This document shows, piece after piece, positions 1 through 64,000 of a stretch of 64,000 bases of DNA. Position 1 is the stretch's first letter, and every line of letters begins with the position of its first letter. Position numbers and translations under genes: made by a program. The stretch is from Pseudoalteromonas espejiana DSM 9414 (GTDB taxonomy: Bacteria > Pseudomonadota > Gammaproteobacteria > Enterobacterales > Alteromonadaceae): contig NZ_CP011028.1 in NCBI RefSeq assembly GCF_002221525.1, forward strand, positions 1,809,001-1,873,000, written 5' to 3'. The notes under the pieces were generated by a model that saw nothing but the letters and a program-made list of their open reading frames with translations, searched no databases and was not told where the DNA came from.

Positions 1-181
1 CAAGTACACCCATTTCGCCCATTTGCGGCCAAAGCTGATTAGGAAACGCATTATCAATATCAGTTTGCTCAGCCAGTGGCGCAATTTCTTGGCTTGCAAA
101 GCTATTTACATGGTCGCGGATCATATCGGCGGTTTCGCCTAGGCCAAAGTTCATCTCTTTATAAAGTGAAATAGTGCTCAT
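1..181 (-). CDS. liuA: Isovaleryl-CoA dehydrogenase, N-terminal fragment
   Basis: Only the first 60 codons are present; the gene runs off the left edge of the window. The translation begins MSTISLYKEMNFGLGETADM and continues with IRDHVNSFASQEIAPLAEQ, the typical N-terminal helix of isovaleryl-CoA dehydrogenase, the FAD flavoenzyme that oxidises isovaleryl-CoA to 3-methylcrotonyl-CoA in leucine degradation. It lies 54 bp downstream of the MerR-type regulator liuR on the same strand, the usual liuR-liuA order of the liu operon in gammaproteobacteria. Identity rests on the N-terminal motif and on context; a related acyl-CoA dehydrogenase is a less likely alternative. Confidence 0.85.
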   Translation of the reverse strand, partial: MSTISLYKEMNFGLGETADMIRDHVNSFASQEIAPLAEQTDIDNAFPNQLWPQMGEMGVL

Positions 182-235
182 GATTCATTCCTGTGTGAGT
201 GTGTGTTGTTAGTGTGTTTTTATTATTAAAATAGG

Positions 236-670
236 CTACTCGTCTATTTTATTGAGTGTGTCTCTGCAGCGGCGCTCCGCTGTCACTAATTCCATAAGCA
301 CAACTTTTATGTCGTCCATTTGTTGAGAAAGGTCGGCTTTTTTCTCAGCTATTAAGTCGAGCATAGTCACCAGCTGTTTTGCGCTTGATTTATCGGCGTC
401 GTACAGTTCAAACAAACGGCCTGTTTCAGCAAGCGTAAAGCCTAGGCGTTTACCGCGTAATATAAGTTTTAAGCGAACTTTGTCGCGCTTTGAATAAATA
501 CGGGTTTGGCCGTTACGCTCTGGGCTTACTAAGCCTTGGTCTTCGTAAAAACGAATAGAGCGGGTAGTAATATCAAACTCTTTAGCTAAATCGCTAATGC
601 TAAAGGTTTGTTCGTTACTGCCAGGTACGTTGGCTGAACTTGCAAAGTTTGTTTGGTTATCTGGTTTCAT
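236..670 (-). CDS. liuR: MerR-family regulator LiuR of branched-chain amino acid catabolism
   Basis: A 144-aa MerR-family protein. After a polar N-terminal tail of about 22 residues comes the winged-helix domain (FSISDLAKEFDITTRSIRFY, then EDQGLVSPERNG and TRIYSKRDKVRLKLI), followed by GKRLGFTLAETGRLFELYD and a C-terminal dimerisation coiled coil. It lacks the cysteines of metal-sensing MerR proteins. LiuR proteins control liu (leucine/isovalerate) and ivd (valine/isoleucine) genes in marine gammaproteobacteria. Here it sits between liuA and a divergent seven-gene valine/isoleucine operon, and LiuR-like boxes lie upstream of both transcription units. Function is assigned from family and context. 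Confidence 0.88.
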   Translation of the reverse strand: MKPDNQTNFASSANVPGSNEQTFSISDLAKEFDITTRSIRFYEDQGLVSPERNGQTRIYSKRDKVRLKLILRGKRLGFTLAETGRLFELYDADKSSAKQLVTMLDLIAEKKADLSQQMDDIKVVLMELVTAERRCRDTLNKIDE

Positions 671-712
671 AGTTGTGTTTACCTCATTCGAATAACTCCA
701 ATATAAGTGAAG

Positions 713-728
713 TTTACGTAAAGGTAAA
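713..728. promoter_or_regulatory. liuR box: Probable LiuR operator upstream of liuR-liuA
   Basis: The sequence TTTACGTAAAGGTAAA resembles the palindromic LiuR-type box (TTTACGT-N2-ACGTAAA). It lies 43 bp upstream of the liuR start codon and suggests autoregulation of liuR-liuA. The right half-site is imperfect. Confidence 0.55.
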
Positions 729-885
729 GCTCGGTGTGGTATGAAACTATTTATAAAGGAGTGTTGGCGTGAAATGTTAAATTAAATTATTAATATTCAG
801 TGGCTTATTTTTATTTGTGTTGATTAACCGTACTGCTGGAAAATAAACCTTACACTTTTAAAACTAAAAATTAAGCGTTTTTTAG

Positions 886-913
886 TTGACGTTAGCGTAA
901 ACGTTAGTATTGT
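886..913 (+). promoter_or_regulatory. Probable promoter with overlapping LiuR box for the valine/isoleucine operon
   Basis: TTGACGTTAGCGTAAA (886-901) matches the LiuR-type palindrome in 14 of 16 positions. The same bases supply a -35 element (TTGACG, 886-891), and a -10-like TATTGT lies at 908-913 after a 16-bp spacer. An operator lodged between -35 and -10 is the normal MerR-family arrangement. The thiolase start is about 90 bp downstream. Confidence 0.55.
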
Positions 914-1000
914 GTATGGGTATTAAATAATAAATGAATACTAAATTAATAGAGCAAATATTCTAACAACTATTTGCATAAAAATACAACGGAGTTAGTT

Positions 1001-2182
1001 ATGACTTTAGAATCAGTGGTAATTGTAGCAGCTAAGCGTACGCCTATGGGCGGCTTTATGGGCGCATTAACCGATGCACAATCTACCGAGCTTGGCGCTA
1101 CCGCCATTGCAAGTGCACTGGCACAAACTGGTTTAGCTAATGATGCAATAGATGAAGTAATTATGGGTTGTGTTTTGCCAGCGGGTCTTGGCCAAGCGCC
1201 AGCTCGCCAAGCCATGTTAAAAGCAGGCCTTGCTCTGGGTACCGGTGCCACCACCATTAATAAAGTATGTGGTTCTGGTTTAAAAGCAGCCATGCTAGCA
1301 AACGACTTAATTAAAGCGGGCTCAATTAGCAGTGCAATTGCCGGCGGTATGGAAAGCATGAGTAATGCACCTTACTTTATACCTAAGGCGCGTGGTGGTA
1401 TGCGTATGGGCCACGGTGAAATTAAAGATCACATGATGAGCGACGGCCTAGAAGATGCTTACGATAAGAAAGCAATGGGCTGTTTTGCACAAGACACCGC
1501 CGATGAATATGGTATTGGCCGTGAGCAAATGGATGCATTTGCACTAGGCTCGTTAAGTAAAGCTAATACAGCAATTGAAAATGGCAGCTTTGAAAACGAA
1601 ATTGCCCCGCACACCATCAAAACCCGTAAAGGCGATGTAACCGTATCGATTGACGAGCAGCCGGGTAATGCCCGCCCAGAAAAAATTCCTAGCCTTCGTG
1701 CAGCCTTTAAAAAAGACGGCACCATTACGGCGGCTAATTCGTCGTCAATTTCTGATGGTGGCGCAGCACTTATATTAATGAGCGAATCAAAAGCAAAAGC
1801 GCAAGGCTTAACACCGCTTTGTAAAATTGTAGCGCACAGTACGCACTCTCAAAAACCAAGTGAATTTACGGTAGCGCCTGTAGGCGCAATGAACAGCGTG
1901 CTTGAAAAAGCAGGCTGGGCAACCACTGATGTTGACCTTTGGGAAATTAACGAAGCGTTTGCCATGGTAACTATGCTTGCCATTAACGAATTAAAGCTTG
2001 ATGAGAGCAAAGTAAACGTAAATGGTGGCGCGTGTGCACTTGGCCACCCAATTGGTGCCAGCGGCGCGCGAATTTTAGTAACACTGATTCACGCCCTTAA
2101 AAACCGTGGCCTTAAAAAAGGAATTGCGTCTTTATGTATTGGTGGCGGCGAAGCCGTAGCCATGGCGGTAGAGGCTTACTAA
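1001..2182 (+). CDS. Acetyl-CoA C-acyltransferase (thiolase) of the isoleucine/valine operon
   Basis: A 393-aa type II thiolase. The acylation cysteine is in NKVCGSGLKA (about Cys90), the catalytic histidine in GHPIGASGA (about residue 350) and the second cysteine in LCIGGGEAVA near the C-terminus. It probably cleaves 2-methylacetoacetyl-CoA into acetyl-CoA and propionyl-CoA at the end of isoleucine degradation. The open frame extends to 974, but the ATG at 1001 is chosen because it follows a GGAG Shine-Dalgarno sequence (991-994) and starts the conserved MTLESVVIVAAKRTP. It is the first gene of a seven-gene operon whose order matches what I recall as ivdABCDEFG in Shewanella; it would be ivdA. 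Confidence 0.9.
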   Translation: MTLESVVIVAAKRTPMGGFMGALTDAQSTELGATAIASALAQTGLANDAIDEVIMGCVLPAGLGQAPARQAMLKAGLALGTGATTINKVCGSGLKAAMLANDLIKAGSISSAIAGGMESMSNAPYFIPKARGGMRMGHGEIKDHMMSDGLEDAYDKKAMGCFAQDTADEYGIGREQMDAFALGSLSKANTAIENGSFENEIAPHTIKTRKGDVTVSIDEQPGNARPEKIPSLRAAFKKDGTITAANSSSISDGGAALILMSESKAKAQGLTPLCKIVAHSTHSQKPSEFTVAPVGAMNSVLEKAGWATTDVDLWEINEAFAMVTMLAINELKLDESKVNVNGGACALGHPIGASGARILVTLIHALKNRGLKKGIASLCIGGGEAVAMAVEAY

Positions 2183-2285
2183 CAAAGCAGTTAATTAACT
2201 AACAGCAACTAAAATGCACCGTACTCATACTAATAACAAAACGGTGCCATTTTTTAAAAGAACACACTAACAACAGGATTTACAC

Positions 2286-3776
2286 ATGCACCAAGTTCCA
2301 CTACTTATAAATGGCGAATTTGTTCAGTCGGCTTCTAAAGAGCTTATTGATGTAATTAACCCCGCAAATCAAGAAGTACTTGCACAAGTTCCATGTACTA
2401 CCGACTCAGAAATGGATGCAGCTATTGCCTCGGCCTCAGAAACGTTTAAAACGTGGAAAGACGTTCCAATTACCGAGCGTGCCCGCATTATGATGAAATA
2501 CGCGGCGCTATTAAAAGAGCACCACGATGAGCTTGCAACCATTATTTGCCACGAACTAGGTAAAACGTTTGAAGATGCAAAAGGCGATGTGTGGCGCGGT
2601 ATTGAAGTAGTAGAACAAGCTGCAAATGCACCATCATTAATGATGGGCGAAACAATGGAAAACGTTGCCCGCAAAATAGATACCTACTCTTACATGCAGC
2701 CCCTTGGCGTTTGTGCGGGCGTTACTCCGTTTAACTTTCCGGCGATGATCCCACTTTGGATGTTTCCGCTGGCTATTGTATGTGGTAATACCTTTATTTT
2801 AAAACCGTCTGAGCAAGACCCACTTACACCTATGCGTTTAGCTGAGCTATTTATTGAAGCCGGCGCACCAAAAGGCGTATTACAAGTTGTACACGGTACA
2901 AAACCACAAGTAGACCGCCTACTAGAAGATAAAGCCGTACGTGCTATTTCGTTTGTAGGTTCGTGTGGCGTAGGTGCGTATATTTATTCTAAAGGCACAC
3001 AAAACCTTAAACGCGTGCAAGCGTGTGTGGGTGCTAAAAACCACATGGTTATAATGCCAGATGCGAGTAAATCGCACGTTGTAAATAACCTGGTTGGCGC
3101 ATCGGTTGGTGCCGCAGGCCAGCGCTGCATGGGTATTTCGGTTGCTGTGTTTGTAGGCCAAGCAAGCGAGTGGGTTGATGAAATAAAAGCAGGTTTTGAA
3201 AACGTACGCCCAGGCGTGTGGGATGATAAAGACGCAGCCTACGGCCCACAAACATCAAAAGCCGCAAAAGAGCGTATTTTATCGCATATAGCAAGCGGTA
3301 AAGAGCAAGGCGCCACGTGTTTAATTGATGGCTCACACTTTACAGTAAAAGGATACGAGCAAGGTAACTGGGTTGGCCCAACACTATTTACCGACGTTAC
3401 AAAAGAGATGGATTTATACAAAGAAGAAATTTTTGGTCCTGTGCTTGCCTGTATGTTTGTAGATACGTTAGAGGAGGCTATTGCCCTTATTAACGAAAGC
3501 CCATACGGTAACGGTACATCACTATTTACCTCAAGTGGTGCTGTTGCGCGTAAATTCCAACACGAAATAGAAGTAGGGCAAGTGGGTATTAATGTGCCTA
3601 TTCCGGTGCCGCTGCCGTTTTTCTCGTTTACAGGTTGGAAAGGCTCGTTTTACGGCGATACGCATACCTACGGTAAGCAAGGTATACGTTTTTACACAGA
3701 AACTAAAACCATTACCTCACGTTGGTTTGAAGACGACATTGCTTCAGGTCCAAATATGAGCATTAATTTAAAATAA
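2286..3776 (+). CDS. mmsA: CoA-acylating methylmalonate-semialdehyde dehydrogenase
   Basis: A 496-aa aldehyde dehydrogenase of the MmsA type, which converts methylmalonate semialdehyde to propionyl-CoA with NAD+ and CoA in valine degradation. Visible signatures are the substrate/NAD region [28 protein letters not shown], the glycine turn SFVGSCGVG, the nucleophile in [10 protein letters not shown] (about residue 280) and EIFGPVLA. Full family length. It follows the thiolase by about 100 bp, the largest gap inside the operon apart from the next one, and has its own ribosome-binding region (ACAGGATTT). Substrate is inferred from the operon, which encodes the matching upstream enzymes. Confidence 0.93.
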
Positions 3777-3917
3777 ACACACTCAAAAATAATAATAAAG
3801 AAGGGCGCAAAGGCTAAACTCGCTGACAAGCAACTAGAACACACACATCAGCCTTTGCCGCTCTTCACACCTATCCCAATAGGGCACACTAACAACACAC
3901 AATTAAAGAGGTCTAAC

Positions 3918-5075
3918 ATGGACTTTAACTTATCAGAAGATCAACAAGCCTTTGCAGAAACTGCACGCCAATTTGCCGAATCAGAACTTGCCCCACATGC
4001 AGCAAAGTGGGATCGCGAGCATATTTTTCCTAAAGATACGATTAAAGCCGCAGGCGAGCTTGGTTTTTGTGGTTTATACACGCCAGAGGAAGCCGGCGGC
4101 CTTGGTTTATCACGTTTAGATTCAAGCATTATATTTGAGCAGCTTGCTATGGGCTGTACTGCTACAACGGCCATGTTAACCATACATAATATGGCGACCT
4201 GGATGGTGGCAAGTTTTGGTACCGACGCAGTTAAAGACACATACGTAGAACAATTAGTAATGGGCGAGCTACTTGCCTCTTATTGTTTAACAGAGCCTGG
4301 CTCGGGCTCAGATGCGGCATCACTAAAAACAAAAGCCGTACTTGAGGGTGATGAGTACGTTATTAACGGATCAAAAATGTTTATATCGGGCGCGGGCGAA
4401 ACCGAAGTATTAGTGGTAATGGCGCGCACTGGTGGCGAAGGCGCTGCGGGTATTTCGGCATTTGTAGTCCCGGCCGATGCAAAAGGCGTTGAATACGGTA
4501 AAGCAGAAGAAAAAATGGGTTGGAACGCACAGCCAACACGCTTAATTAGTTTTGAAGATGTACGTATACCGGCGCATAACTTATTAGGTAAAGAAGGTGA
4601 AGGCTTTAAATTTGCCATGCAAGGCCTAGATGGTGGGCGCATTAATATTGCCACATGTTCAATTGGTACAGCACAAGCTGCGCTAAACACGGCAAAAGAG
4701 TACTTAAAAGAGCGCACTCAATTTGGTAAGCCACTGGCTGCGTTTCAGGCTTTGCAATTTAAAATTGCAGATATGAATACCGAACTTGTAGCTGCGCGCC
4801 AAATGGTAAGGCTTGCGGCATTTAAACTTGATACCGGTGATTGCGAAAAAACGACTTACTGCGCCATGGCTAAACGTTTTGCGACCGATGTTGGCTTTAA
4901 CGTGTGTAACGATGCACTGCAAATTCATGGTGGTTACGGTTACATAAAAGAATACCCGCTTGAGCGCCATGTACGTGATGTGCGCGTTCATCAAATTTTA
5001 GAAGGCACAAACGAAATTATGCGCGTAATTATAGCGCGCCGTATTTTAGCTGAATCTGCAAGCGACGTTTTATAA
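3918..5075 (+). CDS. Acyl-CoA dehydrogenase (isobutyryl-/2-methylbutyryl-CoA type)
   Basis: A 385-aa short-branched-chain acyl-CoA dehydrogenase. Signatures include CLTEPGSGSDAASLKT, GSKMFISGAGE, FGKPLAAFQALQFKIADM and the C-terminal LEGTNEIMRVIIARRIL carrying the region of the catalytic glutamate. It would oxidise isobutyryl-CoA and 2-methylbutyryl-CoA in valine and isoleucine breakdown, passing electrons to ETF. The frame is open from 3855, but the ATG at 3918 follows an AAAGAGG ribosome-binding site and begins the family-typical MDFNLSEDQQAF. The enoyl-CoA hydratase follows after 10 bp. Position corresponds to ivdC as I recall the nomenclature. Confidence 0.9.
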   Translation: MDFNLSEDQQAFAETARQFAESELAPHAAKWDREHIFPKDTIKAAGELGFCGLYTPEEAGGLGLSRLDSSIIFEQLAMGCTATTAMLTIHNMATWMVASFGTDAVKDTYVEQLVMGELLASYCLTEPGSGSDAASLKTKAVLEGDEYVINGSKMFISGAGETEVLVVMARTGGEGAAGISAFVVPADAKGVEYGKAEEKMGWNAQPTRLISFEDVRIPAHNLLGKEGEGFKFAMQGLDGGRINIATCSIGTAQAALNTAKEYLKERTQFGKPLAAFQALQFKIADMNTELVAARQMVRLAAFKLDTGDCEKTTYCAMAKRFATDVGFNVCNDALQIHGGYGYIKEYPLERHVRDVRVHQILEGTNEIMRVIIARRILAESASDVL

Positions 5076-5085
5076 GGAGCAAGTT

Positions 5086-5871
5086 ATGACACAATCAAAG
5101 CCGTGTATTGAATTAACAACCGAAGGCCATGTTGCAATTTTAACTATGTCTAACCCGCCAGCTAATACCTGGACAAAAGACACCTTAATAGATTTAAAAA
5201 ACAAAGTTAACGAGCTTAATAACAACAAAAATATTTATGCCTTAGTACTTACCGGCGAAGGCGAGAAATTTTTTAGCGCCGGTGCCGATTTAAACGTATT
5301 TGCCAGTGGCGATAAAGGTATAGCTGCTGATATGTCGCGTGTTTTTGGTGAAGCATTTGAAGCACTGACTAATTTTACAGGGGTGTCGGTTGCGGCCATT
5401 AATGGTTATGCCATGGGCGGCGGGCTAGAAGTGGCGCTTGCATGTGATATACGCATAGCAGAAGAGCAAGCACAAATGGCACTGCCAGAGGCAAAAGTGG
5501 GCTTATTACCATGCGCGGGTGGTACACAAAATTTAGCATGGCTTGTAGGTGAAGGCTGGGCAAAACGCATGATTTTATGCGGCGAGCGCTTAAAAGCCGA
5601 TAAAGCCTTGCAAATAGGCTTAGTAGAAGAAGTAGTGCCACAAGGCGAAAGCTTTGCAGCGGCGTTAAAACTTGCCAACCAAGTAAGCGAACAAAGCCCA
5701 AGCTCAGTTTCTGCGTGTAAAACGCTTATACAAAAAGGGCGACATCAACCTATGGCTAGTGTATTACCACTTGAGCGTGAATTATTTGTTGGTTTATTTG
5801 ATACACAAGATCAGCAAGAGGGTGTAAATGCCTTTTTAGAAAAACGCCGTGCTAATTGGGTAAACGGCTAA
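5086..5871 (+). CDS. Enoyl-CoA hydratase
   Basis: A 261-aa crotonase-fold protein. The oxyanion-hole loops are FFSAGADLNVF and GYAMGGGLEVALACDIRIA; the stretch MALPEAKVGLLPCAGGTQ carries a glutamate typical of hydratases. It would hydrate methacrylyl-CoA and tiglyl-CoA in the operon's pathway. A Shine-Dalgarno AAGGAG lies just before the start. Its stop codon overlaps the start of the next gene (TAATG), indicating translational coupling. Confidence 0.9.
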   Translation: MTQSKPCIELTTEGHVAILTMSNPPANTWTKDTLIDLKNKVNELNNNKNIYALVLTGEGEKFFSAGADLNVFASGDKGIAADMSRVFGEAFEALTNFTGVSVAAINGYAMGGGLEVALACDIRIAEEQAQMALPEAKVGLLPCAGGTQNLAWLVGEGWAKRMILCGERLKADKALQIGLVEEVVPQGESFAAALKLANQVSEQSPSSVSACKTLIQKGRHQPMASVLPLERELFVGLFDTQDQQEGVNAFLEKRRANWVNG

Positions 5872-7022
5872 TGAGTGATTTAACGTTATTAAATAATGCA
5901 GACGACCCCGTGCTATTTGAAACGGCAACCGCAGCAAACGGCAGCTTAATTGGGGTTATTACACTCAACGTACCAAAAGCATTAAACGCACTTAATTTTG
6001 ACATGATCAAATTACTCAAGCCGCAGTTGCGCGCTTGGCAAGACGATGATGCTATTGCAATGGTGTTGTTAAAAGGCGCTGGCGATAAAGCCTTTTGCGC
6101 TGGTGGCGATGTAGTTAGCCTGCACCATGCAATGGCGCAAGGTAAACCAACAAGCCTAGTTGAAGAGTTTTTTACGCTTGAGTACAAACTTGATTACCTT
6201 ATTCATACCTTTGATAAACCAATCCTTGTTTGGGGGAACGGCATAGTAATGGGGGGCGGTTTAGGCCTAATGGCAGGTGCTAGCCACCGCGTAGTAACCG
6301 AAACGTCGCGCATTGCCATGCCAGAGCAAACCATAGGCTTATACCCAGATGTAGGGGGCAGTTACTTTTTAGATAAAATGCCACACAGTGTAGGGCTATT
6401 TTTAGGATTAACGTCGGCTTCTATTAATTGTGAAGATGCGCGCTTTGTATCGCTTGCCGATCACTTTATCGACAGCACTAAATATGATGACATGCTAGCG
6501 CAAATTTTAGCTGCTAAGTGGGGCAAAACTGCAAGCTTAAATCATGAGCGTTTAACTAAATTATTAACCGATTTAGATAACCAATCTGCCCGTATGCCAA
6601 AAGGTAATATTAAAGCTAACTTAGCAACCATTCAAAAATTAGCTGAATTTAATACGCTACAAGAACAGGTTGATTATATTTTAGGCCTAAGTACTGACGA
6701 TAAATGGCTGCAACGTGCTCAAAAGTCACTTAAGCATGGTTGCCCATTAAGTTGTGCTCTGGTTAGTGAGCAATTAAAAGCCAGTAAAGGCAAAAGCTTA
6801 TTAGCGTGTTTTAAAATGGAGCTGGGTATGTCGGTTCGCGCTGGTGAAGTTGGTGAATTTCAAGAAGGCGTAAGAGCGCTACTAATAGATAAAGACGGCG
6901 CGCCAAATTGGCAATACAAAACACTGAGTGATGTACCACAAACAATAATAGAGAGCTTTTTTGCTAACAGATTTGGCGAAAACCACCCACTCAATGGCCT
7001 ACACACGCCATCACACACATAA
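5871..7022 (+). CDS. 3-hydroxyisobutyryl-CoA hydrolase
   Basis: A 383-aa HIBCH-type crotonase. Family marks are FCAGGDVVSLH, GIVMGGGLGLMAGASHR and MPEQTIGLYPDVGGSYFLD, which separate it from ordinary enoyl-CoA hydratases, as does its longer C-terminal half. It releases 3-hydroxyisobutyrate from its CoA ester in valine degradation, protecting the cell from reactive methacrylyl-CoA. The frame opens at 5856, but the ATG overlapping the previous stop (TAATG) is the likely start. The product feeds mmsB, the next gene. Confidence 0.92.
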   Translation: MSDLTLLNNADDPVLFETATAANGSLIGVITLNVPKALNALNFDMIKLLKPQLRAWQDDDAIAMVLLKGAGDKAFCAGGDVVSLHHAMAQGKPTSLVEEFFTLEYKLDYLIHTFDKPILVWGNGIVMGGGLGLMAGASHRVVTETSRIAMPEQTIGLYPDVGGSYFLDKMPHSVGLFLGLTSASINCEDARFVSLADHFIDSTKYDDMLAQILAAKWGKTASLNHERLTKLLTDLDNQSARMPKGNIKANLATIQKLAEFNTLQEQVDYILGLSTDDKWLQRAQKSLKHGCPLSCALVSEQLKASKGKSLLACFKMELGMSVRAGEVGEFQEGVRALLIDKDGAPNWQYKTLSDVPQTIIESFFANRFGENHPLNGLHTPSHT

Positions 7023-7032
7023 AGGAAAGACG

Positions 7033-7932
7033 ATGACTAAACTCAATATTGGTTTTATCGGCTTAGGTAATATGGGCGGCCCAATGGCGGCTAATTTAAT
7101 TAAAGCTGGCCACAGTGTTACGGCATTCGATTTAAACCAGTCGGTCTTAAATGAACTTGCAAGCAAAGGTGCACACGCAGCTGAAAATGCAAATACATGT
7201 GCAACCAATGCCGATATACTTATCAGTATGTTGCCAGCAGGCAAACATGTTAAATCGCTTTATTTAGGTAATAACGACGACAGCGGTCTAATTAATGTGC
7301 TGAGCAAAAACACCCTAGTTATTGATTGCTCAACAATAGACGCAGAATCAGCCCGTGTGGTTGGCAGCGCACTTGGCGAGCAGGGCATTAGCTTTGTAGA
7401 TGCACCAGTATCGGGCGGCGTTGCAGGCGCAGCGGCTGGCACGCTTACGTTTATAGTTGGTGGTAGTAAAGCTGCTTTTAACACAGCACAGCCAATACTC
7501 AGTGATATGGGTAAAAACATATTTCATGCAGGCGATATTGGCGCAGGGCAAGTTGCAAAAATATGTAACAACATGTTACTTAGCATTTTAATGGCAGGCA
7601 CCAGCGAAGCCCTGCAAATGGGTATTAATAACGGCCTAGATGCAAAAGTACTCAGCGATATTATGACTGCAAGCTCTGGTCGTAACTGGACGCTTGAGCT
7701 TTACAACCCGTGCCCAGGCGTAATGGATACAGCCCCTGCTAGTAACGATTATAAACCAGGCTTTATGGTCGATTTAATGGCTAAAGATTTAGGCCTTGCC
7801 ATGGAATCCGCGCAGCAAAGTAATTCATCAACCCCAATGGGCTCAATGGCTAAAAATTTATATACGATGCTGCAGCACCAAGGTGCAGGCAGTGATGATT
7901 TTAGTGCCATTTTTAAACTGTTTTCTAAGTAG
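7033..7932 (+). CDS. mmsB: 3-hydroxyisobutyrate dehydrogenase
   Basis: A 299-aa beta-hydroxyacid dehydrogenase. The N-terminal Rossmann motif is IGFIGLGNMGGPMAANL, the substrate-binding motif is VDAPVSGGVAGAAAGTL and the catalytic lysine is in GAGQVAKICNNML. It oxidises 3-hydroxyisobutyrate to methylmalonate semialdehyde, the substrate of mmsA in the same operon. The frame opens at 6961, but the ATG at 7033 has an AAAGGAAAG ribosome-binding site and starts at the family-typical position. Confidence 0.94.
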   Translation: MTKLNIGFIGLGNMGGPMAANLIKAGHSVTAFDLNQSVLNELASKGAHAAENANTCATNADILISMLPAGKHVKSLYLGNNDDSGLINVLSKNTLVIDCSTIDAESARVVGSALGEQGISFVDAPVSGGVAGAAAGTLTFIVGGSKAAFNTAQPILSDMGKNIFHAGDIGAGQVAKICNNMLLSILMAGTSEALQMGINNGLDAKVLSDIMTASSGRNWTLELYNPCPGVMDTAPASNDYKPGFMVDLMAKDLGLAMESAQQSNSSTPMGSMAKNLYTMLQHQGAGSDDFSAIFKLFSK

Positions 7933-7941
7933 GAGCAAGGC

Positions 7942-8712
7942 GTGGAAATTAAAAATAACACGGTAGTAATAACCGGTGGCGCACAAGGCTTAGGCTTTGC
8001 AATGGCGCAAAAGTTTGCCCTTATGGGCGCTAACATTGCACTTATAGATATGGCGCAAGAGTTATTAAACACAGCGTGCGAAAAACTAACACAGCTGGAC
8101 GGTGTATCTGGCACTATTAAAGGCTACGCTGCAAACGTAACCGCAGAGAGCGAAGTAGAAAACGTATTTAATACCATTAATAGCGATTTTGGCCACATTG
8201 GTGTGCTTATAAACAACGCCGGTATTTTACGCGACGGCATGTTTATTAAAGCCAAAGACGGCAAAGTGGTTAAAAAAATGTCCCTTGAGCAATTTCAATC
8301 AGTGATTGATGTAAATCTCACTGGCGTATTTTTAGCAGGGCGAGAAGCGGCAAGCCACATGATTGAATCAGGCAAAGGCGGCGTAATTGTTAATATGTCG
8401 AGCGTAGCGCGCGCAGGTAATATAGGACAAACAAACTACGCGGCATCAAAAGCAGGCGTAGTGGCACTTACCACCACATGGGCTAAAGAACTCGGCCGCT
8501 TTGGTATACGCGTAGGCGCTATTGCACCAGGTGTAATAAGCACCGCCATGACCGACGCCATGAAACCCGAAGCCAAACAGCGTATGCTTGCAGTCACACC
8601 CGTAGGGCGCTTAGGTGAAAGCGACGAAATTGCCCATACTGCACAATACATAATCGAAAACGACTTTTTTACCGGTCGCGTGGTAGAGATAGACGGCGGT
8701 ATACGTTTGTAA
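7942..8712 (+). CDS. SDR-family dehydrogenase, probable 2-methyl-3-hydroxybutyryl-CoA dehydrogenase
   Basis: A 256-aa short-chain dehydrogenase starting with GTG after an AGGAGC ribosome-binding site, 9 bp behind mmsB. The cofactor motif is TGGAQGLG, the structural motif NNAG (about residue 91) and the active site is MSSVARAG followed by YAASK. In this operon the likely reaction is NAD-dependent oxidation of 2-methyl-3-hydroxybutyryl-CoA, the step before the thiolase encoded by the first gene. An FabG-like ketoacyl reductase is the alternative, but the context argues against it. It is the last gene of the operon. Confidence 0.85.
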   Translation: MEIKNNTVVITGGAQGLGFAMAQKFALMGANIALIDMAQELLNTACEKLTQLDGVSGTIKGYAANVTAESEVENVFNTINSDFGHIGVLINNAGILRDGMFIKAKDGKVVKKMSLEQFQSVIDVNLTGVFLAGREAASHMIESGKGGVIVNMSSVARAGNIGQTNYAASKAGVVALTTTWAKELGRFGIRVGAIAPGVISTAMTDAMKPEAKQRMLAVTPVGRLGESDEIAHTAQYIIENDFFTGRVVEIDGGIRL

Positions 8713-8737
8713 CTTGTCAGCTCTCATTTAATTATTG

Positions 8738-8769
8738 AAAGCACAGCTCAAGCGAGTTGTGCTTTTTTG
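8738..8769 (+). terminator. Rho-independent terminator of the valine/isoleucine operon
   Basis: AAAGCACA and TGTGCTTT form an 8-bp stem around a short loop (GCTCAAGCGAGT, itself partly paired), followed by a T-run. It lies 25 bp after the SDR stop codon and just before the end of the integrase remnant on the other strand. Confidence 0.75.
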
Positions 8770-8786
8770 TTTTAAATAGGGGAGGT

Positions 8787-9912
8787 TTATAACCTTGAAA
8801 AAGGGCTAACAACACCGTTGGCACCTTGCTGTAGTACATGGGTAGGATACCCGCTGAATTAAAACGTTGATCATTTTAGCGTTCTAAATAACTCATTAAC
8901 TGCGTTAAAAACTTCTCATATAGATAAACTATATAACTAAGTTTTTGCCTTGTTACTGAGCTATTTATCTGTCGCTATAATTGCTCACTAATTCAATACA
9001 GCGGGTATTATTTGTGTGGTACGCACGTCACTGTGACCTAATTGTGTTTGTACTGTGCGGATATCAGCGCCGCTTTGCAGCAAATGCGTAGCGAAAGAAT
9101 GACGTAAAGTATGAGGGGTAACGTGTTTACTTATATGTGCATCAAAAGCGGCTTTTTTTAACAGCGCGTTGTAATTGCTTTTCATCAATATGATGGCGCC
9201 TTAATTGTTTACTCTCGGGATCAAGACTTAATTTATGTGATGAAAATAAATATTGCCAACCCAGCTGCCTATTGTGGTTTGGATATTTTTTACGTAACAA
9301 ATACGGCATGTACGCACCGCAATACAAAGGGTTTTTAAGATCTAATTGTAGATAACTATCAACTAATTGTATTTGGGAACGTAATTGCGGTGTGGGCTCT
9401 ACGGCAAGGGTTACAACACGATTTTTCTCTCCTTTACCATCCCAAATTCGAATGCAGTTATAGTCAAAGTCAATATCATGTACCCTTAAACGCAGTACTT
9501 CCATTAATCGCATATCACTGCCATAAAGTAATCCACAGGGTAAATAATGCTTTGCAGAGCACACTTTAAAAAAATTATTTATTTCTTGCTGCGTTAAAAC
9601 TACCGGTAGTTTAGTTGCTCGTTTGCTCTTAATAAAACCTAATGATAATGAGAGTGGCTTTTTAATCACTTCTTTAAATAAAAAGCTCAACGCATTTAAG
9701 GCTTGTGTTTGAGTGTTAGGAGCAACATTTTGTTGGTTGACAAGGTGGTTTAAAAAAAGTTCGACCTCATTGTCTCCCATCGTTGTTGGGTGCCTCATAG
9801 AGCTAAAGCGAATAAACGAAGCTATCCAGTATAAATACGCTTTAACGGTACTTTTAGCATAACGCTTTAGATACATCTGTTCTGCTATCATAGTTAAAAA
9901 AGGTGATTTCAT
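8787..9912 (-). pseudogene. intI: Integron integrase IntI, inactivated by a frameshift and a MITE
   Basis: Reading from 9912 (MKSPFLTMIAEQMYLKRYAK), the protein has the integron-integrase core: LLYGSDMRLMEVLRLRV (box I arginine), IWDGKGEKNR and [16 protein letters not shown]. An A7 run (9153-9159 on the plus strand) throws it out of frame; one base fewer restores [20 protein letters not shown] with the His-Xaa-Xaa-Arg motif (TLRHSF) and [11 protein letters not shown]. There the gene is interrupted by a 162-bp MITE. Beyond the MITE the same strand reads THVLQQGANGVVSPFSRL and stops at 8787. The lost residue between TTQI and THV is the catalytic tyrosine. Integrase activity must be absent unless supplied in trans. 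Its divergent orientation to the cassette at 10.13 kb is that of a normal integron. Confidence 0.9.
8847..9008. mobile_element. MITE (about 162 bp) inserted in the 3' end of intI
   Basis: The element is bounded by ATACCCGCTG and its exact inverse CAGCGGGTAT and is an imperfect palindrome over nearly its whole length (for example TAAATAACTCATTAACTG near one end against GTTACTGAGCTATTTA near the other). It encodes nothing. Insertion is shown by integrase coding sequence resuming on the far side in THVLQQGANGV. A 2-bp TA may be the target duplication, but this is not certain. Its core (TAACTGCGTTAAAAACTT ... AAGTTTTTGCCTTGTTA) resembles that of the 29.2-kb MITE. Confidence 0.75.
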
Positions 9913-10130
9913 GATATGAATCTTTAGCAAAAGTTAACTGTATATAGACAGTGCTTATTGTTTTGTCCAATATTACTGATCTCCACCATTTCGGTACATT
10001 TTCACACTGATTAAAAATAATTTTCAGTTAACTAATTGTTTACAGGTGTTTATTTGATGGTTAAGATAAATGCATTGTAATATATGGACATTTGTCGGTT
10101 TATAAAACGACAAATGTCGTAGACAAAATT
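9913..10130. other. intI-cassette intergenic region, expected attI and cassette promoter
   Basis: This stretch between the intI start and the first cassette is where attI, the intI promoter and the cassette promoter Pc should lie. It is strongly AT-rich. I can point to the 3' boundary (core site at 10131) and a strong palindrome (10087-10118), but cannot define the attI accessory sites or a clear promoter by eye. Confidence 0.4.
10087..10118. repeat. Near-perfect 32-bp palindrome next to the attI junction
   Basis: GACATTTGTCG (10087-10097) and its exact reverse complement CGACAAATGTC (10108-10118) flank a 10-base centre (GTTTATAAAA) that itself contains the palindrome TTTATAAA. It lies 13 bp before the cassette boundary. 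It may be an operator, a cruciform site or part of attI; no T-run follows, so it does not look like a terminator. Confidence 0.6.
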
Positions 10131-10131
10131 G

Positions 10132-10745
10132 TTATACATTATGGAAACATATGCTTGAATTCAAAAAAGTAGTTGAGTGGCTCAAATTATCACCTAAGCA
10201 AGCATTTATCATTTTTGTTATTTGTTCGATTCTTCTTTTTGACAAAGGAATAATTATTTCTAAGTTGGGTTTAGAAAAACCAAAGGAGTTGTTTCAGCCA
10301 TATCTCGGTTTAGTGTGGTTATTTGCACTGGCACTTTTATTGGCTGAAGTCTTTGTCCCCACTTACCGAAAATGCATAAAAAAATATAAACAGAGAAAAT
10401 ACTTAAAGCACTGTAAGTCTCACCTTCATCATTTAACTAAGGTTGAGAAAAAAGTATTATGTGAATTTATAGAAAACGACACAAAATCAATAGATGCTCC
10501 GTTATCTGATGGTGTAATACAGGAATTAGCCACTAATAATATAATTCGGCTAGTTGCAACTGTATCGGTTCACAACGACTATTTTGCATACAACATTCAA
10601 CCTTGGGCGTGGAAGTACCTACATGAACATCCACAATTGCTTAAATAATGTATAACAAAACAAATCAACACGGACAAATACTGCTTGGCTTTTGTCACTG
10701 CGTTCCAAAATTATAGCCAAGCACTATTTGCCTGTTATTTAGGCG
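10132..10745 (+). mobile_element. Integron gene cassette 1 (614 bp)
   Basis: The cassette starts after the G of GTTATAC (core site 10131-10137) and ends at the G (10745) of the R' core GTTGAGG. On circularisation the end G would join TTATAC to give GTTATAC, the exact reverse complement of the R'' core GTATAAC (10650-10656). That match confirms both boundaries independently of the gene content. It carries one gene, the SieB-like CDS at 10151, in the orientation expected relative to intI. Confidence 0.85.
10151..10648 (+). CDS. Superinfection-exclusion protein B (SieB)-like membrane protein
   Basis: A 165-aa protein with two transmembrane helices (about residues 17-36 and 52-70, the second LGLVWLFALALLLAEVFV), a basic linker (YRKCIKKYKQRKYLKHCK) and a C-terminal domain. 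That domain reads LTKVEKKVLCEFIEND, then LSDGVIQELATNNIIRLV and ends with FAYNIQPWAWKYLHEHP, the pattern of the SieB superinfection-exclusion family known from phages lambda and P22. In phages SieB acts at the inner membrane to abort infection by related phages. The gene is the sole gene of an integron cassette and its stop lies 1 bp before attC. Function as phage exclusion here is inferred from family resemblance. Confidence 0.7.
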   Translation: MLEFKKVVEWLKLSPKQAFIIFVICSILLFDKGIIISKLGLEKPKELFQPYLGLVWLFALALLLAEVFVPTYRKCIKKYKQRKYLKHCKSHLHHLTKVEKKVLCEFIENDTKSIDAPLSDGVIQELATNNIIRLVATVSVHNDYFAYNIQPWAWKYLHEHPQLLK

Positions 10746-10751
10746 TTGAGG
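10650..10751 (+). repeat. attC: attC recombination site of cassette 1
   Basis: The site begins with R'' GTATAAC and ends with R' GTTGAGG. In between, GGACAAATACTGCTTGGC pairs with GCCAAGCACTATTTGCC (one bulge, one mismatch) around a loop of about 29 bases, giving the hairpin with imperfect pairing that IntI recognises on the bottom strand. Length of about 102 bp is in the normal range for attC sites of marine Gammaproteobacteria. Confidence 0.85.
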
Positions 10752-10752
10752 C

Positions 10753-12595
10753 TGTAGAATTACTCTTTTTAAGAACGTATACAACTATTCTTGGTTGGTT
10801 GTTTTTTAACCTTGAATCCATCTGTTCGCTGTGATCTAATAGATATTATTCACTCACGGTAGATTGTTATGGCTAACTTCAAGCCTGACTTATCCTGTCA
10901 AAATAAATTCATTCCTATCAATTTCGCTGAGCAAATTTTGCCAGGCACATTTGAATATGCCCTTTGTTATATCGTCGAAAATAAACTCGATTTATCGGGC
11001 TTTGACGCGTGGTATAACAACGATAAAACGGGCGCTGCTGCGTATTCGCCTTCGGTAATGCTAAAGATTATTTTACTGGGTTATGCACATGGTTTTATCA
11101 GTAGCCGACGAATTGCTAAAGCGTGTGAGACGAACATTTTATTTATGAGTGTGTCGGGAGATATCCAGCCGCATTACACATCAATAGCGGGCTTCGTGGC
11201 TAAAATGCATGAACAGATTGAGCCACTTTTTACGCAAGTGCTGATGATATGTGATGAAGAAGGCTTGATAGGCCGTAATATGTTTGCCATTGATGGGTGT
11301 AAATTAAAGTCCAATGCGAGTAAAGAGTGGAGTGGCACATTCGATGAGTTAGGCCGCAAAAAAGCAAAACTAGAACGCGCAAGCAAACGTATTATTGAAC
11401 GCCACCAATCACAAGATGGACTGAGTGAAGAGTTGATAACTCAGGATTTAAAACAAAAAGAAAAGCTGGATAAAAGTGCAGATAAAATTACCTAGTTCTT
11501 AGCCACTCACAAAGAAAAAACAGGCAGTAAAAGCAAGCCAGTTAAAAGTAATATCACTGACCCTGATAGCGCGAAGATGACGACCTCAAAACGGACAATC
11601 CAAGGCTATAACGGCATAGCGATAAACGATGACAAACATCAAATCATTCTACAAGCACAAGCGTGGGGCTCAGTGGGTGAACAACAAACTCTACAGCCAG
11701 GTGTTAAGCAATTAAAACAGCAACTCGATAAATTGAACACTGACAAGCTCAAAGACAAACATACGATTAAATTCACCGCAGATAGTGGGTTTAACAGCGA
11801 AGTGAACCTTGAATATTTGGCGAAAAGTGGGTTTGATACCTACATTGCGGATAATCAGTTTAGAAAACGAAATCCGCTGTTTAAAGACAGTGAAACATAC
11901 GAAACGGAGCAAGAGAAACGCCGGCTAAAACGCAGTAAAGGCAAGCCACGGTTATTTACCTCAGAGGGTTTTCATTATGATGAAAAAACTCAAACCTGCC
12001 GCTGCCCCGCAGGTAACGATATGTGGCAAAGTGGTATAAATGTAAAAAGTCATAACCAGCAATACACGCGATTCTGCGGTTACTTAAAAGACTGTAAAAC
12101 CTGCCCGCTACAGCAGCAATGCATGCGAAAACCACCGATAGACAGGGGACGACAAGTTCAGTTTATAAATAATGAATCACGCAAAAAGCTGAGCTATGTA
12201 GACAAAATGAAAGTAAAAATAGACAGCCCAATCGGACGACGACAATACAGTAAGCGATTAGGCTGTATTGAACCCGTGTTCGGCAATATTACCGTCAACA
12301 AGGGCATGAATAAATTGACCTTACGGGGTCAAACGAAAGTTAATACGCAATGGCAACTGTATTGCCTTGTTCATAATATAGAAAACTGCAAAACACGATG
12401 CATTAAGAAGGGGAAGCCCTTTTAACCTAATAAAAGCCACTCAACCACTCGTAATCCCTTCCAAAACGCCAATTTAAACAACACAAACACTTCTTTATAT
12501 ACTGCGTAAAAATACAATAATCGATTGAACCAAAATAGGAACTCAGCTATGGTTTGTTTATTAATAAAAACAAATAAAAAACGAGTTAATCTACA
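10753..12595 (+). mobile_element. IS1182-type insertion sequence (1,843 bp)
   Basis: The ends are imperfect inverted repeats: TGTAGAATTACTC on the left and GAGTTAATCTACA on the right. A GGC triplet at 10750-10752 and again at 12596-12598 could be a 3-bp target duplication. It contains one transposase gene with an in-frame amber codon. Insertion is directly after the attC of cassette 1. Family assignment rests on the transposase. Confidence 0.75.
10869..12425 (+). pseudogene. IS1182-family transposase interrupted by one amber codon
   Basis: Two open segments (10869-11495 and 11577-12425) are in the same frame and are separated by a single TAG (11493-11495); reading through gives about 518 aa. 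The N-terminal half has the DUF772-type region (YSPSVMLKIILLGYAHGFIS) and MFAIDGCKLKSNASKEWSGT. The C-terminal half has GYNGIAINDDKHQIILQA, TADSGFNSEVNLEYL, cysteine-rich CRCPAGNDMW and CPLQQQCMR, and GRRQYSKRLGCIEPVFGNI. These are marks of IS1182-type DDE transposases. Unless the amber codon is suppressed the element cannot move on its own. Confidence 0.85.
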
Positions 12596-12600
12596 GGCTT

Positions 12601-12607
12601 GTTAGGC
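12601..12607 (+). other. Consensus integron core site GTTAGGC at the start of cassette 2
   Basis: GTTAGGC fits GTTRRRY exactly and lies 5 bp after the right end of the IS and 18 bp before the next gene. Removing the IS and one GGC copy joins it to the R' of attC 1 through only a few bases, so the IS may have inserted with a small rearrangement. It probably marks the 5' boundary of a second cassette. Confidence 0.55.
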
Positions 12608-12625
12608 ATCTAAGGAATTTGGAAT

Positions 12626-13060
12626 ATGAATGAAGGTTGGGTAGATATATACAAATTACAATATGAGAGAATTGCTCAACATGAAAATCAGCGATTAATA
12701 TTCAGCAATATCGTTGTTGTAATTTCAACGGCTATACTTGCTCTATTTATAAAGTCAACGGAAGAACTAAGTATTATAAGTAATATTTGGCTCGCCATGA
12801 TATTGGTTTTTCTTAATGCTGTAGCTTCTATATATATCAAAAAGTCACGTAGTTGGATAAAGTTTCATCAGAATAGAGCTAGAAAAATATTAAAAGCATC
12901 AAACCCTGAAATAATGAAAATATATGAAGACGAGAATAAACCTGATAGCGACCAAGACAAAGAAAGAAGGCCAAATCTACAGATAATAATGCACTTAGTT
13001 ATAGTTTTTTTAGGTTTAGCTATAATAATTATTAGTTCGATTACAAATGTCCAGAATTAA
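12626..13060 (+). CDS. Hypothetical membrane protein, probable second integron cassette gene
   Basis: A 144-aa protein I do not recognise. It has a charged N-terminus (NEGWVDIYKLQYERIAQHEN), three hydrophobic segments (about 25-43, 52-70 and 121-141) and a basic/acidic cytoplasmic stretch (KFHQNRARKILKASNPEIM, then YEDENKPDSDQDKERR). The start has an AAGGA ribosome-binding site. It begins just after a GTTAGGC core site and its codon use is very AT-rich, both typical of cassette genes. Its attC cannot be seen: a REP-associated transposase element begins 5 bp after the stop codon and may have replaced it. No function can be assigned. Confidence 0.6.
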   Translation: MNEGWVDIYKLQYERIAQHENQRLIFSNIVVVISTAILALFIKSTEELSIISNIWLAMILVFLNAVASIYIKKSRSWIKFHQNRARKILKASNPEIMKIYEDENKPDSDQDKERRPNLQIIMHLVIVFLGLAIIIISSITNVQN

Positions 13061-13064
13061 CAGT

Positions 13065-13292
13065 GACACCCAACCTAAATTTTGCACTTTTCGAAGTTAG
13101 AGGTTAGCCTTTATTTAGTACGAAAAATAAGCAGGGCGTCTTATGGCTATCGCAAGAAAGCGTCAAGTAAGTTTGGTTGATACAAAACACTACCATTGTA
13201 TTTCGTGTTGCGTGCGACGTGCATTTTTATGTGGGGAAGACCGTTTTACTGGTCAATCTTACGAGCATCGGCGAGGGAAAACATATAAGAAA
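13065..13292 (+). pseudogene. Truncated REP-associated transposase element, copy 1
   Basis: This copy has the element's leader, starting GACACCCAACC and containing GCAGGGCGTC just before the ATG at 13143, followed by the first 45 codons of the transposase ([20 protein letters not shown] ... QSYEHRRG, to 13277). The rest is deleted and a new leader copy begins at 13293. GACACCC near the start and GGGCGTC before the ATG form a short inverted repeat. Confidence 0.75.
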
Positions 13293-13318
13293 GACACCCA
13301 ACCTAAATTTTGCACTTT
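13293..13318 (+). repeat. Orphan leader repeat of the transposase element
   Basis: GACACCCAACCTAAATTTTG followed by CACTT is identical to the start of copy 1 (13065) and near-identical to the starts at 13358 and 14898. It is not followed by coding sequence and marks the scar of a deletion or a minimal remnant. Confidence 0.65.
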
Positions 13319-13357
13319 GCGTACTCCTAGATTCTAATTGGAAGTATAAATAAACAA

Positions 13358-14410
13358 GACACCCATCCTAAATATTGCACTTACGCACTTAGAGGCTAGC
13401 TTTTATTTAGTCCAAAAAAGCAAGCAGGGTGTCTTATGGCTATTGCATGAAAGCGTCAAGTTAGTTTGGTTGATACAAAACACTATAACTGTATTTCTCG
13501 GTGTGTTCGTCGTGCATTTTTATGTGGGGAAGACCGTTTTACTGGTCAATCTTACGAGCATAGACGAGGGTGGGTTGAAGATAAGTTACTTGAATTAGCG
13601 AAGGTATTTTGTATTGATGTATGTGCTTATGCCGTAATGAGCAATCACACCCATTTAGTCTTGTATGTTGATGATAAAAAAGCAAATAGACTGAATGATA
13701 AAGCGATTGTAATTCGCTGGCATAAACTCTGTAAAGGCACATTGTTAACGCAAAAATACATTCAAGGTGAAAAGTTAAGTAAGGTTGAGGTCATCTTTTT
13801 CAATCAAACGGTTAAACAATATCGCGAACGTTTAGCAAGTATCAGCTGGTTTATGCGCCTATTAAATGAAGACATTGCGCGCAGAGCAAATAAAGAAGAT
13901 AACTGCACAGGACGCTTCAGGGAAGGTAGATTCAAATCGCAAGCATTATTAGATGAAGCCGCACTAGCAGCGTGTATAGCGTATGTAGATTTAAACCCAA
14001 TAAGAGCTAAAATGGCTAACACACCAGAAGAGTCAGATCATACCAGTGTGCAAAATCGAATTACAAGCGCGGCAGTTGGTAAACAACCTAAGCAGTTACT
14101 CCGATTTGCAGGTATGCCTCGTCAAGTTATGCCTAAAGGGCTGCCATTTGAGCTTAAATCGTACCTTGAACTCGTTGAGCTGACAGGGCGAATAATGCGG
14201 GAGGACAAACGCGAGCATATTGATAATATAACCCTTCCTTTGCTAGAAAGGCTTAATATATCACCAGAAAACTGGTTAAAACTCACCACACAATTTACAC
14301 GCGTATTTCATGGTGCAGTATGCAGGCCCAAATCACAAGTAAGCTACTGTGAAAATTTAAAGCGCAAACGGCGTTCAAATATTAGCAACTGCGAAAAGCT
14401 ACTCGCATAA
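13358..14410 (+). pseudogene. REP-associated (Y1) transposase with stop at codon 5, copy 2
   Basis: The leader at 13358 (GACACCCATCC ... GCAGGGTGTC) precedes ATG at 13436, but the fifth codon is TGA (13448-13450) where copy 1 has AGA. After it the frame is open to 14410. The protein has the Y1_Tnp signature: [29 protein letters not shown] with the HUH motif (His-Thr-His), GRFREGRFKSQALLD and YVDLNPIRAKMA. Translation could restart at TTG 13466, giving 314 aa, which would keep the HUH motif; so silence is likely but not proven. GACACCC/GGGTGTC in the leader form an inverted repeat. Confidence 0.8.
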
Positions 14411-14436
14411 ATCAAAAACCACTTAGTAAAAGTTAA

Positions 14437-14459
14437 AACTGCAATTTTGCAGTTATTTT
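14437..14459 (+). terminator. Hairpin with T-rich tail after the Y1 transposase
   Basis: AACTGCAA and TTGCAGTT form a perfect 8-bp stem with a 2-base loop, followed by ATTTT. It lies about 27 bp after the transposase stop codon. It could instead be the element's own 3' hairpin. Confidence 0.55.
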
Positions 14460-14541
14460 CATTTTTGAAATTTAGATCTAAGAAAGCTAGTGACTTATTT
14501 ATTAGATGAAATGAAAAGTGACCCAGCAAGAAGAGATAAGT

Positions 14542-14610
14542 TCTGAACCTGATTGGCAAATTTAGTTGCACATATTTGTTTGTAAATTAAGCTGGTTTCA
14601 CTTTTAGTTC
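14542..14610 (+). repeat. Direct repeat, copy A, flanking the 85-aa ORF
   Basis: Sequence containing AACCTGATTGGCAAATTT, TTTGTTTGTAAATTAAGCTG and GTTTCACTTTTAGTT is repeated, with a shorter middle, at 14991-15049. The block is itself an imperfect inverted repeat (AACC ... GGTT). Confidence 0.6.
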
Positions 14611-14630
14611 GTTTCAAGACGAGTAAACAA

Positions 14631-14888
14631 ATGAATAAATGCCGTAAGTCGTGCGTCAATATAGCTGTTGCCTCGTTAATTTTTTCGTTAGTTGTTTCTG
14701 TAACGATGACGGTGCTAGATTGGAGTGCAAATCCGAACAACCTATTTTATAGCCAAGAGACGACCAACTGGGGGGTTCTGCTTCAAACATTCGGCAGTTG
14801 GTTCTTGCCGCTGTTGCCTGTTGTAATAATTTCGCTCAGTATCTTGTTCTATTTAGTATCAAAGGTATATTCATATGCCAGTAAATAA
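14631..14888 (+). CDS. Small hypothetical two-helix membrane protein
   Basis: An 85-aa protein with two predicted transmembrane helices: about residues 10-29 (NIAVASLIFSLVVSVTMTVL) and about 55-77 (SWFLPLLPVVIISLSILFYL). No known family is recognised and the ribosome-binding site is weak. It lies between two direct repeats and upstream of another transposase-leader remnant, so it may be a passenger gene of the mobile-element region. It may also be a chance ORF, although its hydrophobic pattern looks real. Confidence 0.45.
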   Translation: MNKCRKSCVNIAVASLIFSLVVSVTMTVLDWSANPNNLFYSQETTNWGVLLQTFGSWFLPLLPVVIISLSILFYLVSKVYSYASK

Positions 14889-14897
14889 AACAAATAA

Positions 14898-14978
14898 GAC
14901 ATCCAACCTAAATTTTCACTTTACACACTTAGAGGCTAGCTTTTGTTTAATGTATAAAACAAGCAGCGTGCCTTATGA
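14898..14978 (+). repeat. Transposase-leader remnant, copy 4
   Basis: GACATCCAACCTAAATTTTC, then CACTTAGAGGCTAGCTTTTG and AAGCAGCGTGCCTTATGAC, match the leaders at 13065 and 13358 up to the transposase ATG, after which similarity ends. It is a truncated copy of the same element. Confidence 0.65.
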
Positions 14979-14990
14979 CAAAAATATAAT

Positions 14991-15049
14991 TTCTAACCTA
15001 ATTGGCAAATTTTTGTTTGTAAATTAAGCTGGTTTAACTTTTTTAGTTA
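14991..15049 (+). repeat. Direct repeat, copy B
   Basis: Second copy of the block at 14542-14610: CTAACCTAATTGGCAAATTT followed by TTGTTTGTAAATTAAGCTGG and TTTAAC. The rest of the region to 15194 shows no convincing gene. Confidence 0.6.
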
Positions 15050-15194
15050 AGATAGGTGTCACTTTTAGTTTCTAATAATAAACAGAACTTTCCCCGGTCA
15101 ACCTTAAGAACATCATAGGGGCAGAGTTGTAGCAATTCTTTCGCTTTAGCAAAAGTAATATTCATTGTAATGCCATGTGTTCTCATAGTTATAA

Positions 15195-16388
15195 TTATAG
15201 CGCTTCGTAAATTGCTGCGATCCCTTGGCCACCACCAATACACATAGTTACTAAGCCATATTTACCGTTTATGCGCTTTAGCTCGTATAAACATTTAGTG
15301 GATAAAATAGCACCTGTTGCACCAACTGGATGCCCTAATGCTATTGCACCACCGTTAGGGTTAACTTTGTGCTGAGGAAAACTTAGCTCGTTAGCTACAC
15401 ATAATGCTTGTACAGCAAAGGCTTCGTTAGATTCAATTACATCCATATCATCAACAGATAGCCCTGTTTTTCTTAATACCTCTTGCACGGCCGGTATTGG
15501 TCCAATACCCATAAGTGAAGGTTCAACACCCACACGCGCATAAGCAATTAAACGGCCTAAAGGTTTTAAGTTCTGAGCGACCGCTTTTTGCTCATTCATA
15601 AGTACAAGCATAGCGGCTCCATCATTTATACCTGATGAGGTTGCAGCTGTTACAATGCCATCTGTTTTAAAGTGCGGCTTTAACATTGCCAGCTTTTCAA
15701 GAGTTGTATCAGCACGTACGTGCTCATCAGTATCAAATATATAGCTGTTTTTACGAGATTTAATGTCGACTGGTATTATTTGATCTTTGAAGTGCCCAGC
15801 GGCAATGGCTTTGGCTGCTTTATGATGACTTAGAGCTGCATAGCTATCTTGTTCTTCTCGGCTAATTGCGTATTTAGTAGCAATGTTTTCAGCGGTTATA
15901 CCCATAGGATTGTTATCCCATGGATCTTGTAATGTGGTCGTTAATTCATCAATAAGTGTACTGTTGCCCATTTTTTGGCCCCAACGATTACTGTCAAGTG
16001 TATAACTGGTGCTACTCATGCTTTCTGCTCCACCCGCTAATACTGTGTCTACATCGCCTAACTGAATTTGTTGTGCGGCTTGTATTATTGCTTCTAAGCC
16101 AGAGCCACATAATCTATTTAATGTTACGGCGTGGCTGTTAATAGGTAGCCCGGCGTCTAAACCAATCACTCTTGAAAGGTAGGCATCTTTTGGACCGTTA
16201 TGAATGACTTTGCCTACAATACAAGAATCGATTTGGGTGGGGGATAATTTTGCTCTAATAATGGCTTCTTTAGCGCAAAGGGTCCCAAGTTCAGCAGGCG
16301 TAAAGTTTTTAAGACTTCCTCCAAAGCTGCCGATAGGGCTTCGCACTGCGCTTAATATAACAACGCTATTACCTGTTAATTCTGTCAT
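15195..16388 (-). CDS. Acetyl-CoA C-acetyltransferase (thiolase)
   Basis: A 397-aa type II thiolase, monocistronic. The acylation cysteine is in NRLCGSGLEA (about Cys93), the catalytic histidine in GHPVGATGA and the second cysteine in TMCIGGGQGIA. It condenses two acetyl-CoA or cleaves acetoacetyl-CoA/3-ketoacyl-CoA; the substrate cannot be fixed from sequence. It differs clearly from the thiolase at 1 kb and is not linked to other beta-oxidation genes. It sits at the right border of the mobile-element region. Confidence 0.88.
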   Translation of the reverse strand: MTELTGNSVVILSAVRSPIGSFGGSLKNFTPAELGTLCAKEAIIRAKLSPTQIDSCIVGKVIHNGPKDAYLSRVIGLDAGLPINSHAVTLNRLCGSGLEAIIQAAQQIQLGDVDTVLAGGAESMSSTSYTLDSNRWGQKMGNSTLIDELTTTLQDPWDNNPMGITAENIATKYAISREEQDSYAALSHHKAAKAIAAGHFKDQIIPVDIKSRKNSYIFDTDEHVRADTTLEKLAMLKPHFKTDGIVTAATSSGINDGAAMLVLMNEQKAVAQNLKPLGRLIAYARVGVEPSLMGIGPIPAVQEVLRKTGLSVDDMDVIESNEAFAVQALCVANELSFPQHKVNPNGGAIALGHPVGATGAILSTKCLYELKRINGKYGLVTMCIGGGQGIAAIYEAL

Positions 16389-16718
16389 TTTGTTCTCTTA
16401 TTATTTTATAAACTAATTTCTCAGATATTAATTACTCTATTTAAAAATTAATAAGTTGAAATTTTAATTAAGTTTATAAAAACATAATTCTTATATAAAC
16501 AAAACAATGCTTTTTCACTATTTATAAGTTTTATAATGAAGCGTTCTTTACTTAGTTGGCCGGCTTTAAAAATTAGCTGCTTGAGATTTAAATACGAGAG
16601 AAAGCGAGAGTTTTTATTATTTAACCGAAGTGAGCTTTATTTATAACCATTATCAACAAAATTAAGTCGCTAATATAAATTATTTAGTAATTCACAACGT
16701 TAAAAAACAATAACTTAT

Positions 16719-16746
16719 TTGACAGAATAGCTATCTCGTTTATTCT
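16719..16746 (+). promoter_or_regulatory. Probable sigma-70 promoter of the GGDEF/EAL gene
   Basis: TTGACA (16719-16724) and TATTCT (16741-16746) are separated by 16 bp and lie about 90 bp before the coding start. The rest of the 440-bp gap between the thiolase and this gene is AT-rich and shows no other clear signal. Confidence 0.55.
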
Positions 16747-16837
16747 TTTAACATTTAGTAAAAAGTAATTTTTGTTATCACAGCTACAGATGTCGTGAAG
16801 TGATTTTAGTAAGTGCCTTAAGGAATAATTGATTCAC

Positions 16838-18727
16838 ATGTCTTCTACACCAGAAAATATAATTGGCCAGCAAGAAATGCTGGCTGTGCGCCACCGCAGG
16901 CGCTATACACTTTGCCATGTTTTGACCATTTTAGGTGTACTTTTTCTTGCTGCTTTTGGAGGTTTGAGCTTAGTTAGTGGTTCGTATGTTTTAGGTACCA
17001 TATTATTAATTAATGCACTTGTGGGGTTAATCAATCTTTATCTTTTAAAGAGAAGTGGTAATGTTGAGCGAGCGGCAAAAATTCTTAGCGGTATTTTGTT
17101 TGTTTTATCTATGAGTTTATTAATCACCGGTGGTGAGAACAATACCGGAATGCTGTGGATTTATCCTATTGTTGCAATAAATCTTTTTATAAACCGCTTT
17201 TGGCCTGCCGTTTTTGTATTTAGCATTTTTAGTATTGCAAGTGCTTTGCTTTTATTTACGCCGTTAAGCGCTTTATTAATGACTAGTTACTCACTTACGG
17301 AAGCCGTACGCTTCATGCTGACAATGCTTGCTTTAAATTCTATTTGTTTAGCTGCATTACGTTCAGAAGAGCAAGCCTACGAAACTATTATGCAACTGCA
17401 TGCAGATGATATTCGCCAAATGGCTTATTACGATAAGCTTACGGGGTTACCTAATCGATGGAGCTTTAAAACTAACCTTGAGCGTATGCTAAACCGTGCT
17501 GAGCGAGATAAGCAACGCATTGGTTTGCTTTATATAGATTTGGATAACTTTAAGCAGGTTAATGATCAGCATGGCCATGAAGCGGGGGACAGAGTTTTAC
17601 TTAAATTTAGTGAGCGGCTTTTAGATGTTATACGCCCAAATGATCAAATATATAAGCCACAAACAGAAAGCTTAGCAAGGCTTGCTGGCGATGAGTTTGT
17701 TGTATTGTTACCTAATATTAAAGCCCCCCTTGATGCCAGTACCGTGGCCGCAAGAATTTTAAATATTTTTAAAGGGGGTTTTAATGTTGATGATGTAGAT
17801 CACATGATATACGCAAGTATTGGTATTGCTGTTTACCCCGATGATTCTGCTGACTCCACTGATTTACTCCATCATGCTAATGCAGCAATGTATGACGCTA
17901 AAAATAATGGACGTAATTGCTTTAAATTTTTTACCCAAGACATTGCTGACAAGCTTCGTGAACGCCAACTCATTGAAAAAGGGCTTAGACTTGCCTTAAA
18001 TGAAGCGCGTTTTAGTTTAGTTTATATGCCTATTTTTGCGTGTAAAGATAGCTCTATTGTAGCCGTTGAAGTGCTGCTTAGGTGTCACAGTCCTGCATTA
18101 AATGGTTATGGGCCTGATCACTTTATCCCTGTGGCTGAGGCTACAGGCCTTATCAAAGATATTGATTTATGGGTTATAGACAATGCTTTAAAAGCACAAG
18201 GCGTTTTACAAAAAGAACTCAGTTTTAGTGGCAAAATTTGTATTAATATTTCGGGTGTTGAGCTACACAATGAGCTATTTCCTGAACAAGTAAAAAATTT
18301 ATTAGCACATCACAAAATTAAACCTAACAGTGTTGAGCTAGAAGTGACAGAGACGGCATTTGTTGCTGGTGATGTTACCTGCCTTAAAACGCTCAATGCG
18401 CTAAATGAACTTGGCGTATCCTTAGCATTAGATGATTTTGGAACTGGTTACACGGCATTTAATCAATTAATACATTACCCAGCTCATTGCTTAAAAATAG
18501 ACCGCTCATTTGTTAATGATCTTTTTTCAGAGCGTGAGGCACGTAACAAAATGGTGATGATCATCCAAAGTTTGGCCAAGCTTTACGACCTTAGAGTGAT
18601 TGCTGAAGGCGTTGAAACCGAAGCACAAATGACTTACCTCAAAGAACTCGGTTGTGATTGGGCGCAAGGCTATTATTTATCGCGGCCACTATCGTGGGAT
18701 GACTTTTGTGCATTACTTAAATCTTAA
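16838..18727 (+). CDS. Membrane-bound GGDEF/EAL cyclic-di-GMP protein
   Basis: About 629 aa. The N-terminal 175 residues contain around six transmembrane helices; then LTGLPNRWSFKTNL opens a GGDEF domain with RLAGDEFVVLL (AGDEF variant of GGDEF), followed by an EAL domain with VEVLLRC (EVL instead of EAL), NISGVEL, EVTETAF, LDDFGTGYTAFNQL, KIDRSFV and AEGVETEAQ. The metal-ligand Glu, the DDFGTG loop and the late Glu are kept, so phosphodiesterase activity is plausible; AGDEF can support diguanylate cyclase activity. ATG at 16838 is 13 bp from AAGGA, whereas a TTG at 16829 is only 4 bp from it, so the start is uncertain. Confidence 0.9.
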   Translation: MSSTPENIIGQQEMLAVRHRRRYTLCHVLTILGVLFLAAFGGLSLVSGSYVLGTILLINALVGLINLYLLKRSGNVERAAKILSGILFVLSMSLLITGGENNTGMLWIYPIVAINLFINRFWPAVFVFSIFSIASALLLFTPLSALLMTSYSLTEAVRFMLTMLALNSICLAALRSEEQAYETIMQLHADDIRQMAYYDKLTGLPNRWSFKTNLERMLNRAERDKQRIGLLYIDLDNFKQVNDQHGHEAGDRVLLKFSERLLDVIRPNDQIYKPQTESLARLAGDEFVVLLPNIKAPLDASTVAARILNIFKGGFNVDDVDHMIYASIGIAVYPDDSADSTDLLHHANAAMYDAKNNGRNCFKFFTQDIADKLRERQLIEKGLRLALNEARFSLVYMPIFACKDSSIVAVEVLLRCHSPALNGYGPDHFIPVAEATGLIKDIDLWVIDNALKAQGVLQKELSFSGKICINISGVELHNELFPEQVKNLLAHHKIKPNSVELEVTETAFVAGDVTCLKTLNALNELGVSLALDDFGTGYTAFNQLIHYPAHCLKIDRSFVNDLFSEREARNKMVMIIQSLAKLYDLRVIAEGVETEAQMTYLKELGCDWAQGYYLSRPLSWDDFCALLKS

Positions 18728-18858
18728 ATAAACAACCTGATATGATTATTAGACAATAGGTTACAAGTTATGCTGTATTGTTGGTTAGTGTTAGTACAGC
18801 GTGGGTACTTTAGTAATTTGCATCTATTTTAAATCTAATTAGAAAACAAGGAATGTAT

Positions 18859-19275
18859 ATGAATCAAGTAAATAAAAAAGCAATCATTAAATTTGAAATG
18901 TCAGAAACAGGGCACCAAATTGTTAATGCTAAAATTAATGGCAAGCCTTTGCGCCTAATTTTAGATACAGCCGCAGGCTCGTCTGTTTTAGATAAAGCCT
19001 GCCTTAATGATTTAAACATTATAGAAACACTTAGTGATGAAAATGCAGCGGGTTTAGGTACATCTGAGCATGTAATGGGAAATATTGAGGTTTCAGAAAT
19101 TGAATTAGCTGGCGTTGTATATAAAAACCCGAGCTTTGTATCGTTAAACCTTGACCATGTGCAAGTTGCAGGTGGAGAAGAGGGCGTACATGGTTTACTT
19201 GGCTCGCCTTTTTTTATTCAGCACAAAGGCGTTATAGATTTTGAGAATGAAACGCTTGAGCTTATAAGCTCTTAA
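18859..19275 (+). CDS. Retropepsin-like aspartic protease domain protein
   Basis: A 138-aa protein with the retropepsin fold marks: LRLILDTAAGSSVLDKACL carrying the catalytic Asp (DTAA replaces the common DTGA), a flap-like GLGTSEHVMGNI and the second hydrophobic-Gly motif GLLGSPFFIQHKGVIDFE. It lacks a signal peptide, so it may be cytoplasmic, unlike many periplasmic relatives. A frame open from 18853 is ignored because AAGGA abuts that ATG; the ATG at 18859 has proper spacing. It follows the GGDEF/EAL gene by about 130 bp. Confidence 0.75.
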   Translation: MNQVNKKAIIKFEMSETGHQIVNAKINGKPLRLILDTAAGSSVLDKACLNDLNIIETLSDENAAGLGTSEHVMGNIEVSEIELAGVVYKNPSFVSLNLDHVQVAGGEEGVHGLLGSPFFIQHKGVIDFENETLELISS

Positions 19276-19281
19276 ATAACA

Positions 19282-19320
19282 AAGCCTGCGCACTTATTTT
19301 TTAAATACGTGCGCAGGCTT
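19282..19320. terminator. Bidirectional terminator between convergent genes
   Basis: AAGCCTGCGCAC and GTGCGCAGGCTT form a perfect 12-bp stem around an AT-rich loop. It separates the protease gene from the convergent mesD gene. Confidence 0.8.
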
Positions 19321-19352
19321 AAGTTACATAGTTGCTTTTAAAGCAAGCTTTA

Positions 19353-20381
19353 CTACTGTAGTAGCTCTTTTCTTACTATTTCAGCACCTTTACTTAGGGC
19401 ATTGAGCTTACCATTTGCAACTTCATGAGAAAGCGGGGCCATGCCGCAGTTTGTACAAGGGTAGAGTTTATCAGCGTCTACAAACTGTAGGGCTTTGCGT
19501 AAAGTGGCGGCTACCTCTTCAGGTGTTTCTATTTCATTGCTAGCAACATCAATAGCACCCACCATTACTTTTTTACCTCGAATGAGTTCGAGTAAATCTA
19601 TAGGTACGTGCGAGTTGTGGCACTCTAATGAGATAATATCAATATTTGATTGCTGTAATTTAGGGAATGCTTCTTCGTACTGGCGCCATTCACTGCCGAG
19701 TGTTTTTTTCCAATCGGTGTTGGCCTTAATGCCGTAGCCGTAACAAATATGTACTGCGGTTTCGCATTTGAGCCCTTCAATTGCACGCTCTAAACACGCG
19801 ATGCCCCAATCGTTTACTTCATCAAAAAACACATTAAAAGCGGGCTCATCAAATTGGATTATATCTACGCCTGCGGCTTCTAGCTCTTTGGCCTCTTGGT
19901 TTAGTATTTTGGCAAATTCCCACGCTAGTTTTTCACGGCTTTTGTAATGGTCGTCATACAGAGTGTCTATCATAGTCATTGGGCCAGGTAACGCCCACTT
20001 AATAGGTTGGGTAGTTTGCGAGCGTAAAAACTTAGCGTCTTCAACAAACACTGGTTTTTGGCGGCTAACAGGGCCCACTACGCTTGGTACACTTGCATCG
20101 TAACGGTCACGTATTTTTACTGTTTTACGTTTTTCAAAATCAACACCGTTAAGGTGCTCTATAAATGTAGTTACAAAATGCTGACGTGTTTGCTCACCAT
20201 CGCTTACTATATCAATGCCTGCTTGTTGCTGGTCGAATAATGATAAGCGTAGGGCATCGTGTTTGCCTTGGGTTAATTCATCTGCTTGTAACTTCCAAGG
20301 TGACCAAAGAGTTTCTGACTCTGCAAGCCATAATGGCTTTGGTAAACTGCCTGCTGTAGATGTAGGTAATAAAGTTTTCAT
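19353..20381 (-). CDS. mesD: Folate-independent methionine synthase, core MetE type
   Basis: A 342-aa protein corresponding to the C-terminal catalytic domain of MetE only. It has TSTAGSLPKPLWL at the N-terminus, the substrate motif IIQFDEPAFNVF, the zinc-ligand region AVHICYGYG and the C-terminal zinc cysteine motif PCTNCGMAPLSHEV. Full-length MetE is about 750 aa, so the folate-binding N-terminal domain is absent. Core-MetE proteins located beside a DUF1852 gene are the MesD family of folate-independent methionine synthases, which depend on MesX and oxygen. The DUF1852 gene lies 30 bp upstream on the same strand. The methyl donor is not known from sequence. Confidence 0.85.
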   Translation of the reverse strand: MKTLLPTSTAGSLPKPLWLAESETLWSPWKLQADELTQGKHDALRLSLFDQQQAGIDIVSDGEQTRQHFVTTFIEHLNGVDFEKRKTVKIRDRYDASVPSVVGPVSRQKPVFVEDAKFLRSQTTQPIKWALPGPMTMIDTLYDDHYKSREKLAWEFAKILNQEAKELEAAGVDIIQFDEPAFNVFFDEVNDWGIACLERAIEGLKCETAVHICYGYGIKANTDWKKTLGSEWRQYEEAFPKLQQSNIDIISLECHNSHVPIDLLELIRGKKVMVGAIDVASNEIETPEEVAATLRKALQFVDADKLYPCTNCGMAPLSHEVANGKLNALSKGAEIVRKELLQ

Positions 20382-20411
20382 AATAAGTGATACCGTATAA
20401 TTTAATTAAAT

Positions 20412-21386
20412 TTAGATGTTTACCGTTGTAAATTGCTCAAGCGCCGATTGGTATGGTTTTATAAAGTGCTCTTCGGCAAACTTACCTTGCTCTGCGGCTA
20501 ATTTACTGCGCTCATCTCTATCGTAAATAATCTGTGTGAGTGAATGGTCTGCATTTTTTAAATTAGGTTTGTAAGCTTTGCCTGCCGTTGCATTTGCGTT
20601 GTAAATTTCTGGGCGATAAATTTTTTGAAACGTTTCCATGGTGCTAATTGTGCTTATTAGCTCAAGGTTGGTGTAGTCGTTTAGTAAATCCCCAAAGAAA
20701 AACAAGGCAAAAGGCGCAGCGCTATTTGCAGGCATAAAGTAACGAACCTGTAAGCCCATTTTTTTAAAGTATTGCTCTGTTAGCGAAGATTCGTTTGGTT
20801 GGTACTCAATACCTAAAATAGGGTGCTCGTTTGCTGTACGGTGGTAAGTTTTGTTATCAGACACGCTTAGGCATATTACCGGTGGCTTTTTAAAGTTTTG
20901 TTTATATGTAGTTGAGCTCACGAACGATTGAAACAACTTTCCATGCAGCTCACCAAAATTATCAGGAATACTAAACTGCGGTTTATTTTTATTATGTTGC
21001 TGAAGGAGCACGCTAAAGTCGTAGTCACGCACGTAAGACGAAAAGTTGTTACCAACAATGCCTTCTATGCATTTGTTTGTTTTGTTATCTACTATGTTGG
21101 TTTTAAGTATTTCTATTGATGGAAAGCTTTGGCTGTTTTCATCTAAGCCAATATCTACAGAAATAATTTCGAGTTCGATTGAATAACGTTCTGCTGTTGG
21201 GTTATCCCAATTAGCCAGTGTATTAAAGCGGTTATTGATCATGTTAAGTGCTTTGCGCAAATTAGATTGACGGTGCTCGCCACGGGCTAAGTTTGCAAAG
21301 TTAGTTGTAATACGAGTATTTGTTGATGGCGTATAGTGCTCATCAAGGCGCTGACTTTGAATATTAAAGGTTAAGTTTTTACTCAT
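20412..21386 (-). CDS. mesX: DUF1852 protein MesX, partner of MesD
   Basis: A 324-aa DUF1852 protein (MSKNLTFNIQSQRLDEHYTP, then NFANLARGEHRQSNLRKALN, IELEIISVDIGLDENSQSFP and QVRYFMPANSAAPFALFFFG). MesX is described as a putative oxygenase needed for MesD-type methionine synthases. The two genes are adjacent and co-oriented with mesX first, forming a two-gene operon. ATG at 21386 is preferred over a TTG at 21401 because it starts at the family-typical MSKNLTFN. Confidence 0.85.
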   Translation of the reverse strand: MSKNLTFNIQSQRLDEHYTPSTNTRITTNFANLARGEHRQSNLRKALNMINNRFNTLANWDNPTAERYSIELEIISVDIGLDENSQSFPSIEILKTNIVDNKTNKCIEGIVGNNFSSYVRDYDFSVLLQQHNKNKPQFSIPDNFGELHGKLFQSFVSSTTYKQNFKKPPVICLSVSDNKTYHRTANEHPILGIEYQPNESSLTEQYFKKMGLQVRYFMPANSAAPFALFFFGDLLNDYTNLELISTISTMETFQKIYRPEIYNANATAGKAYKPNLKNADHSLTQIIYDRDERSKLAAEQGKFAEEHFIKPYQSALEQFTTVNI

Positions 21387-21644
21387 GATGTTGGTATCCA
21401 ATTTTTATTTAAAGGCAAAGCCATTGTTTTTAAAAGTGGCTGCTGCTTAGCTATAAACTAGTGGTTAGCTAAGCGCTGTTCGATGAGTAATTTATACGTA
21501 AATTGTGCCTTAAATAAAAACGGTATAATTTCACATAAAACATGAGTTTGATTCATTTATAAAATATGGCTTAGCGTTCGCACCAACGATAGGCTGAAAT
21601 CAGGTAAGTAAGTTAGCTGTAAGGGGTAGTATTTATAGCGGTTT

Positions 21645-21660
21645 AGATGTCTAGATGGGG
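21645..21660. promoter_or_regulatory. Weak MetJ-box-like sequence upstream of mesX
   Basis: AGATGTCTAGATGGGG resembles two tandem MetJ boxes (AGACGTCT): 7 of 8 positions in the first and 5 of 8 in the second. It lies in the 440-bp divergent gap, about 260 bp from mesX and 170 bp from the membrane-protein gene on the right, which is far for a MetJ operator. No other clear signal is seen in this gap. Confidence 0.25.
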
Positions 21661-21828
21661 TTGTTGCGGTAATTTCATGTTCGGTATGAGTAATATTCAG
21701 GGCTCTGTTTTATAAACTATGTAATGTGTAAAAAGACAGGTTATCTATCTGTTGTTCATCTACACTTAGTTACACTCGATTACTAACTTCTTAATAATAA
21801 AGTACATTGTGTACGCATAAGTAAATAG

Positions 21829-22842
21829 ATGAACAAATTAAAAAACCTTATCACCCAATTTATAACTGCAATGCAAAAGCGCCCTGGATTATTAGCTGTG
21901 ATGGCGTTTTGCTCTGGTGTAGCAAGCTATGTCATGGTTGACAGGAAGGAATCGTTTTCGCAGGTTATTGCTATTGTGTTATTGATAAGCTGGCTTTGGC
22001 TAATAATTGATAACTGGCTACGCGAAAAAGTAGAAGAGAGGTTTGGTGTAGCGGTATCGCCGAATGTAATGCGTTTTGCACTGCAAATGGTGCAACAAGA
22101 GAGCTTATTTTTTGCGTTACCCTTTTTTTTAGCGGTTACGCAGTGGGATCATCCACAATCTATTTTTACATCGCTTATTGTTTTGTGTGCCGTAGTGTCG
22201 GTTATCGACCCGCTTTATTATAAAAAACTAGCCACAAATCGCACATTATTTACTGTGTTTCATAACTTTGCTTTATTTGTAGTATTGCTTGTAACACTGC
22301 CCATTTTATTAAACCTGACAACTAGCCAAAGTTTGGTAATTGCACTAATTACGGGTGTTATTGTTACCTTGCCGAGTTTAAAAAATTTAATGCCTAATGC
22401 ACGCTGGTGGCGTTTTCCTATTTTAGTTTTAATTTTATGTGCTTTTAGTGCCAGCGTTTGGCAGTTACGTAGCTTTGTGCCGCCAGCAGCGCTTAGATTA
22501 ACCGACATTACGTTAGCGCACGAAGTCGACTTACAACATAAAAAGCCTGTAGGCAGTATTGAAACGCTTGATTTACACACCCTACACCGCGAGGGTTTAT
22601 ACAGCTGGACTGCGGTTAAAGCGCCACGGGGTTTAAACGAAAAAATATTTCATGTGTGGATACACAATAAAAAAGAAGTCGATAGAATCACCTTAAATAT
22701 TAATGGCGGGCGCGAGCAAGGTTATAGGGCTTGGTCTCATAAGGTTAACTTTCCTAAAAACGCTTTAGGTAAGTGGCAAGTAAAAGTAGTAACTGAATCA
22801 GGCCAGTTAATAGGTTTGGCAAAATTTAATGTTACATATTAA
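21829..22842 (+). CDS. DUF5924/DUF2914 membrane protein
   Basis: A 337-aa inner-membrane protein. About seven hydrophobic segments occupy residues 18-210 (DUF5924-like part). The C-terminal 110 residues form a DUF2914 domain outside the membrane: LYSWTAVKAPRGLNEKIFHV, then WIHNKKEVDRITLNI, GYRAWSHKVNFPK and GKWQVKVVTESGQLIGLAKF. Function is unknown; the DUF2914 domain looks like a beta-rich module placed on the periplasmic side. It is a single gene divergent from mesX. Confidence 0.8.
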   Translation: MNKLKNLITQFITAMQKRPGLLAVMAFCSGVASYVMVDRKESFSQVIAIVLLISWLWLIIDNWLREKVEERFGVAVSPNVMRFALQMVQQESLFFALPFFLAVTQWDHPQSIFTSLIVLCAVVSVIDPLYYKKLATNRTLFTVFHNFALFVVLLVTLPILLNLTTSQSLVIALITGVIVTLPSLKNLMPNARWWRFPILVLILCAFSASVWQLRSFVPPAALRLTDITLAHEVDLQHKKPVGSIETLDLHTLHREGLYSWTAVKAPRGLNEKIFHVWIHNKKEVDRITLNINGGREQGYRAWSHKVNFPKNALGKWQVKVVTESGQLIGLAKFNVTY

Positions 22843-22904
22843 CTATGGTAATAGGTTTGTAATTAAATAAATATTTGATAGGCTATTTTTACAGTGTTTA
22901 ATGG

Positions 22905-23150
22905 ATGAACGTTATGAGTTTGGCATTTGATTTATTTATTTGGTTAATGATAGAGACAATTTTAGGTTTTTTAATTTACTCAACTGGCTGCACTATTTTA
23001 AAAATAGTTACCTTTGGTAAGTTTAAAAGCGAAATTACCGATTATGTATCGTTTAAGGCGAATAAAGCCAAAGATGTTTACTTAATTTGCTTACTCGGGT
23101 TTAGCTTTTATGTGCTGTTAATTGGCTTTATTGCTTACATGAGCCACTAA
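22905..23150 (+). CDS. Small hypothetical membrane protein
   Basis: An 81-aa (or 78-aa from ATG 22914) protein with two hydrophobic helices, residues about 6-32 (LAFDLFIWLMIETILGFLIY) and about 58-77 (VYLICLLGFSFYVLLIGFIA), joined by a short charged loop (FGKFKSEITDYVSFKANKAK). No family recognised. It sits 62 bp after the DUF5924 gene and 15 bp before the next ORF, so may be co-transcribed with both. Confidence 0.6.
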   Translation: MNVMSLAFDLFIWLMIETILGFLIYSTGCTILKIVTFGKFKSEITDYVSFKANKAKDVYLICLLGFSFYVLLIGFIAYMSH

Positions 23151-23164
23151 TTTATACAAACCAC

Positions 23165-23607
23165 ATGAAACAAAATAGATTTTTGATTGCAGCGAGTGCT
23201 TTGAGCTTTATAGCCTCGCTTTTACATGTAGCGTGTATTTTTGGTGGGCCCGACTGGTATCGCTTTTTTGGTGCTGGTGAGAAAATGGCTCAACTGGCAG
23301 AGCAGGGAAGTACCTATCCAACTTATGTGACTTTAGCTATTGCAGTTATTATTGCTCTTTGGGGCTTATACGCGCTCTCTGGTGCAGGCGTTATCTTAAA
23401 ATTGCCACTATTAAAAACTGCCTTGGTATTAATCACCGCTATTTATTTAGTGCGCGGTATTGCAGGTTTAATCATTCCTTTTTAACTACCAGCCAAATTG
23501 TTCACCATAACACTATGCAGTTTTGGATAATAAGTTCGCTTGTGTGTTGCCTATATGGGATATGTTATTTATTAGGCACGCGACAATTTTGGTATTCATC
23601 TAAATAA
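23165..23607 (+). pseudogene. Four-helix membrane protein with a frameshift at a T-run
   Basis: The first frame encodes 106 aa (MKQNRFLIAASALSFIASLL, FGGPDWYRFFGAGEKMAQLA ... GIAGLIIPF) with three transmembrane helices and stops inside a T5 run near 23480. With one extra T the frame continues to LTTSQIVHHNTMQFWIISSL and ends VCCLYGICYLLGTRQFWYSS, adding a fourth helix and stopping at 23607. The continuation is hydrophobic and ends neatly, so the full protein was probably about 146 aa. It may be a true frameshift, a sequencing error, or the shortened protein may be functional. Confidence 0.65.
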
Positions 23608-23637
23608 TTATAAATATTCGATAATTTAAGGACACCT

Positions 23638-24543
23638 ATGAGCCACGATCACTGTCATCATGTTAGCAATTATAATCGTGCTTTTGCGATAGGTGTGTTA
23701 CTAAATATTGTATTTGTAGTAATAGAAGCTGGCTATGGTTTTTATGCCAACTCCTTAGCGTTATTAGCCGATGCCGGGCATAACCTAAGCGATGTTGTAA
23801 GTTTATTACTTGCTTGGGGTGCAAATGTTTTAGCTAGTAAAGCCGCCACGGATAAACGAACTTTTGGTTATAAAAAATCTACGGTGCTAGCGTCTTTAAC
23901 GAGCTCTATATTATTAATGGCTGCACTGGTAAGTATAGCTTGGCATGCCATTGAGCGCTTTGAAAATCCACAACCTGTTACAGGTGTCACAATTATTGTG
24001 GTGTCGTTAATTGGTGTGGTAATAAATACGCTAACTGCTTTGCTGTTTGTTCAAGGGCAAAAGCATGATTTAAACATTCGGGGTGCGTTTTTACATATGG
24101 CTGCTGATGCAGCTGTATCTTTAGGTGTTGTTATTGCAGGCGTAATAATATTATTTAAAAATTGGCATTGGGTTGACCCAGTGGTTAGCCTGAGCATTGT
24201 GGTAATTGTATTTATTGGGACCTGGGGATTATTTAAAGAGTCACTTAATTATGCAACCGATGCAGTGCCTAAAAATATTAATGTACACTCAATTAAAGCG
24301 TATTTTTTAAACATTGATCATGTTGTAGATTTACATGGCTTGCATGTTTGGCCATTAAGTACCACTGAGTCTGCACTTATTGTTCATTTAGTGACTAATA
24401 AACAAACACTCAATAATGAATTTTTAATTGAAGTGCAACAGCATTTGCACGACCACTTTAAAATTGAACACGCCACCATACAAATAGAAACTAGCCACGG
24501 TAACCGCGGTTGTATGTTTAACCATGAGCATGCCCATGGTTAA
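23638..24543 (+). CDS. Cation diffusion facilitator (zinc/cadmium efflux)
   Basis: A 301-aa CDF transporter of the CzcD/ZitB type, exporting Zn(II) or similar divalent cations in exchange for protons. Six transmembrane helices are visible. Metal-site motifs are LLADAGHNLSDV (TM2, Asp/His) and HMAADAAVSLGV (TM5, HxxxD); the cytoplasmic domain includes VVDLHGLHVWPLSTTESALI. Histidine-rich ends (MSHDHCHHVSN and FNHEHAHG) may bind metal. Single gene with its own ribosome-binding site (AAGGAC). It is convergent with the Nramp-like importer. Confidence 0.92.
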   Translation: MSHDHCHHVSNYNRAFAIGVLLNIVFVVIEAGYGFYANSLALLADAGHNLSDVVSLLLAWGANVLASKAATDKRTFGYKKSTVLASLTSSILLMAALVSIAWHAIERFENPQPVTGVTIIVVSLIGVVINTLTALLFVQGQKHDLNIRGAFLHMAADAAVSLGVVIAGVIILFKNWHWVDPVVSLSIVVIVFIGTWGLFKESLNYATDAVPKNINVHSIKAYFLNIDHVVDLHGLHVWPLSTTESALIVHLVTNKQTLNNEFLIEVQQHLHDHFKIEHATIQIETSHGNRGCMFNHEHAHG

Positions 24544-24565
24544 ACAGCAGTTCACTATTGCGTGA

Positions 24566-25765
24566 TTAAAATAATAAACCGGTTAGTTTGTAACAACTTA
24601 GCGAAAAAATAAGCAGTAATACAGGTAAAATAATTAAGTTTAATAACGTTGAATTAGTGTATTTACCCATTACGGCTTTTTGATTTACTAACCAAACCAA
24701 GTAAGCCGTAATTATAGGAAGTAGTAAGCCGTTTGCAGCTTGTGCAAATATAATAACGGCTACGGGGTCTAACCCTAACGAGGCAACTAAAGCACCAAAT
24801 ACTAAAATAGTAATCGCAACCGATTTAAACCGTGTATTACTCATTTCGTTTTTCCAGCCCAACATACCACAAACCGCATATGCGCCCGCGAGTGGCGCTG
24901 TTATAGCACTCGTTAAGCCTGCAGCAAATAAACCAATGGCAAAAAAGTAATGCGCGGCTTCACCAAGTAGTGGCTCTAACTGCACAGCCATATTAGCAGC
25001 ACTTATTTTACCGGCATCTGTGCCATAAAATGCCACTGACGCGGTAGATAAAATAGCAAGTGTGATCACACCGCCTAAAGTAATTGATAAACCCGTGTCG
25101 AGGTTTGTTTGCTTCATAATTGTGTCTTTATCACTTTTTGAATGGTCTTGCGCAGCTAATACGCCAGAGTGTAAAAATAAGTTATAAGGCACAATAGTTG
25201 TACCAATCAGCGCAAGTACGGTGGTTAAAGAGCCTGAGGGCATACTAGGTATAAACCCGGCTACAACTTTAGAAAGAGGGGGGGCGGCCATAATTAACGT
25301 AGATATAAATACTAAGCTCATTAGTATTACAAGCAGTATTAACGCGTTTTCTACCACTTTATGTTTACCGCTGTATAAAAGCAGTGCGCTACATATTGCA
25401 ATTAGTGGGGTCCATATTTGTGCACCAATTTCTGGAAATATTCCTACTAGGCCCATACTGGCACCGCTTAAATTTCCGGCTTCGTAGGCGGCACTGCCTA
25501 CACCAATAGCGCTTATTACTAAAAAGGTAGCAAGTGCTTTGAGGTATGGGGTTTTAATGTGGGCGCGTAATGCTTGCGCTAAATCTTGGCCTGTTGCTAC
25601 ACCTAATCGTGCGGCCATAGATTGTAATAAAATAGTGGCAATAACCGAAAAAAGTAATGTCCAAATTAGCGCAAATCCAAAATTTGCACCCGCTACACTT
25701 GCTGTAGTTATAGTGCCTGGGCCAATAAATGCGGCTGTTACGAGTAATCCTGGGCCAAATCGCAT
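24566..25765 (-). CDS. Nramp-like metal transporter with altered metal-site motifs
   Basis: A 399-aa protein with eleven transmembrane segments and the Nramp fold: GPGLLVTAAFIGPGTITTAS in TM1, LLQSMAARLGVATGQDLAQA after TM2 and GTTIVPYNLFLHSGVLA in TM6. The canonical metal motifs are DPGN in TM1 and MPHN in TM6; here they read GPGT and VPYN, so the coordinating Asp, Asn and Met are all changed. That argues against classical Mn/Fe uptake and suggests another cation, as in Nramp-related magnesium or aluminium transporters. Substrate is unknown. Upstream lies a run of hairpins that may regulate it. Confidence 0.85.
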   Translation of the reverse strand: MRFGPGLLVTAAFIGPGTITTASVAGANFGFALIWTLLFSVIATILLQSMAARLGVATGQDLAQALRAHIKTPYLKALATFLVISAIGVGSAAYEAGNLSGASMGLVGIFPEIGAQIWTPLIAICSALLLYSGKHKVVENALILLVILMSLVFISTLIMAAPPLSKVVAGFIPSMPSGSLTTVLALIGTTIVPYNLFLHSGVLAAQDHSKSDKDTIMKQTNLDTGLSITLGGVITLAILSTASVAFYGTDAGKISAANMAVQLEPLLGEAAHYFFAIGLFAAGLTSAITAPLAGAYAVCGMLGWKNEMSNTRFKSVAITILVFGALVASLGLDPVAVIIFAQAANGLLLPIITAYLVWLVNQKAVMGKYTNSTLLNLIILPVLLLIFSLSCYKLTGLLF

Positions 25766-25827
25766 AAGTTACCTTAATATTTGCTTTTAAATTTTGCACG
25801 GTGTTTAAATTAACCCGTACATTTATT

Positions 25828-25899
25828 GCTGCCACTTTAAGTGCCTTGCAGCTAGAGCCGCCCCTTGGCTATTCATTTTAATTGAATGAGTAAAAAGCC
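25828..25899 (-). promoter_or_regulatory. Structured leader upstream of the Nramp-like gene (candidate riboswitch)
   Basis: Within 63-135 bp upstream of the start, three hairpins are visible: GCTGC ... GCAGC with an inner CACTT/AAGTG stem (25828-25852), AGCC/GGCT (25856-25870) and one pairing GGCTATTCA with TGAAT and AGCC (25867-25899). Two of them share the GGCT arm, so alternative folds are possible. I do not recognise a known riboswitch class. The rest of the 420-bp gap up to the next gene shows no clear feature. Confidence 0.35.
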
Positions 25900-26186
25900 G
25901 CGTAGGATACCAACTTATATATAGAATTAAAGAGCTAAGCGTTTACCTGCCTGTAATTTATACAATACGTGTTGTTATATTTATAAATCAATACGGTACA
26001 TTATTAACTGCTCAAATTTATCCTACCTTATGGGCTGTAAAATGAGCAAGTAACTTAAGATTTTAATGGTTGTAAACGTTTTACAAATTAAATTCGTAAA
26101 ACTCAATATAGTTATTGCTAAGCAAGCGTATATAGGAATATTATGCGCAACTTTTTTAAGTTTATGTACGGATTTTGACCATTTAA

Positions 26187-26987
26187 ATGACAAGGTATTT
26201 AAATAAAGTAATGCTAATTGCTTTTGTGTTTATTGCTACGTTAAGCCTAAGTAAAAGCATAGCAAGCGAGCAACCTAAAGAGCTAGAAGTCGGCATCGGC
26301 GGAAATATTAAAACGGTTGATGGCAGTGAATACATAAATCATAAGCTTGATATACATATTCATCCATTATGGGAAAGCCGATACGTTTCACAAGGGCGCG
26401 ACAACTTAAATACTGATGGCATAGCCTCTATAGCTGCAGAGTTTAATTATGAAAACTTAGCGTTTATTCCGTGGCACGCAACAGGGGTAAGCAGTGGTTA
26501 CAATGAGCTTAATTTAAATGTTATTTACGCAGCTAATTTAACTGAGCGCTTAACGCTTTATAGTGGTTTCAACCACATTAAAACCAATGAAGAAGGCGTA
26601 AAAAGCAACAATAACGAGCTTAGCCTAGATTTTGAATATTATTTTACCAGTGATACACAAGCACTTGCGAGTATGTATCACGCTTTGCAAGCACATGGCA
26701 CGTTTATAGAGTTGGCAATTAAAAAAGACTACCTAATAGCAGAGTCTTTAATGTTTGCACTTACAACAGGAGTTGGGTTTAACCACGGTTATATAAATGA
26801 TGGTCACAATGGCGCTAATAATATAAAAATTACGGCTAATTTAACCTATCAATTACTCGATAAATTATCAGTACAAAGCTATGTAAGTTACAGTGCGGCA
26901 ATTAATAAAAATGAAGCTGATTACGCTGGCGATGAAAGCTTACACTCATTCTTTTGGGCAGGTATTGGCTTAAATTACCAGTACTAA
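26187..26987 (+). CDS. Outer-membrane beta-barrel-like protein of unknown function
   Basis: A 266-aa protein with an N-terminal signal peptide (VMLIAFVFIATLSLSKSIAS) and a mature region of alternating amphipathic strands (ESRYVSQGRDNLNTDGIAS, LTLYSGFNHI, LSLDFEYYFTSD, KLSVQSYVSYSAAIN) ending in an aromatic residue (WAGIGLNYQY), the outer-membrane targeting pattern. No specific family is recognised; it resembles small uncharacterised barrel proteins of marine gammaproteobacteria. Single gene, with a terminator directly downstream. Confidence 0.65.
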   Translation: MTRYLNKVMLIAFVFIATLSLSKSIASEQPKELEVGIGGNIKTVDGSEYINHKLDIHIHPLWESRYVSQGRDNLNTDGIASIAAEFNYENLAFIPWHATGVSSGYNELNLNVIYAANLTERLTLYSGFNHIKTNEEGVKSNNNELSLDFEYYFTSDTQALASMYHALQAHGTFIELAIKKDYLIAESLMFALTTGVGFNHGYINDGHNGANNIKITANLTYQLLDKLSVQSYVSYSAAINKNEADYAGDESLHSFFWAGIGLNYQY

Positions 26988-26997
26988 TTAAGTTTTA

Positions 26998-27029
26998 GTA
27001 GGTGAGGCTATGCTCACCTACTTTATTTT
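26998..27029 (+). terminator. Rho-independent terminator
   Basis: GTAGGTGAG and CTCACCTAC form a perfect 9-bp stem with a 6-base loop, followed by TTTATTTTT. It ends the barrel-protein gene and may serve the convergent operon too. Confidence 0.85.
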
Positions 27030-27039
27030 TTAACCTACC

Positions 27040-27339
27040 TTATTGAGACTGTTTTTTATTGTCTGTTTCTTTATGAGTGTGCTGCACAGTACTGGAGCTT
27101 GTGGTTTGTTTAATTTGTTGTATGGGCTGGTTTCGCACGCACAATAAATTGTCAGCCATATACTGGCAACTACCAATGTAAAGGTCGTTATGGTCACCAA
27201 TATATTCACACGCTTGAGACTTTTGTTTAGCCGTACATGCTTTTACCGCTACTTTATTTAACGAGCCTGCATGTGCTAACGCATAATTAGTTACCATTAA
27301 AAAGCTAATGGTAACTATTAACTGTTTAGTAAATTTCAC
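27040..27339 (-). CDS. Small secreted cysteine-containing protein, partner of YHYH lipoprotein
   Basis: A 99-aa protein with a signal peptide (LIVTISFLMVTNYALAHAGS). The mature part has four cysteines (KACTAKQKSQACEYIG, GSCQYMADNLLCVR), likely two disulfides, and a polar His/Gln-rich tail. It starts 2 bp after the stop of the YHYH lipoprotein gene, so the two are co-transcribed. Function is unknown; a periplasmic accessory role is inferred from linkage. Confidence 0.6.
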   Translation of the reverse strand: MKFTKQLIVTISFLMVTNYALAHAGSLNKVAVKACTAKQKSQACEYIGDHNDLYIGSCQYMADNLLCVRNQPIQQIKQTTSSSTVQHTHKETDNKKQSQ

Positions 27340-27341
27340 TG

Positions 27342-28349
27342 TTAGTCCTTATTATTAGGGGGAGGTTTGTGCCCTTTTTGTCCGCCAGGAGGGCCTCCTG
27401 CAGGGCGAACCGATTCACCATGTAAGCAACCTATAAATAAATTTTCGCTAGGGCTTGCTGCATGATAGTGGTAACCACGAGTTGAGTCGGTATTACCTCT
27501 GCACTCATCAAGTGCCTCTTCATTACCGTTTGCATCTCGCATTGCATAAATCCCATATCCATCAATTGCGTAACCTATTAAAGGAGCATGGCCGTCTTCA
27601 CTTGTTGATTTATTTGTACAGCCGGTTGATGAATGATAATGATAGCCCTGATGCAAGTTTATATGACCGCCACAATCGTCAAAAGCAGCTATGGTGTAAC
27701 TACCTAAAATTTCGTTGACAGGGGCGGGGCCAGAAAGCTCTGTACCATCAAGTGCCAACCCTACGGTATGTAATCGACCTGTTTGTTTAGCTTCAATGGG
27801 TGTGGTGGGGATTAAATAAGTTAAAGAAAAATCATCATCAAGGTAGTCAAGCTCACACTCAATGCAGTTTTGTTTATATTGCTCTTCTACATCTGGGCGT
27901 GCTGCACCTGCACATGACTCTTTTGATGCGGTGTAGCGTACCTTATTAGTTTTAGCATCGTAGAGTACCCACTTTTCATCACCATAATATTCGTCGAGTT
28001 TTAATATAAAGTCGCCAGTTAAATCAACTAAGTCACCTTTACCTTGTTTATCAAACCATTTACCCGATACATCGGCGCCATCGCTTGTACTTCGAGGGCA
28101 AAATGGCCCTGGCACTCTTCCTGCTGGCGCACCTGTGGTAATAAATTTATAACAGGTGGTTTGAGTGCCTTGAGCTGTTTCGCAATTAACTATGGTGGGC
28201 TCTTCAATAAAAGCCCCTTGTGTAAACATAGATAAATCTATTACTGGCTTAACCGCTGTTTCATCGTGCGTTGATGGGTTACAGCCTAATAGGCTAAATG
28301 CAGCAAGGGTTACTACAGTGCCTATAAGGCGTTTATTTTTAAGGCTCAT
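27342..28349 (-). CDS. YHYH-domain lipoprotein 1
   Basis: A 335-aa protein with a lipobox (LAAFSLLGCNPSTHDE), so probably a lipid-anchored envelope protein. The C-terminal half carries the YHYH domain with two copies of its namesake motif (LHQGYHYHSSTGC and RGYHYHAASPS), plus HAPLIGYAIDGYGIYA between them and many cysteines. The tail is Gly/Pro/His-rich. YHYH proteins are uncharacterised; the His/Tyr/Cys-rich makeup suggests metal binding, but this is inference. It is the first gene of a two-gene operon. A second YHYH lipoprotein is encoded at 34.2 kb. Confidence 0.8.
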   Translation of the reverse strand: MSLKNKRLIGTVVTLAAFSLLGCNPSTHDETAVKPVIDLSMFTQGAFIEEPTIVNCETAQGTQTTCYKFITTGAPAGRVPGPFCPRSTSDGADVSGKWFDKQGKGDLVDLTGDFILKLDEYYGDEKWVLYDAKTNKVRYTASKESCAGAARPDVEEQYKQNCIECELDYLDDDFSLTYLIPTTPIEAKQTGRLHTVGLALDGTELSGPAPVNEILGSYTIAAFDDCGGHINLHQGYHYHSSTGCTNKSTSEDGHAPLIGYAIDGYGIYAMRDANGNEEALDECRGNTDSTRGYHYHAASPSENLFIGCLHGESVRPAGGPPGGQKGHKPPPNNKD

Positions 28350-28515
28350 AATTAGTCCTTTTAGAGGGCTATAAGTTGCAATGTATATAAAGGTTTAAAT
28401 ACTGATATTAATAATATTAGGCTAAAAATGTGCAAACATTATGAAGAATATACCGTTTTTAATATGTTTCTGATTTAGGTTATAGTATTTACATATTTAA
28501 ACGACAGGAGCCGTT

Positions 28516-29175
28516 ATGAAATTTTTAGTTTTTTTAGGCACAGTTCGAGACAGTACCCCGCCAAAACCTGCTCGCTTGGGTGAGCGAGTGGCTAAATCGT
28601 GTTTGGCTTGCTTAAACAATCAATATGCAGAGCATGAGTTTGAATTAATTGATGCGCTGGACTTTCCCTCAGAGAATATTTTTAAACCGCATTTTGCTTA
28701 TGCTAAAAGTAATGCGCCTGAGCATTTAACTTCCCTAGCAGATAAAATTAGTAAAGCCGATGGTTATATAATGGTAAGCCCAGAATACAACCACAGTATG
28801 AGCCCAGCACTGGCTGATTTACTTAATCATTTTGGTAGTTCTTTATTTTCGTACAAGCCAAGTGCTATCGTCACATATTCTGCAGGGCAGTGGGGCGGTT
28901 TAAGAGCAGCAATTAGTTTACGAACGTTTTTATCTGAGCTTGGTTGTTTACCTGTGTCGGCTATGGTGCATGTACCAAAAGCGCAAGAAGTATTAAACGC
29001 AGACGGCACAATGCAGCAAACAGAAGACGAAAAGGCATGGTTTAAATACTATTCACGTACTTTTAGCCAGCTTATGTGGTGGGCGCAAGCCGCAAACAAT
29101 CACAGCAAAAACGTTGATCCGCATACTATGGTCAAAAGTTTTATCTCTGATCCTTCTCAGCGCAATGCACCTTGA
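28516..29175 (+). CDS. NADPH-dependent FMN reductase family protein
   Basis: A 219-aa flavodoxin-fold oxidoreductase. The FMN-binding loop is FLGTVRDSTPPKPARLGERV, followed by DGYIMVSPEYNHSMSPALAD (the SPEYN motif of the family) and VTYSAGQWGGLRAAISLR. It would reduce FMN, quinones or other small acceptors with NAD(P)H in the cytoplasm. Single gene with a strong AGGAG ribosome-binding site, followed by a MITE. Substrate unknown. Confidence 0.85.
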   Translation: MKFLVFLGTVRDSTPPKPARLGERVAKSCLACLNNQYAEHEFELIDALDFPSENIFKPHFAYAKSNAPEHLTSLADKISKADGYIMVSPEYNHSMSPALADLLNHFGSSLFSYKPSAIVTYSAGQWGGLRAAISLRTFLSELGCLPVSAMVHVPKAQEVLNADGTMQQTEDEKAWFKYYSRTFSQLMWWAQAANNHSKNVDPHTMVKSFISDPSQRNAP

Positions 29176-29204
29176 GTGTGTAATTACCAATTCGCAATAC
29201 TATT

Positions 29205-29401
29205 TAACCTGAGCTCTGGATAATAAATCTATCTCGAGCAGCTATTTTCAGCGCTAACTGCGTTGAATTTACTTGCAATAGGCCAGCTATTGACGCGTAA
29301 ATTCGCCTTGTTTTCACTAAAAATCTCTGGCTAGAGAGAATCAATTTAAATATCCAACCAATTCAGGATGTTAGTAAATCTCTTAACCAGAGCTCAGGTT
29401 A
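29205..29401. mobile_element. MITE (about 197 bp) with 15-bp terminal inverted repeats
   Basis: The ends TAACCTGAGCTCTGG (29205-29219) and CCAGAGCTCAGGTTA (29387-29401) are perfect inverted repeats. With the 14-bp version of the repeat, ATTT is found on both sides and may be the target duplication. The inside contains no ORF and folds partly (GTTGAATTTAC against GTAAATTC). Its core (TAACTGCGTTGAATTTAC ... AAATTCGCCTTGTT) resembles that of the MITE in intI. Confidence 0.8.
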
Positions 29402-29466
29402 TTTAATCATTTTAGGGCTAAGCATAACATTAGCTGGGCATGTTTTAGCTGAAAAAGTGCGGGTTT

Positions 29467-29500
29467 ACACATGCACTGTGTTTATATACAGTACATGTGT
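29467..29500 (-). terminator. Hairpin after the TonB-dependent receptor gene
   Basis: ACACATGCACTGT and ACAGTACATGTGT pair in 12 of 13 positions around an 8-base loop, 13 bp beyond the receptor's stop codon. A short T-run appears about 15 bases later on the minus strand. The stem includes a sequence that also fits a LexA box, probably by chance. Confidence 0.5.
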
Positions 29501-29512
29501 TTTGTAATGTAT

Positions 29513-31528
29513 TTAAAACAATATACTAAAGCTTAAGCGCGCCGTACGCGGCTCTATTGGATGAAAGTGATTGTCTTCTACACCTTGTGCAGGCTCGCCA
29601 GGTAAGCGCGAAGCGTAGTAGTAATCTATATCGTGATCGGTACTATTAAATAAATTGAGTAGTTCAAAATCGACTTTCCAGTGAGTTTGTTTATAGCTAA
29701 TAGCACTATTTACAACCGTTAATGGTTCAGAGCGAATATCACCCGAGTCAGAAAGCATCCGTTTACCAATATGGCGCACTCTAAATGATGATTGCCACAT
29801 TTGTGTTATATGCCAATTTAAACCTGCACTTGCTACAACAGGTACTGCACCTTCTATATAGTTGTTGTTAGAGTTTATATCTAATCGTGAATGAGTAAAC
29901 GAGGCTTCCATGTCTAAACTAAAGCGCTCGTTAATCCAATAATACGCGCTTAGTTCGAGGCCATAACGTTTTGATGCATCACTCGGCTCTGTATTACCTG
30001 CATCACCTACAAATAAAAGCTCTGAGTCGAGTGTTAGCCACCATAAAGCAGCGGATAAATTAAAGTTGTGATCATCAGCAAAACGCAGACCTACTTCAGC
30101 ACCTTCACTTTTTACCAGTAAATCTACTTTTTCGGCATCTTGTTGACTAACAGGGTCAATATTAATGGTACTACCGCGTGCATCGTTTGAATGGAACGAC
30201 TGCCCCCAGTTAGCATAAGCCGCTAATAAATCCGTAAATTTATAATTTAAACTGCCTTTAAAGCTAACTAAATCGTCGTTTGCTTTGCCCGAATTTACCC
30301 GTGTGATACTGCTTACATCGGTATCAAAATAGTCGTACCTTACGCCTGCTGTTGCCTCTAATTTAGGTGTAAAAAGTATTTTTGTTTGCCAATAACTCGA
30401 ATAGCTTGTTTGTTTTATGGCATCTTGTCTTACCGTATTGAGTCGCTCTCGCGCTTTCGTGTTATAAAGTCCTACATTGTCTATATCGTCATGGCGAACC
30501 TCAAGCCCTGTACTATGCTGCATATTTAAACCAGCAGTTAAAGAGTCAAACTGATAACTTAGCTCACCACCATATATATTGCGGCTATCTTGTTGATTAA
30601 ATTGATCGCCATTTATAGGATCATTTAAAAAGTAACTAAAGTTCGAAAACAGCGTTAAGTCGTAATTTATTGCATAAACACTGGCTTTTATATGCTCGCC
30701 TTGCCAAACGCTTGATAAGCTATAACGGCTCGAGCTACCCCCAAGAGTGGTATCAAGCGAGCCTAATGGTGAAATTATGTTTTGTGACACTTCGCGCTGA
30801 GGAATTTGATCGGCTGATTGCCATGTGTTGTCGTACGCCATTGCTGTAATAGATAAATTTCCATTTAAAGCTTTGCCAACATAACGAAGTAGGGCATTTT
30901 TTTTATTTACGTTTTCGTTAATATCATCCCATGGGCCATCGTAACCTTGCCACTCAGCTGCAGCTATTAACTTGGCATTAGATATATCAACCGCGCCAAG
31001 CACCACTGCACGTTTATAGTTGTCCTCTCCAATACTTAGCTCTATTTGTTTGTGTTTTAAGTTATTAGCCAAATTAAATTGTGCGCTACCTGCACTTGAA
31101 AAATCGCCCTGAGTGGCACTATATGAGCCTTTTTGGTAATTAATAGTCGATATGCTTTCAGGAATAATAAAATTAAGATCGGTATAACCTTGCCCATGGC
31201 CGTGGCTTCGCATATTAATGGGCATGCCATCTATGCTGGTGGCAAAGTCGGTACCATGATCTAAATTAAATCCTCTAATAAAGTATTGGTTTGCCTTGCC
31301 TGAACCACTATGCTGAGTTACCGCCATGCCCGGTATGAGCTCTAACATTTCGGCACTTCTGAGCATGGGGCGTTGCTCAATTTCGCCTTGACCTATTATG
31401 CCACTAGAGGCACTGATAGACTCGCCAATTAAGCCATCACGGTGGCCGTATACGGTTATGGTTTCTATGTTTGCATAGCTATAGGCACTGTACAACGTAC
31501 TTAAAGTAATAATTGCTAATTTATTCAT
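29513..31528 (-). CDS. TonB-dependent outer-membrane receptor
   Basis: A 671-aa receptor. A short signal peptide (IITLSTLYSAYSYA) precedes a TonB-box-like ETITVYG, then the plug domain (MLELIPGMAVTQHSGSG, QYFIRGFNLDHGTDFATSID, GMPINMRSHGHGQGYTDLNF) and a beta-barrel ending in RTARLSFSILF, with the terminal Phe expected for outer-membrane insertion. It would import a bulky or scarce substrate using TonB energy. The substrate is unknown; the histidine-rich SHGHGQG loop in the plug and the nearby metal-related genes make a metal or metal chelate possible. Transcribed divergently from the protein kinase gene. Confidence 0.88.
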   Translation of the reverse strand: MNKLAIITLSTLYSAYSYANIETITVYGHRDGLIGESISASSGIIGQGEIEQRPMLRSAEMLELIPGMAVTQHSGSGKANQYFIRGFNLDHGTDFATSIDGMPINMRSHGHGQGYTDLNFIIPESISTINYQKGSYSATQGDFSSAGSAQFNLANNLKHKQIELSIGEDNYKRAVVLGAVDISNAKLIAAAEWQGYDGPWDDINENVNKKNALLRYVGKALNGNLSITAMAYDNTWQSADQIPQREVSQNIISPLGSLDTTLGGSSSRYSLSSVWQGEHIKASVYAINYDLTLFSNFSYFLNDPINGDQFNQQDSRNIYGGELSYQFDSLTAGLNMQHSTGLEVRHDDIDNVGLYNTKARERLNTVRQDAIKQTSYSSYWQTKILFTPKLEATAGVRYDYFDTDVSSITRVNSGKANDDLVSFKGSLNYKFTDLLAAYANWGQSFHSNDARGSTINIDPVSQQDAEKVDLLVKSEGAEVGLRFADDHNFNLSAALWWLTLDSELLFVGDAGNTEPSDASKRYGLELSAYYWINERFSLDMEASFTHSRLDINSNNNYIEGAVPVVASAGLNWHITQMWQSSFRVRHIGKRMLSDSGDIRSEPLTVVNSAISYKQTHWKVDFELLNLFNSTDHDIDYYYASRLPGEPAQGVEDNHFHPIEPRTARLSFSILF

Positions 31529-31708
31529 GACTAAAATCCCTATTTATTTTGCTAACTTAAAGAGCTGCTAAATTAAATACGGCTTAGTGTTATTATTGGA
31601 TGCAACATTTGTTATGTATATGTAATGTTTTAAACCACGCTTTACACCTTGGTTTAAAAACAAACTGGCAAGCTATTGTAATATCAAAATATAAAACTAA
31701 TAATCAGC

Positions 31709-33568
31709 GTGTTAAAAAATTCTACAAATTACTCAATTAGAGAGCCTGTATTGAAAGCCAAAGAAATTCGCAATTTTTATATTAACGAAGAGCAGTCGGT
31801 GTATTTGCTTTCGCACCGTGATGCAAAAAAACACCGCCAATGGCTTAATATTTGTATTAAGCAACTAACTATATTGGGCTATAAAAATGTAGAAATGATA
31901 GGCTCTGGCGCGTTTGGTTTTGTATTTGCAGGGGATGATGACAACGGCTTACCTTGGGTATTTAAGTTCTCGCGTATAACGCTTGCGCAAAGTGTGCGCG
32001 ACCGCCTTGAAGACGAAGCGTATATGCTTTCGCAAATTAGTAACCCATTAGTGCCTACCTTTTATGCGTTTGAGCGGATTAAAAAGCAAGGCATTTTAAT
32101 GATGGCTCGTGCAATTGGTGAAGACCTTGAAAAAGTATCGTTAAAAAAAGGGCGCTTTAGTGCATCACAAGTAATGGCGCTTGCCGTTAGGCTTCGTAAC
32201 GTTTTAGTTGATTTACGAAGCCATAAAAACGGTATTAGCCCACAACCTATTGTACATGGTGATATTAAGCCTTCTAACCTTGTGTGGGATGAAAAAACCG
32301 ATGCGCTATCGTTAGTAGATTGGGGGAGCTCGGTTTATGCGCAGGTTGATAGTAACGGTGAGCCGATAGCCAGTAATTTTATGGATTTAATGTCGGGCGA
32401 TTTAAGTACCACCAATGCCCGCATGGGTGATGTGTATTTTATAGGTGATGCGCAAATGTCGGGGGAGCAATCATCTCCGCGTTTTGATGAGCAAGGCGTA
32501 GCGTCTACCTTGTATGCACTTGCATCGGCGCAATCTTGTCGTTTTGGTGCGCAAGCTATTCCTGCAAGTAGTTTAGGTTTACCTAAAGAGCTGGCTAAAG
32601 TAATTGATGGCATGCTTTCTAAAGACAAAACAATACGTGATGGTGCTGGCGATTACTTTATGCGTAACATTACGACTATGGCAAAAGCTTATTTGCCTGA
32701 ACTTAAAAAGGCGACACCACGCCCTGCAATTCCTTATTGGTATGGCTCTGGCGATAAACCCGACACGGTAGTTTACAGCTCTCGTAAACAGTTTTTACGC
32801 CAGGCTGATCATAAACAGCAACTACTAGATGTAAACGATGCCCAATTAGATCGCTACTACAAAGAGTTTTTGTTTGATACGGGCGATACCGAAAAAGCTT
32901 TTTTAGCCTCAATTAGCCGCTTAGCTAAATACCCCGCTGTAGGGGGGCTTAGTTTTCATTGGAAGGATGACTCGTTATTTGTTGAGTCGTCGCTCATTAT
33001 GCATGACGAAAGCCTAGGTAATGCATTTACTGATGGAATTAATAATACGGTAATGCTTGCTCAAGGTATTACTCAAAAGGGCTTATTTAAATGTTGTTTA
33101 TTTGATGCACGTAAAACTATTCAGTTAGAGCGTGATGGCACAGGTGCATTTAAGTTTAATAACTTACCTGAGCTTGATTACGAAGTAGTTAGTATGAAAG
33201 CACATGAAATAGCGCGCCCACACTCTTATTTTGAAGATGGTAAAGACCCTGACGAACAACTGCAACTGCCTAAAAAAGTAATTAGATGTGTATTTGAGCT
33301 AAACCAAATTCATCATACTGGCTGTATTATTTTTGAGGCGCTGCCAGATAGAATGAAAATACACCATTATTACCGGCTGCTTGATGAAACCAAAGAAGCC
33401 GACTTTAAACGCTTACTAAATAAGTTAATGCAATATGCGGTAAATATAACCGATGTAGGTGTTGCCGGCTTTATGAAGTTACCGTACAAAAATACCCGCG
33501 AATTTGCGCTGTGTGCTCAGCAAAGCGAACATTATTTTCCTAAAAACCCTAAATCAGGCCAAGGTTAG
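31709..33568 (+). CDS. Eukaryotic-type Ser/Thr protein kinase with a long C-terminal region
   Basis: A 619-aa soluble protein. Residues about 55-330 form a kinase domain: P-loop GSGAFGFVFAG, ATP lysine in WVFKFSR, catalytic loop VHGDIKPSNLVWD (HGD replaces HRD) and metal-binding LVDWGSSVY (DWG replaces DFG). Catalytic Lys, Asp, Asn and Asp are all present, so it should be active. The last 280 residues match nothing I know. No transmembrane segment is seen. The start is GTG (31709). Substrates are unknown; it stands alone between the TonB receptor and the second YHYH operon. Confidence 0.85.
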   Translation: MLKNSTNYSIREPVLKAKEIRNFYINEEQSVYLLSHRDAKKHRQWLNICIKQLTILGYKNVEMIGSGAFGFVFAGDDDNGLPWVFKFSRITLAQSVRDRLEDEAYMLSQISNPLVPTFYAFERIKKQGILMMARAIGEDLEKVSLKKGRFSASQVMALAVRLRNVLVDLRSHKNGISPQPIVHGDIKPSNLVWDEKTDALSLVDWGSSVYAQVDSNGEPIASNFMDLMSGDLSTTNARMGDVYFIGDAQMSGEQSSPRFDEQGVASTLYALASAQSCRFGAQAIPASSLGLPKELAKVIDGMLSKDKTIRDGAGDYFMRNITTMAKAYLPELKKATPRPAIPYWYGSGDKPDTVVYSSRKQFLRQADHKQQLLDVNDAQLDRYYKEFLFDTGDTEKAFLASISRLAKYPAVGGLSFHWKDDSLFVESSLIMHDESLGNAFTDGINNTVMLAQGITQKGLFKCCLFDARKTIQLERDGTGAFKFNNLPELDYEVVSMKAHEIARPHSYFEDGKDPDEQLQLPKKVIRCVFELNQIHHTGCIIFEALPDRMKIHHYYRLLDETKEADFKRLLNKLMQYAVNITDVGVAGFMKLPYKNTREFALCAQQSEHYFPKNPKSGQG

Positions 33569-33576
33569 CCTAAAAA

Positions 33577-33608
33577 AAGGTGCAGTTTTAAATATAAAAC
33601 CGCACCTT
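33577..33608. terminator. Bidirectional terminator
   Basis: AAGGTGCAGTTTTA and TAAAACCGCACCTT pair with one mismatch around a 4-base loop, between the convergent kinase gene and the 33.6-kb gene. Confidence 0.75.
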
Positions 33609-33630
33609 GGCTACTTAATTGTTTGTGACG

Positions 33631-34155
33631 TTATTCAAATACTAAATTAAACGGTGAACGAGGGCTTAGCGCAAACTGATGGGTTAACTTTTGTTTTTTA
33701 TCAGTAGCCGTAATTTGATAAAGAGTGTGCTGTTGGTTATGCCCAAAAAGTTTTACATTAAATTTAGTATTAGCTTGGCCATTAGGTAACGTGTAACGCC
33801 CCGTAATGGTAATTTGTTCAATAGCACTAGTTTCATCGTGTGCCAGTTCTGGGTTTAACAATAAGCCCTCTATCGTAAATTTATATTGTTGATCACTTAA
33901 ATAAACGTGTTGCTTAACGGCGCGTGTTATTTGTTTTTTATGTGCGTTGAATTCAGTAATCGATACCTTAGCGTTTTGGTCGTCATCTATATTAGGAAAA
34001 GCCGACATAGGTAAAGAAAGCACAATAAACACATGGTTATCTACAAAGTTTAAAGTGCCGTGCTGCGCAACCATTAAATGTGCATGTGCAATGTTTGCAA
34101 ATAAAAAGGTTACACAAAATAATGAGGTTACTAATACTTGGTTTAATAAGCGCAT
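33631..34155 (-). CDS. Secreted EF-hand-like protein, partner of YHYH lipoprotein 2
   Basis: A 174-aa protein with a signal peptide (VTSLFCVTFLFANIAHAH). The mature part begins with His (HLMVAQHGTLNF) and includes a calcium-loop-like NIDDDQNAKVSITEFNAHKK (Asp-rich loop followed by SITEF, EF-hand-like) and a beta-rich C-terminal half. No family recognised. It follows the YHYH lipoprotein gene by 25 bp on the same strand, so the two are co-expressed. A periplasmic accessory role is inferred. Confidence 0.6.
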   Translation of the reverse strand: MRLLNQVLVTSLFCVTFLFANIAHAHLMVAQHGTLNFVDNHVFIVLSLPMSAFPNIDDDQNAKVSITEFNAHKKQITRAVKQHVYLSDQQYKFTIEGLLLNPELAHDETSAIEQITITGRYTLPNGQANTKFNVKLFGHNQQHTLYQITATDKKQKLTHQFALSPRSPFNLVFE

Positions 34156-34180
34156 AATTAAATTTTACTCCAAGGTTTAA

Positions 34181-35182
34181 CTACAGCTCGCCTTTAACGC
34201 AGCGTTGAAAAAACGGGTAAGTATCGGTGGCGTAATAATGGTATATGCCTTCAGGGAATTCGGGGGTTACACCAAAACGGCCGTTGCATTCATCTAAATC
34301 GCCAGAACCTGCAACGTACTCCCAATCTTGTGCAAAAGTACCTAATGGGTAAATATCAGTAGAAGGGCGGTTAGCACTAACAGCGCTTACATGTTGGTAG
34401 CTGCCAGTCATTGATTTAAGCGCAGAGCTTGCATCATCTGCTGTGCTATAACCGTAACGAGCATAAATAGGAAAACCATCGGCAGCCCATGCTATGAGTG
34501 TCATAGTTGAGCTATTACCTCCTTTAAGTTCAATAAATCCCTCTGGCATGCCATGATAATGATAGGTGCCATCGGGTTGTACGTGGGCATTATTATCGTC
34601 CGTACCAAAGCTAAACGTGTCTTGGCTTAGGGCTTCAATGTTCCAGTTTCCGCTATTGTCGCCTAAATCACAGTTTTCTCCTGAGTCGTCACAACTACCA
34701 CCTGTACCGGCATCTATTTTTACCCCATTTAATACAATACCGAGTACGCCACGAGGCCCGCCCATCATCGTTGCATCTTCACTTTGCACAGGGGTTAAAG
34801 TAAAACTTTCGTTTACTGATTGTTCAGCAATAGTATTTGGGTTATCTGCATTCGGGAATGTGCCTACAGCATGGTCGGGAATTCCATTAGCAACTACATC
34901 GCGGGTAGTACCTGTGCAAGCCCAATCGGCAGAGCTGGTGGTTTGAACTGAGTCAGAGCTGTTGTATTCACTGTAACTGTATTCACATAACACACCTGAG
35001 GTAGAGCCACTTGTGCCTGTCGCACTTGTATCATCACTAGATGATAACTGGTCAACTGTATCTGTAGTGCTTTGAGCTGATAATGATTGCTCGTCGCTTC
35101 CACAGGCCATGAGGCCAAAAAGCGTAATGGCCATTAATGGTATGCTTAATCTGTTAACTGATGTCTGAGTAAGTGATTTCAT
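34181..35182 (-). CDS. YHYH-domain lipoprotein 2
   Basis: A 333-aa protein with a lipobox (LFGLMACGSDEQ) and a Ser/Thr-rich linker (TDTVDQLSSSDDTSATGTSG). The YHYH domain has VQPDGTYHYHGMPEGF, then LIAWAADGFPIYARYGY and a second, altered motif EGIYHYYATDTYPFF, with cysteine pairs (GSCDDSGENC). It is a distant paralogue of the YHYH lipoprotein at 27.3 kb and is likewise followed by a small secreted protein. Function unknown; metal or cofactor binding at the envelope is a guess based on the His/Tyr motifs. Confidence 0.8.
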   Translation of the reverse strand: MKSLTQTSVNRLSIPLMAITLFGLMACGSDEQSLSAQSTTDTVDQLSSSDDTSATGTSGSTSGVLCEYSYSEYNSSDSVQTTSSADWACTGTTRDVVANGIPDHAVGTFPNADNPNTIAEQSVNESFTLTPVQSEDATMMGGPRGVLGIVLNGVKIDAGTGGSCDDSGENCDLGDNSGNWNIEALSQDTFSFGTDDNNAHVQPDGTYHYHGMPEGFIELKGGNSSTMTLIAWAADGFPIYARYGYSTADDASSALKSMTGSYQHVSAVSANRPSTDIYPLGTFAQDWEYVAGSGDLDECNGRFGVTPEFPEGIYHYYATDTYPFFQRCVKGEL

Positions 35183-35356
35183 TAAAAACGCCTGCTAGTA
35201 CTTAATAAAGGCATTTTTAAACTTAAATGTGCAAGCAATGTGTAAAAATAAATCAACATTGAGTATGTTTGTTAATTACCGGGGCTTGAGCACAGACATA
35301 ATTGTGCAAGTGCTATAAAATCAGTGTATTAAAGTTTTAAGGTTAAATGGGTATTA

Positions 35357-35788
35357 ATGGCAAAGTCTAAAGCTGAAGTTTCGTTGCAAAGTTATGGTAT
35401 TTACTCAACGTGGGATAGTAAAAGCAAAGACTTACCGCAAATAGAGCAATTTACAACAGATGTAACAGCAAAACTCGATGTTGAGTTTGGTTTAATTATT
35501 AATATAAAAAAAGCCAAAGGTGAAAAGCTTTATTTTTGTATTTATCATCCAGATATTCCCGATAGCAACGGCGACATAATGCCACCATTTGAGGGCGTAG
35601 AGTATGTTAAAGATAACGACTGGCACTTTTATTTGGGTGATACATTATGGGAGCCAATTGAAAATAAACTCGGAGATTGGCGAATGACCTTAACGCTTAA
35701 TAATAAAGTGATTGCCGATAAAACATTTAATATAGCGCTTGAGCAGCAACGTTCAGAAAATGACTTTTGGCGAAAGCGAGGTTATTAA
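35357..35788 (+). CDS. DUF3859 protein
   Basis: A 143-aa cytoplasmic protein matching the DUF3859 pattern: EVSLQSYGIYSTWDSKSKDL, YHPDIPDSNGDIMPPFEGVE and WHFYLGDTLWEPIENKLGDW, a beta-sandwich-like fold. Function is unknown. Single gene with a perfect terminator after it. Confidence 0.75.
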   Translation: MAKSKAEVSLQSYGIYSTWDSKSKDLPQIEQFTTDVTAKLDVEFGLIINIKKAKGEKLYFCIYHPDIPDSNGDIMPPFEGVEYVKDNDWHFYLGDTLWEPIENKLGDWRMTLTLNNKVIADKTFNIALEQQRSENDFWRKRGY

Positions 35789-35803
35789 ATGTACGGGCAT
35801 AAA

Positions 35804-35827
35804 AAAAGCCAATTTAAATTGGCTTTT
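35804..35827. terminator. Bidirectional terminator (perfect palindrome)
   Basis: AAAAGCCAATTT and AAATTGGCTTTT form a perfect palindrome with A and T tails on either side, between convergent genes. Confidence 0.85.
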
Positions 35828-35842
35828 AAGTCTATAAAATGA

Positions 35843-36259
35843 CTAGTTACCCCAAGGGTTACTCGCATTAGAGCGTTGTTTTCGAGCTCGTGCGCGCTGT
35901 TTAGTTGCCTTTTTTTCCATAATGCGTTTTGCATCACTAAAGCTAAGCTCACATGGTTCACCAGGCTTATGATCTGCAGGGATCACTCTGTCGCGTGGTG
36001 GCAGCTCGTACTGAACATCGTCGGGCTTAGGTAAGTTTTTAAGGCGATAAAGATAAAAGTTATCTACTTTTTCTTGTGCCCATTGTGTTTTACGTAAAAA
36101 CTTTACCGCCGATTTAATATCAGGATTGTTTTTAAAACAGTTTAATTGCATATAAGCGTGTAGAAGCTCCCACCCATATTGCTCAACCAGTTCTTCAACC
36201 ACTTGCTCTAATTTTACGCCTTGCAGTGGATTATTACTGTAAAGTTCTTGGTTGCTCAT
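35843..36259 (-). CDS. VF530-family DNA-binding protein
   Basis: A 138-aa protein. The N-terminal 70 residues match the VF530 (DUF2132) fold: NNPLQGVKLEQVVEELVEQY, GWELLHAYMQLNCF and IKSAVKFLRKTQWAQEKVDN. The family is known structurally as a small putative DNA-binding domain. A basic C-terminal tail (KKATKQRARARKQRSNAS) could add nucleic-acid contacts. It is longer than typical members of about 80 residues. Confidence 0.8.
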   Translation of the reverse strand: MSNQELYSNNPLQGVKLEQVVEELVEQYGWELLHAYMQLNCFKNNPDIKSAVKFLRKTQWAQEKVDNFYLYRLKNLPKPDDVQYELPPRDRVIPADHKPGEPCELSFSDAKRIMEKKATKQRARARKQRSNASNPWGN

Positions 36260-36333
36260 AGGTGTTGCCTCATTATTTAAAAATACACTTTCTATTATAA
36301 ATTTAATAACGAGGCTTTAATAGATAAAATTGC

Positions 36334-37323
36334 TTAACTTTGGCAATTAACAACAACACGACCGCGAATTTTACCTTCCATAAGTTGCTGTGCGTTTTCA
36401 ACAACTTGATCAAGCGTAATTTCTGTTGAAATTTTGTCTAAGTAATCAGCTTTAACTAAAGTGGCTAATTTATCCCAAGCTTCTACACGGTCAGCTTTTG
36501 GTCGCATTACACTGTCTATGCCTATTAAAGAAACACCGCGTAAAATAAAGGGGGCTACCGATGCCGGTAAGTCCATACCTTGGGCAAGCCCACAAGCTGT
36601 AACAACGCCGCCATATTTTAGCGATGCACAAATGTTGGCTAATGTATGACTACCAACCGAATCAATAGCTGCTGCAAAGCGCTCTTTTTGAAGTGGTTTA
36701 CCTGGGTTTGAAAGCTCATCTCGGCTAATAATGTGTGACGCGCCAAGCTCTTTTAAGTAATCACTTTGTTCCATTCTTCCGGTTGCGGCTGTTACGCTGT
36801 AACCAAGTTGGTTAAGTAAATAAATTGCAAAGCTGCCAACACCACCGTTTGCACCTGTTACTAATATTTCACCATCGCTTGGAGTAATGCCTTGTTTTTC
36901 AAGAGCAATAACACTTAGCATAGCTGTGTAGCCCGCAGTACCAATTTGCATTGCCTGTTTCGGTGAAATAGCGTTTGGCAGAGGTATTAGCCAGTCACTA
37001 CTTAAAGATGCCTTTTGCGCAAGGCCGCCCCAGTGTTTTTCACCAACACCAAAGCCATTCAAAATTACGTTATCGCCGGCTTTAAATTCGTCGCTGCTGG
37101 TGGTTGTAACCGTACCCACTAAATCAATACCTGGCACCATAGGAAAGCTACGTACAACAGGGCCTTTCCCTGTAATTGCTAATCCGTCTTTGTAATTAAG
37201 GGTGCTGTAAAGCACATCAAGCTGAACGTTTTGCTCAGGTAAGTCACTTTGTTGTATTTCGCTTAGCTCAGCGGTGTAGTTTTCGTCTTTGTTTATCACT
37301 ATGGCTTTAATTGAGTTACTCAT
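36334..37323 (-). CDS. acuI: Acrylyl-CoA reductase (NADPH), YhdH/AcuI type
   Basis: A 329-aa zinc-independent MDR oxidoreductase of the YhdH/AcuI family. It shows YSTLNYKDGLAITGKGPVVR, PMVPGIDLVGTV, GTAGYTAMLSV and the NADPH loop ILVTGANGGVGSFA. AcuI reduces toxic acryloyl-CoA to propionyl-CoA, important in marine bacteria that meet acrylate from DMSP breakdown. The TetR gene upstream is acuR-like, and a palindromic operator sits directly before this gene's AAGGAT ribosome-binding site. The propionyl-CoA formed is shared with the valine/isoleucine pathway at the window start. Confidence 0.88.
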   Translation of the reverse strand: MSNSIKAIVINKDENYTAELSEIQQSDLPEQNVQLDVLYSTLNYKDGLAITGKGPVVRSFPMVPGIDLVGTVTTTSSDEFKAGDNVILNGFGVGEKHWGGLAQKASLSSDWLIPLPNAISPKQAMQIGTAGYTAMLSVIALEKQGITPSDGEILVTGANGGVGSFAIYLLNQLGYSVTAATGRMEQSDYLKELGASHIISRDELSNPGKPLQKERFAAAIDSVGSHTLANICASLKYGGVVTACGLAQGMDLPASVAPFILRGVSLIGIDSVMRPKADRVEAWDKLATLVKADYLDKISTEITLDQVVENAQQLMEGKIRGRVVVNCQS

Positions 37324-37336
37324 AACATATCCTTTT

Positions 37337-37350
37337 AGACCGATCGGTTT
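37337..37350. promoter_or_regulatory. Probable AcuR operator before acuI
   Basis: AGACCGATCGGTTT contains the perfect palindrome ACCGATCGGT (37339-37348), 14-27 bp before the acuI start. Related sites upstream of acuR share the GACCGATCG core. Confidence 0.65.
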
Positions 37351-37373
37351 TTAATGGGTAAATAAAATGCGCA

Positions 37374-38006
37374 TTACGTTAATAAAGCGCGTAAATACAT
37401 TTCTGTGTATAGCGTTAAGGGTTTACTTGATTGAGTGAGTTTAGCTCGCATAACTGCGCCTTCCCAGCCTATCCAAAAATATTCGCTCATTAGTTGAGTG
37501 TTTACACTGTTGGCTATAGTGCCACTTTGTTTGGCGTCATTTAGGCAGTGTTCAACTTGAGTTTGCCATGCTTGATAGCTTTGTAATAATCGTACTTTAA
37601 ACTCGTCACTTAAATGGTTTAGCTCTTGGTTTAAATTTCCGACTAAACAGCCACGTTTAAAATCGTATTTTTGCATGCCACTAATAGCGCTTTGCGTAAA
37701 ATTAATTAAGCGCTCCAAGGGTGGGGTGCTTTCATCACTTAAATACTTAGAAAGTTTAGCAATAAAGTAATCATCGTAAGCATCAACTAATGCAATGCCG
37801 TATACCTCTTTGCTTTTAAAGTAATGATAAAACGAGCCTTTAGGCACACCCGCTTTTTTTAAAATGGTGTCTAAGCCGGTAGCACTAAAACCAAATTCAG
37901 TTAAGGTTTCAAGACCTACTCTAATAAGGTGTGCTTTAGTGTCGGCATTTTCACGTGGGGTTTTTGGAGGCCTGCCGCGCCTAACGGGTGCTTGCACTGT
38001 ATTCAT
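37374..38006 (-). CDS. acuR: TetR-family regulator of acrylate utilisation
   Basis: A 210-aa TetR protein. The N-terminal HTH reads ETLTEFGFSATGLDTILKKA followed by GVPKGSFYHYFKSKEVYG; the ligand-binding domain includes YDFKRGCLVGNLNQEL, typical of the AcuR/RutR-like branch. AcuR represses acrylate genes and is released by acrylate. The gene sits 50 bp upstream of acuI on the same strand. The GTG start at 38018 is rejected in favour of ATG 38006, which follows an AGGTG ribosome-binding site. Palindromic sites (GACCGATCG) occur upstream of both genes. Confidence 0.8.
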   Translation of the reverse strand: MNTVQAPVRRGRPPKTPRENADTKAHLIRVGLETLTEFGFSATGLDTILKKAGVPKGSFYHYFKSKEVYGIALVDAYDDYFIAKLSKYLSDESTPPLERLINFTQSAISGMQKYDFKRGCLVGNLNQELNHLSDEFKVRLLQSYQAWQTQVEHCLNDAKQSGTIANSVNTQLMSEYFWIGWEGAVMRAKLTQSSKPLTLYTEMYLRALLT

Positions 38007-38051
38007 TGTAAATAACACCTTATTGCTCGTTTTTTAACTTACACCTATATT

Positions 38052-38064
38052 AGACCGATCGACT
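38052..38064. promoter_or_regulatory. Probable AcuR operator upstream of acuR
   Basis: AGACCGATCGACT repeats the site before acuI with two changes in the right half, 46 bp before the acuR start. It suggests autoregulation. Confidence 0.6.
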
Positions 38065-38186
38065 TTAAATAATCAAGAGTAATTTTCAACTGTTTAAAAA
38101 TAAATCACTCAAATTATTTTGATTGAAAAAACTAATTGAAATAAAAATGTCACGATTACATTTTTGTTTGGAACTTAGCCAAAAAT

Positions 38187-38197
38187 AGTCGGTCGGA
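38187..38197. promoter_or_regulatory. Possible third AcuR half-site
   Basis: AGTCGGTCGGA matches the inverse of the upstream operator in most positions. It lies in the 440-bp acuR-rmf gap, which shows no other gene. Confidence 0.35.
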
Positions 38198-38447
38198 TAA
38201 ATTGCACATAGGTGCAATTAAGCGGTTATAAAGCCGTATTGTAAATTAAAGAAGCAGTTAAATAACAAGTGGTACGACCACAATGTTTTTATAAATGTTA
38301 ATTTATTTTTGCATCAGCAGCTTAGTTAATGTCAAACAAATTAATTGCTTTTGCTATTTGAATTTAACATTTTTATTAACTATTCATTAAATGTAGATTT
38401 CACTAATGCTACAAAATTTATAATTAAAAAAGGTGAGGATATTACCG

Positions 38448-38618
38448 ATGAAGAGACAAAAAAGAGATCGTTTAGAAAGAGCTCATTCTCAAGGTTTTAA
38501 AGCAGGTATGGCAGGTCGCTCAAAAGAGCTTTGCCCTTATCAACAAATCGATCCTAAGTCACAGTGGCTAGGTGGTTGGCGTGAAGCGATAGAAAATCGA
38601 AACATGTACAAAACCTAA
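38448..38618 (+). CDS. rmf: Ribosome modulation factor
   Basis: A 56-aa basic protein (MKRQKRDRLERAHSQGFKAG ... CPYQQIDPKSQWLGGWREAI) with the full Rmf signature. Rmf dimerises 70S ribosomes into inactive 100S particles in stationary phase. ATG at 38448 follows an AGGTGAGG ribosome-binding site; the frame upstream is not used. A terminator follows 22 bp later. Confidence 0.95.
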   Translation: MKRQKRDRLERAHSQGFKAGMAGRSKELCPYQQIDPKSQWLGGWREAIENRNMYKT

Positions 38619-38640
38619 TTCATCACACAGAATTAAAGCA

Positions 38641-38668
38641 AAAAGGCCTCCAACTGGAGGCCTTTTTG
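38641..38668. terminator. Bidirectional terminator between rmf and fabA
   Basis: AAAAAGGCCTCC and GGAGGCCTTTTT form a 12-bp stem with a 4-base loop and T-rich tail. Confidence 0.9.
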
Positions 38669-38685
38669 TATAGCAATTTAATAAA

Positions 38686-39201
38686 TTAAAATGCGCTAGT
38701 GTCTTGAAATAAGCCCACTTTTAAATCTTTTGCTTCGTAAATTACACGGCCATCTACTTCAACAGTACCATCAGCCATGCCCATAAATAATTTACGTTTA
38801 ATAACGCGTTTCATTTCAAGGCGGTAAGTTACTTTTTTAGCCGTTGGTAAAATTTGACCTGTAAATTTAACTTCACCTACACCTAGTGCGCGACCTAAAC
38901 CTGGGCCACCAGACCACCCTAAGAAAAAGCCAACCAGCTGCCACATAGCATCAAGCCCTAAACAACCAGGCATTACAGGGTCGCCTTTAAAGTGGCAATC
39001 AAAAAACCAAAGGCTTGGGTCAATATCAAGCTCAGCTACAATTTGGCCTTTACCGTGCTCACCGCCATCAGCAGTGATTGAAGTAATACGGTCCATCATT
39101 AACATGTTGTCACTTGGTAAACGGCAGTTACCTTCACCAAACATTTCACCTTGACCACATAGGATCAAATCTTCTTTTGTATAGCTATTTTTAGGTTCCA
39201 T
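38686..39201 (-). CDS. fabA: 3-hydroxydecanoyl-ACP dehydratase/isomerase FabA
   Basis: A 171-aa hot-dog-fold enzyme. The catalytic histidine is in [20 protein letters not shown] and the aspartate in the following [15 protein letters not shown]. It makes and isomerises the 10-carbon unsaturated intermediate in unsaturated fatty-acid synthesis. It has the family length. A perfect FabR-type palindrome lies 34 bp upstream. Confidence 0.96.
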
Positions 39202-39234
39202 AACACTTATCTTCGCTTAGAAATTGCCAAGTAC

Positions 39235-39258
39235 TTTAGCGTACACTTGTACGCTAAA
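39235..39258. promoter_or_regulatory. Probable FabR operator upstream of fabA
   Basis: TTTAGCGTACA and TGTACGCTAAA are perfect inverted half-sites with CT between them. This is the FabR-type palindrome (AGCGTACA-N2-TGTACGCT as I recall it) found before fabA and fabB in enteric bacteria and relatives. Confidence 0.8.
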
Positions 39259-39404
39259 CAACTCGGAGCAGTTAAAAAATCAAATTTTTGCATGATTTAT
39301 AGCCAATCAGCCGTAGCGATTGGTATTTGCTCTATAAAACCGCGCAATTACAATCAGAAATCATTATAATTACCCCTGACTTATAACCAGTTTAAAGGAA
39401 GTTT

Positions 39405-40262
39405 ATGATCCTTTTTGTTAACTCACTAACAGTGATTGATTTTTCTTACTTATGTAACAAACGCGGCGCCGTTGGCGAGAGCTGGATTGTTGACTTAACG
39501 TTGCACGGCAAGCTAAATGAAGAGTCTATGGTGTTAGACTTTGGCTTAGTTAAAAAGCAAATTAAAGGCATAATTGATGAATGTTTAGACCATAAGCTTG
39601 CGATAGCCAAAGGTTTAAATGGCACCGTTGAAGAATTTGCTGAACATAAAACCTTAGATTGTACGTTTGGTGATAGCCATCATTTAGCTATGAGTGCACC
39701 ACACCAAGCATATTGCATGATAGATGCCCCAGAAATTACCGTAGAATCAGTTACCGAGTTTTTAATTGCAACTATTTTACCTCAGTTACCAGATAACATA
39801 GAAAAAATTGAACTGTCTCTTAAACCTGAGCACAGTCAAAGCTTTTATTATCATTACAGCCATGGCCTTAAAAAGCACGATGGAAACTGCCAACGAATTA
39901 TTCATGGCCATCGCTCACAAATTGGTATTAGCTTAGATGGCATGTCGATGCCACGTTTGCAAAAGCAATGGGCTGAAAAATGGCAAGATATTTACCTAGC
40001 CACAAGTGAAGATCAAATAAGCGCCAGTGATTTAAAACACATTAACGCAAAAAGCGATGATGTATGTTTTGCCTATACTGCTGCGCAAGGTTATTTTGAA
40101 ATGGCCATTAGTGAATCGCGTTGTGATATTTTACCTGTAGACACTACCGTTGAGTGCATTGCACAACACTTAGCTGAGCAAGTTAAAATAGAATACCCAG
40201 ATAAAGACGTAAAAATTACAGCTTATGAAGGCGTAGGAAAAGGATCGATCAGTTATGCTTAA
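39405..40262 (+). CDS. 6-carboxytetrahydropterin synthase-like protein (tandem, degenerate)
   Basis: A 285-aa protein with two T-fold-like halves. The first contains MVLDFGLVKKQIKGIIDECL followed by DHKLAIAKGL, the DFG/DHK signature of PTPS/QueD enzymes; the second has IIHGHRSQIGISLDG, matching the HGH metal-ligand motif, and ends with AYEGVGKGSISYA. The first half lacks the usual HGH zinc site (LTLHGKLNEE at that place). A monomeric QueD is about 120 aa, so this is a fused or duplicated, partly altered version. It may not make 6-carboxytetrahydropterin. It overlaps the peptidase gene by 8 bp. Confidence 0.7.
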   Translation: MILFVNSLTVIDFSYLCNKRGAVGESWIVDLTLHGKLNEESMVLDFGLVKKQIKGIIDECLDHKLAIAKGLNGTVEEFAEHKTLDCTFGDSHHLAMSAPHQAYCMIDAPEITVESVTEFLIATILPQLPDNIEKIELSLKPEHSQSFYYHYSHGLKKHDGNCQRIIHGHRSQIGISLDGMSMPRLQKQWAEKWQDIYLATSEDQISASDLKHINAKSDDVCFAYTAAQGYFEMAISESRCDILPVDTTVECIAQHLAEQVKIEYPDKDVKITAYEGVGKGSISYA

Positions 40263-41073
40263 AACTCTTTTAGCAACAGCGCTTATAACCTCTACTAGCT
40301 TTAGTGCATTAGCGCTTGAGCTAAAAGGGCACTTAACCCAAGGTGGGTTAGTAATCGGTAAACTTGAAAATGTTACTTCCGTTTCGTTAGACGGTAAAAC
40401 GTTAAAATTATCTGCATCAGGTGATTTTGTTTTTGGTTTTGGGCGCGATGCCACAGCTAATCACACGCTTAGCTGGGTAGATGAAAAGGGTAAAACTCAC
40501 AATCAGGATTTAATAATTACGAAACGTGATTACAAAATTGATAAAATTACCGGTGTGGCAAAAAAGTATGTATCACCACCTAAAGAAGTTAGCGCACGTA
40601 TTAGCCGCGAAGCGGTCGCTGTACGTAAAGCCCGTGAAGTTAACTCTGATTTACAGTTTTACCTAGACCCTGTATTAAAGCCGGCGCAAGGGCGAATTTC
40701 GGGTGTATATGGAAGCCAACGTTATTTTAATGGTGAACCAAGACGCCCTCACTTTGGTTTAGATATAGCCAATAAAACTGGCTCACCAGTTTATGCGCCT
40801 ATAAGTGGTACGGTTGTATTTGCTGAACCTGATTTATATTACTCAGGTGGTACTTTAATAATTGATCACGGCCATGGCGTGACGTCTACTTATATTCATT
40901 TGAGTAAGTTAGATGTAAAAGTGGGCGATAAAATTACCCAAGGTAACAAAGTTGCTGAAATTGGTGCTACAGGGCGTGTTACAGGTCCACACCTAGATTG
41001 GCGTTTTAACTGGGAAGGCGAGCGCCTAGACCCAGCTTTACTCATGCAAGATACGCTTGCTAATAAAAAGTAG
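40255..41073 (+). CDS. M23-family peptidase (LytM-type)
   Basis: A 272-aa protein with a signal peptide (TALITSTSFSALALELKG), an N-terminal beta-rich domain and an M23 domain from about residue 155. Zinc ligands are in RPHFGLDIAN (H-x3-D), and the later motif reads TGPHLDWRFNW (His kept, HxH second His replaced by Asp, as in several M23 relatives). It probably cleaves peptidoglycan cross-bridges in the envelope. It overlaps the upstream PTPS-like gene and is followed 5 bp later by the thioesterase, so a three-gene operon is likely. Confidence 0.85.
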   Translation: MLKTLLATALITSTSFSALALELKGHLTQGGLVIGKLENVTSVSLDGKTLKLSASGDFVFGFGRDATANHTLSWVDEKGKTHNQDLIITKRDYKIDKITGVAKKYVSPPKEVSARISREAVAVRKAREVNSDLQFYLDPVLKPAQGRISGVYGSQRYFNGEPRRPHFGLDIANKTGSPVYAPISGTVVFAEPDLYYSGGTLIIDHGHGVTSTYIHLSKLDVKVGDKITQGNKVAEIGATGRVTGPHLDWRFNWEGERLDPALLMQDTLANKK

Positions 41074-41078
41074 ATACT

Positions 41079-41513
41079 ATGACAGACGTAAACCGCGATG
41101 CAATTATTGCACAGCGTATTGAAGACTCAACCACATCGGTTACTAAAACTGTTTTTCCTGGGCGTACTAATCATCACAACACTTTATTTGGTGGAGATGC
41201 TTTGGCTTGGATGGACGAAGTTGCTTTTATTGCGGCAACACGCTTTTGCAGAAAGCCACTGGTAACTATTTCATCTGATAGAGTTGATTTTAAAGAGGCT
41301 ATACCTGCAGGCACTTTTGCAGAACTTATTGCTAAGGTAGTGCATGTAGGTAATACCTCGTTAAAAGTAGACGTAGATATATGCTTAGAAACAATGCATA
41401 AAGATGACAAGCACTCAGCTATTTCGGGTAGTTTTACTTTTGTAGCGGTTGATGATGACCACAGGCCAACACCTGTTGTATGTGATAAAATGATTTACGG
41501 CTTTGATAAGTGA
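41079..41513 (+). CDS. Acyl-CoA thioesterase (YciA/hot-dog)
   Basis: A 144-aa hot-dog-fold thioesterase: VFPGRTNHHNTLFGGDALAW with the catalytic Asp in the following MDEVAFIAATRF, and ISSDRVDFKEAIPAGTF. It would hydrolyse short- to medium-chain acyl-CoAs. The last gene of the probable operon, followed by a terminator. Confidence 0.85.
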   Translation: MTDVNRDAIIAQRIEDSTTSVTKTVFPGRTNHHNTLFGGDALAWMDEVAFIAATRFCRKPLVTISSDRVDFKEAIPAGTFAELIAKVVHVGNTSLKVDVDICLETMHKDDKHSAISGSFTFVAVDDDHRPTPVVCDKMIYGFDK

Positions 41514-41544
41514 TTTTATTGCTCATACCGCATAGACTCTAGCT

Positions 41545-41573
41545 AAATAAGGCACCAATGAGGTGCCTTATTT
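41545..41573 (+). terminator. Terminator after the thioesterase gene
   Basis: AAATAAGGCACC and GGTGCCTTATTT form a perfect 12-bp stem with a 5-base loop. Confidence 0.85.
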
Positions 41574-41671
41574 AATAATGCATAAAGAACACATCATACT
41601 AATTTGTTGTAAATAACGTAACTAAGCTTTCGAGTTAGTAAAAACAATAAATCAAGCAGAGGAGCGCGCAT

Positions 41672-41700
41672 TAAAAAGGCATGTTATACATGCCTTTTTA
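41672..41700 (-). terminator. Terminator after the antiporter gene
   Basis: TAAAAAGGCATG and CATGCCTTTTTA form a 12-bp stem with a 5-base loop; minus-strand T-run. It ends the minus-strand operon that starts at the response regulator. Confidence 0.85.
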
Positions 41701-41707
41701 ATATAAA

Positions 41708-43030
41708 TTACAGTACCATGGCTGCTATCCAGCCAAATATTAATAACGGAATATTAAAGTGTATAAAGGTAGGTATAACTGAGTCTCGAATATGGTCGTG
41801 TTGGCCATCTGCATTTAAGCCTGACGTTGGACCAAGCGTTGAGTCAGAAGCAGGGGAGCCTGCATCACCTAGCGCTCCGGCTGTACCAACTAAAGCGGCT
41901 GTAGCCATTACTGAAAAACCTAAGTCTAAACATAACGGAACAAATAGGGTGGCAATAATTGGTACTGTCGAAAATGAGCTACCAATTCCCATTGTTATTA
42001 GTAAACCAACAAGCAATATTGACGCTGCAGCTAATGGCTTATTGCCATCGAACAATGCGGCGCCACTGTGCACTAAACTTGCTACATCACCTGTGGCTTT
42101 CATAACAGAGGCAAACCCTTGAGCTGAAATCATAATAAAGCCTATCATAGCCATCATGGCTACACCTTTACTAAATACATCGCCATTTTCTTCCCATTTA
42201 ACAACACCAAATACACTAAATATCATTACACCTACTAGGCCACCTAAAATCATTGAGCCACTTAAGTTTTGTGCCACAAGCGAAGAAAGTACGGCAAACA
42301 AACCAACAACCATCACTTTTTTAGGTTTTTCAATGTCGCTTGTTTTACTTTGCGTAGTTAATGGCTGCGCAGTGTAATCGCGACGTTTTCTATAACTAAA
42401 AAATACCGCAATAATTAAACCTACTAACATACCGCAAGCCGGTATAATCATAGCCATTGGCACTTGTGTGTTTATAATTTCAAGGCCGTTATCAACTAAG
42501 TTTTTATGCAAAATAGAATACAAATAAATACCACCAAAGCCATACGGTAACACCATGTATGAAGTCGCTAAGCCAAACGTTAAAATACAAGCAATTGCGC
42601 GGCGGTCTAAGCGCAACTGATTAAAAACAACAAGTAAAGGCGGAATTAATATAGGTATAAAGGCGATATGAACTGGCACTAAGTTTTGAGATGAAATAGC
42701 GCAGCCTAATATAATTAGCAATATAAAATAGCTTAAAAAGGTTTCGTTGCCACTCCCTTGAGCGTTTACTTTATTTAATAGTTTTTCAGCTAAGATCCGC
42801 GTTAAACCAGATTTAGATATAGCCACTGCAAATGCACCTAGCATAGCGTAACTAAGTGCAATTTCAGCACCGGCAGATAGGCCAGAGTTAAATGCATCAA
42901 CACTTTCTTTAATTCCTAAACCAGCAGTTAAACCAGCAACAAGTGCACTAATAATCATGGCAACAATGACATTTACGCGAGCCAAAGACAGCCCCAGCAT
43001 TAAAATAACGCCTATAACAACCGCATTCAT
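41708..43030 (-). CDS. Na+/H+ antiporter family transporter
   Basis: A 440-aa protein with about 11 transmembrane helices. Motifs include [60 protein letters not shown] and [20 protein letters not shown], the last being the signature of the NhaC-like/YuiF antiporter family. Role in Na+ or organic-anion exchange is inferred. It starts 8 bp after the transglutaminase gene and is probably co-transcribed with it. Confidence 0.8.
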
Positions 43031-43038
43031 AGTTTTCT

Positions 43039-45000
43039 CTATTTTGAAGATTTAATTAATTTTATCAGATCTTTAGCCTGAGTTTTACGATCTTTGGTAA
43101 ATGGTTTTTTAGCGTAACGTACTTGATTAAATAATTGGCTAAATTCGTTCAAATGCTGTGCAGCTTGAGGTTTTTGCTGAGCATAATGCGCTAAAAGCTG
43201 ATTAGGTGAATAGTGCACGGGTGCCGCTATATTCATTTTTTTTGCCCATTTATTAAGTGATTCAAGCTCATTTACTAAAGGGGGTTGCTTTGTGTTATTT
43301 CGCGGCCAATTTAAATATATAAAGTAAGCGCTAAAGCTAGTAATTAAAAATAGCACAACGCCAAGTGGCACTAACCAAATATTTTTACTGCCAAATAGTG
43401 ACTTTAAAAAGTTACTTTGTTTTTCTTCATCAAAGCCTAATACCCAGCTGGTCCATTGGTAATCTAAGGTTTCAAGTTTTAAACGCAACCAATTGATTGC
43501 TGCAAAGTTGCTAAGGCTAACTAGTCCAAAATCAAGGTTACTTTTAAATTCATCATTTAGCTCTTCGTTTTGTGATAAAGAGCCATTTAAACGCTCAGGT
43601 GCAACAACGGCTGTTGCATCAAATATTTGCCACTGATCATTTATGTAAACTTCAACCCATGCATGAGCATCGTATTGGCGAACTGACAAATAATTATTGG
43701 CTTGGTTTTTTTCTGCCCCTAAATAACCACTTACCAAACGAGCAGGAATACCCGCGGCTCTAAACATGTATGCAGCAGCACTTGCGTAATGGCCGCAAAA
43801 ACCACGTTGTTTTTCAAATAAAAATTGGTCTATGGTGTTATTACCCGTCATCAGATCGGGCGTTAACGTGTAACTAAACCCTTTAGTAGCAAAGTAATTT
43901 AAAAGCGTATCATAAAAATCTTTATCAGAGCGGCTACGCTCTTTAAGAGTATTAGCTAACTGCTGCGCTTGTGAGTTAGTTTTATTATTTAAACGTGTGT
44001 AGTAATTAATTTGCCAATCAGAGAGTTGCTCTGTGCTTAGTGGTGAATTAGATACCTGATACTGTAAGCTTTTAGCTTGGTATTGTTTTTTACGAAGTAG
44101 CCCAAGTGCATTGCTATCAACATATTTATTATTACTAGTTGCGTAATTAAGCCCATAAAGCCATTTTTGATTCGCAGGCTCGGCAATAATGGTGTAGCTG
44201 TTTGTAACACTTAATTGCTTAATTGGCTCAGTAGTTTTGTTATTAAACTTTAATAGGTCTGATGTTTTCCACGCATTACCATCAAATGTGTCATGCACGA
44301 GTGCTCGCCAATAATAAGGACTAACAGGGGGGGGGCTATCAAAACGGACCCTAAAAACAAGTTCATCAGAATTAGACAGTTTGGCTATATCAAACGGATC
44401 TACCTGTTCAGATAGCCCCGTTTTTGCAAGCTTTGGCCCGGGCAATTGCCAAAAAGCGGGCATTTTAGGTAAAAACAATAATAAAAATACCGCTAAAGGT
44501 AGTGCAATAAATAGTAACTTAGCGCTTTGTTTTGAGGCTAGCTTTAAACTATGTTTAGACTCAATTAAGCTAAGTACAGCAAAATTGAGTAAAAATAGGG
44601 CGCTCATACTAAGCGTAGTTAATATGCTTTGATTGAATAAATACGCCGACGAAATAGAAAAAAAAGTTAGTGTTACAATGACATGGTAATGTTTTTTAGT
44701 TTTAGCTTGAAGCAACTTAAAAATACTTGAAAGCAGTAACATGGCCACAAATAAAATAACGGTGTCGCCCATACCTAATGTATAAATCATTAATATTAAC
44801 GCAAAGCCCGCTAAAATGTTAGCAAGCCATCCATTTGGCTTTGCTTTATTAGTAAGCGTTAAATAAAAATTCCACACACATAAAAGTGCTAAAACACCTA
44901 CAAAAAATACGGGCATATGCGCTAAATAAAAAGCAAACAAGCAGGCATAAATAAAGCTCATTGCTAAATTAATTGCGCGTATATTTAGCATATCAGCCAT
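43039..45000 (-). CDS. TgpA-like membrane transglutaminase
   Basis: A 653-aa protein. About seven N-terminal transmembrane helices (DUF3488 part, to about residue 190), then a periplasmic transglutaminase-like domain with the catalytic triad: Cys in [20 protein letters not shown], His in [11 protein letters not shown] and Asp in [11 protein letters not shown]. One more helix ([20 protein letters not shown]) precedes a C-terminal cytoplasmic DUF4129-like tail. The homologue TgpA is an essential membrane enzyme in Pseudomonas aeruginosa. Overlaps the DUF58 gene by 8 bp. Confidence 0.88.
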
Positions 45001-45988
45001 GAGCTGCTCCGGTGTACTCAGTTAGTAACTCTAAACACTGTTGTTTATCTTCAGGGTGGTTAGTTGCTTTATAACTAGCATTTGGTAATTTAAGGGTAAA
45101 TGGTGTGTTGTTTTCGCACGCACCACATACTAAAAAACACAGCTGACTCAAACGCTGCTCTGTATTGCCGGTTAGTTTGTTGAAATCAAAAATAATATCG
45201 GACTTTTTATAATCTACAAACTCTTTAACTAATAACTGTTGCGACTTAGCGTAATGCTTCCACGATATTCGTTGCAATCCCATTTCGGGCAGGTGAGGAA
45301 TTAGCTCATCAAACTCATCACTTCCGGGCTCTTTAATACTGCCTAGCTGTGTACTTTGCTCAAACGCACTGCTATATGTGTCACTTAGTACTTTTTCAGG
45401 TGCGGGGTATATATAAACAGCATCGGTAGGGTGAATGTAACTCCAAACTTTAACTAAGCCAAACGGGTAATTGCTCACAATTTTAAAACGGTTAAGCGTG
45501 TGCTTCGCGCGTTGTTCGTAGGGCAAATGAAGTATTAAATGTGAGTCTTTTTTAGTAACTTCATCTATATGAGCATGACAATTACTGTGCTCTGAATATA
45601 TTAATGAAACAGATTGCGTGCTTGTTAGTGCTTTAAAGGTAAATTTAACCGACCCTTTATTTGGTGCAAAATTAGCAAAGCTTTTATTGTAGTGAACAGT
45701 TAACCCTTTCGCATTGCTATAACCAAGTAATACTGCAATAACCATAACAACAAACATTAAATAGGCCATCACCAAAATTAAATTATTTTGATAATTAATG
45801 CCCATTACAAAATTTAAGATGGCCACTACAATAAAGTAAAAACCAAGCTGCGAGGGCACTACATATATATTATTATGTGCAAGTGTAATGGTTTGCTTTA
45901 AATGCTTTTTTTTAAGTAATTTATTGAGTAAACCGTTTTTTAGCCTACTAAAAATACCAAATGTACGAGCTTTTTTTTTAAATACCAC
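44993..45988 (-). CDS. DUF58 protein
   Basis: A 331-aa protein with two N-terminal transmembrane helices (VVAILNFVMGINYQNNLILV and the following MAYLMFVVMVIAVLL) and a cytoplasmic DUF58 core containing DELIPHLPEMGLQRISWKHY followed by AKSQQLLVKEF, the family signature. It partners MoxR ATPases and transglutaminases in many proteobacteria; the biochemical role is unknown. Confidence 0.85.
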   Translation of the reverse strand: MVFKKKARTFGIFSRLKNGLLNKLLKKKHLKQTITLAHNNIYVVPSQLGFYFIVVAILNFVMGINYQNNLILVMAYLMFVVMVIAVLLGYSNAKGLTVHYNKSFANFAPNKGSVKFTFKALTSTQSVSLIYSEHSNCHAHIDEVTKKDSHLILHLPYEQRAKHTLNRFKIVSNYPFGLVKVWSYIHPTDAVYIYPAPEKVLSDTYSSAFEQSTQLGSIKEPGSDEFDELIPHLPEMGLQRISWKHYAKSQQLLVKEFVDYKKSDIIFDFNKLTGNTEQRLSQLCFLVCGACENNTPFTLKLPNASYKATNHPEDKQQCLELLTEYTGAAHG

Positions 45989-45990
45989 GG

Positions 45991-46902
45991 TTAAATTGGC
46001 ACTGCTACAGTTTTTAAAATCTCGTTTACTTGAGATTCGCCCGATTCATTATGTAACCCTAGTCTGTGTTGGCATACGCTTGCAAAAACTGCCTGTACGT
46101 CTTCAGGGGTTACAAAATCTCGACTTTCAATAAACGCCCACGATTTAGCCGCTTTGGCTAATGCCATACTGGCTCTTGGAGAAAGTGAACCTGCAAATGC
46201 AGCACTTTGGCGAGTATGGGTTACTAATTCAATAATGTAATCGATTACCGGTGAACTTATTATCACTTTACTAATAAGGTTTTGAATATCAGTAAGTTGC
46301 TGAGAATTAATACGCTGTGGTAGTTGGGTGTAATCGCGAGGTTTAATATTTAATATGAGTTGTTTTTCGGCTTCTTTAGGCGGAAAGCCCAAACTTATAC
46401 GCATTAAAAACCGGTCTAATTGAGACTCTGGTAATGGGTAAGTGCCCGACTGATACAAAGGGTTTTGAGTAGCAATAACAAAAAAGGGGGTTGGTAACGC
46501 GTACTTTTTACCATCAACGGTAACCTGTTGTTCTTCCATTGCCTCTAGTAAAGCACTTTGTGTTTTAGGGCCAGCACGGTTTATTTCGTCAGCTAATACT
46601 ACTTGGCTAAAAATAGGGCCTTTGTGAAAGGTAAAGGTATGTTCACTCGCATTAAATACATTAGTACCTAAAATATCAGCAGGTAATAGATCGCTAGTAA
46701 ATTGGATGCGTTGATAAGACAACCCTAAAACAGCTGCGAGCGCATGAGAAAGCGTTGTTTTTCCCATTCCTGGCAAGTCTTCAATTAGTAAATGCCCCTC
46801 ACTAAACAAACAGGTAAGTGCTAATTTTATTTGCTGCTTTTTTCCAAAAATAACACTCGATAAATCATCAATAATAGCTGTTACAGTGCTTTGCATACTC
46901 AC
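45991..46902 (-). CDS. MoxR-family AAA+ ATPase
   Basis: A 303-aa ATPase. Walker A is EDLPGMGKTTLSHALA, Walker B VVLADEINRAGPKTQSALLE and sensor 1 FVIATQNPLYQSG; ESQLDRFLMRISLGFP is also present. MoxR proteins act as chaperone-like ATPases, here paired with DUF58 and TgpA genes downstream (spacing 2 bp). Cytoplasmic. Confidence 0.93.
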   Translation of the reverse strand: MSMQSTVTAIIDDLSSVIFGKKQQIKLALTCLFSEGHLLIEDLPGMGKTTLSHALAAVLGLSYQRIQFTSDLLPADILGTNVFNASEHTFTFHKGPIFSQVVLADEINRAGPKTQSALLEAMEEQQVTVDGKKYALPTPFFVIATQNPLYQSGTYPLPESQLDRFLMRISLGFPPKEAEKQLILNIKPRDYTQLPQRINSQQLTDIQNLISKVIISSPVIDYIIELVTHTRQSAAFAGSLSPRASMALAKAAKSWAFIESRDFVTPEDVQAVFASVCQHRLGLHNESGESQVNEILKTVAVPI

Positions 46903-46907
46903 CTTAT

Positions 46908-47291
46908 TTATTCGCTTAGTTCTAGGCGCTTCATTACCGAATTAACTTTTTTAGCATTGAAGGGCTTTTCTATAAAGCCTTTGGCGCCTGACTCCCATGT
47001 GTTTTGAACATTTTCGAGGCTATTATGGCCTGAACACATAACCACATGAGCATGAGGGTAAGAGTCGTTTATGTGCTCTAGAATATCAGAGCTGTCTGAG
47101 TCAGGTAAGTCTACATCTAAAAAAATTACATTGGGTGTTTTATTATCAAGTAGGGGTTTTGCTGAAATATAATCAGTGCTTTCTAAAATATCTTCAAAGC
47201 CAAGCTCGGTTAATATTTGATTTAGGTAGTCACGTATTTCCTTAACATCATCAATAATGAGTATAGGCTCTAAAGGGCGCACAAATTCCAT
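46908..47291 (-). CDS. Single-domain response regulator
   Basis: A 127-aa CheY-like receiver without output domain. The acidic pocket is IDDVKE, the phospho-acceptor Asp is in VIFLDVDLPDSDS, the switch residue in VVMCSGHNS and the lysine in GFIEKPF. It lies 5 bp upstream of the MoxR gene, probably its first operon partner. The cognate kinase is not apparent. Confidence 0.85.
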   Translation of the reverse strand: MEFVRPLEPILIIDDVKEIRDYLNQILTELGFEDILESTDYISAKPLLDNKTPNVIFLDVDLPDSDSSDILEHINDSYPHAHVVMCSGHNSLENVQNTWESGAKGFIEKPFNAKKVNSVMKRLELSE

Positions 47292-47616
47292 ATGTTAATT
47301 ACTTCTATTTTTATACATCAAAAAGTACCTTAATCTTATGCTAAGCAATGTATAAGCTCAAGAAAGTAAATCAAAAAAACACCTAAATACCCGCATTAAT
47401 AGTGGTTTAAATTAAACCAATACGTATAAATAAACACCGCGTTTATTAACACTAAATGTTAATAAACAAACTTTCCCTGTTTATCTCCCTTTTTACTATT
47501 AAGACTTTAGTCATATTTTTATTATTAAACTCATAAACACAATTTTATAACTAATTGTAAAGTAATAGCTTTTAATAAATTAGCGAATCCATGTAAATGT
47601 TTTGTAATAAAAGATG

Positions 47617-47646
47617 TTGACGTTACATTATTCATTTGTGATTATG
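47617..47646 (+). promoter_or_regulatory. Probable promoter of the porin/ABC operon
   Basis: TTGACG (47617-47622) and a -10-like GATTATG (47640-47646) lie 17 bp apart, about 115 bp before the porin start. The rest of the 470-bp divergent gap is AT-rich without another clear site. Confidence 0.45.
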
Positions 47647-47761
47647 CTCACTAGCTGAGCCAATGCCCATTAAGAGTTGTTAGTACACGAATAAGTAAAA
47701 ATGCTCATTGCTTTAGCTGCATACACTGAATATACACAACACACTAAATAGAGAGTTCATT

Positions 47762-49084
47762 ATGTTTAATAATAAGAATGCAAAGTTTGCACTAACCTTA
47801 GTAGCAGCAGCGTTAGCGGCACCAGCCCAAGCTGATATGTCAGATTACTTTGACCGCCTTGACGTTAACTTTCTAGCAATGCAAAATTTCCAGTCTATTC
47901 AAGCTAAAGATGGCGCTTTTCGCCCAGAAGATGAAGAACAATCTGCAGGGTTTGGCCGTATTAGAGCTAACTTAATGCTCAAATTTCATATCAACGAATA
48001 CATTACTGCAGACATCGACATAGCTGAAGAGCCAAATGACTTTGGTGGTGGCGATCGCGACTTTTCATTTCACAACGATTTTGCAGGTGTAGAGTTTGAT
48101 TTACTTGGCTTATACGGCACACCTAAAGAAAATGAAAACCTGACACTGCGTTTAGGTAACATTGGTGCTTCGCCATTTCAGTTTAAAGGTTTTCAAGATG
48201 GTGCTGACAACCAAGGCAATGCATTAATTGGTAACGGCATTAATGATTACGCAACGGCTGAAAATGGCGCACAGCTAAGCTACACAGAAACATTTGATAG
48301 CGGTATGCTGCGCTCTTACAATGTAGCGGGTCATATTACAACATCAAGTTTTGGTGAAGCTTTTCAAGAAGATAGAGGCTTTAACTACCGCCTACAAGGT
48401 ACATTAGAATTTGATGGTGGCTTTAAAGTTGGCTTAAATTACTTACAAGCTAATCAAGGTGATCAGCTTCGTTTTGAAAATGGCGTAGCAAGTTTAGACG
48501 GTTTAACCACCACAAACTACCGTTTTGGTGATGGTGAAAACTATAACTTTTCAGCATCGCCTTCAAGCGAACGTGACACACACGTAGGTGTAATGCCGGG
48601 GCTTGAACAGTCAATTATTCAGTTAAACTTAGCGTATCAGCCATCTGATCAAACAAGCGTTATTGTTATGCTAGGTAAATCATCAGACGATTACACATTT
48701 GCAGATTCTGCAGGTAATGCTGTTGCAGGTATTACTTACTTTGGCACCGACGGTGTTTCAGATGCAAACGGAACAACCTTTGATTCAAATAGCGTAATTG
48801 AAGGCGAAACTTCAGTAGAATATTTTGCAATTGAAGCTCAACAATACATTATTCCTGAAAAATTATACGTAGCTGCGCGTTACGCAGAGTCAGAAAACAC
48901 CTCAGATCTAATCGAGCAAAACGACAATACTGTTGAACGTTTACAAGTAGCTGCGGGCTACTGGTTTACTGATAGCACACTTTTAAAGGTTGAATATGTA
49001 AACCAAGAAGAAGGTGTAAATTCAGGCGGTCAAATTGGTAGTGGTTTTGACGGTTTCACCTCAGAAATCTCAGTTAAATTTTAA
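47762..49084 (+). CDS. Outer-membrane porin, probably for polyols
   Basis: A 440-aa protein with a signal peptide (FALTLVAAALAAPAQADMSD) and a beta-barrel with regular strands (LSYTETFDSGMLRSYNVAGH, FKVGLNYLQANQGDQLRFEN, QLNLAYQPSDQTSVIVMLG) ending in SEISVKF with C-terminal Phe. It precedes a polyol-type ABC importer on the same strand and probably lets its substrate cross the outer membrane. Specificity is inferred. Confidence 0.75.
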   Translation: MFNNKNAKFALTLVAAALAAPAQADMSDYFDRLDVNFLAMQNFQSIQAKDGAFRPEDEEQSAGFGRIRANLMLKFHINEYITADIDIAEEPNDFGGGDRDFSFHNDFAGVEFDLLGLYGTPKENENLTLRLGNIGASPFQFKGFQDGADNQGNALIGNGINDYATAENGAQLSYTETFDSGMLRSYNVAGHITTSSFGEAFQEDRGFNYRLQGTLEFDGGFKVGLNYLQANQGDQLRFENGVASLDGLTTTNYRFGDGENYNFSASPSSERDTHVGVMPGLEQSIIQLNLAYQPSDQTSVIVMLGKSSDDYTFADSAGNAVAGITYFGTDGVSDANGTTFDSNSVIEGETSVEYFAIEAQQYIIPEKLYVAARYAESENTSDLIEQNDNTVERLQVAAGYWFTDSTLLKVEYVNQEEGVNSGGQIGSGFDGFTSEISVKF

Positions 49085-49225
49085 ATAAGTAGTACACCTT
49101 TATTGTGTTTTAAAAAGCCATGGCCACTGGCTTAACAGCCTGGCTTTGGTGAATCGCTTTATTTTAAGGACGCTAAAAACTGAGTTTGTATGCGTCTATT
49201 TAACAAATTTATGAGGGTTACCCTG

Positions 49226-50533
49226 ATGAAAACTAAATTATTAATGTTAGCGTGCGGTGTTATGGCTATGAGTAATGCTGCCGCAAAAGAAACTATTACG
49301 ATTGCAACGGTAAATAATGGTGACATGATCACCATGAAAGAGTTAAGTAATAACTTTGAAGAAAAATACCCAGACATCTCATTAAAGTGGGTAACACTTG
49401 AAGAGAATATTTTACGCCAACGTGTAACTACCGATGTAGCGACAAAAGGCGGCCAATATGACGTGATGACAATTGGTACTTATGAAGTACCAATTTGGGG
49501 CAAGCAAAACTGGCTAACCGAGCTTAACGACTTAGGCGAAAACTACGATGTAGACGATTTACTACCTGCTATTCGTAGTGGCTTAACCATAGATAACAAA
49601 TTATACGCTGCACCATTTTACGGTGAAAGTTCTATGGTTATGTACCGTACTGATCTGATGGAAAAAGCTGGCCTTGAAATGCCAAAAGCGCCGACCTGGA
49701 GCTTTATTCAAAAAGCAGCAAAAGCCATGACGAATAAAGAAGATGGTGTGTACGGTCTTTGTTTACGCGGTAAAGCAGGCTGGGGCGAAAATGTTGCATT
49801 AATTACCTCAATGGCTAATTCATTTGGCGCACGTTGGTTTGATGAAAACTGGAAACCACAATTTAATACCCCACAGTGGAAAGAAACACTTCAATACTAC
49901 GTAGATGTAATGAAAGAATCAGGCCCTGCGGGTTCATCAGCCAATGGCTTTAACGAAAACTTAGCGTTATTTCAAACCGGTAAATGTGGTATTTGGATTG
50001 ATGCAACCGTAGCTGGCGCATTTGTTACTAACAAAAAAGACTCTGAAGTAGCTGACAAAGTTGGTTTTGCGCTCGCACCTGATAACGGCTTAGGTAAACG
50101 TGGTAACTGGTTATGGTCGTGGACCCTTGCTATTCCATCGAGCAGTAAAAAATCAGACGCCGCTATGAAATTTATTAGCTGGGCAACCTCTAAAGAATAC
50201 AGCCAACTTGTGGCCGACAACAAAGGTTGGGCAAAAGTACCGCCAGGTACGCGTGCTTCACTTTACGAAAACGAGCAATACATGAGTGCAGCCCCATTTG
50301 CACAAATTACGCTTGATTCAATTAATTCAGCCGACCCTAAAAACCCTACGGTTAAACCGGTACCTTATGTAGGTATTCAGTTTGTGGCCATTCCTGAATT
50401 TCAGGGAATTGGTACCGCGGTTGGGCAGCAATTTTCAGCAGCACTAACAGGGCAAATGACCGTTGATCAAGCACTTAATGCATCTCAACGCCTTGTTGAG
50501 CGCACAATGCGAAAAGCGCGCTACCCAAAATAA
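49226..50533 (+). CDS. Polyol/sugar ABC transporter substrate-binding protein
   Basis: A 435-aa periplasmic binding protein with a signal peptide (LLMLACGVMAMSNAAAKET). It contains GGQYDVMTIGTYEVPIWGKQ, typical of sorbitol/mannitol-binding proteins (SmoE/MtlE type), as well as LYAAPFYGESSMVMYRTDLM. ATG at 49226 is chosen because the signal peptide starts there and GAGG lies at a good distance; longer frames open to 49190 (and 49211). Substrate inferred from family. Confidence 0.85.
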   Translation: MKTKLLMLACGVMAMSNAAAKETITIATVNNGDMITMKELSNNFEEKYPDISLKWVTLEENILRQRVTTDVATKGGQYDVMTIGTYEVPIWGKQNWLTELNDLGENYDVDDLLPAIRSGLTIDNKLYAAPFYGESSMVMYRTDLMEKAGLEMPKAPTWSFIQKAAKAMTNKEDGVYGLCLRGKAGWGENVALITSMANSFGARWFDENWKPQFNTPQWKETLQYYVDVMKESGPAGSSANGFNENLALFQTGKCGIWIDATVAGAFVTNKKDSEVADKVGFALAPDNGLGKRGNWLWSWTLAIPSSSKKSDAAMKFISWATSKEYSQLVADNKGWAKVPPGTRASLYENEQYMSAAPFAQITLDSINSADPKNPTVKPVPYVGIQFVAIPEFQGIGTAVGQQFSAALTGQMTVDQALNASQRLVERTMRKARYPK

Positions 50534-50573
50534 TTAAGTAGGCGGGTAAGCTCCTAACTTACCCCGTATTTTC

Positions 50574-50641
50574 GTCAGCATTAACTGTGTTTTTTGGTAA
50601 GTACCACATTGGGTATTTACTAGGGTTAATGCTGACTTTTT
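50574..50641 (+). terminator. Intercistronic hairpin with T-run between SBP and permease genes
   Basis: GTCAGCATTAA and TTAATGCTGAC form a perfect 11-bp stem, followed by TTTTTA. The intervening 41 bases contain another imperfect stem (GTAAGTAC/GTATTTAC). A smaller hairpin, GGGTAAG/CTTACCC, lies just upstream at 50544-50564. It probably stops most transcripts so that the binding protein is made in excess over the permeases, a pattern known from other ABC operons. Confidence 0.65.
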
Positions 50642-50656
50642 AAAGGTCACCACATT

Positions 50657-51529
50657 ATGGCAACGACACAGTCACGTACGCTTGCACGCATGATGCTATT
50701 TCCTAGCGTAATTCTATTACTCGGTTGGATGATAGTTCCGCTGTGCATGACATTGTATTTCTCGTTTGTAGATTACAACTTACTCATACCTGGAGAGCGT
50801 GAATTTGTAGGGTTTTTAAACTACGAATTCTTTTTAACTGATCCAGCATTTTTTGAGTCATTTTTTAATACCCTTTACTTAGTAACGGGTGTATTAGCTA
50901 TCACTATTTGTGGTGGTATAGGTTTAGCTGTTCTCCTCGACCAAGCAATATGGGGGCGAAACTATGTTCGAATTATGGTTCTCGCCCCATTTTTTGTAAT
51001 GCCAACAGTGTCGGCATTGGTTTGGAAAAACATGTTAATGAACCCAGTAAATGGTTTATTTGCTCACTTTGCTCTATGGCTTGGCTTAGATCCCATTGAT
51101 TTTTTTGCCCAAATGCCTTTGTTTTCAATCATTATTATTGTGTCTTGGCAGTGGCTTCCATTTGCAGCACTTATTTTACTTACTGCTATTCAGTCGTTAG
51201 ATCGCGAACAGCTAGAAGCCGCAGACCTAGACGGCGCAGGGCCTTTTAGTAAGTTTTTTTACATTGTTTTACCACACTTATCACGTGCAGTTACCGCTGT
51301 AATATTAATTGAAACAATATTTTTACTGTCTATTTTTGCCGAAATTTTAGTAACAACCAGTGGTGGACCAGGTTACGCCTCTACCAATATTACTTACTTA
51401 ATTTATACCCAATCGCTTTTACAGTTTGATGTTGGCGGCGGTTCAGCAGGGGGCATAGTGGCAGTTATTATTGCCAACATAGTAGCCATATTTTTAATGC
51501 GCCTTATTGGCAAAAACTTGGAGGGTTAA
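50657..51529 (+). CDS. Sugar ABC transporter permease (MalF type)
   Basis: A 290-aa inner-membrane protein with six transmembrane helices. The EAA loop that docks the ATPase is EAADLDGAGPFSKFFYIVLP. It begins MATTQSRTLARMMLFPSVIL. It forms the channel with the next gene's product. Its ribosome-binding site AAAGG lies inside the tail of the upstream hairpin. Confidence 0.9.
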   Translation: MATTQSRTLARMMLFPSVILLLGWMIVPLCMTLYFSFVDYNLLIPGEREFVGFLNYEFFLTDPAFFESFFNTLYLVTGVLAITICGGIGLAVLLDQAIWGRNYVRIMVLAPFFVMPTVSALVWKNMLMNPVNGLFAHFALWLGLDPIDFFAQMPLFSIIIIVSWQWLPFAALILLTAIQSLDREQLEAADLDGAGPFSKFFYIVLPHLSRAVTAVILIETIFLLSIFAEILVTTSGGPGYASTNITYLIYTQSLLQFDVGGGSAGGIVAVIIANIVAIFLMRLIGKNLEG

Positions 51530-51532
51530 TTC

Positions 51533-52363
51533 ATGGCTATTACATCAACTAAAAAATCAAAAATAATTTATACCCTTGCCGCGTGGACAATTAGCGGGAT
51601 GATATTTTTCCCAATTTTATGGACACTAATTACAAGTTTTAAAACAGAAGCTGAAGCTATTTCAGCAACACCTGCGTTATTTGCATTCGATTGGACACTT
51701 GAAAACTATCAAGATGTTTTAGCACGTTCGCCTTATTTTGATCACTTTTGGAACTCAGTTGTAATTTCACTTGGTTCAAGTTTGTTAGGGCTAATGATTG
51801 CAGTACCTGCAGCATGGTCAATGGCATTTGTGCAAACTAAAAAAACTAAAAACCTTCTAATGTGGATGCTTTCTACAAAAATGTTACCACCGGTTGGGGT
51901 GTTAATTCCGATTTACTTACTATTCAGAGACTTTGCACTACTTGATACAAAGCTAGGCTTAGTCATTGTAATGACATTAATTAACTTACCAATCATGGTG
52001 TGGATGTTATACACCTATTTTAGAGAGATCCCAGGCGAAATTTTAGAAGCATCACGTATGGATGGCGCAACAATTGGTGAAGAAATATTTCATGTTTTAC
52101 TACCAATTGCCTTACCAGGTATTGCCTCAACATTACTATTAAATGTAATTTTGGCATGGAATGAAGCATTTTGGACACTTATATTAACCGCTGCAAATGC
52201 CGCACCGTTAACGGCATTTATTGCCAGTTACTCAAGCCCTGAAGGGTTATTTTACGCCAAATTATCGGCAGCATCTGCCATGGCCATAGTGCCTATATTA
52301 ATTCTTGGTTGGTTTAGTCAAAAACAATTAGTGCGCGGCTTAAGCTTTGGCGCAGTAAAGTAG
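51533..52363 (+). CDS. Carbohydrate ABC transporter permease (MalG type)
   Basis: A 276-aa inner-membrane protein with six transmembrane helices and the EAA loop [20 protein letters not shown]. Ends with [13 protein letters not shown], typical for MalG-type permeases. It starts 3 bp after the first permease gene. Confidence 0.9.
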
Positions 52364-52373
52364 GAGAACACAC

Positions 52374-53387
52374 ATGGGCAGCATCACACTAAAAAAAGTT
52401 ACTAAAAACTTTGATGAAGTAAACGTAATAAAACCGCTTGATTTAGAGATTAAAGACGGTGAATTTATTGTATTTGTTGGGCCATCTGGCTGCGGTAAAT
52501 CAACACTTTTACGCATGATTGCAGGGCTTGAAGACACAACAAGTGGCAATATTGAAATAGACGGACAAGACGCAACACATACACCTCCTGCAAAACGTGG
52601 TTTGGCTATGGTGTTTCAATCTTATGCTTTATACCCGCATATGAGCGTGCGTAATAATATTGCTTTTCCACTAAAACGTGCAAAAGTGAGCCCAGCAGAA
52701 ATAGAGTCTAAAATAGCGAACGCCGCTAAAATATTAAATTTAACAGACTACTTAGACCGTAAACCTGGTCAGTTATCTGGTGGTCAGCGCCAACGGGTAG
52801 CGATAGGGCGTGCAATTGTTAGGCAGCCATCGGCGTTTTTATTCGATGAGCCACTGTCAAATTTAGATGCTTCGCTTCGTGTAAATATGCGTTTAGAAAT
52901 ATCTGAACTACATAAAAGCTTAGCTACAACAATGATTTATGTTACTCATGACCAAGTTGAAGCCATGACAATGGCTGACAGAATCGCAGTCTTTAATGGT
53001 GGAATTATAGAGCAAGTAGGGACTCCGCTTGAGCTATACCAACACCCGGTAAATAAATTTGTAGCGGGCTTTATTGGCTCTCCTAAAATGAACTTTATTG
53101 ATGTAACTAACGATAGTAATGCGCAAACATACAGTTTAGGTGTACGCCCTGAGCACTTTGAAATTTCCACTGACTCTGGTACTTGGCAAGGTACTGTAGG
53201 CGTTATAGAACATTTAGGTTCTGAAAGCTTTTTACATGTAACTATTGAAGATGGCAGTACAGTAACAGTAAAAGCTGATGGTGATTGCCCTTTAAAATAC
53301 GGTGATACTATTTACTTAAGTGCGCCTGAGCATAAAGTACATCGGTTTGATAAAAACGGCTTAACTATTAAAAACGCCGCACCTTAA
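52374..53387 (+). CDS. Sugar ABC transporter ATP-binding protein
   Basis: A 337-aa ATPase of the MalK/UgpC/SmoK type. Walker A is [14 protein letters not shown], the signature is [14 protein letters not shown] and Walker B is [13 protein letters not shown], with a regulatory TOBE-like C-terminal domain ([11 protein letters not shown]). It powers the two permeases. It is 10 bp downstream of the MalG-type gene. Confidence 0.93.
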
Positions 53388-53589
53388 AGCGTAAAAATAC
53401 ACCAATACTTTATACTAGCTCGTTTACATATAAAGTATTGGTTATTAACTTATTGTGGCGCTTCGGCATTTTATAAATCAATGATATATTTACGAATATT
53501 ATAAAATGATTAATTGCGGTGAATTTTTAGTAATTTTTCTAAAAGTTATCGAACCCAAGGACACGATCCTTTGATATTAAGAGGTTTAA

Positions 53590-54549
53590 GTGGCAAAGCT
53601 ATCAAATACAGAAATACGTAAGCTTGATGATGCAGCAAGAGCAGGGTGGTTATATTACGTTGCGGGTAAAACCCAAGACGAAATAGCTAAAAAGCTAAAT
53701 GTATCTCGCCAATCTGCACAACGAATGGTCGCTTTATCGGTAAGCCAAGGACTAATTAAAGTCAGGCTTGAACACCCAATTGCTAAATGCATGGATTTAG
53801 CTGAAAAAATAAAAAATCGATTTGGATTAGAATCATGTGAAGTGGTACCAAGTGACGGCTCAGATCCAAACTCTACTGTTGGTTTGGCACAAGCTGGCGC
53901 GGCAGAAATTCAACGCCATTTAAAATCAGAAACACCAAAAATTTTAGCTATGGGTACTGGGCGTGTACTACGTGCATGTGTTGATGAATTACCAACCCTT
54001 GATTGTAGCCAACATAAAGTAGTGGCTATGCTTGGCAATATGGCACTTGATGGGTCGGCGTCACCATACGATGTTGTGGTAAGAATGGCCGAACATATTA
54101 ATGCTAAACATTATCCAATGCCATTGCCGGTATTACCAAGAAGTGTTGAAGAAAAACAACAACTTCATGCACAGCATAATATTACCAGCAACTTAAAATT
54201 GGCTACTAAAGCCGATGTTACATTTGTAGGTGTAGGCAGCTTAGGTGAAAAGTCGCCACTGCATATTGATGGGTTTGTTGACGAACAAGAACTTAAAGAG
54301 CTACAAAATTTAGGAGCAGTTGGTGAAATGATTAGCTGGGTTTACGATAAGCGTGGCCAACTAATTGACTGCACTGTAAACCAACGTGTTGCCAGTACGC
54401 CTTTAAAAATTGAAGGTAATAAACAAATTTACGCAATTGCTGCTGGTGAAGATAAAGTTTTAGCAATACTAGGCGCAGTTAGATCTAATATGATTAGTGG
54501 ATTAATTACCAATGAATACACAGCAGAACGTATTTTGAGTATGGACTAA
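53590..54549 (+). CDS. SorC/DeoR-family sugar-binding transcriptional regulator
   Basis: A 319-aa regulator. The N-terminal HTH is KTQDEIAKKLNVSRQSAQRM; the rest is a SorC-type effector domain (ILAMGTGRVLRACVDEL, DVTFVGVGSLGEKSPLH and QIYAIAAGEDKVLAILGAVR), which binds phosphorylated sugars. It starts with GTG after AAGAGG, and follows the ABC operon by 200 bp with its own upstream region. It probably controls the porin/ABC genes in response to a sugar phosphate. Confidence 0.87.
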   Translation: MAKLSNTEIRKLDDAARAGWLYYVAGKTQDEIAKKLNVSRQSAQRMVALSVSQGLIKVRLEHPIAKCMDLAEKIKNRFGLESCEVVPSDGSDPNSTVGLAQAGAAEIQRHLKSETPKILAMGTGRVLRACVDELPTLDCSQHKVVAMLGNMALDGSASPYDVVVRMAEHINAKHYPMPLPVLPRSVEEKQQLHAQHNITSNLKLATKADVTFVGVGSLGEKSPLHIDGFVDEQELKELQNLGAVGEMISWVYDKRGQLIDCTVNQRVASTPLKIEGNKQIYAIAAGEDKVLAILGAVRSNMISGLITNEYTAERILSMD

Positions 54550-54842
54550 TGGTTCATGTATGGTTCCTGTATTTTAAAATTTACTAGTCGAATTAAAAAT
54601 ACTATTTAGGCAAGCGGTTTTACATAGTAAAAATAGCTTTGTGTTTTATTAAATTAAAACTGTAGTGAAATTTGAAAGCGTAATATTAATCCAGCTTTAC
54701 AATTTAAAGCTGAACATAGATAGTCGTTAGCTAATAGTTATTTTGCATTTGTTGATAAGTTTGCAGATAAGAGTTTAGCAAATGAAATTTAGAAATTGAT
54801 GCTAATGTGTAAGCAAATACGTATAAGTGAAAACTGTTATTA

Positions 54843-54868
54843 TGTCCGATACCGTCTAGTATTGGACA
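54843..54868. repeat. 26-bp palindrome in the 780-bp gap
   Basis: TGTCCGATAC and GTATTGGACA pair in 9 of 10 positions with a CGTCTA centre. It lies just before a short ORF with a strong ribosome-binding site. It looks like an operator or RNA hairpin without an obvious partner. Confidence 0.45.
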
Positions 54869-54881
54869 TTTAAGGGGTGCA

Positions 54882-54920
54882 ATGAGTACTCCTTATTATA
54901 ATACATATTACTACCTATAA
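54882..54920 (+). CDS. Possible tyrosine-rich 12-residue leader peptide
   Basis: ATG (54882) follows AAGGGG with good spacing and encodes MSTPYYNTYYYL before TAA. Five of 12 residues are Tyr. There is no long gene behind it on the same strand for more than 400 bp, so it may be a remnant or part of a small RNA. The rest of the 54550-55329 gap is AT-rich without a clear gene. Confidence 0.25.
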   Translation: MSTPYYNTYYYL

Positions 54921-55261
54921 TTTATATTATGTTAAATAAGGTAAATTAATACAATAGTAAGATAAAGTGCTTCATTATTTTATGTATATAACCCCTATTT
55001 TCATCTATTTTAAGCAGATTTTCTTATATGTATAAACGCTGTTCAATTATCATTAATTGCCAGTTTTAAATTACGGGCAATATTATTTCACCTAGGTTGG
55101 CTACACCTACAAATGTAACACCGGCTAACAACTAAGTTATAAATTTATCGACCTTCTAGTTAACCAATAACTAAGTTAAAAAATACCTAAGGATAAAATT
55201 AAACATTATCACTCAATAGTTTTTTGCGTTCTTGGTTTTCCTGGTTAAAAAGCTCTTTTAA

Positions 55262-55295
55262 AAGCCTTAAATAAATACACTTTAATTTAAGGCTT
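55262..55295 (-). terminator. Hairpin after the nuclease gene
   Basis: AAGCCTTAAA and TTTAAGGCTT form a 10-bp stem around a 14-base loop, 35 bp beyond the stop codon of the minus-strand nuclease gene, with TTTT following on that strand. Confidence 0.6.
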
Positions 55296-55329
55296 ATGTT
55301 TTTATAATTTTAGTTTCTGGTTTAAGTTT

Positions 55330-56106
55330 CTAGTTACAGCCTAACTCATTTATTAAACCAAACACGGTTGATTCAATTACTTGCGCGTTGTTATAGGATA
55401 AATTTGGCATAACGTTAATACCAGCACGTGATTCAACTTCATCAATACTTACTTCAGTATTACAAAAATTATCACTGCGGCTTGCCGATTGCTCCATAAT
55501 AAATGCTGATGCTTTAATTGTGCTACCAGATTGCTCCATCACAATTTTAAAATAACCACTTGGAATTGTATGTGCTTCATTAGCTTGTGGTAATTCTGCA
55601 AAGTAATATTCGTATAATGGACCTGTTACTACGTATAAATCGTTGCCATTACTAACATGATTTCGCACTGCGGTTTCAAGCCTAACCCATGGACCCTGGT
55701 TTAATGCAGATGATTGCGGCGTAATATTAGAAAGCAAGTTTGTTAGTTTCCAATCAGCCGTATTACTAAAAGATGCTAATGGGACTTGATGGCCTCTATC
55801 TGTATTTATTGTTGCATATGCATCAGTATAATCATTAGGCTCTAACGTGTAGTGTGAGTATAAGTCTGGATCAGCTTTCCAACTTCTACTTCTCGATGGT
55901 CCACTCATAGTATTGGTAGTTACATGGTATGCAACCCAATCAGCAAACTTTGTATATCTATTATTTTTTAATGTATAAATACTTCGCTCAATTGTGTTGC
56001 CATTATTTAAGCCCGTTGGGCAACCTTGTAAGCAATTAGCTGCGTTTGCACTATGAGCAAAACATAAACCTGTAAGTACTATTGATGCCTTTATGATTGT
56101 CTTCAT
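55330..56106 (-). CDS. Secreted DNA/RNA non-specific endonuclease
   Basis: A 258-aa nuclease of the NUC/EndA superfamily. A signal peptide (ASIVLTGLCFAHSANAANC) directs export. The active-site motif is TDRGHQVPLASFSN (DRGH), and the metal-ligand region is NITPQSSALNQGPWVRLE (Asn). It would degrade extracellular nucleic acid, possibly for nutrients or matrix remodelling. Cysteines at both ends suggest disulfides. Single gene. Confidence 0.9.
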   Translation of the reverse strand: MKTIIKASIVLTGLCFAHSANAANCLQGCPTGLNNGNTIERSIYTLKNNRYTKFADWVAYHVTTNTMSGPSRSRSWKADPDLYSHYTLEPNDYTDAYATINTDRGHQVPLASFSNTADWKLTNLLSNITPQSSALNQGPWVRLETAVRNHVSNGNDLYVVTGPLYEYYFAELPQANEAHTIPSGYFKIVMEQSGSTIKASAFIMEQSASRSDNFCNTEVSIDEVESRAGINVMPNLSYNNAQVIESTVFGLINELGCN

Positions 56107-56546
56107 TGTTATACCCTCAATTTAAAGAGGATAAAAATTAACAGCTTCTTATTACAATAATATTTAAGTAACTAATTGTTTTTAAATATAAAAGTAAAAA
56201 TCAGTAAAACAATAATATTGGCCTAGGTTATTGGTATTAATTAAACACAAGTTAAAAACGTACAAGCGCCCTACCTATCAATTGAGTTTTAATCGCCTTG
56301 AGCAGCGCTAATAACCAAAGGTCTGAATGGCGAGCTGTTTCTGAATACTAAGGTTAAATCATACAGAATTCCATTATGTTAAATTGACTGCTAATCGATT
56401 TAACTAAGGTGAATACCACAATACATCACCAAAAACACACATTTTCTGGCTTAATATTGAGCAAGTTTTGATGTCAGATACATTTTAGGTAGGATTTTTA
56501 CTGTAAATAGTGTGCTTTTAACTCAGTTAAGTATAAAATCCCAGAA

Positions 56547-56576
56547 ATCTAACAAGGCATAACTGCCTCGTTAGAT
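56547..56576. terminator. Hairpin after the hydrolase pseudogene
   Basis: ATCTAACAAGGC and GCCTCGTTAGAT pair with one mismatch around a 6-base loop, 23 bp beyond the hydrolase stop. The remainder of the 490-bp gap between hydrolase and nuclease shows nothing recognisable. Confidence 0.6.
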
Positions 56577-56598
56577 TGCTAATATACAACTTTAAGAT

Positions 56599-57422
56599 TT
56601 AAAACGTTTTACCCTTTAAGAAATTACTCATTAAAAGTAATATTTTTTCAGCCTGTTCGTCTAAACACCAATGCCCTGCTTTTTCTACCCAGATCAGCGA
56701 TGAGTTAGGAATAGCTTGCGCTAACATGGGTGCGTATTTAGGTTTTTGAAAGTTATCTTCTTCACCCCATAGAATTAGGGTCTCATGCGGTAAGCTTTTA
56801 AGTTCACCTACAATTGCTTGCGTGTATTCTTTATTTAAACGACGCATATTAGCAAACAATGCGGCTTTACCTTGCTCGTTACTCCATTGTTCTAAATAAA
56901 CTTTCTTTAGTTCATCAGTCATTATACTTTTGTCATACACGCCTTTAGGCATAAAATCCTGTAGTGTATCAACAAATTCATCAACCGTTGTTTTTTCCTC
57001 AACTCCTGGCTCAAGTAACGGCTCAAACTCTGGTATTGGCCATGAGTCAAAACACACACTGTCGATTAAAATTAGTCCGTTCACTTTTTCAGGGTAATTT
57101 ACTGCCATTAACTGTGCAATACCGCCACCAATATCGTGCGCTGCTATATTGCTTTAGGAATACCAACTGCATCCATAAACTTAATAAGTATTCTGCATTG
57201 CGCATTAATAGAAACGTCAGTGTCTTTAGGCATATTTGATTCACCATAATTCAGTAAATCGGGTGCAATAACGTTATGTGATTTAGCAAGCTCGGGCATA
57301 ACATTACGCCAAAGTGATTTATTAGTTGGAATTCCGTGTATTAATAATAGCGGTGTGCCTTCTCCCATTTCTTGATAAGCAATTTGGTGGCCTTCAATGC
57401 TAACGTATTGTGTTTTACTCAT
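56599..57422 (-). pseudogene. Alpha/beta hydrolase (Asp-nucleophile type) with a one-base frameshift
   Basis: Two segments, 57144-57422 and 56599-57108, belong to one alpha/beta hydrolase. The first has LLLIHGIPTNKSLWRNVMPE and ends at PKAI followed by a stop. Restoring one base near 57147 continues directly to IAAHDIGGGIAQLMAVNYPE, whose Asp in HDIGG replaces the usual serine, as in haloacetate/haloalkane dehalogenases. The second segment has WGEEDNFQKPKYAPML and the catalytic His in VEKAGHWCLDEQ. The original protein would be about 274 aa. It is either a recent loss of function or a sequencing error. Confidence 0.8.
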
Positions 57423-57681
57423 ACTAATTTTCCTTTTAAATTAAAGTTCGGACAAAATTTATATATGAGTAGTTAAGAGCAATTATCGTCCCACGTTTTA
57501 TTAGGGCTAAAAATTTTTATGCTAAGTGCAATCGCTAAAATAAAAACACCGCTGTGCCCTGCTTTGTAGCGATTTAAAATCGTATTAGCGTATTCAATAA
57601 GTAAGCTATACATAACTTATAATTCAGCATTACTTTTTTACAATGTGAAATAAAGTGGTAGATGCATGAAATAGTTACTGC

Positions 57682-60537
57682 CTATTTAATTAAGTTCTCA
57701 GCCTCAATTAATTTCCTGATCTTATTTACTAAAACATCTTGTTTAACGGGTTTTTCGAGCATGTCATCAAAACCTAACTCAACATACTTAGCACTGCTAC
57801 TTCCTTGTGAATCAGAAGTGTGTGCAATAATTTTAGTTTGCTTCTCACTGCTGTGTTTTTTGATTTTTAACATTGCATCAGTACCAGAAAGTTCTGGCAT
57901 TACTATATCCATTAAAATTATGTCATAGTTATTTTGTGACACCATTAGCATTGCTTCTATTGCACTACTTGCATAATCAACATTTAAGTTTTCATTTTTG
58001 AGCATAGCTTTAATTACCATTTCAACTAAAGGCTCGTCATCCACTAACAGTAATGATTTTGAAGTGGTTTTTGCTTTATTATCTGTTAAATGTACAATGT
58101 TTTGCTTATTTTCTGCTTTGCTATTAGTAAGTGCCACCACGTTAACCAATAAAGATAAGCTGATAGATGTTGTCTTCCCGCGCTCGTTAATATTAATTGA
58201 TTTTCCTCCCAACATTTTAAACACAGACATAAAAAATTTAACTTCTAGTGTGGCGTCAATACTTTCCATTTTTTCAAAATTTTCACTTTGAACGATGTGT
58301 TTTAACTGACTGAAAAAATGACTTTTATTCGATAAATTATTAATTAAAAAATTAAGTGATAAGTAATTTTTACTGTCTTTATACGTTAATTCTGTATTTA
58401 AAGTTAGTAATCCTTTATAAGAATTCTCTAACAACTCACTTGAAAGATGAAGAACCAATTGCATTATTAATTTTTCATCACTCATTATTCCTTCATTTTC
58501 ATTGAGTTTATTATTAATAATTAAATTAGTATTTTCAGCCTCTTTATTCACTATATCAGCACTGTTATTTAGTAATTCGTTTAAATTTATAGTGCTAATT
58601 TTGAGCTTTAATTTATCGGAATCTGATTTATTAACATTTACAAGTTGTTGAGCTACGCTTTTAAGTTGTTTGCTGGCGCTTTCAATTTCTTTTAAGTAAT
58701 TATTTGAATTACTGTTATTGCCTTTTGCTAACGCTATGATTGATTGTAATGAGGTTATTGGCGCATTTAGTTGTGAGCTTAACCGCGCTACAAACTTATC
58801 TTTAAGCTGGTTAGATTGTTTAGATTTTTCTAACACTTGTGCTAGTAACAATTCTTTTTGATGAGATTCTGTTTCATCCCTAAAGTAGCAAACAAATCCA
58901 CCAAAATCGGTATGCCTTTGTACAACTGTGATCCAGCGTCCATCAGTAAAACCTATTTCGATAAGTTGGTTATGCTCATTAGCTAACTTATTATGTTCTT
59001 TATAATGGTTAATAATATTGTATTGCTGCGAAATACTTATAAGCTGACTGTAACTAAGTTGACTGTTATTTTTAGTTACCTGTTCAAATAATTTATTAAA
59101 AGCATCATTTGTAATAACGGGAATTTCATTACTATTAAATATTGCAAACCCATGGGGAAGCGCATCCAAAGAGCTTGAAAATAACGATTCTCTGTTTAAT
59201 ATTAATTTATTTTTTTGTTTAATTTCATCATGTAAGCGTTTAGGTAAACGTAAGAAGTAATATACAAAAGCGAATACAGCAAAGCCTATTAGCGCTAACT
59301 TAAACAAATCATAACGCGATACTTTAGGAGGTACTATCGCAGAGCGTGGTTGTACGTGTAGGCGCCAAGTGGGTGGAAAACGATTACTCGCAGCGCTTAT
59401 GCTATTAGGGATAGCGCTTACATTGAGCTCCCCCCTGCTTCCTAAAGTAAATTGTGGAGTAGTAATAAATAAATTGTAGTTTTGTGTGTTTAATTTTCCG
59501 ATTATTGCGTTTAAAAACTTGCTCAAATCAAACGCAGTCAGAGTGTAAACGGAGTTGTTGGTAAAATTGATTTCAGATATTAAAAAAGCGGTGTCTGCTA
59601 CAGTAAATACTTCAACAGACTGTTTATTCGCCCGTGTAGAAAACCTGTTCAACCAATTATTAAAGCCATAAGCAGCCAGGTCAAAGTTGTTTTTAGACCA
59701 AAGCGCAAGTTGGTTGTAATCAGTATCAAAAATAACATAACCTTTATAAGTTAAGTTATCAGAAACCTGTGTTTTTACTAAATCACTTAATTGTTTTTGA
59801 GTATAACTCTCTTGGCTTTGTAAAAAGCCTGCAACAATTTTATCTTTTTGTGTGATATAGAGTGCTTGGTTGTCAAAACGCTCTAAAGCATCAAATAATG
59901 TTTTTCTTAATTGTTGGGTTTTAGCTATATATTCACTTTGTTGTTCTTTTTTTTCAAGTGTATATAAAAGTAAAACCGAGAATGAACAAATAACCAATGC
60001 AATCAAAAAAGCCACTGGCGCTAAACTAAATATATGAACAAAATTATTTAAAGAGTGTGTTTTTTTTACGTGCTTGGGCTGTGTATCTAAAACATTTTTG
60101 TTAAGTTGAGCTTGCAATAATTGAGCAAAAGATACGAATTGATCTTTTTGTGAGCCAATTAATGTTTTAGGCGCTAAATCTGCAAGTATCAGCACCCCTA
60201 ATACATTATTTTTCTGTCCGTATATTGGGTATTGGGCATAAAAGCGAACTAGGTTACTATTTCTTTTAGTAAGTGAGTCAAATAAGGTATCTTCAATAAT
60301 ATAAAGTTTTTCTTTATCACATGATTGCTGATAACTATTTATTTCTATATCAACGTTATAGCTGTCGTCGCAAGTTATAATTTGCTGCGTATATAATGCA
60401 CTAAAGTCTAAATATTTCACGATAGGTGTATCGTAAAATTGCTTCATTAACGACAGTGTTTCACCAATTGCGTGTTTAACTTCATCATTTTCGATGCTTG
60501 CAAATGTATCATTTTTAAAATCTTGTGTAATATTCAT
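57682..60537 (-). CDS. GAF-TM-PAS-pseudokinase-receiver hybrid protein of the Tad operon
   Basis: A 951-aa protein. Order: GAF-like domain (about residues 20-150), transmembrane helix (about 174-192, PVAFLIALVICSFSVLLLYT), a periplasmic sensor region, a second helix (about 410-430), a PAS domain (about 455-560), a HisKA-like region, an ATPase-like region and a receiver (about 828-945). The HisKA box reads KDKFVARLSSQLNAPITSLQ: the histidine expected in SHELRTP is Ser/Gln here. The N-box is also not recognisable (LHLSSELLENSYKG). The receiver is intact (LLVDDEPLV, ILMDIVMPELSGTD, LEKPVKQDV). It probably works as a signal-responsive scaffold or phospho-acceptor. Its start overlaps the upstream gene by 4 bp (ATGA). 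Confidence 0.8.
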   Translation of the reverse strand: MNITQDFKNDTFASIENDEVKHAIGETLSLMKQFYDTPIVKYLDFSALYTQQIITCDDSYNVDIEINSYQQSCDKEKLYIIEDTLFDSLTKRNSNLVRFYAQYPIYGQKNNVLGVLILADLAPKTLIGSQKDQFVSFAQLLQAQLNKNVLDTQPKHVKKTHSLNNFVHIFSLAPVAFLIALVICSFSVLLLYTLEKKEQQSEYIAKTQQLRKTLFDALERFDNQALYITQKDKIVAGFLQSQESYTQKQLSDLVKTQVSDNLTYKGYVIFDTDYNQLALWSKNNFDLAAYGFNNWLNRFSTRANKQSVEVFTVADTAFLISEINFTNNSVYTLTAFDLSKFLNAIIGKLNTQNYNLFITTPQFTLGSRGELNVSAIPNSISAASNRFPPTWRLHVQPRSAIVPPKVSRYDLFKLALIGFAVFAFVYYFLRLPKRLHDEIKQKNKLILNRESLFSSSLDALPHGFAIFNSNEIPVITNDAFNKLFEQVTKNNSQLSYSQLISISQQYNIINHYKEHNKLANEHNQLIEIGFTDGRWITVVQRHTDFGGFVCYFRDETESHQKELLLAQVLEKSKQSNQLKDKFVARLSSQLNAPITSLQSIIALAKGNNSNSNNYLKEIESASKQLKSVAQQLVNVNKSDSDKLKLKISTINLNELLNNSADIVNKEAENTNLIINNKLNENEGIMSDEKLIMQLVLHLSSELLENSYKGLLTLNTELTYKDSKNYLSLNFLINNLSNKSHFFSQLKHIVQSENFEKMESIDATLEVKFFMSVFKMLGGKSININERGKTTSISLSLLVNVVALTNSKAENKQNIVHLTDNKAKTTSKSLLLVDDEPLVEMVIKAMLKNENLNVDYASSAIEAMLMVSQNNYDIILMDIVMPELSGTDAMLKIKKHSSEKQTKIIAHTSDSQGSSSAKYVELGFDDMLEKPVKQDVLVNKIRKLIEAENLIK

Positions 60538-61700
60538 GGGCGTACCCCTTCACCTCTAGGAGGTGTAGAAATCCAATGCGTGCTATTTGCACTCGTATGA
60601 GATGGTAAAGAAACTCTAAATGGTGGTAATAAATTGTTTAAAGCAGGCTCCCCTGTAACCGTATTAATTACAGGCCCAGCACGTGTTAAGTTAAGTGTTG
60701 TTTCGCAGTAAGTAACACCAGGCTCAATTCCTAATAGAGCCAAGGTTTGAATAATTAATTCGTTGTTTATTAAATCTATACCCAGTAATTTGAAAGTGGT
60801 TTGTAATATTGTAAATACAAGAGTTTCAACTATATTTTCGTCTTCTTCTAATCGAGTACCTTGAGGGCAACATACACTCCCAAGCTCAACATCCACATTG
60901 GCTGCAATACCTAGAACAGCCAAGGCATCTAAAGTTGTGTTTAATAGTATTTCAACTTGCGGTAAATATAAGTCAAGTATATCGCCTTGTGACTCGTAGC
61001 CTGTTTTGCAATCACTGCACGATTGAGATAGTTGCGCTGAGTCTATACCAAGTAATGGATTACCCAGTGCGGTAACACCCACTAAGCAGCTACTATCCGC
61101 CGGTTGCTTATCAATTGAAAAGCTTTCACAAGGGTTACCTGAGACCACTTTTTGTGACATATAGCGTGATACAATTTCATCTCCTGTGGCTGGGCATGCC
61201 AAAGCAGTACTTTTTAAAAGTTGTCCTATAACAGAGTTGTTTAACTGGCCAATTGCATAATTAGGCCCTTGCTGAAGTGCATTTATGTAACTTACATTGC
61301 CACTGTTTGGCGTTTTGCTTACACCAAAGCTATCCGATAACTCATCGCTTAAGCTTTTAATACATGGGTTACCCTGGCAATTTGGAGCATCGTAATAAAT
61401 AGCTTCTCGCGAGGTAAATCTATCATCGCGTATACCAATTAATGCACGGTAAGTTGCATTTGCTTGTCGGTCTGTATAAAAAATTAAAGGGGCTTGATGC
61501 TCATCAAAACCTATCGCAATACCTAAAGGCGTATTATTGGCATCTATAACTGTAATTTGGTTATCTACCTTAGTCTGGTAGCGCTTTATTAGGGCATCAC
61601 GTACTAAAATTACGCCACCAATAGAGCCAATGATTAAAATAGTTATGATTAAAATCAGCTCTATTGTAAGTATATATCCGTGTTGATAACGTCTATTCAT
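60534..61700 (-). CDS. Pilin-like protein of the Tad operon
   Basis: A 388-aa protein with a single N-terminal membrane helix (HGYILTIELILIITILIIGS) that resembles a prepilin segment, with Gly before the hydrophobic run and a Glu at about +6 rather than +5. The remainder is extracytoplasmic with several cysteine pairs (CQGNPCIK, SCSDCKTGY, VCCPQGTRLEED). It follows tadC by 9 bp. A minor pseudopilin or TadE/F-like role is inferred from position; the sequence does not match TadE well. Confidence 0.55.
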   Translation of the reverse strand: MNRRYQHGYILTIELILIITILIIGSIGGVILVRDALIKRYQTKVDNQITVIDANNTPLGIAIGFDEHQAPLIFYTDRQANATYRALIGIRDDRFTSREAIYYDAPNCQGNPCIKSLSDELSDSFGVSKTPNSGNVSYINALQQGPNYAIGQLNNSVIGQLLKSTALACPATGDEIVSRYMSQKVVSGNPCESFSIDKQPADSSCLVGVTALGNPLLGIDSAQLSQSCSDCKTGYESQGDILDLYLPQVEILLNTTLDALAVLGIAANVDVELGSVCCPQGTRLEEDENIVETLVFTILQTTFKLLGIDLINNELIIQTLALLGIEPGVTYCETTLNLTRAGPVINTVTGEPALNNLLPPFRVSLPSHTSANSTHWISTPPRGEGVRP

Positions 61701-61709
61701 GCCAAGCTC

Positions 61710-62525
61710 CTATAACACTTCAACAAGCATTTTTAGTACATTCATTACTTGCAATGCAGCAGGAAAAAACACCAAAACTAAAAACATAGGAAAACAAATT
61801 AAAATGATTGGAAACGTGGTGTGAAGTGCTTTTTTATTCACTTTTTTGGCAAGTAGTATGTTTTTTTTAAGCGCAAAACTCTCTAATTGCGATTCAACCG
61901 CTTGAATTAATGGCGTGCCAAGCTTAGAGCCGATTAACATTAAGTTAGCTAGCTTTTTTAAGCCTGTAACATCGGTACGCTCAAATAATGAATTAAATGC
62001 CAGCTCTCGCTCTTTACCTGCACTAAGCTCAAACAAAAACAGTTTTAGCTCTTTGTACAAAGGGTGCTTTTTACTTAAACCATGATCAACCGCTAAAGAG
62101 AATGCCCGCTCAAGTGAGAACCCCGCGCGCATGTAAACAAGTAACACACTTAGAAAAAACTCTAGGCTATTGTTAATTTGTTGCTTACGTTGGCCCTTTC
62201 TAAACAAAAACCATATATCTGGCATAAAAAAGCACAATACACATAGTATAGAAGTTGCTGTTATGCTCAGTTCATAACCCGATATCTCTATAGCTGTGTA
62301 ACCACAAAATGCAGCTGCCATTTTAAAACAGTACATACTTAATAAAATTTTATTTATTTGAAACCCAGCTTGTCTAAGCTGCGACTTAGAAATAATTATG
62401 AGTGGGTACCAATTAATACTTTTTTTAACGGGCTTTTGTACTTCAGCTTTTAATGATTGCTTATGAATATGAATAAACGCACCCATAGAGATCATAAGGC
62501 CTATAAATAAAAATAGATCTATCAT
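61710..62525 (-). CDS. tadC: Tad pilus assembly inner-membrane protein TadC
   Basis: A 271-aa T2SSF-type platform protein. Core motifs include NSLEFFLSVLLVYMRAGFSL followed by ERAFSLAVDHG, then KKLANLMLIGSKLGTPLIQA and two terminal helices (TFPIILICFPMFLVLVFFPA). It pairs with TadB to form the platform of the Tad pilus. ATG at 62525 overlaps the tadB stop by 4 bp (ATGA); longer frames upstream are ignored. Confidence 0.88.
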   Translation of the reverse strand: MIDLFLFIGLMISMGAFIHIHKQSLKAEVQKPVKKSINWYPLIIISKSQLRQAGFQINKILLSMYCFKMAAAFCGYTAIEISGYELSITATSILCVLCFFMPDIWFLFRKGQRKQQINNSLEFFLSVLLVYMRAGFSLERAFSLAVDHGLSKKHPLYKELKLFLFELSAGKERELAFNSLFERTDVTGLKKLANLMLIGSKLGTPLIQAVESQLESFALKKNILLAKKVNKKALHTTFPIILICFPMFLVLVFFPAALQVMNVLKMLVEVL

Positions 62526-63397
62526 AGTGTTACCCTCAAGCTTAAGCGTAACCATAAAAAACCAAACAGCTGACAAAGTACTGCCACGGTTATAAATGCC
62601 ATGCCATTAGGATTATTCAAAAGCGGATCAAACCACGTTGGGTCGGTGTAGTTAAATAATGGCACTAATGCATAGGGTAAAACGCCACTAAATACGGCTG
62701 CGTACTTAGTGCCCGAAAGCTTAGCCTTTAATTGTTGGCGGTCTAAGGTTCTTAATGCCATCATTTTACATACGCTTTTTAGCATATCAGTTAAATCGCA
62801 TTGGCTTTGTGCGTGAGTAATTATACTGTGTGCAAACAGGCGAACGGTTTCGCAGTTGTAGCGGTTAATTAGTGGGTAAAATGATGTATGTGCATCGCTT
62901 CCCATACTCATACGCTGCAGTAATAAGTGGCTTTGCTCTTTTATGTATTTGTCTGCGTGTTCGTCTGCAAATTGCATCGCTTGCTGCAGAGATAATCCCG
63001 TACTTAAACAAGACTGTACAGTTTCCATATACTCTAAAAATAAATGCTCAAACTTAGCAAGCTTGTAATGAGCTAAGTCAATAACAAAAATAAAGCAGGT
63101 TATAAAAACAACCATTGCGAGTATTAGCGCGCTCGTAGAAGCCTGCGGATAATAATGCTTTGCAACAAACCATGCACTACTTGCCAGTGAACTGGCTACA
63201 CTAATAAATAAAATATTACTTATATTTATACCCAACACACGCAATGAAAGCGTAAGAATATCTTTCTCTTGTAATACATCTTCATCTTGCAGGGTGTTTG
63301 TTGCTGGTTTTTTTACATTAATGGTAATAAACACACTCAGTGCCAATGTAAGCGAAATAACACTGGCTATTGCAAGTAGGTAATCAAGCTTATTCAT
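62522..63397 (-). CDS. tadB: Tad pilus assembly inner-membrane protein TadB
   Basis: A 291-aa T2SSF-type protein with helices at about residues 5-25, 57-76 and 85-105 and C-terminal helices. The core is YMETVQSCLSTGLSLQQAMQ followed by FADEHADKYIKEQSHLLLQR. It forms the platform with TadC. Its start overlaps the end of cpaF by 8 bp. Confidence 0.85.
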   Translation of the reverse strand: MNKLDYLLAIASVISLTLALSVFITINVKKPATNTLQDEDVLQEKDILTLSLRVLGINISNILFISVASSLASSAWFVAKHYYPQASTSALILAMVVFITCFIFVIDLAHYKLAKFEHLFLEYMETVQSCLSTGLSLQQAMQFADEHADKYIKEQSHLLLQRMSMGSDAHTSFYPLINRYNCETVRLFAHSIITHAQSQCDLTDMLKSVCKMMALRTLDRQQLKAKLSGTKYAAVFSGVLPYALVPLFNYTDPTWFDPLLNNPNGMAFITVAVLCQLFGFLWLRLSLRVTL

Positions 63398-64000
63398 AGC
63401 TTAACTCCTCATTTGCATTGAGAAGTGTTTGAAGTCGCTGCTTATTTGCCCCTTGCTGGGTCATAAATTTAATAACACTTGAGTCGTTAACAGCATTGGC
63501 TGATACTTTTTCAATATCACTCGCGCTATATAAAGAGCTAAAGTGTGCATTGCCATTTACTTGCTTAATTTCACCAATGCTTTTGAGTGTTCTTACACCA
63601 TCGGTGCTGCGAAAAACATGCACTATTAATTGAATACTTGAGGCAATTAAAGCACTTGTATGGTTATCGCTAAGTTGCGCATTGTGTAATTGTACGAGCG
63701 TGCTAAGGCGTGTAACTGCATCACTTGCACTGTTAGCGTGAATAGTTGTCATAGAGCCTTGATGACCACAGTTCATGGCCTGGAGCATGTCGATTACTTC
63801 ACCTGAGCGTACTTCACCTACTAGTATTCTATCGGCACGCATTCTGAGTGCTGCTTTAACTAAATCTCTTAAGCTCACGGCCCCTTTGCCATCGCTGTTT
63901 GTATCATGTGCTTCAAGTTGTACAACGTGATTGTGATGCAAGCTAAGTTCGGCGCTTTCTTCAATGGTTACAACGCGCTCATTTGGATTTATTGAGTTAG
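63390..64000 (-). CDS. cpaF: Tad pilus ATPase CpaF/TadA, C-terminal part
   Basis: The gene enters from the right edge; only the last 202 codons are visible. Reading starts with NERVVTIEESAELSL and continues to RDLVKAALRMRADRILVGEV followed by RSGEVIDMLQAMNCGHQGSM, then TTIHANSASDAVTRLSTLV, the Walker B, His-box and TTIHAN signatures of CpaF/VirB11-type secretion ATPases. It drives Tad/Flp pilus assembly. Frame is open to the window end, so the true start is outside. Confidence 0.92.
   Translation of the reverse strand, partial: NSINPNERVVTIEESAELSLHHNHVVQLEAHDTNSDGKGAVSLRDLVKAALRMRADRILVGEVRSGEVIDMLQAMNCGHQGSMTTIHANSASDAVTRLSTLVQLHNAQLSDNHTSALIASSIQLIVHVFRSTDGVRTLKSIGEIKQVNGNAHFSSLYSASDIEKVSANAVNDSSVIKFMTQQGANKQRLQTLLNANEELSYE

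Follow-up and report, generated by a model that had tools for sequence, protein, structure and literature searches.

The fitness cost carried by an active integrase (PMC3510236) and the prediction that 43% and 46% of the IntI proteins of chromosomal integrons are inactive (PMC3108266) together make a dead integrase an ordinary finding, and the cost is a possible reason why it is tolerated or favoured. In Xanthomonas, intI has repeatedly been inactivated in a lineage-specific manner (PMC12444791). The locus described here resembles such chromosomal integrons, in which a frameshift, a stop or a deletion disrupts intI while the platform is kept (PMC3108266; PMC12444791). On the other hand, as far as the accessible parts of these two papers go, the known cases are lineage-specific or concern groups of strains which share a deletion or stop and usually also the array, whereas in Pseudoalteromonas one insertion is found across species, IntI types and two loci. 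The integrase of Shewanella corallii A687 likewise lacks the conserved tyrosine (Y312C), but, according to the accessible part of the report, by a substitution in a single strain and not by an insertion across species (PMC9229058). While class 1 integrons in A. baylyi were inactivated by new frameshifts (PMC3510236), in Pseudoalteromonas the break itself seems to travel. In the literature searched, by titles and the beginnings of abstracts and mostly outside subscription papers, neither an integrase break shared across species and loci nor the reversal of one was found.

The window, a stretch of 64,000 nucleotides of the Pseudoalteromonas espejiana DSM 9414 genome (G000 in the following), contains an interrupted intI gene between a chromosomal gene and a cassette array, with the following features:

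7942..8712, plus strand: flanking chromosomal SDR gene, marker of locus 1
8787..8846, minus strand: intI tail with CCT, the THVLQQGANGVVSPFSRL codons and the stop
8847..9008, minus strand: MITE-like hairpin element of 162 bp at the tyrosine codon, with perfect terminal inverted repeats of 10 bp
9009..9188, minus strand: second frame of intI with the HTLRH and LGH boxes, its TTQI end at the element (TIGR02249, 99 bits)
9145..9912, minus strand: 5' part of intI (type I) with the Arg box and the IntI-specific domain (TIGR02249, 340 bits)
9153..9159, minus strand: A7 run, frame break
9931..10150, no strand assigned: putative attI/promoter region 5' of intI, assigned by position and similarity
10131..10751, plus strand: first cassette
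10131-10137: start core GTTATAC of the first cassette
10151-10648: SieB-like ORF in the first cassette, superinfection-exclusion protein (PF14163, 108 bits)
10650-10751: attC of the first cassette, outer box GTATAAC at 10650-10656

An earlier note on this DNA had read the minus-strand gene (9912-8787) as an IntI-type integron integrase, which the TIGR02249 model bears out. The first of its two pieces (9930-9145) scores 340 bits over model positions 1-250 against a cut-off of 265, the second (9188-8991) 99 bits over positions 240-302, and jointly they span positions 1-302 of 315. The single first piece covers its part of the model in one stretch, including the residues which we take to make up the IntI-specific extra domain. 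The note's frameshift is found where the gene switches frame at the A7 run, a region read in a single frame by three other carriers of the insertion (G005, G015 and G089). Its inverted-repeat element directly after TTQI is equally present, and the minus strand runs from TTQI through this element into a CCT codon, THVLQQGANGVVSPFSRL and the stop ending at 8787. Eight of eight element-free rows of the alignment read TTQI-YTHV at this site, which identifies the interrupted codon as that of the catalytic tyrosine, as had been proposed, and supplies the empty-site alleles which the note had suggested looking for in relatives. As the end of the element reads SGY in the frame of the tail, behind an in-frame stop, a tyrosine codon lies one codon off, where it shares no open frame with the remainder of the gene. 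With the element at the tyrosine codon and the frameshift, the catalytic tyrosine does not stand in one open frame, and the gene is therefore an IntI pseudogene rather than a working member of the family. A further change beside the Arg box, GSDMRL instead of the GSGMRL of type I relatives, is likely additional damage. The 5' part is 95-96% identical in DNA to element-free G068, G084 and G001 (600 bp compared). In the carrier G005, residues 5-308 of the encoded protein align to the IntI4 structure PDB 2a3v, presumably of Vibrio cholerae, with 369 bits, and depart from it right at the tyrosine. Other IntI proteins above the cut-off are absent from G000, which holds seven weaker matches of at most 79 bits; on this ground a freezing of its cassette array is predicted and plausible. 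The carriers G034, G090 and G091 contain a second full-length open IntI.

The integron platform of the window comprises the putative attI region, which shares 94-97% identity with its counterparts in four type I relatives (L030, L031, L032 and L173), and a cassette with its attC. The outer box of the attC and the start core of the cassette complement each other exactly, and the hairpin arms of the attC (10670-10690 and 10715-10735) are 86% complementary. A home-made attC scan returned this one convincing site, the others being judged by eye to be RAYT repeats or noise, and a close match to it elsewhere in G000 was not found (best other E 0.02). PADLOC gave no match for four ORFs of the array region, the SieB-like one among them. 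Behind the first cassette the array is eroded. It contains an IS1182-family transposase split into two ORFs, each under the family cut-off (10869-12425), an ORF with a resemblance to 8xMP that stays below the cut-off of that family, and, at 13466-14407, a RAYT-like transposase of 29 bits, below its cut-off of 80. The latter lies in a RAYT-like region of the old array (13089-14959), where its flanking sequences are repeated and 13143-13337 holds a partial copy.

Bacterial MITEs are known for terminal inverted repeats, the lack of an ORF, folding as a full-length hairpin, many copies and short target duplications. The element at the tyrosine codon shares the first four of these traits. It has terminal inverted repeats, contains no ORF of at least 60 amino acids, is multicopy with 20 other matches in the G000 genome and folds as a single full-length hairpin with -31 kcal/mol against a shuffle mean of -11.4 (z -7.2). 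A scan of the window with Rfam at the gathering cut-off gave no match. The element differs from known MITEs in that, among the matches listed, its intI lineage has no close full-length copies outside intI. Covariation gives the hairpin no support, with a change on both sides in 1 of 55 pairs, and conservation of the hairpin was rejected on this ground as a cause of the low divergence of the element described below.

The fossil of the earlier note, in the sense of a private and old break, is not supported by comparison with other genomes. A pattern of the left junction retrieved the element, with an identical codon position and orientation, in eight of 108 Pseudoalteromonas genomes (state B: G000, G005, G008, G015, G034, G089, G090 and G091), a count which diverged copies may escape since the degenerate pattern was built from copies already seen. 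In three carriers (G005, G015 and G089) the gene stays open as far as the element, and in the remaining five (G000, G008, G034, G090 and G091) it carries further damage. When the 3' half of the element with the tail was used as query, 13 places in 12 genomes spanned both among the best candidates, at most seven per genome; they are the eight state B loci, one remnant in G005 and four loci of a second arrangement (state A). A right-junction pattern was applied to 395 genomes of the family, which include 32 from Pseudoalteromonas. It matched five genomes of this genus and two of other genera (G116 and G193), the latter with three mismatches each and taken as chance; the backwards control matched one genome. 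The insertion is also carried by Pseudoalteromonas sp. CuT4-3 (NZ_CP142031.1, 204028-204300), the only one of ten matching records among 72,556 of a plasmid collection to cover at least 80% of the query. Its intI holds a nonsense codon, is absent from the PLSDB gene table, which omits pseudogenes, and by eye looks like a type IV/II hybrid, and its element is distinct from all eight state B elements. A gene annotated as a NucS-domain endonuclease lies near it (L186:930-2495). Pseudoalteromonas sp. SR43-2 has a tyrosine-less protein of the insertion form, which bears the name integron integrase and differs from the G015 protein, the only open one of type III. Carriage by phages or viruses was considered and rejected, as the phage collection gave no match and viral contigs no exact junction.

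State B is found at two chromosomal loci: locus 1 beside the SDR gene (G000, G008, G034, G090 and G091), and a second locus (G005, G015 and G089). In G005 this second locus belongs to a contig of 784 kb separate from the main one. The 5' parts of the interrupted genes belong to at least four types of 58-72% mutual identity, with type I in G000, type II in G005, G034 and G090, type III in G008 and G015 and type IV in G089, most of the 5' part being lost in G091. Identity tables covered 20 loci and the 5' tree 18 of these, G090 and G091 being left out because of deletions in their 5' parts. Between types, identity climbs to about 80-97% no earlier than ~120 bp ahead of the element, for example in G005-G000, G034-G000 and G089-G005, or not until its very edge. 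The latter is the case for G005 and G015, and while the element of these two is identical, the tail is 98%, the flank 95% and the 5' part 66% identical.

Twelve intI-borne elements form one side of a branch with support of 100/99 against 12 copies from elsewhere, while the intI 5' parts of six of the eight carriers are rejected as a clade (p-AU 3e-8, in a tree with a long-branch warning). Of the 28 pairs of state B carriers, 13 share a locus and could be compared by a neighbouring gene. At locus 1 (ten pairs) element distances of 0.025-0.10 stand against a dS of 0.24-0.94 in the adjacent SDR gene, and at the second locus (three pairs) distances of 0-0.025 against a neighbour-gene dS of 0.14-0.90, so that element divergence (0-0.10) lies far under neighbour dS (0.14-0.94) in 13 of 13. 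Given this divergence of the neighbouring genes, the species did not inherit the break together. The type II intI 5' parts probably moved as well, to judge from their dS of 0.16-0.24 against 0.60-0.69 for SDR in the three pairs with G034; the type II pairs that do not involve G034, also three, have a smaller gap (0.05-0.23 against 0.10-0.44), and no intI/SDR gap is seen in three element-free control pairs from other types. Compared with the element, the 57 bp on its left show higher divergence in 23 of 28 pairs and the tail of 57 bp in seven of 28 (each p<0.05, uncorrected, with pairs that are non-independent), and the region of low divergence has almost the same limits as the element. In state B, five of the eight tails code for one and the same live peptide, with none but synonymous differences among them, which indicates that their divergence took place under translation, before they were joined to the element.

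The state A loci (G001, G059, G086 and G097) have an intI which runs through TTQIYTHV to a stop. Immediately after this stop stands an element that lacks its first ~40 bases, followed by another intI tail, whose CC junction is the same. By eye, an ATAAA is shared at the join. As the element part is shorter in G001 and G059, the 122-nt slice taken as element there includes a few bases of intI tail. Two of the four genes are open (G059 and G097); that of G086 contains a nonsense codon, and that of G001 is disrupted internally, with a stop. State A elements form no clade of their own, and the arrangement may have arisen once or more. Since the elements of state B are complete end to end, the order from B to A is the simpler one, and we infer that state B came first. 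Further places (L160-L164) hold remnants in which the element is partial and the tail decayed, two of them in the G000 genome. One of these (L160, contig C2, ~578 kb) is an integron remnant of element end and intI tail only, the other (L161, contig C2, ~360 kb) combines an attI-like region with a 3' portion of the element and with a decayed tail.

With a probability of roughly 0.7, we consider that a single MITE insertion in intI was carried across species and loci by homologous recombination, that the integrase was killed each time, and that some integrases were rebuilt. A MITE-type hairpin would once have entered the tyrosine codon of a Pseudoalteromonas intI, and the dead 3' end, composed of the element and some flanking intI, would have been transferred across species and between the two chromosomal integron loci, with homologous recombination acting on the conserved terminal section of intI and on the tail. 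Each integrase joined by this end would have lost its activity; RecA and natural transformation are candidate means of the transfer. What is observed is the single clade of elements and the mosaic intI flanks. In some hosts a join at a match of five nucleotides would later have made the 3' end of intI complete again, leaving behind the truncated element and second tail of the observed junction. As one origin accounts for all copies, a selection for striking the tyrosine residue cannot be inferred. A point that sits tightly with ordinary recombination is the tail being more diverged than the element in seven of 28 pairs, which requires the exchange to reach near the element.

The boldest possibility, and an unlikely one, is that the element homes: it would be copied from one intI to another and nowhere else, through repair of a break or through conversion at the empty tyrosine codon, with very short flanking tracts. 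Such a process would agree with the valley of low divergence that nearly coincides with the element, with tails that differ only synonymously and with the finding, among the matches listed, of no other close full-length copy, although ordinary recombination with flanks scrambled over many transfers could yield the low-divergence stretch just as a homing-like process could. If homing were true, the element would be a transferable off-switch for integron integrases and state A an escape in which the host rebuilds its integrase.

That instead one MITE family repeatedly entered the same codon as a favoured target is decidedly unlikely. The near coextension of low divergence and element would agree with independent insertions, as would the abundance of the family in G000 and the TNA-type duplications of 3 bp (TTA/TTA or TAA/TAA) seen by eye at several copies elsewhere. 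However, the best match of at least 140 bp outside intI in the 108 genomes is 83% identical (matches listed, E <= 1e-25, best at most seven per genome), so that no closer donor appears among them, shorter pieces reaching 86% over 98 bp and, among the best at most seven per genome, 90% over 67 bp. Orientation and left junction are moreover common to all eight carriers, the intI-borne elements are one clade, and the two bases directly past the element are CC in seven carriers and CA in G091, with a clean duplication in none. In the window, the flanking triplets TAA and TCC form no target site duplication, and the original insertion is not readable from them.

It is very improbable that the tyrosine-less IntI is a retained protein that only binds DNA. 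The three genes open up to the element have a dN/dS of 0.05-0.18 against relatives, and the SR43-2 protein of the same form is filed as an integron integrase, but the low dN/dS may predate a recent join, five of the eight genes are broken elsewhere too and that of CuT4-3 has its nonsense codon. Least credible of all is a true fossil, a single ancient insertion inherited vertically and decaying in place, which would account for the further damage in five carriers and for the decayed remnants at L160-L164, but as sole history is already contradicted by the element divergence far under neighbour dS, the several types of 5' halves, the three otherwise open genes and the five tails with synonymous differences only.

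While integrase loss is usually told as a series of separate, lineage-specific accidents, here one break is found in several species and appears to have been undone in some lineages. The SR43-2 entry is a warning that an IntI protein without its tyrosine can be filed as an integron integrase. A break that is shared and apparently reversed makes the switching off and on of chromosomal integrons by gene exchange testable in a cultivable marine genus.
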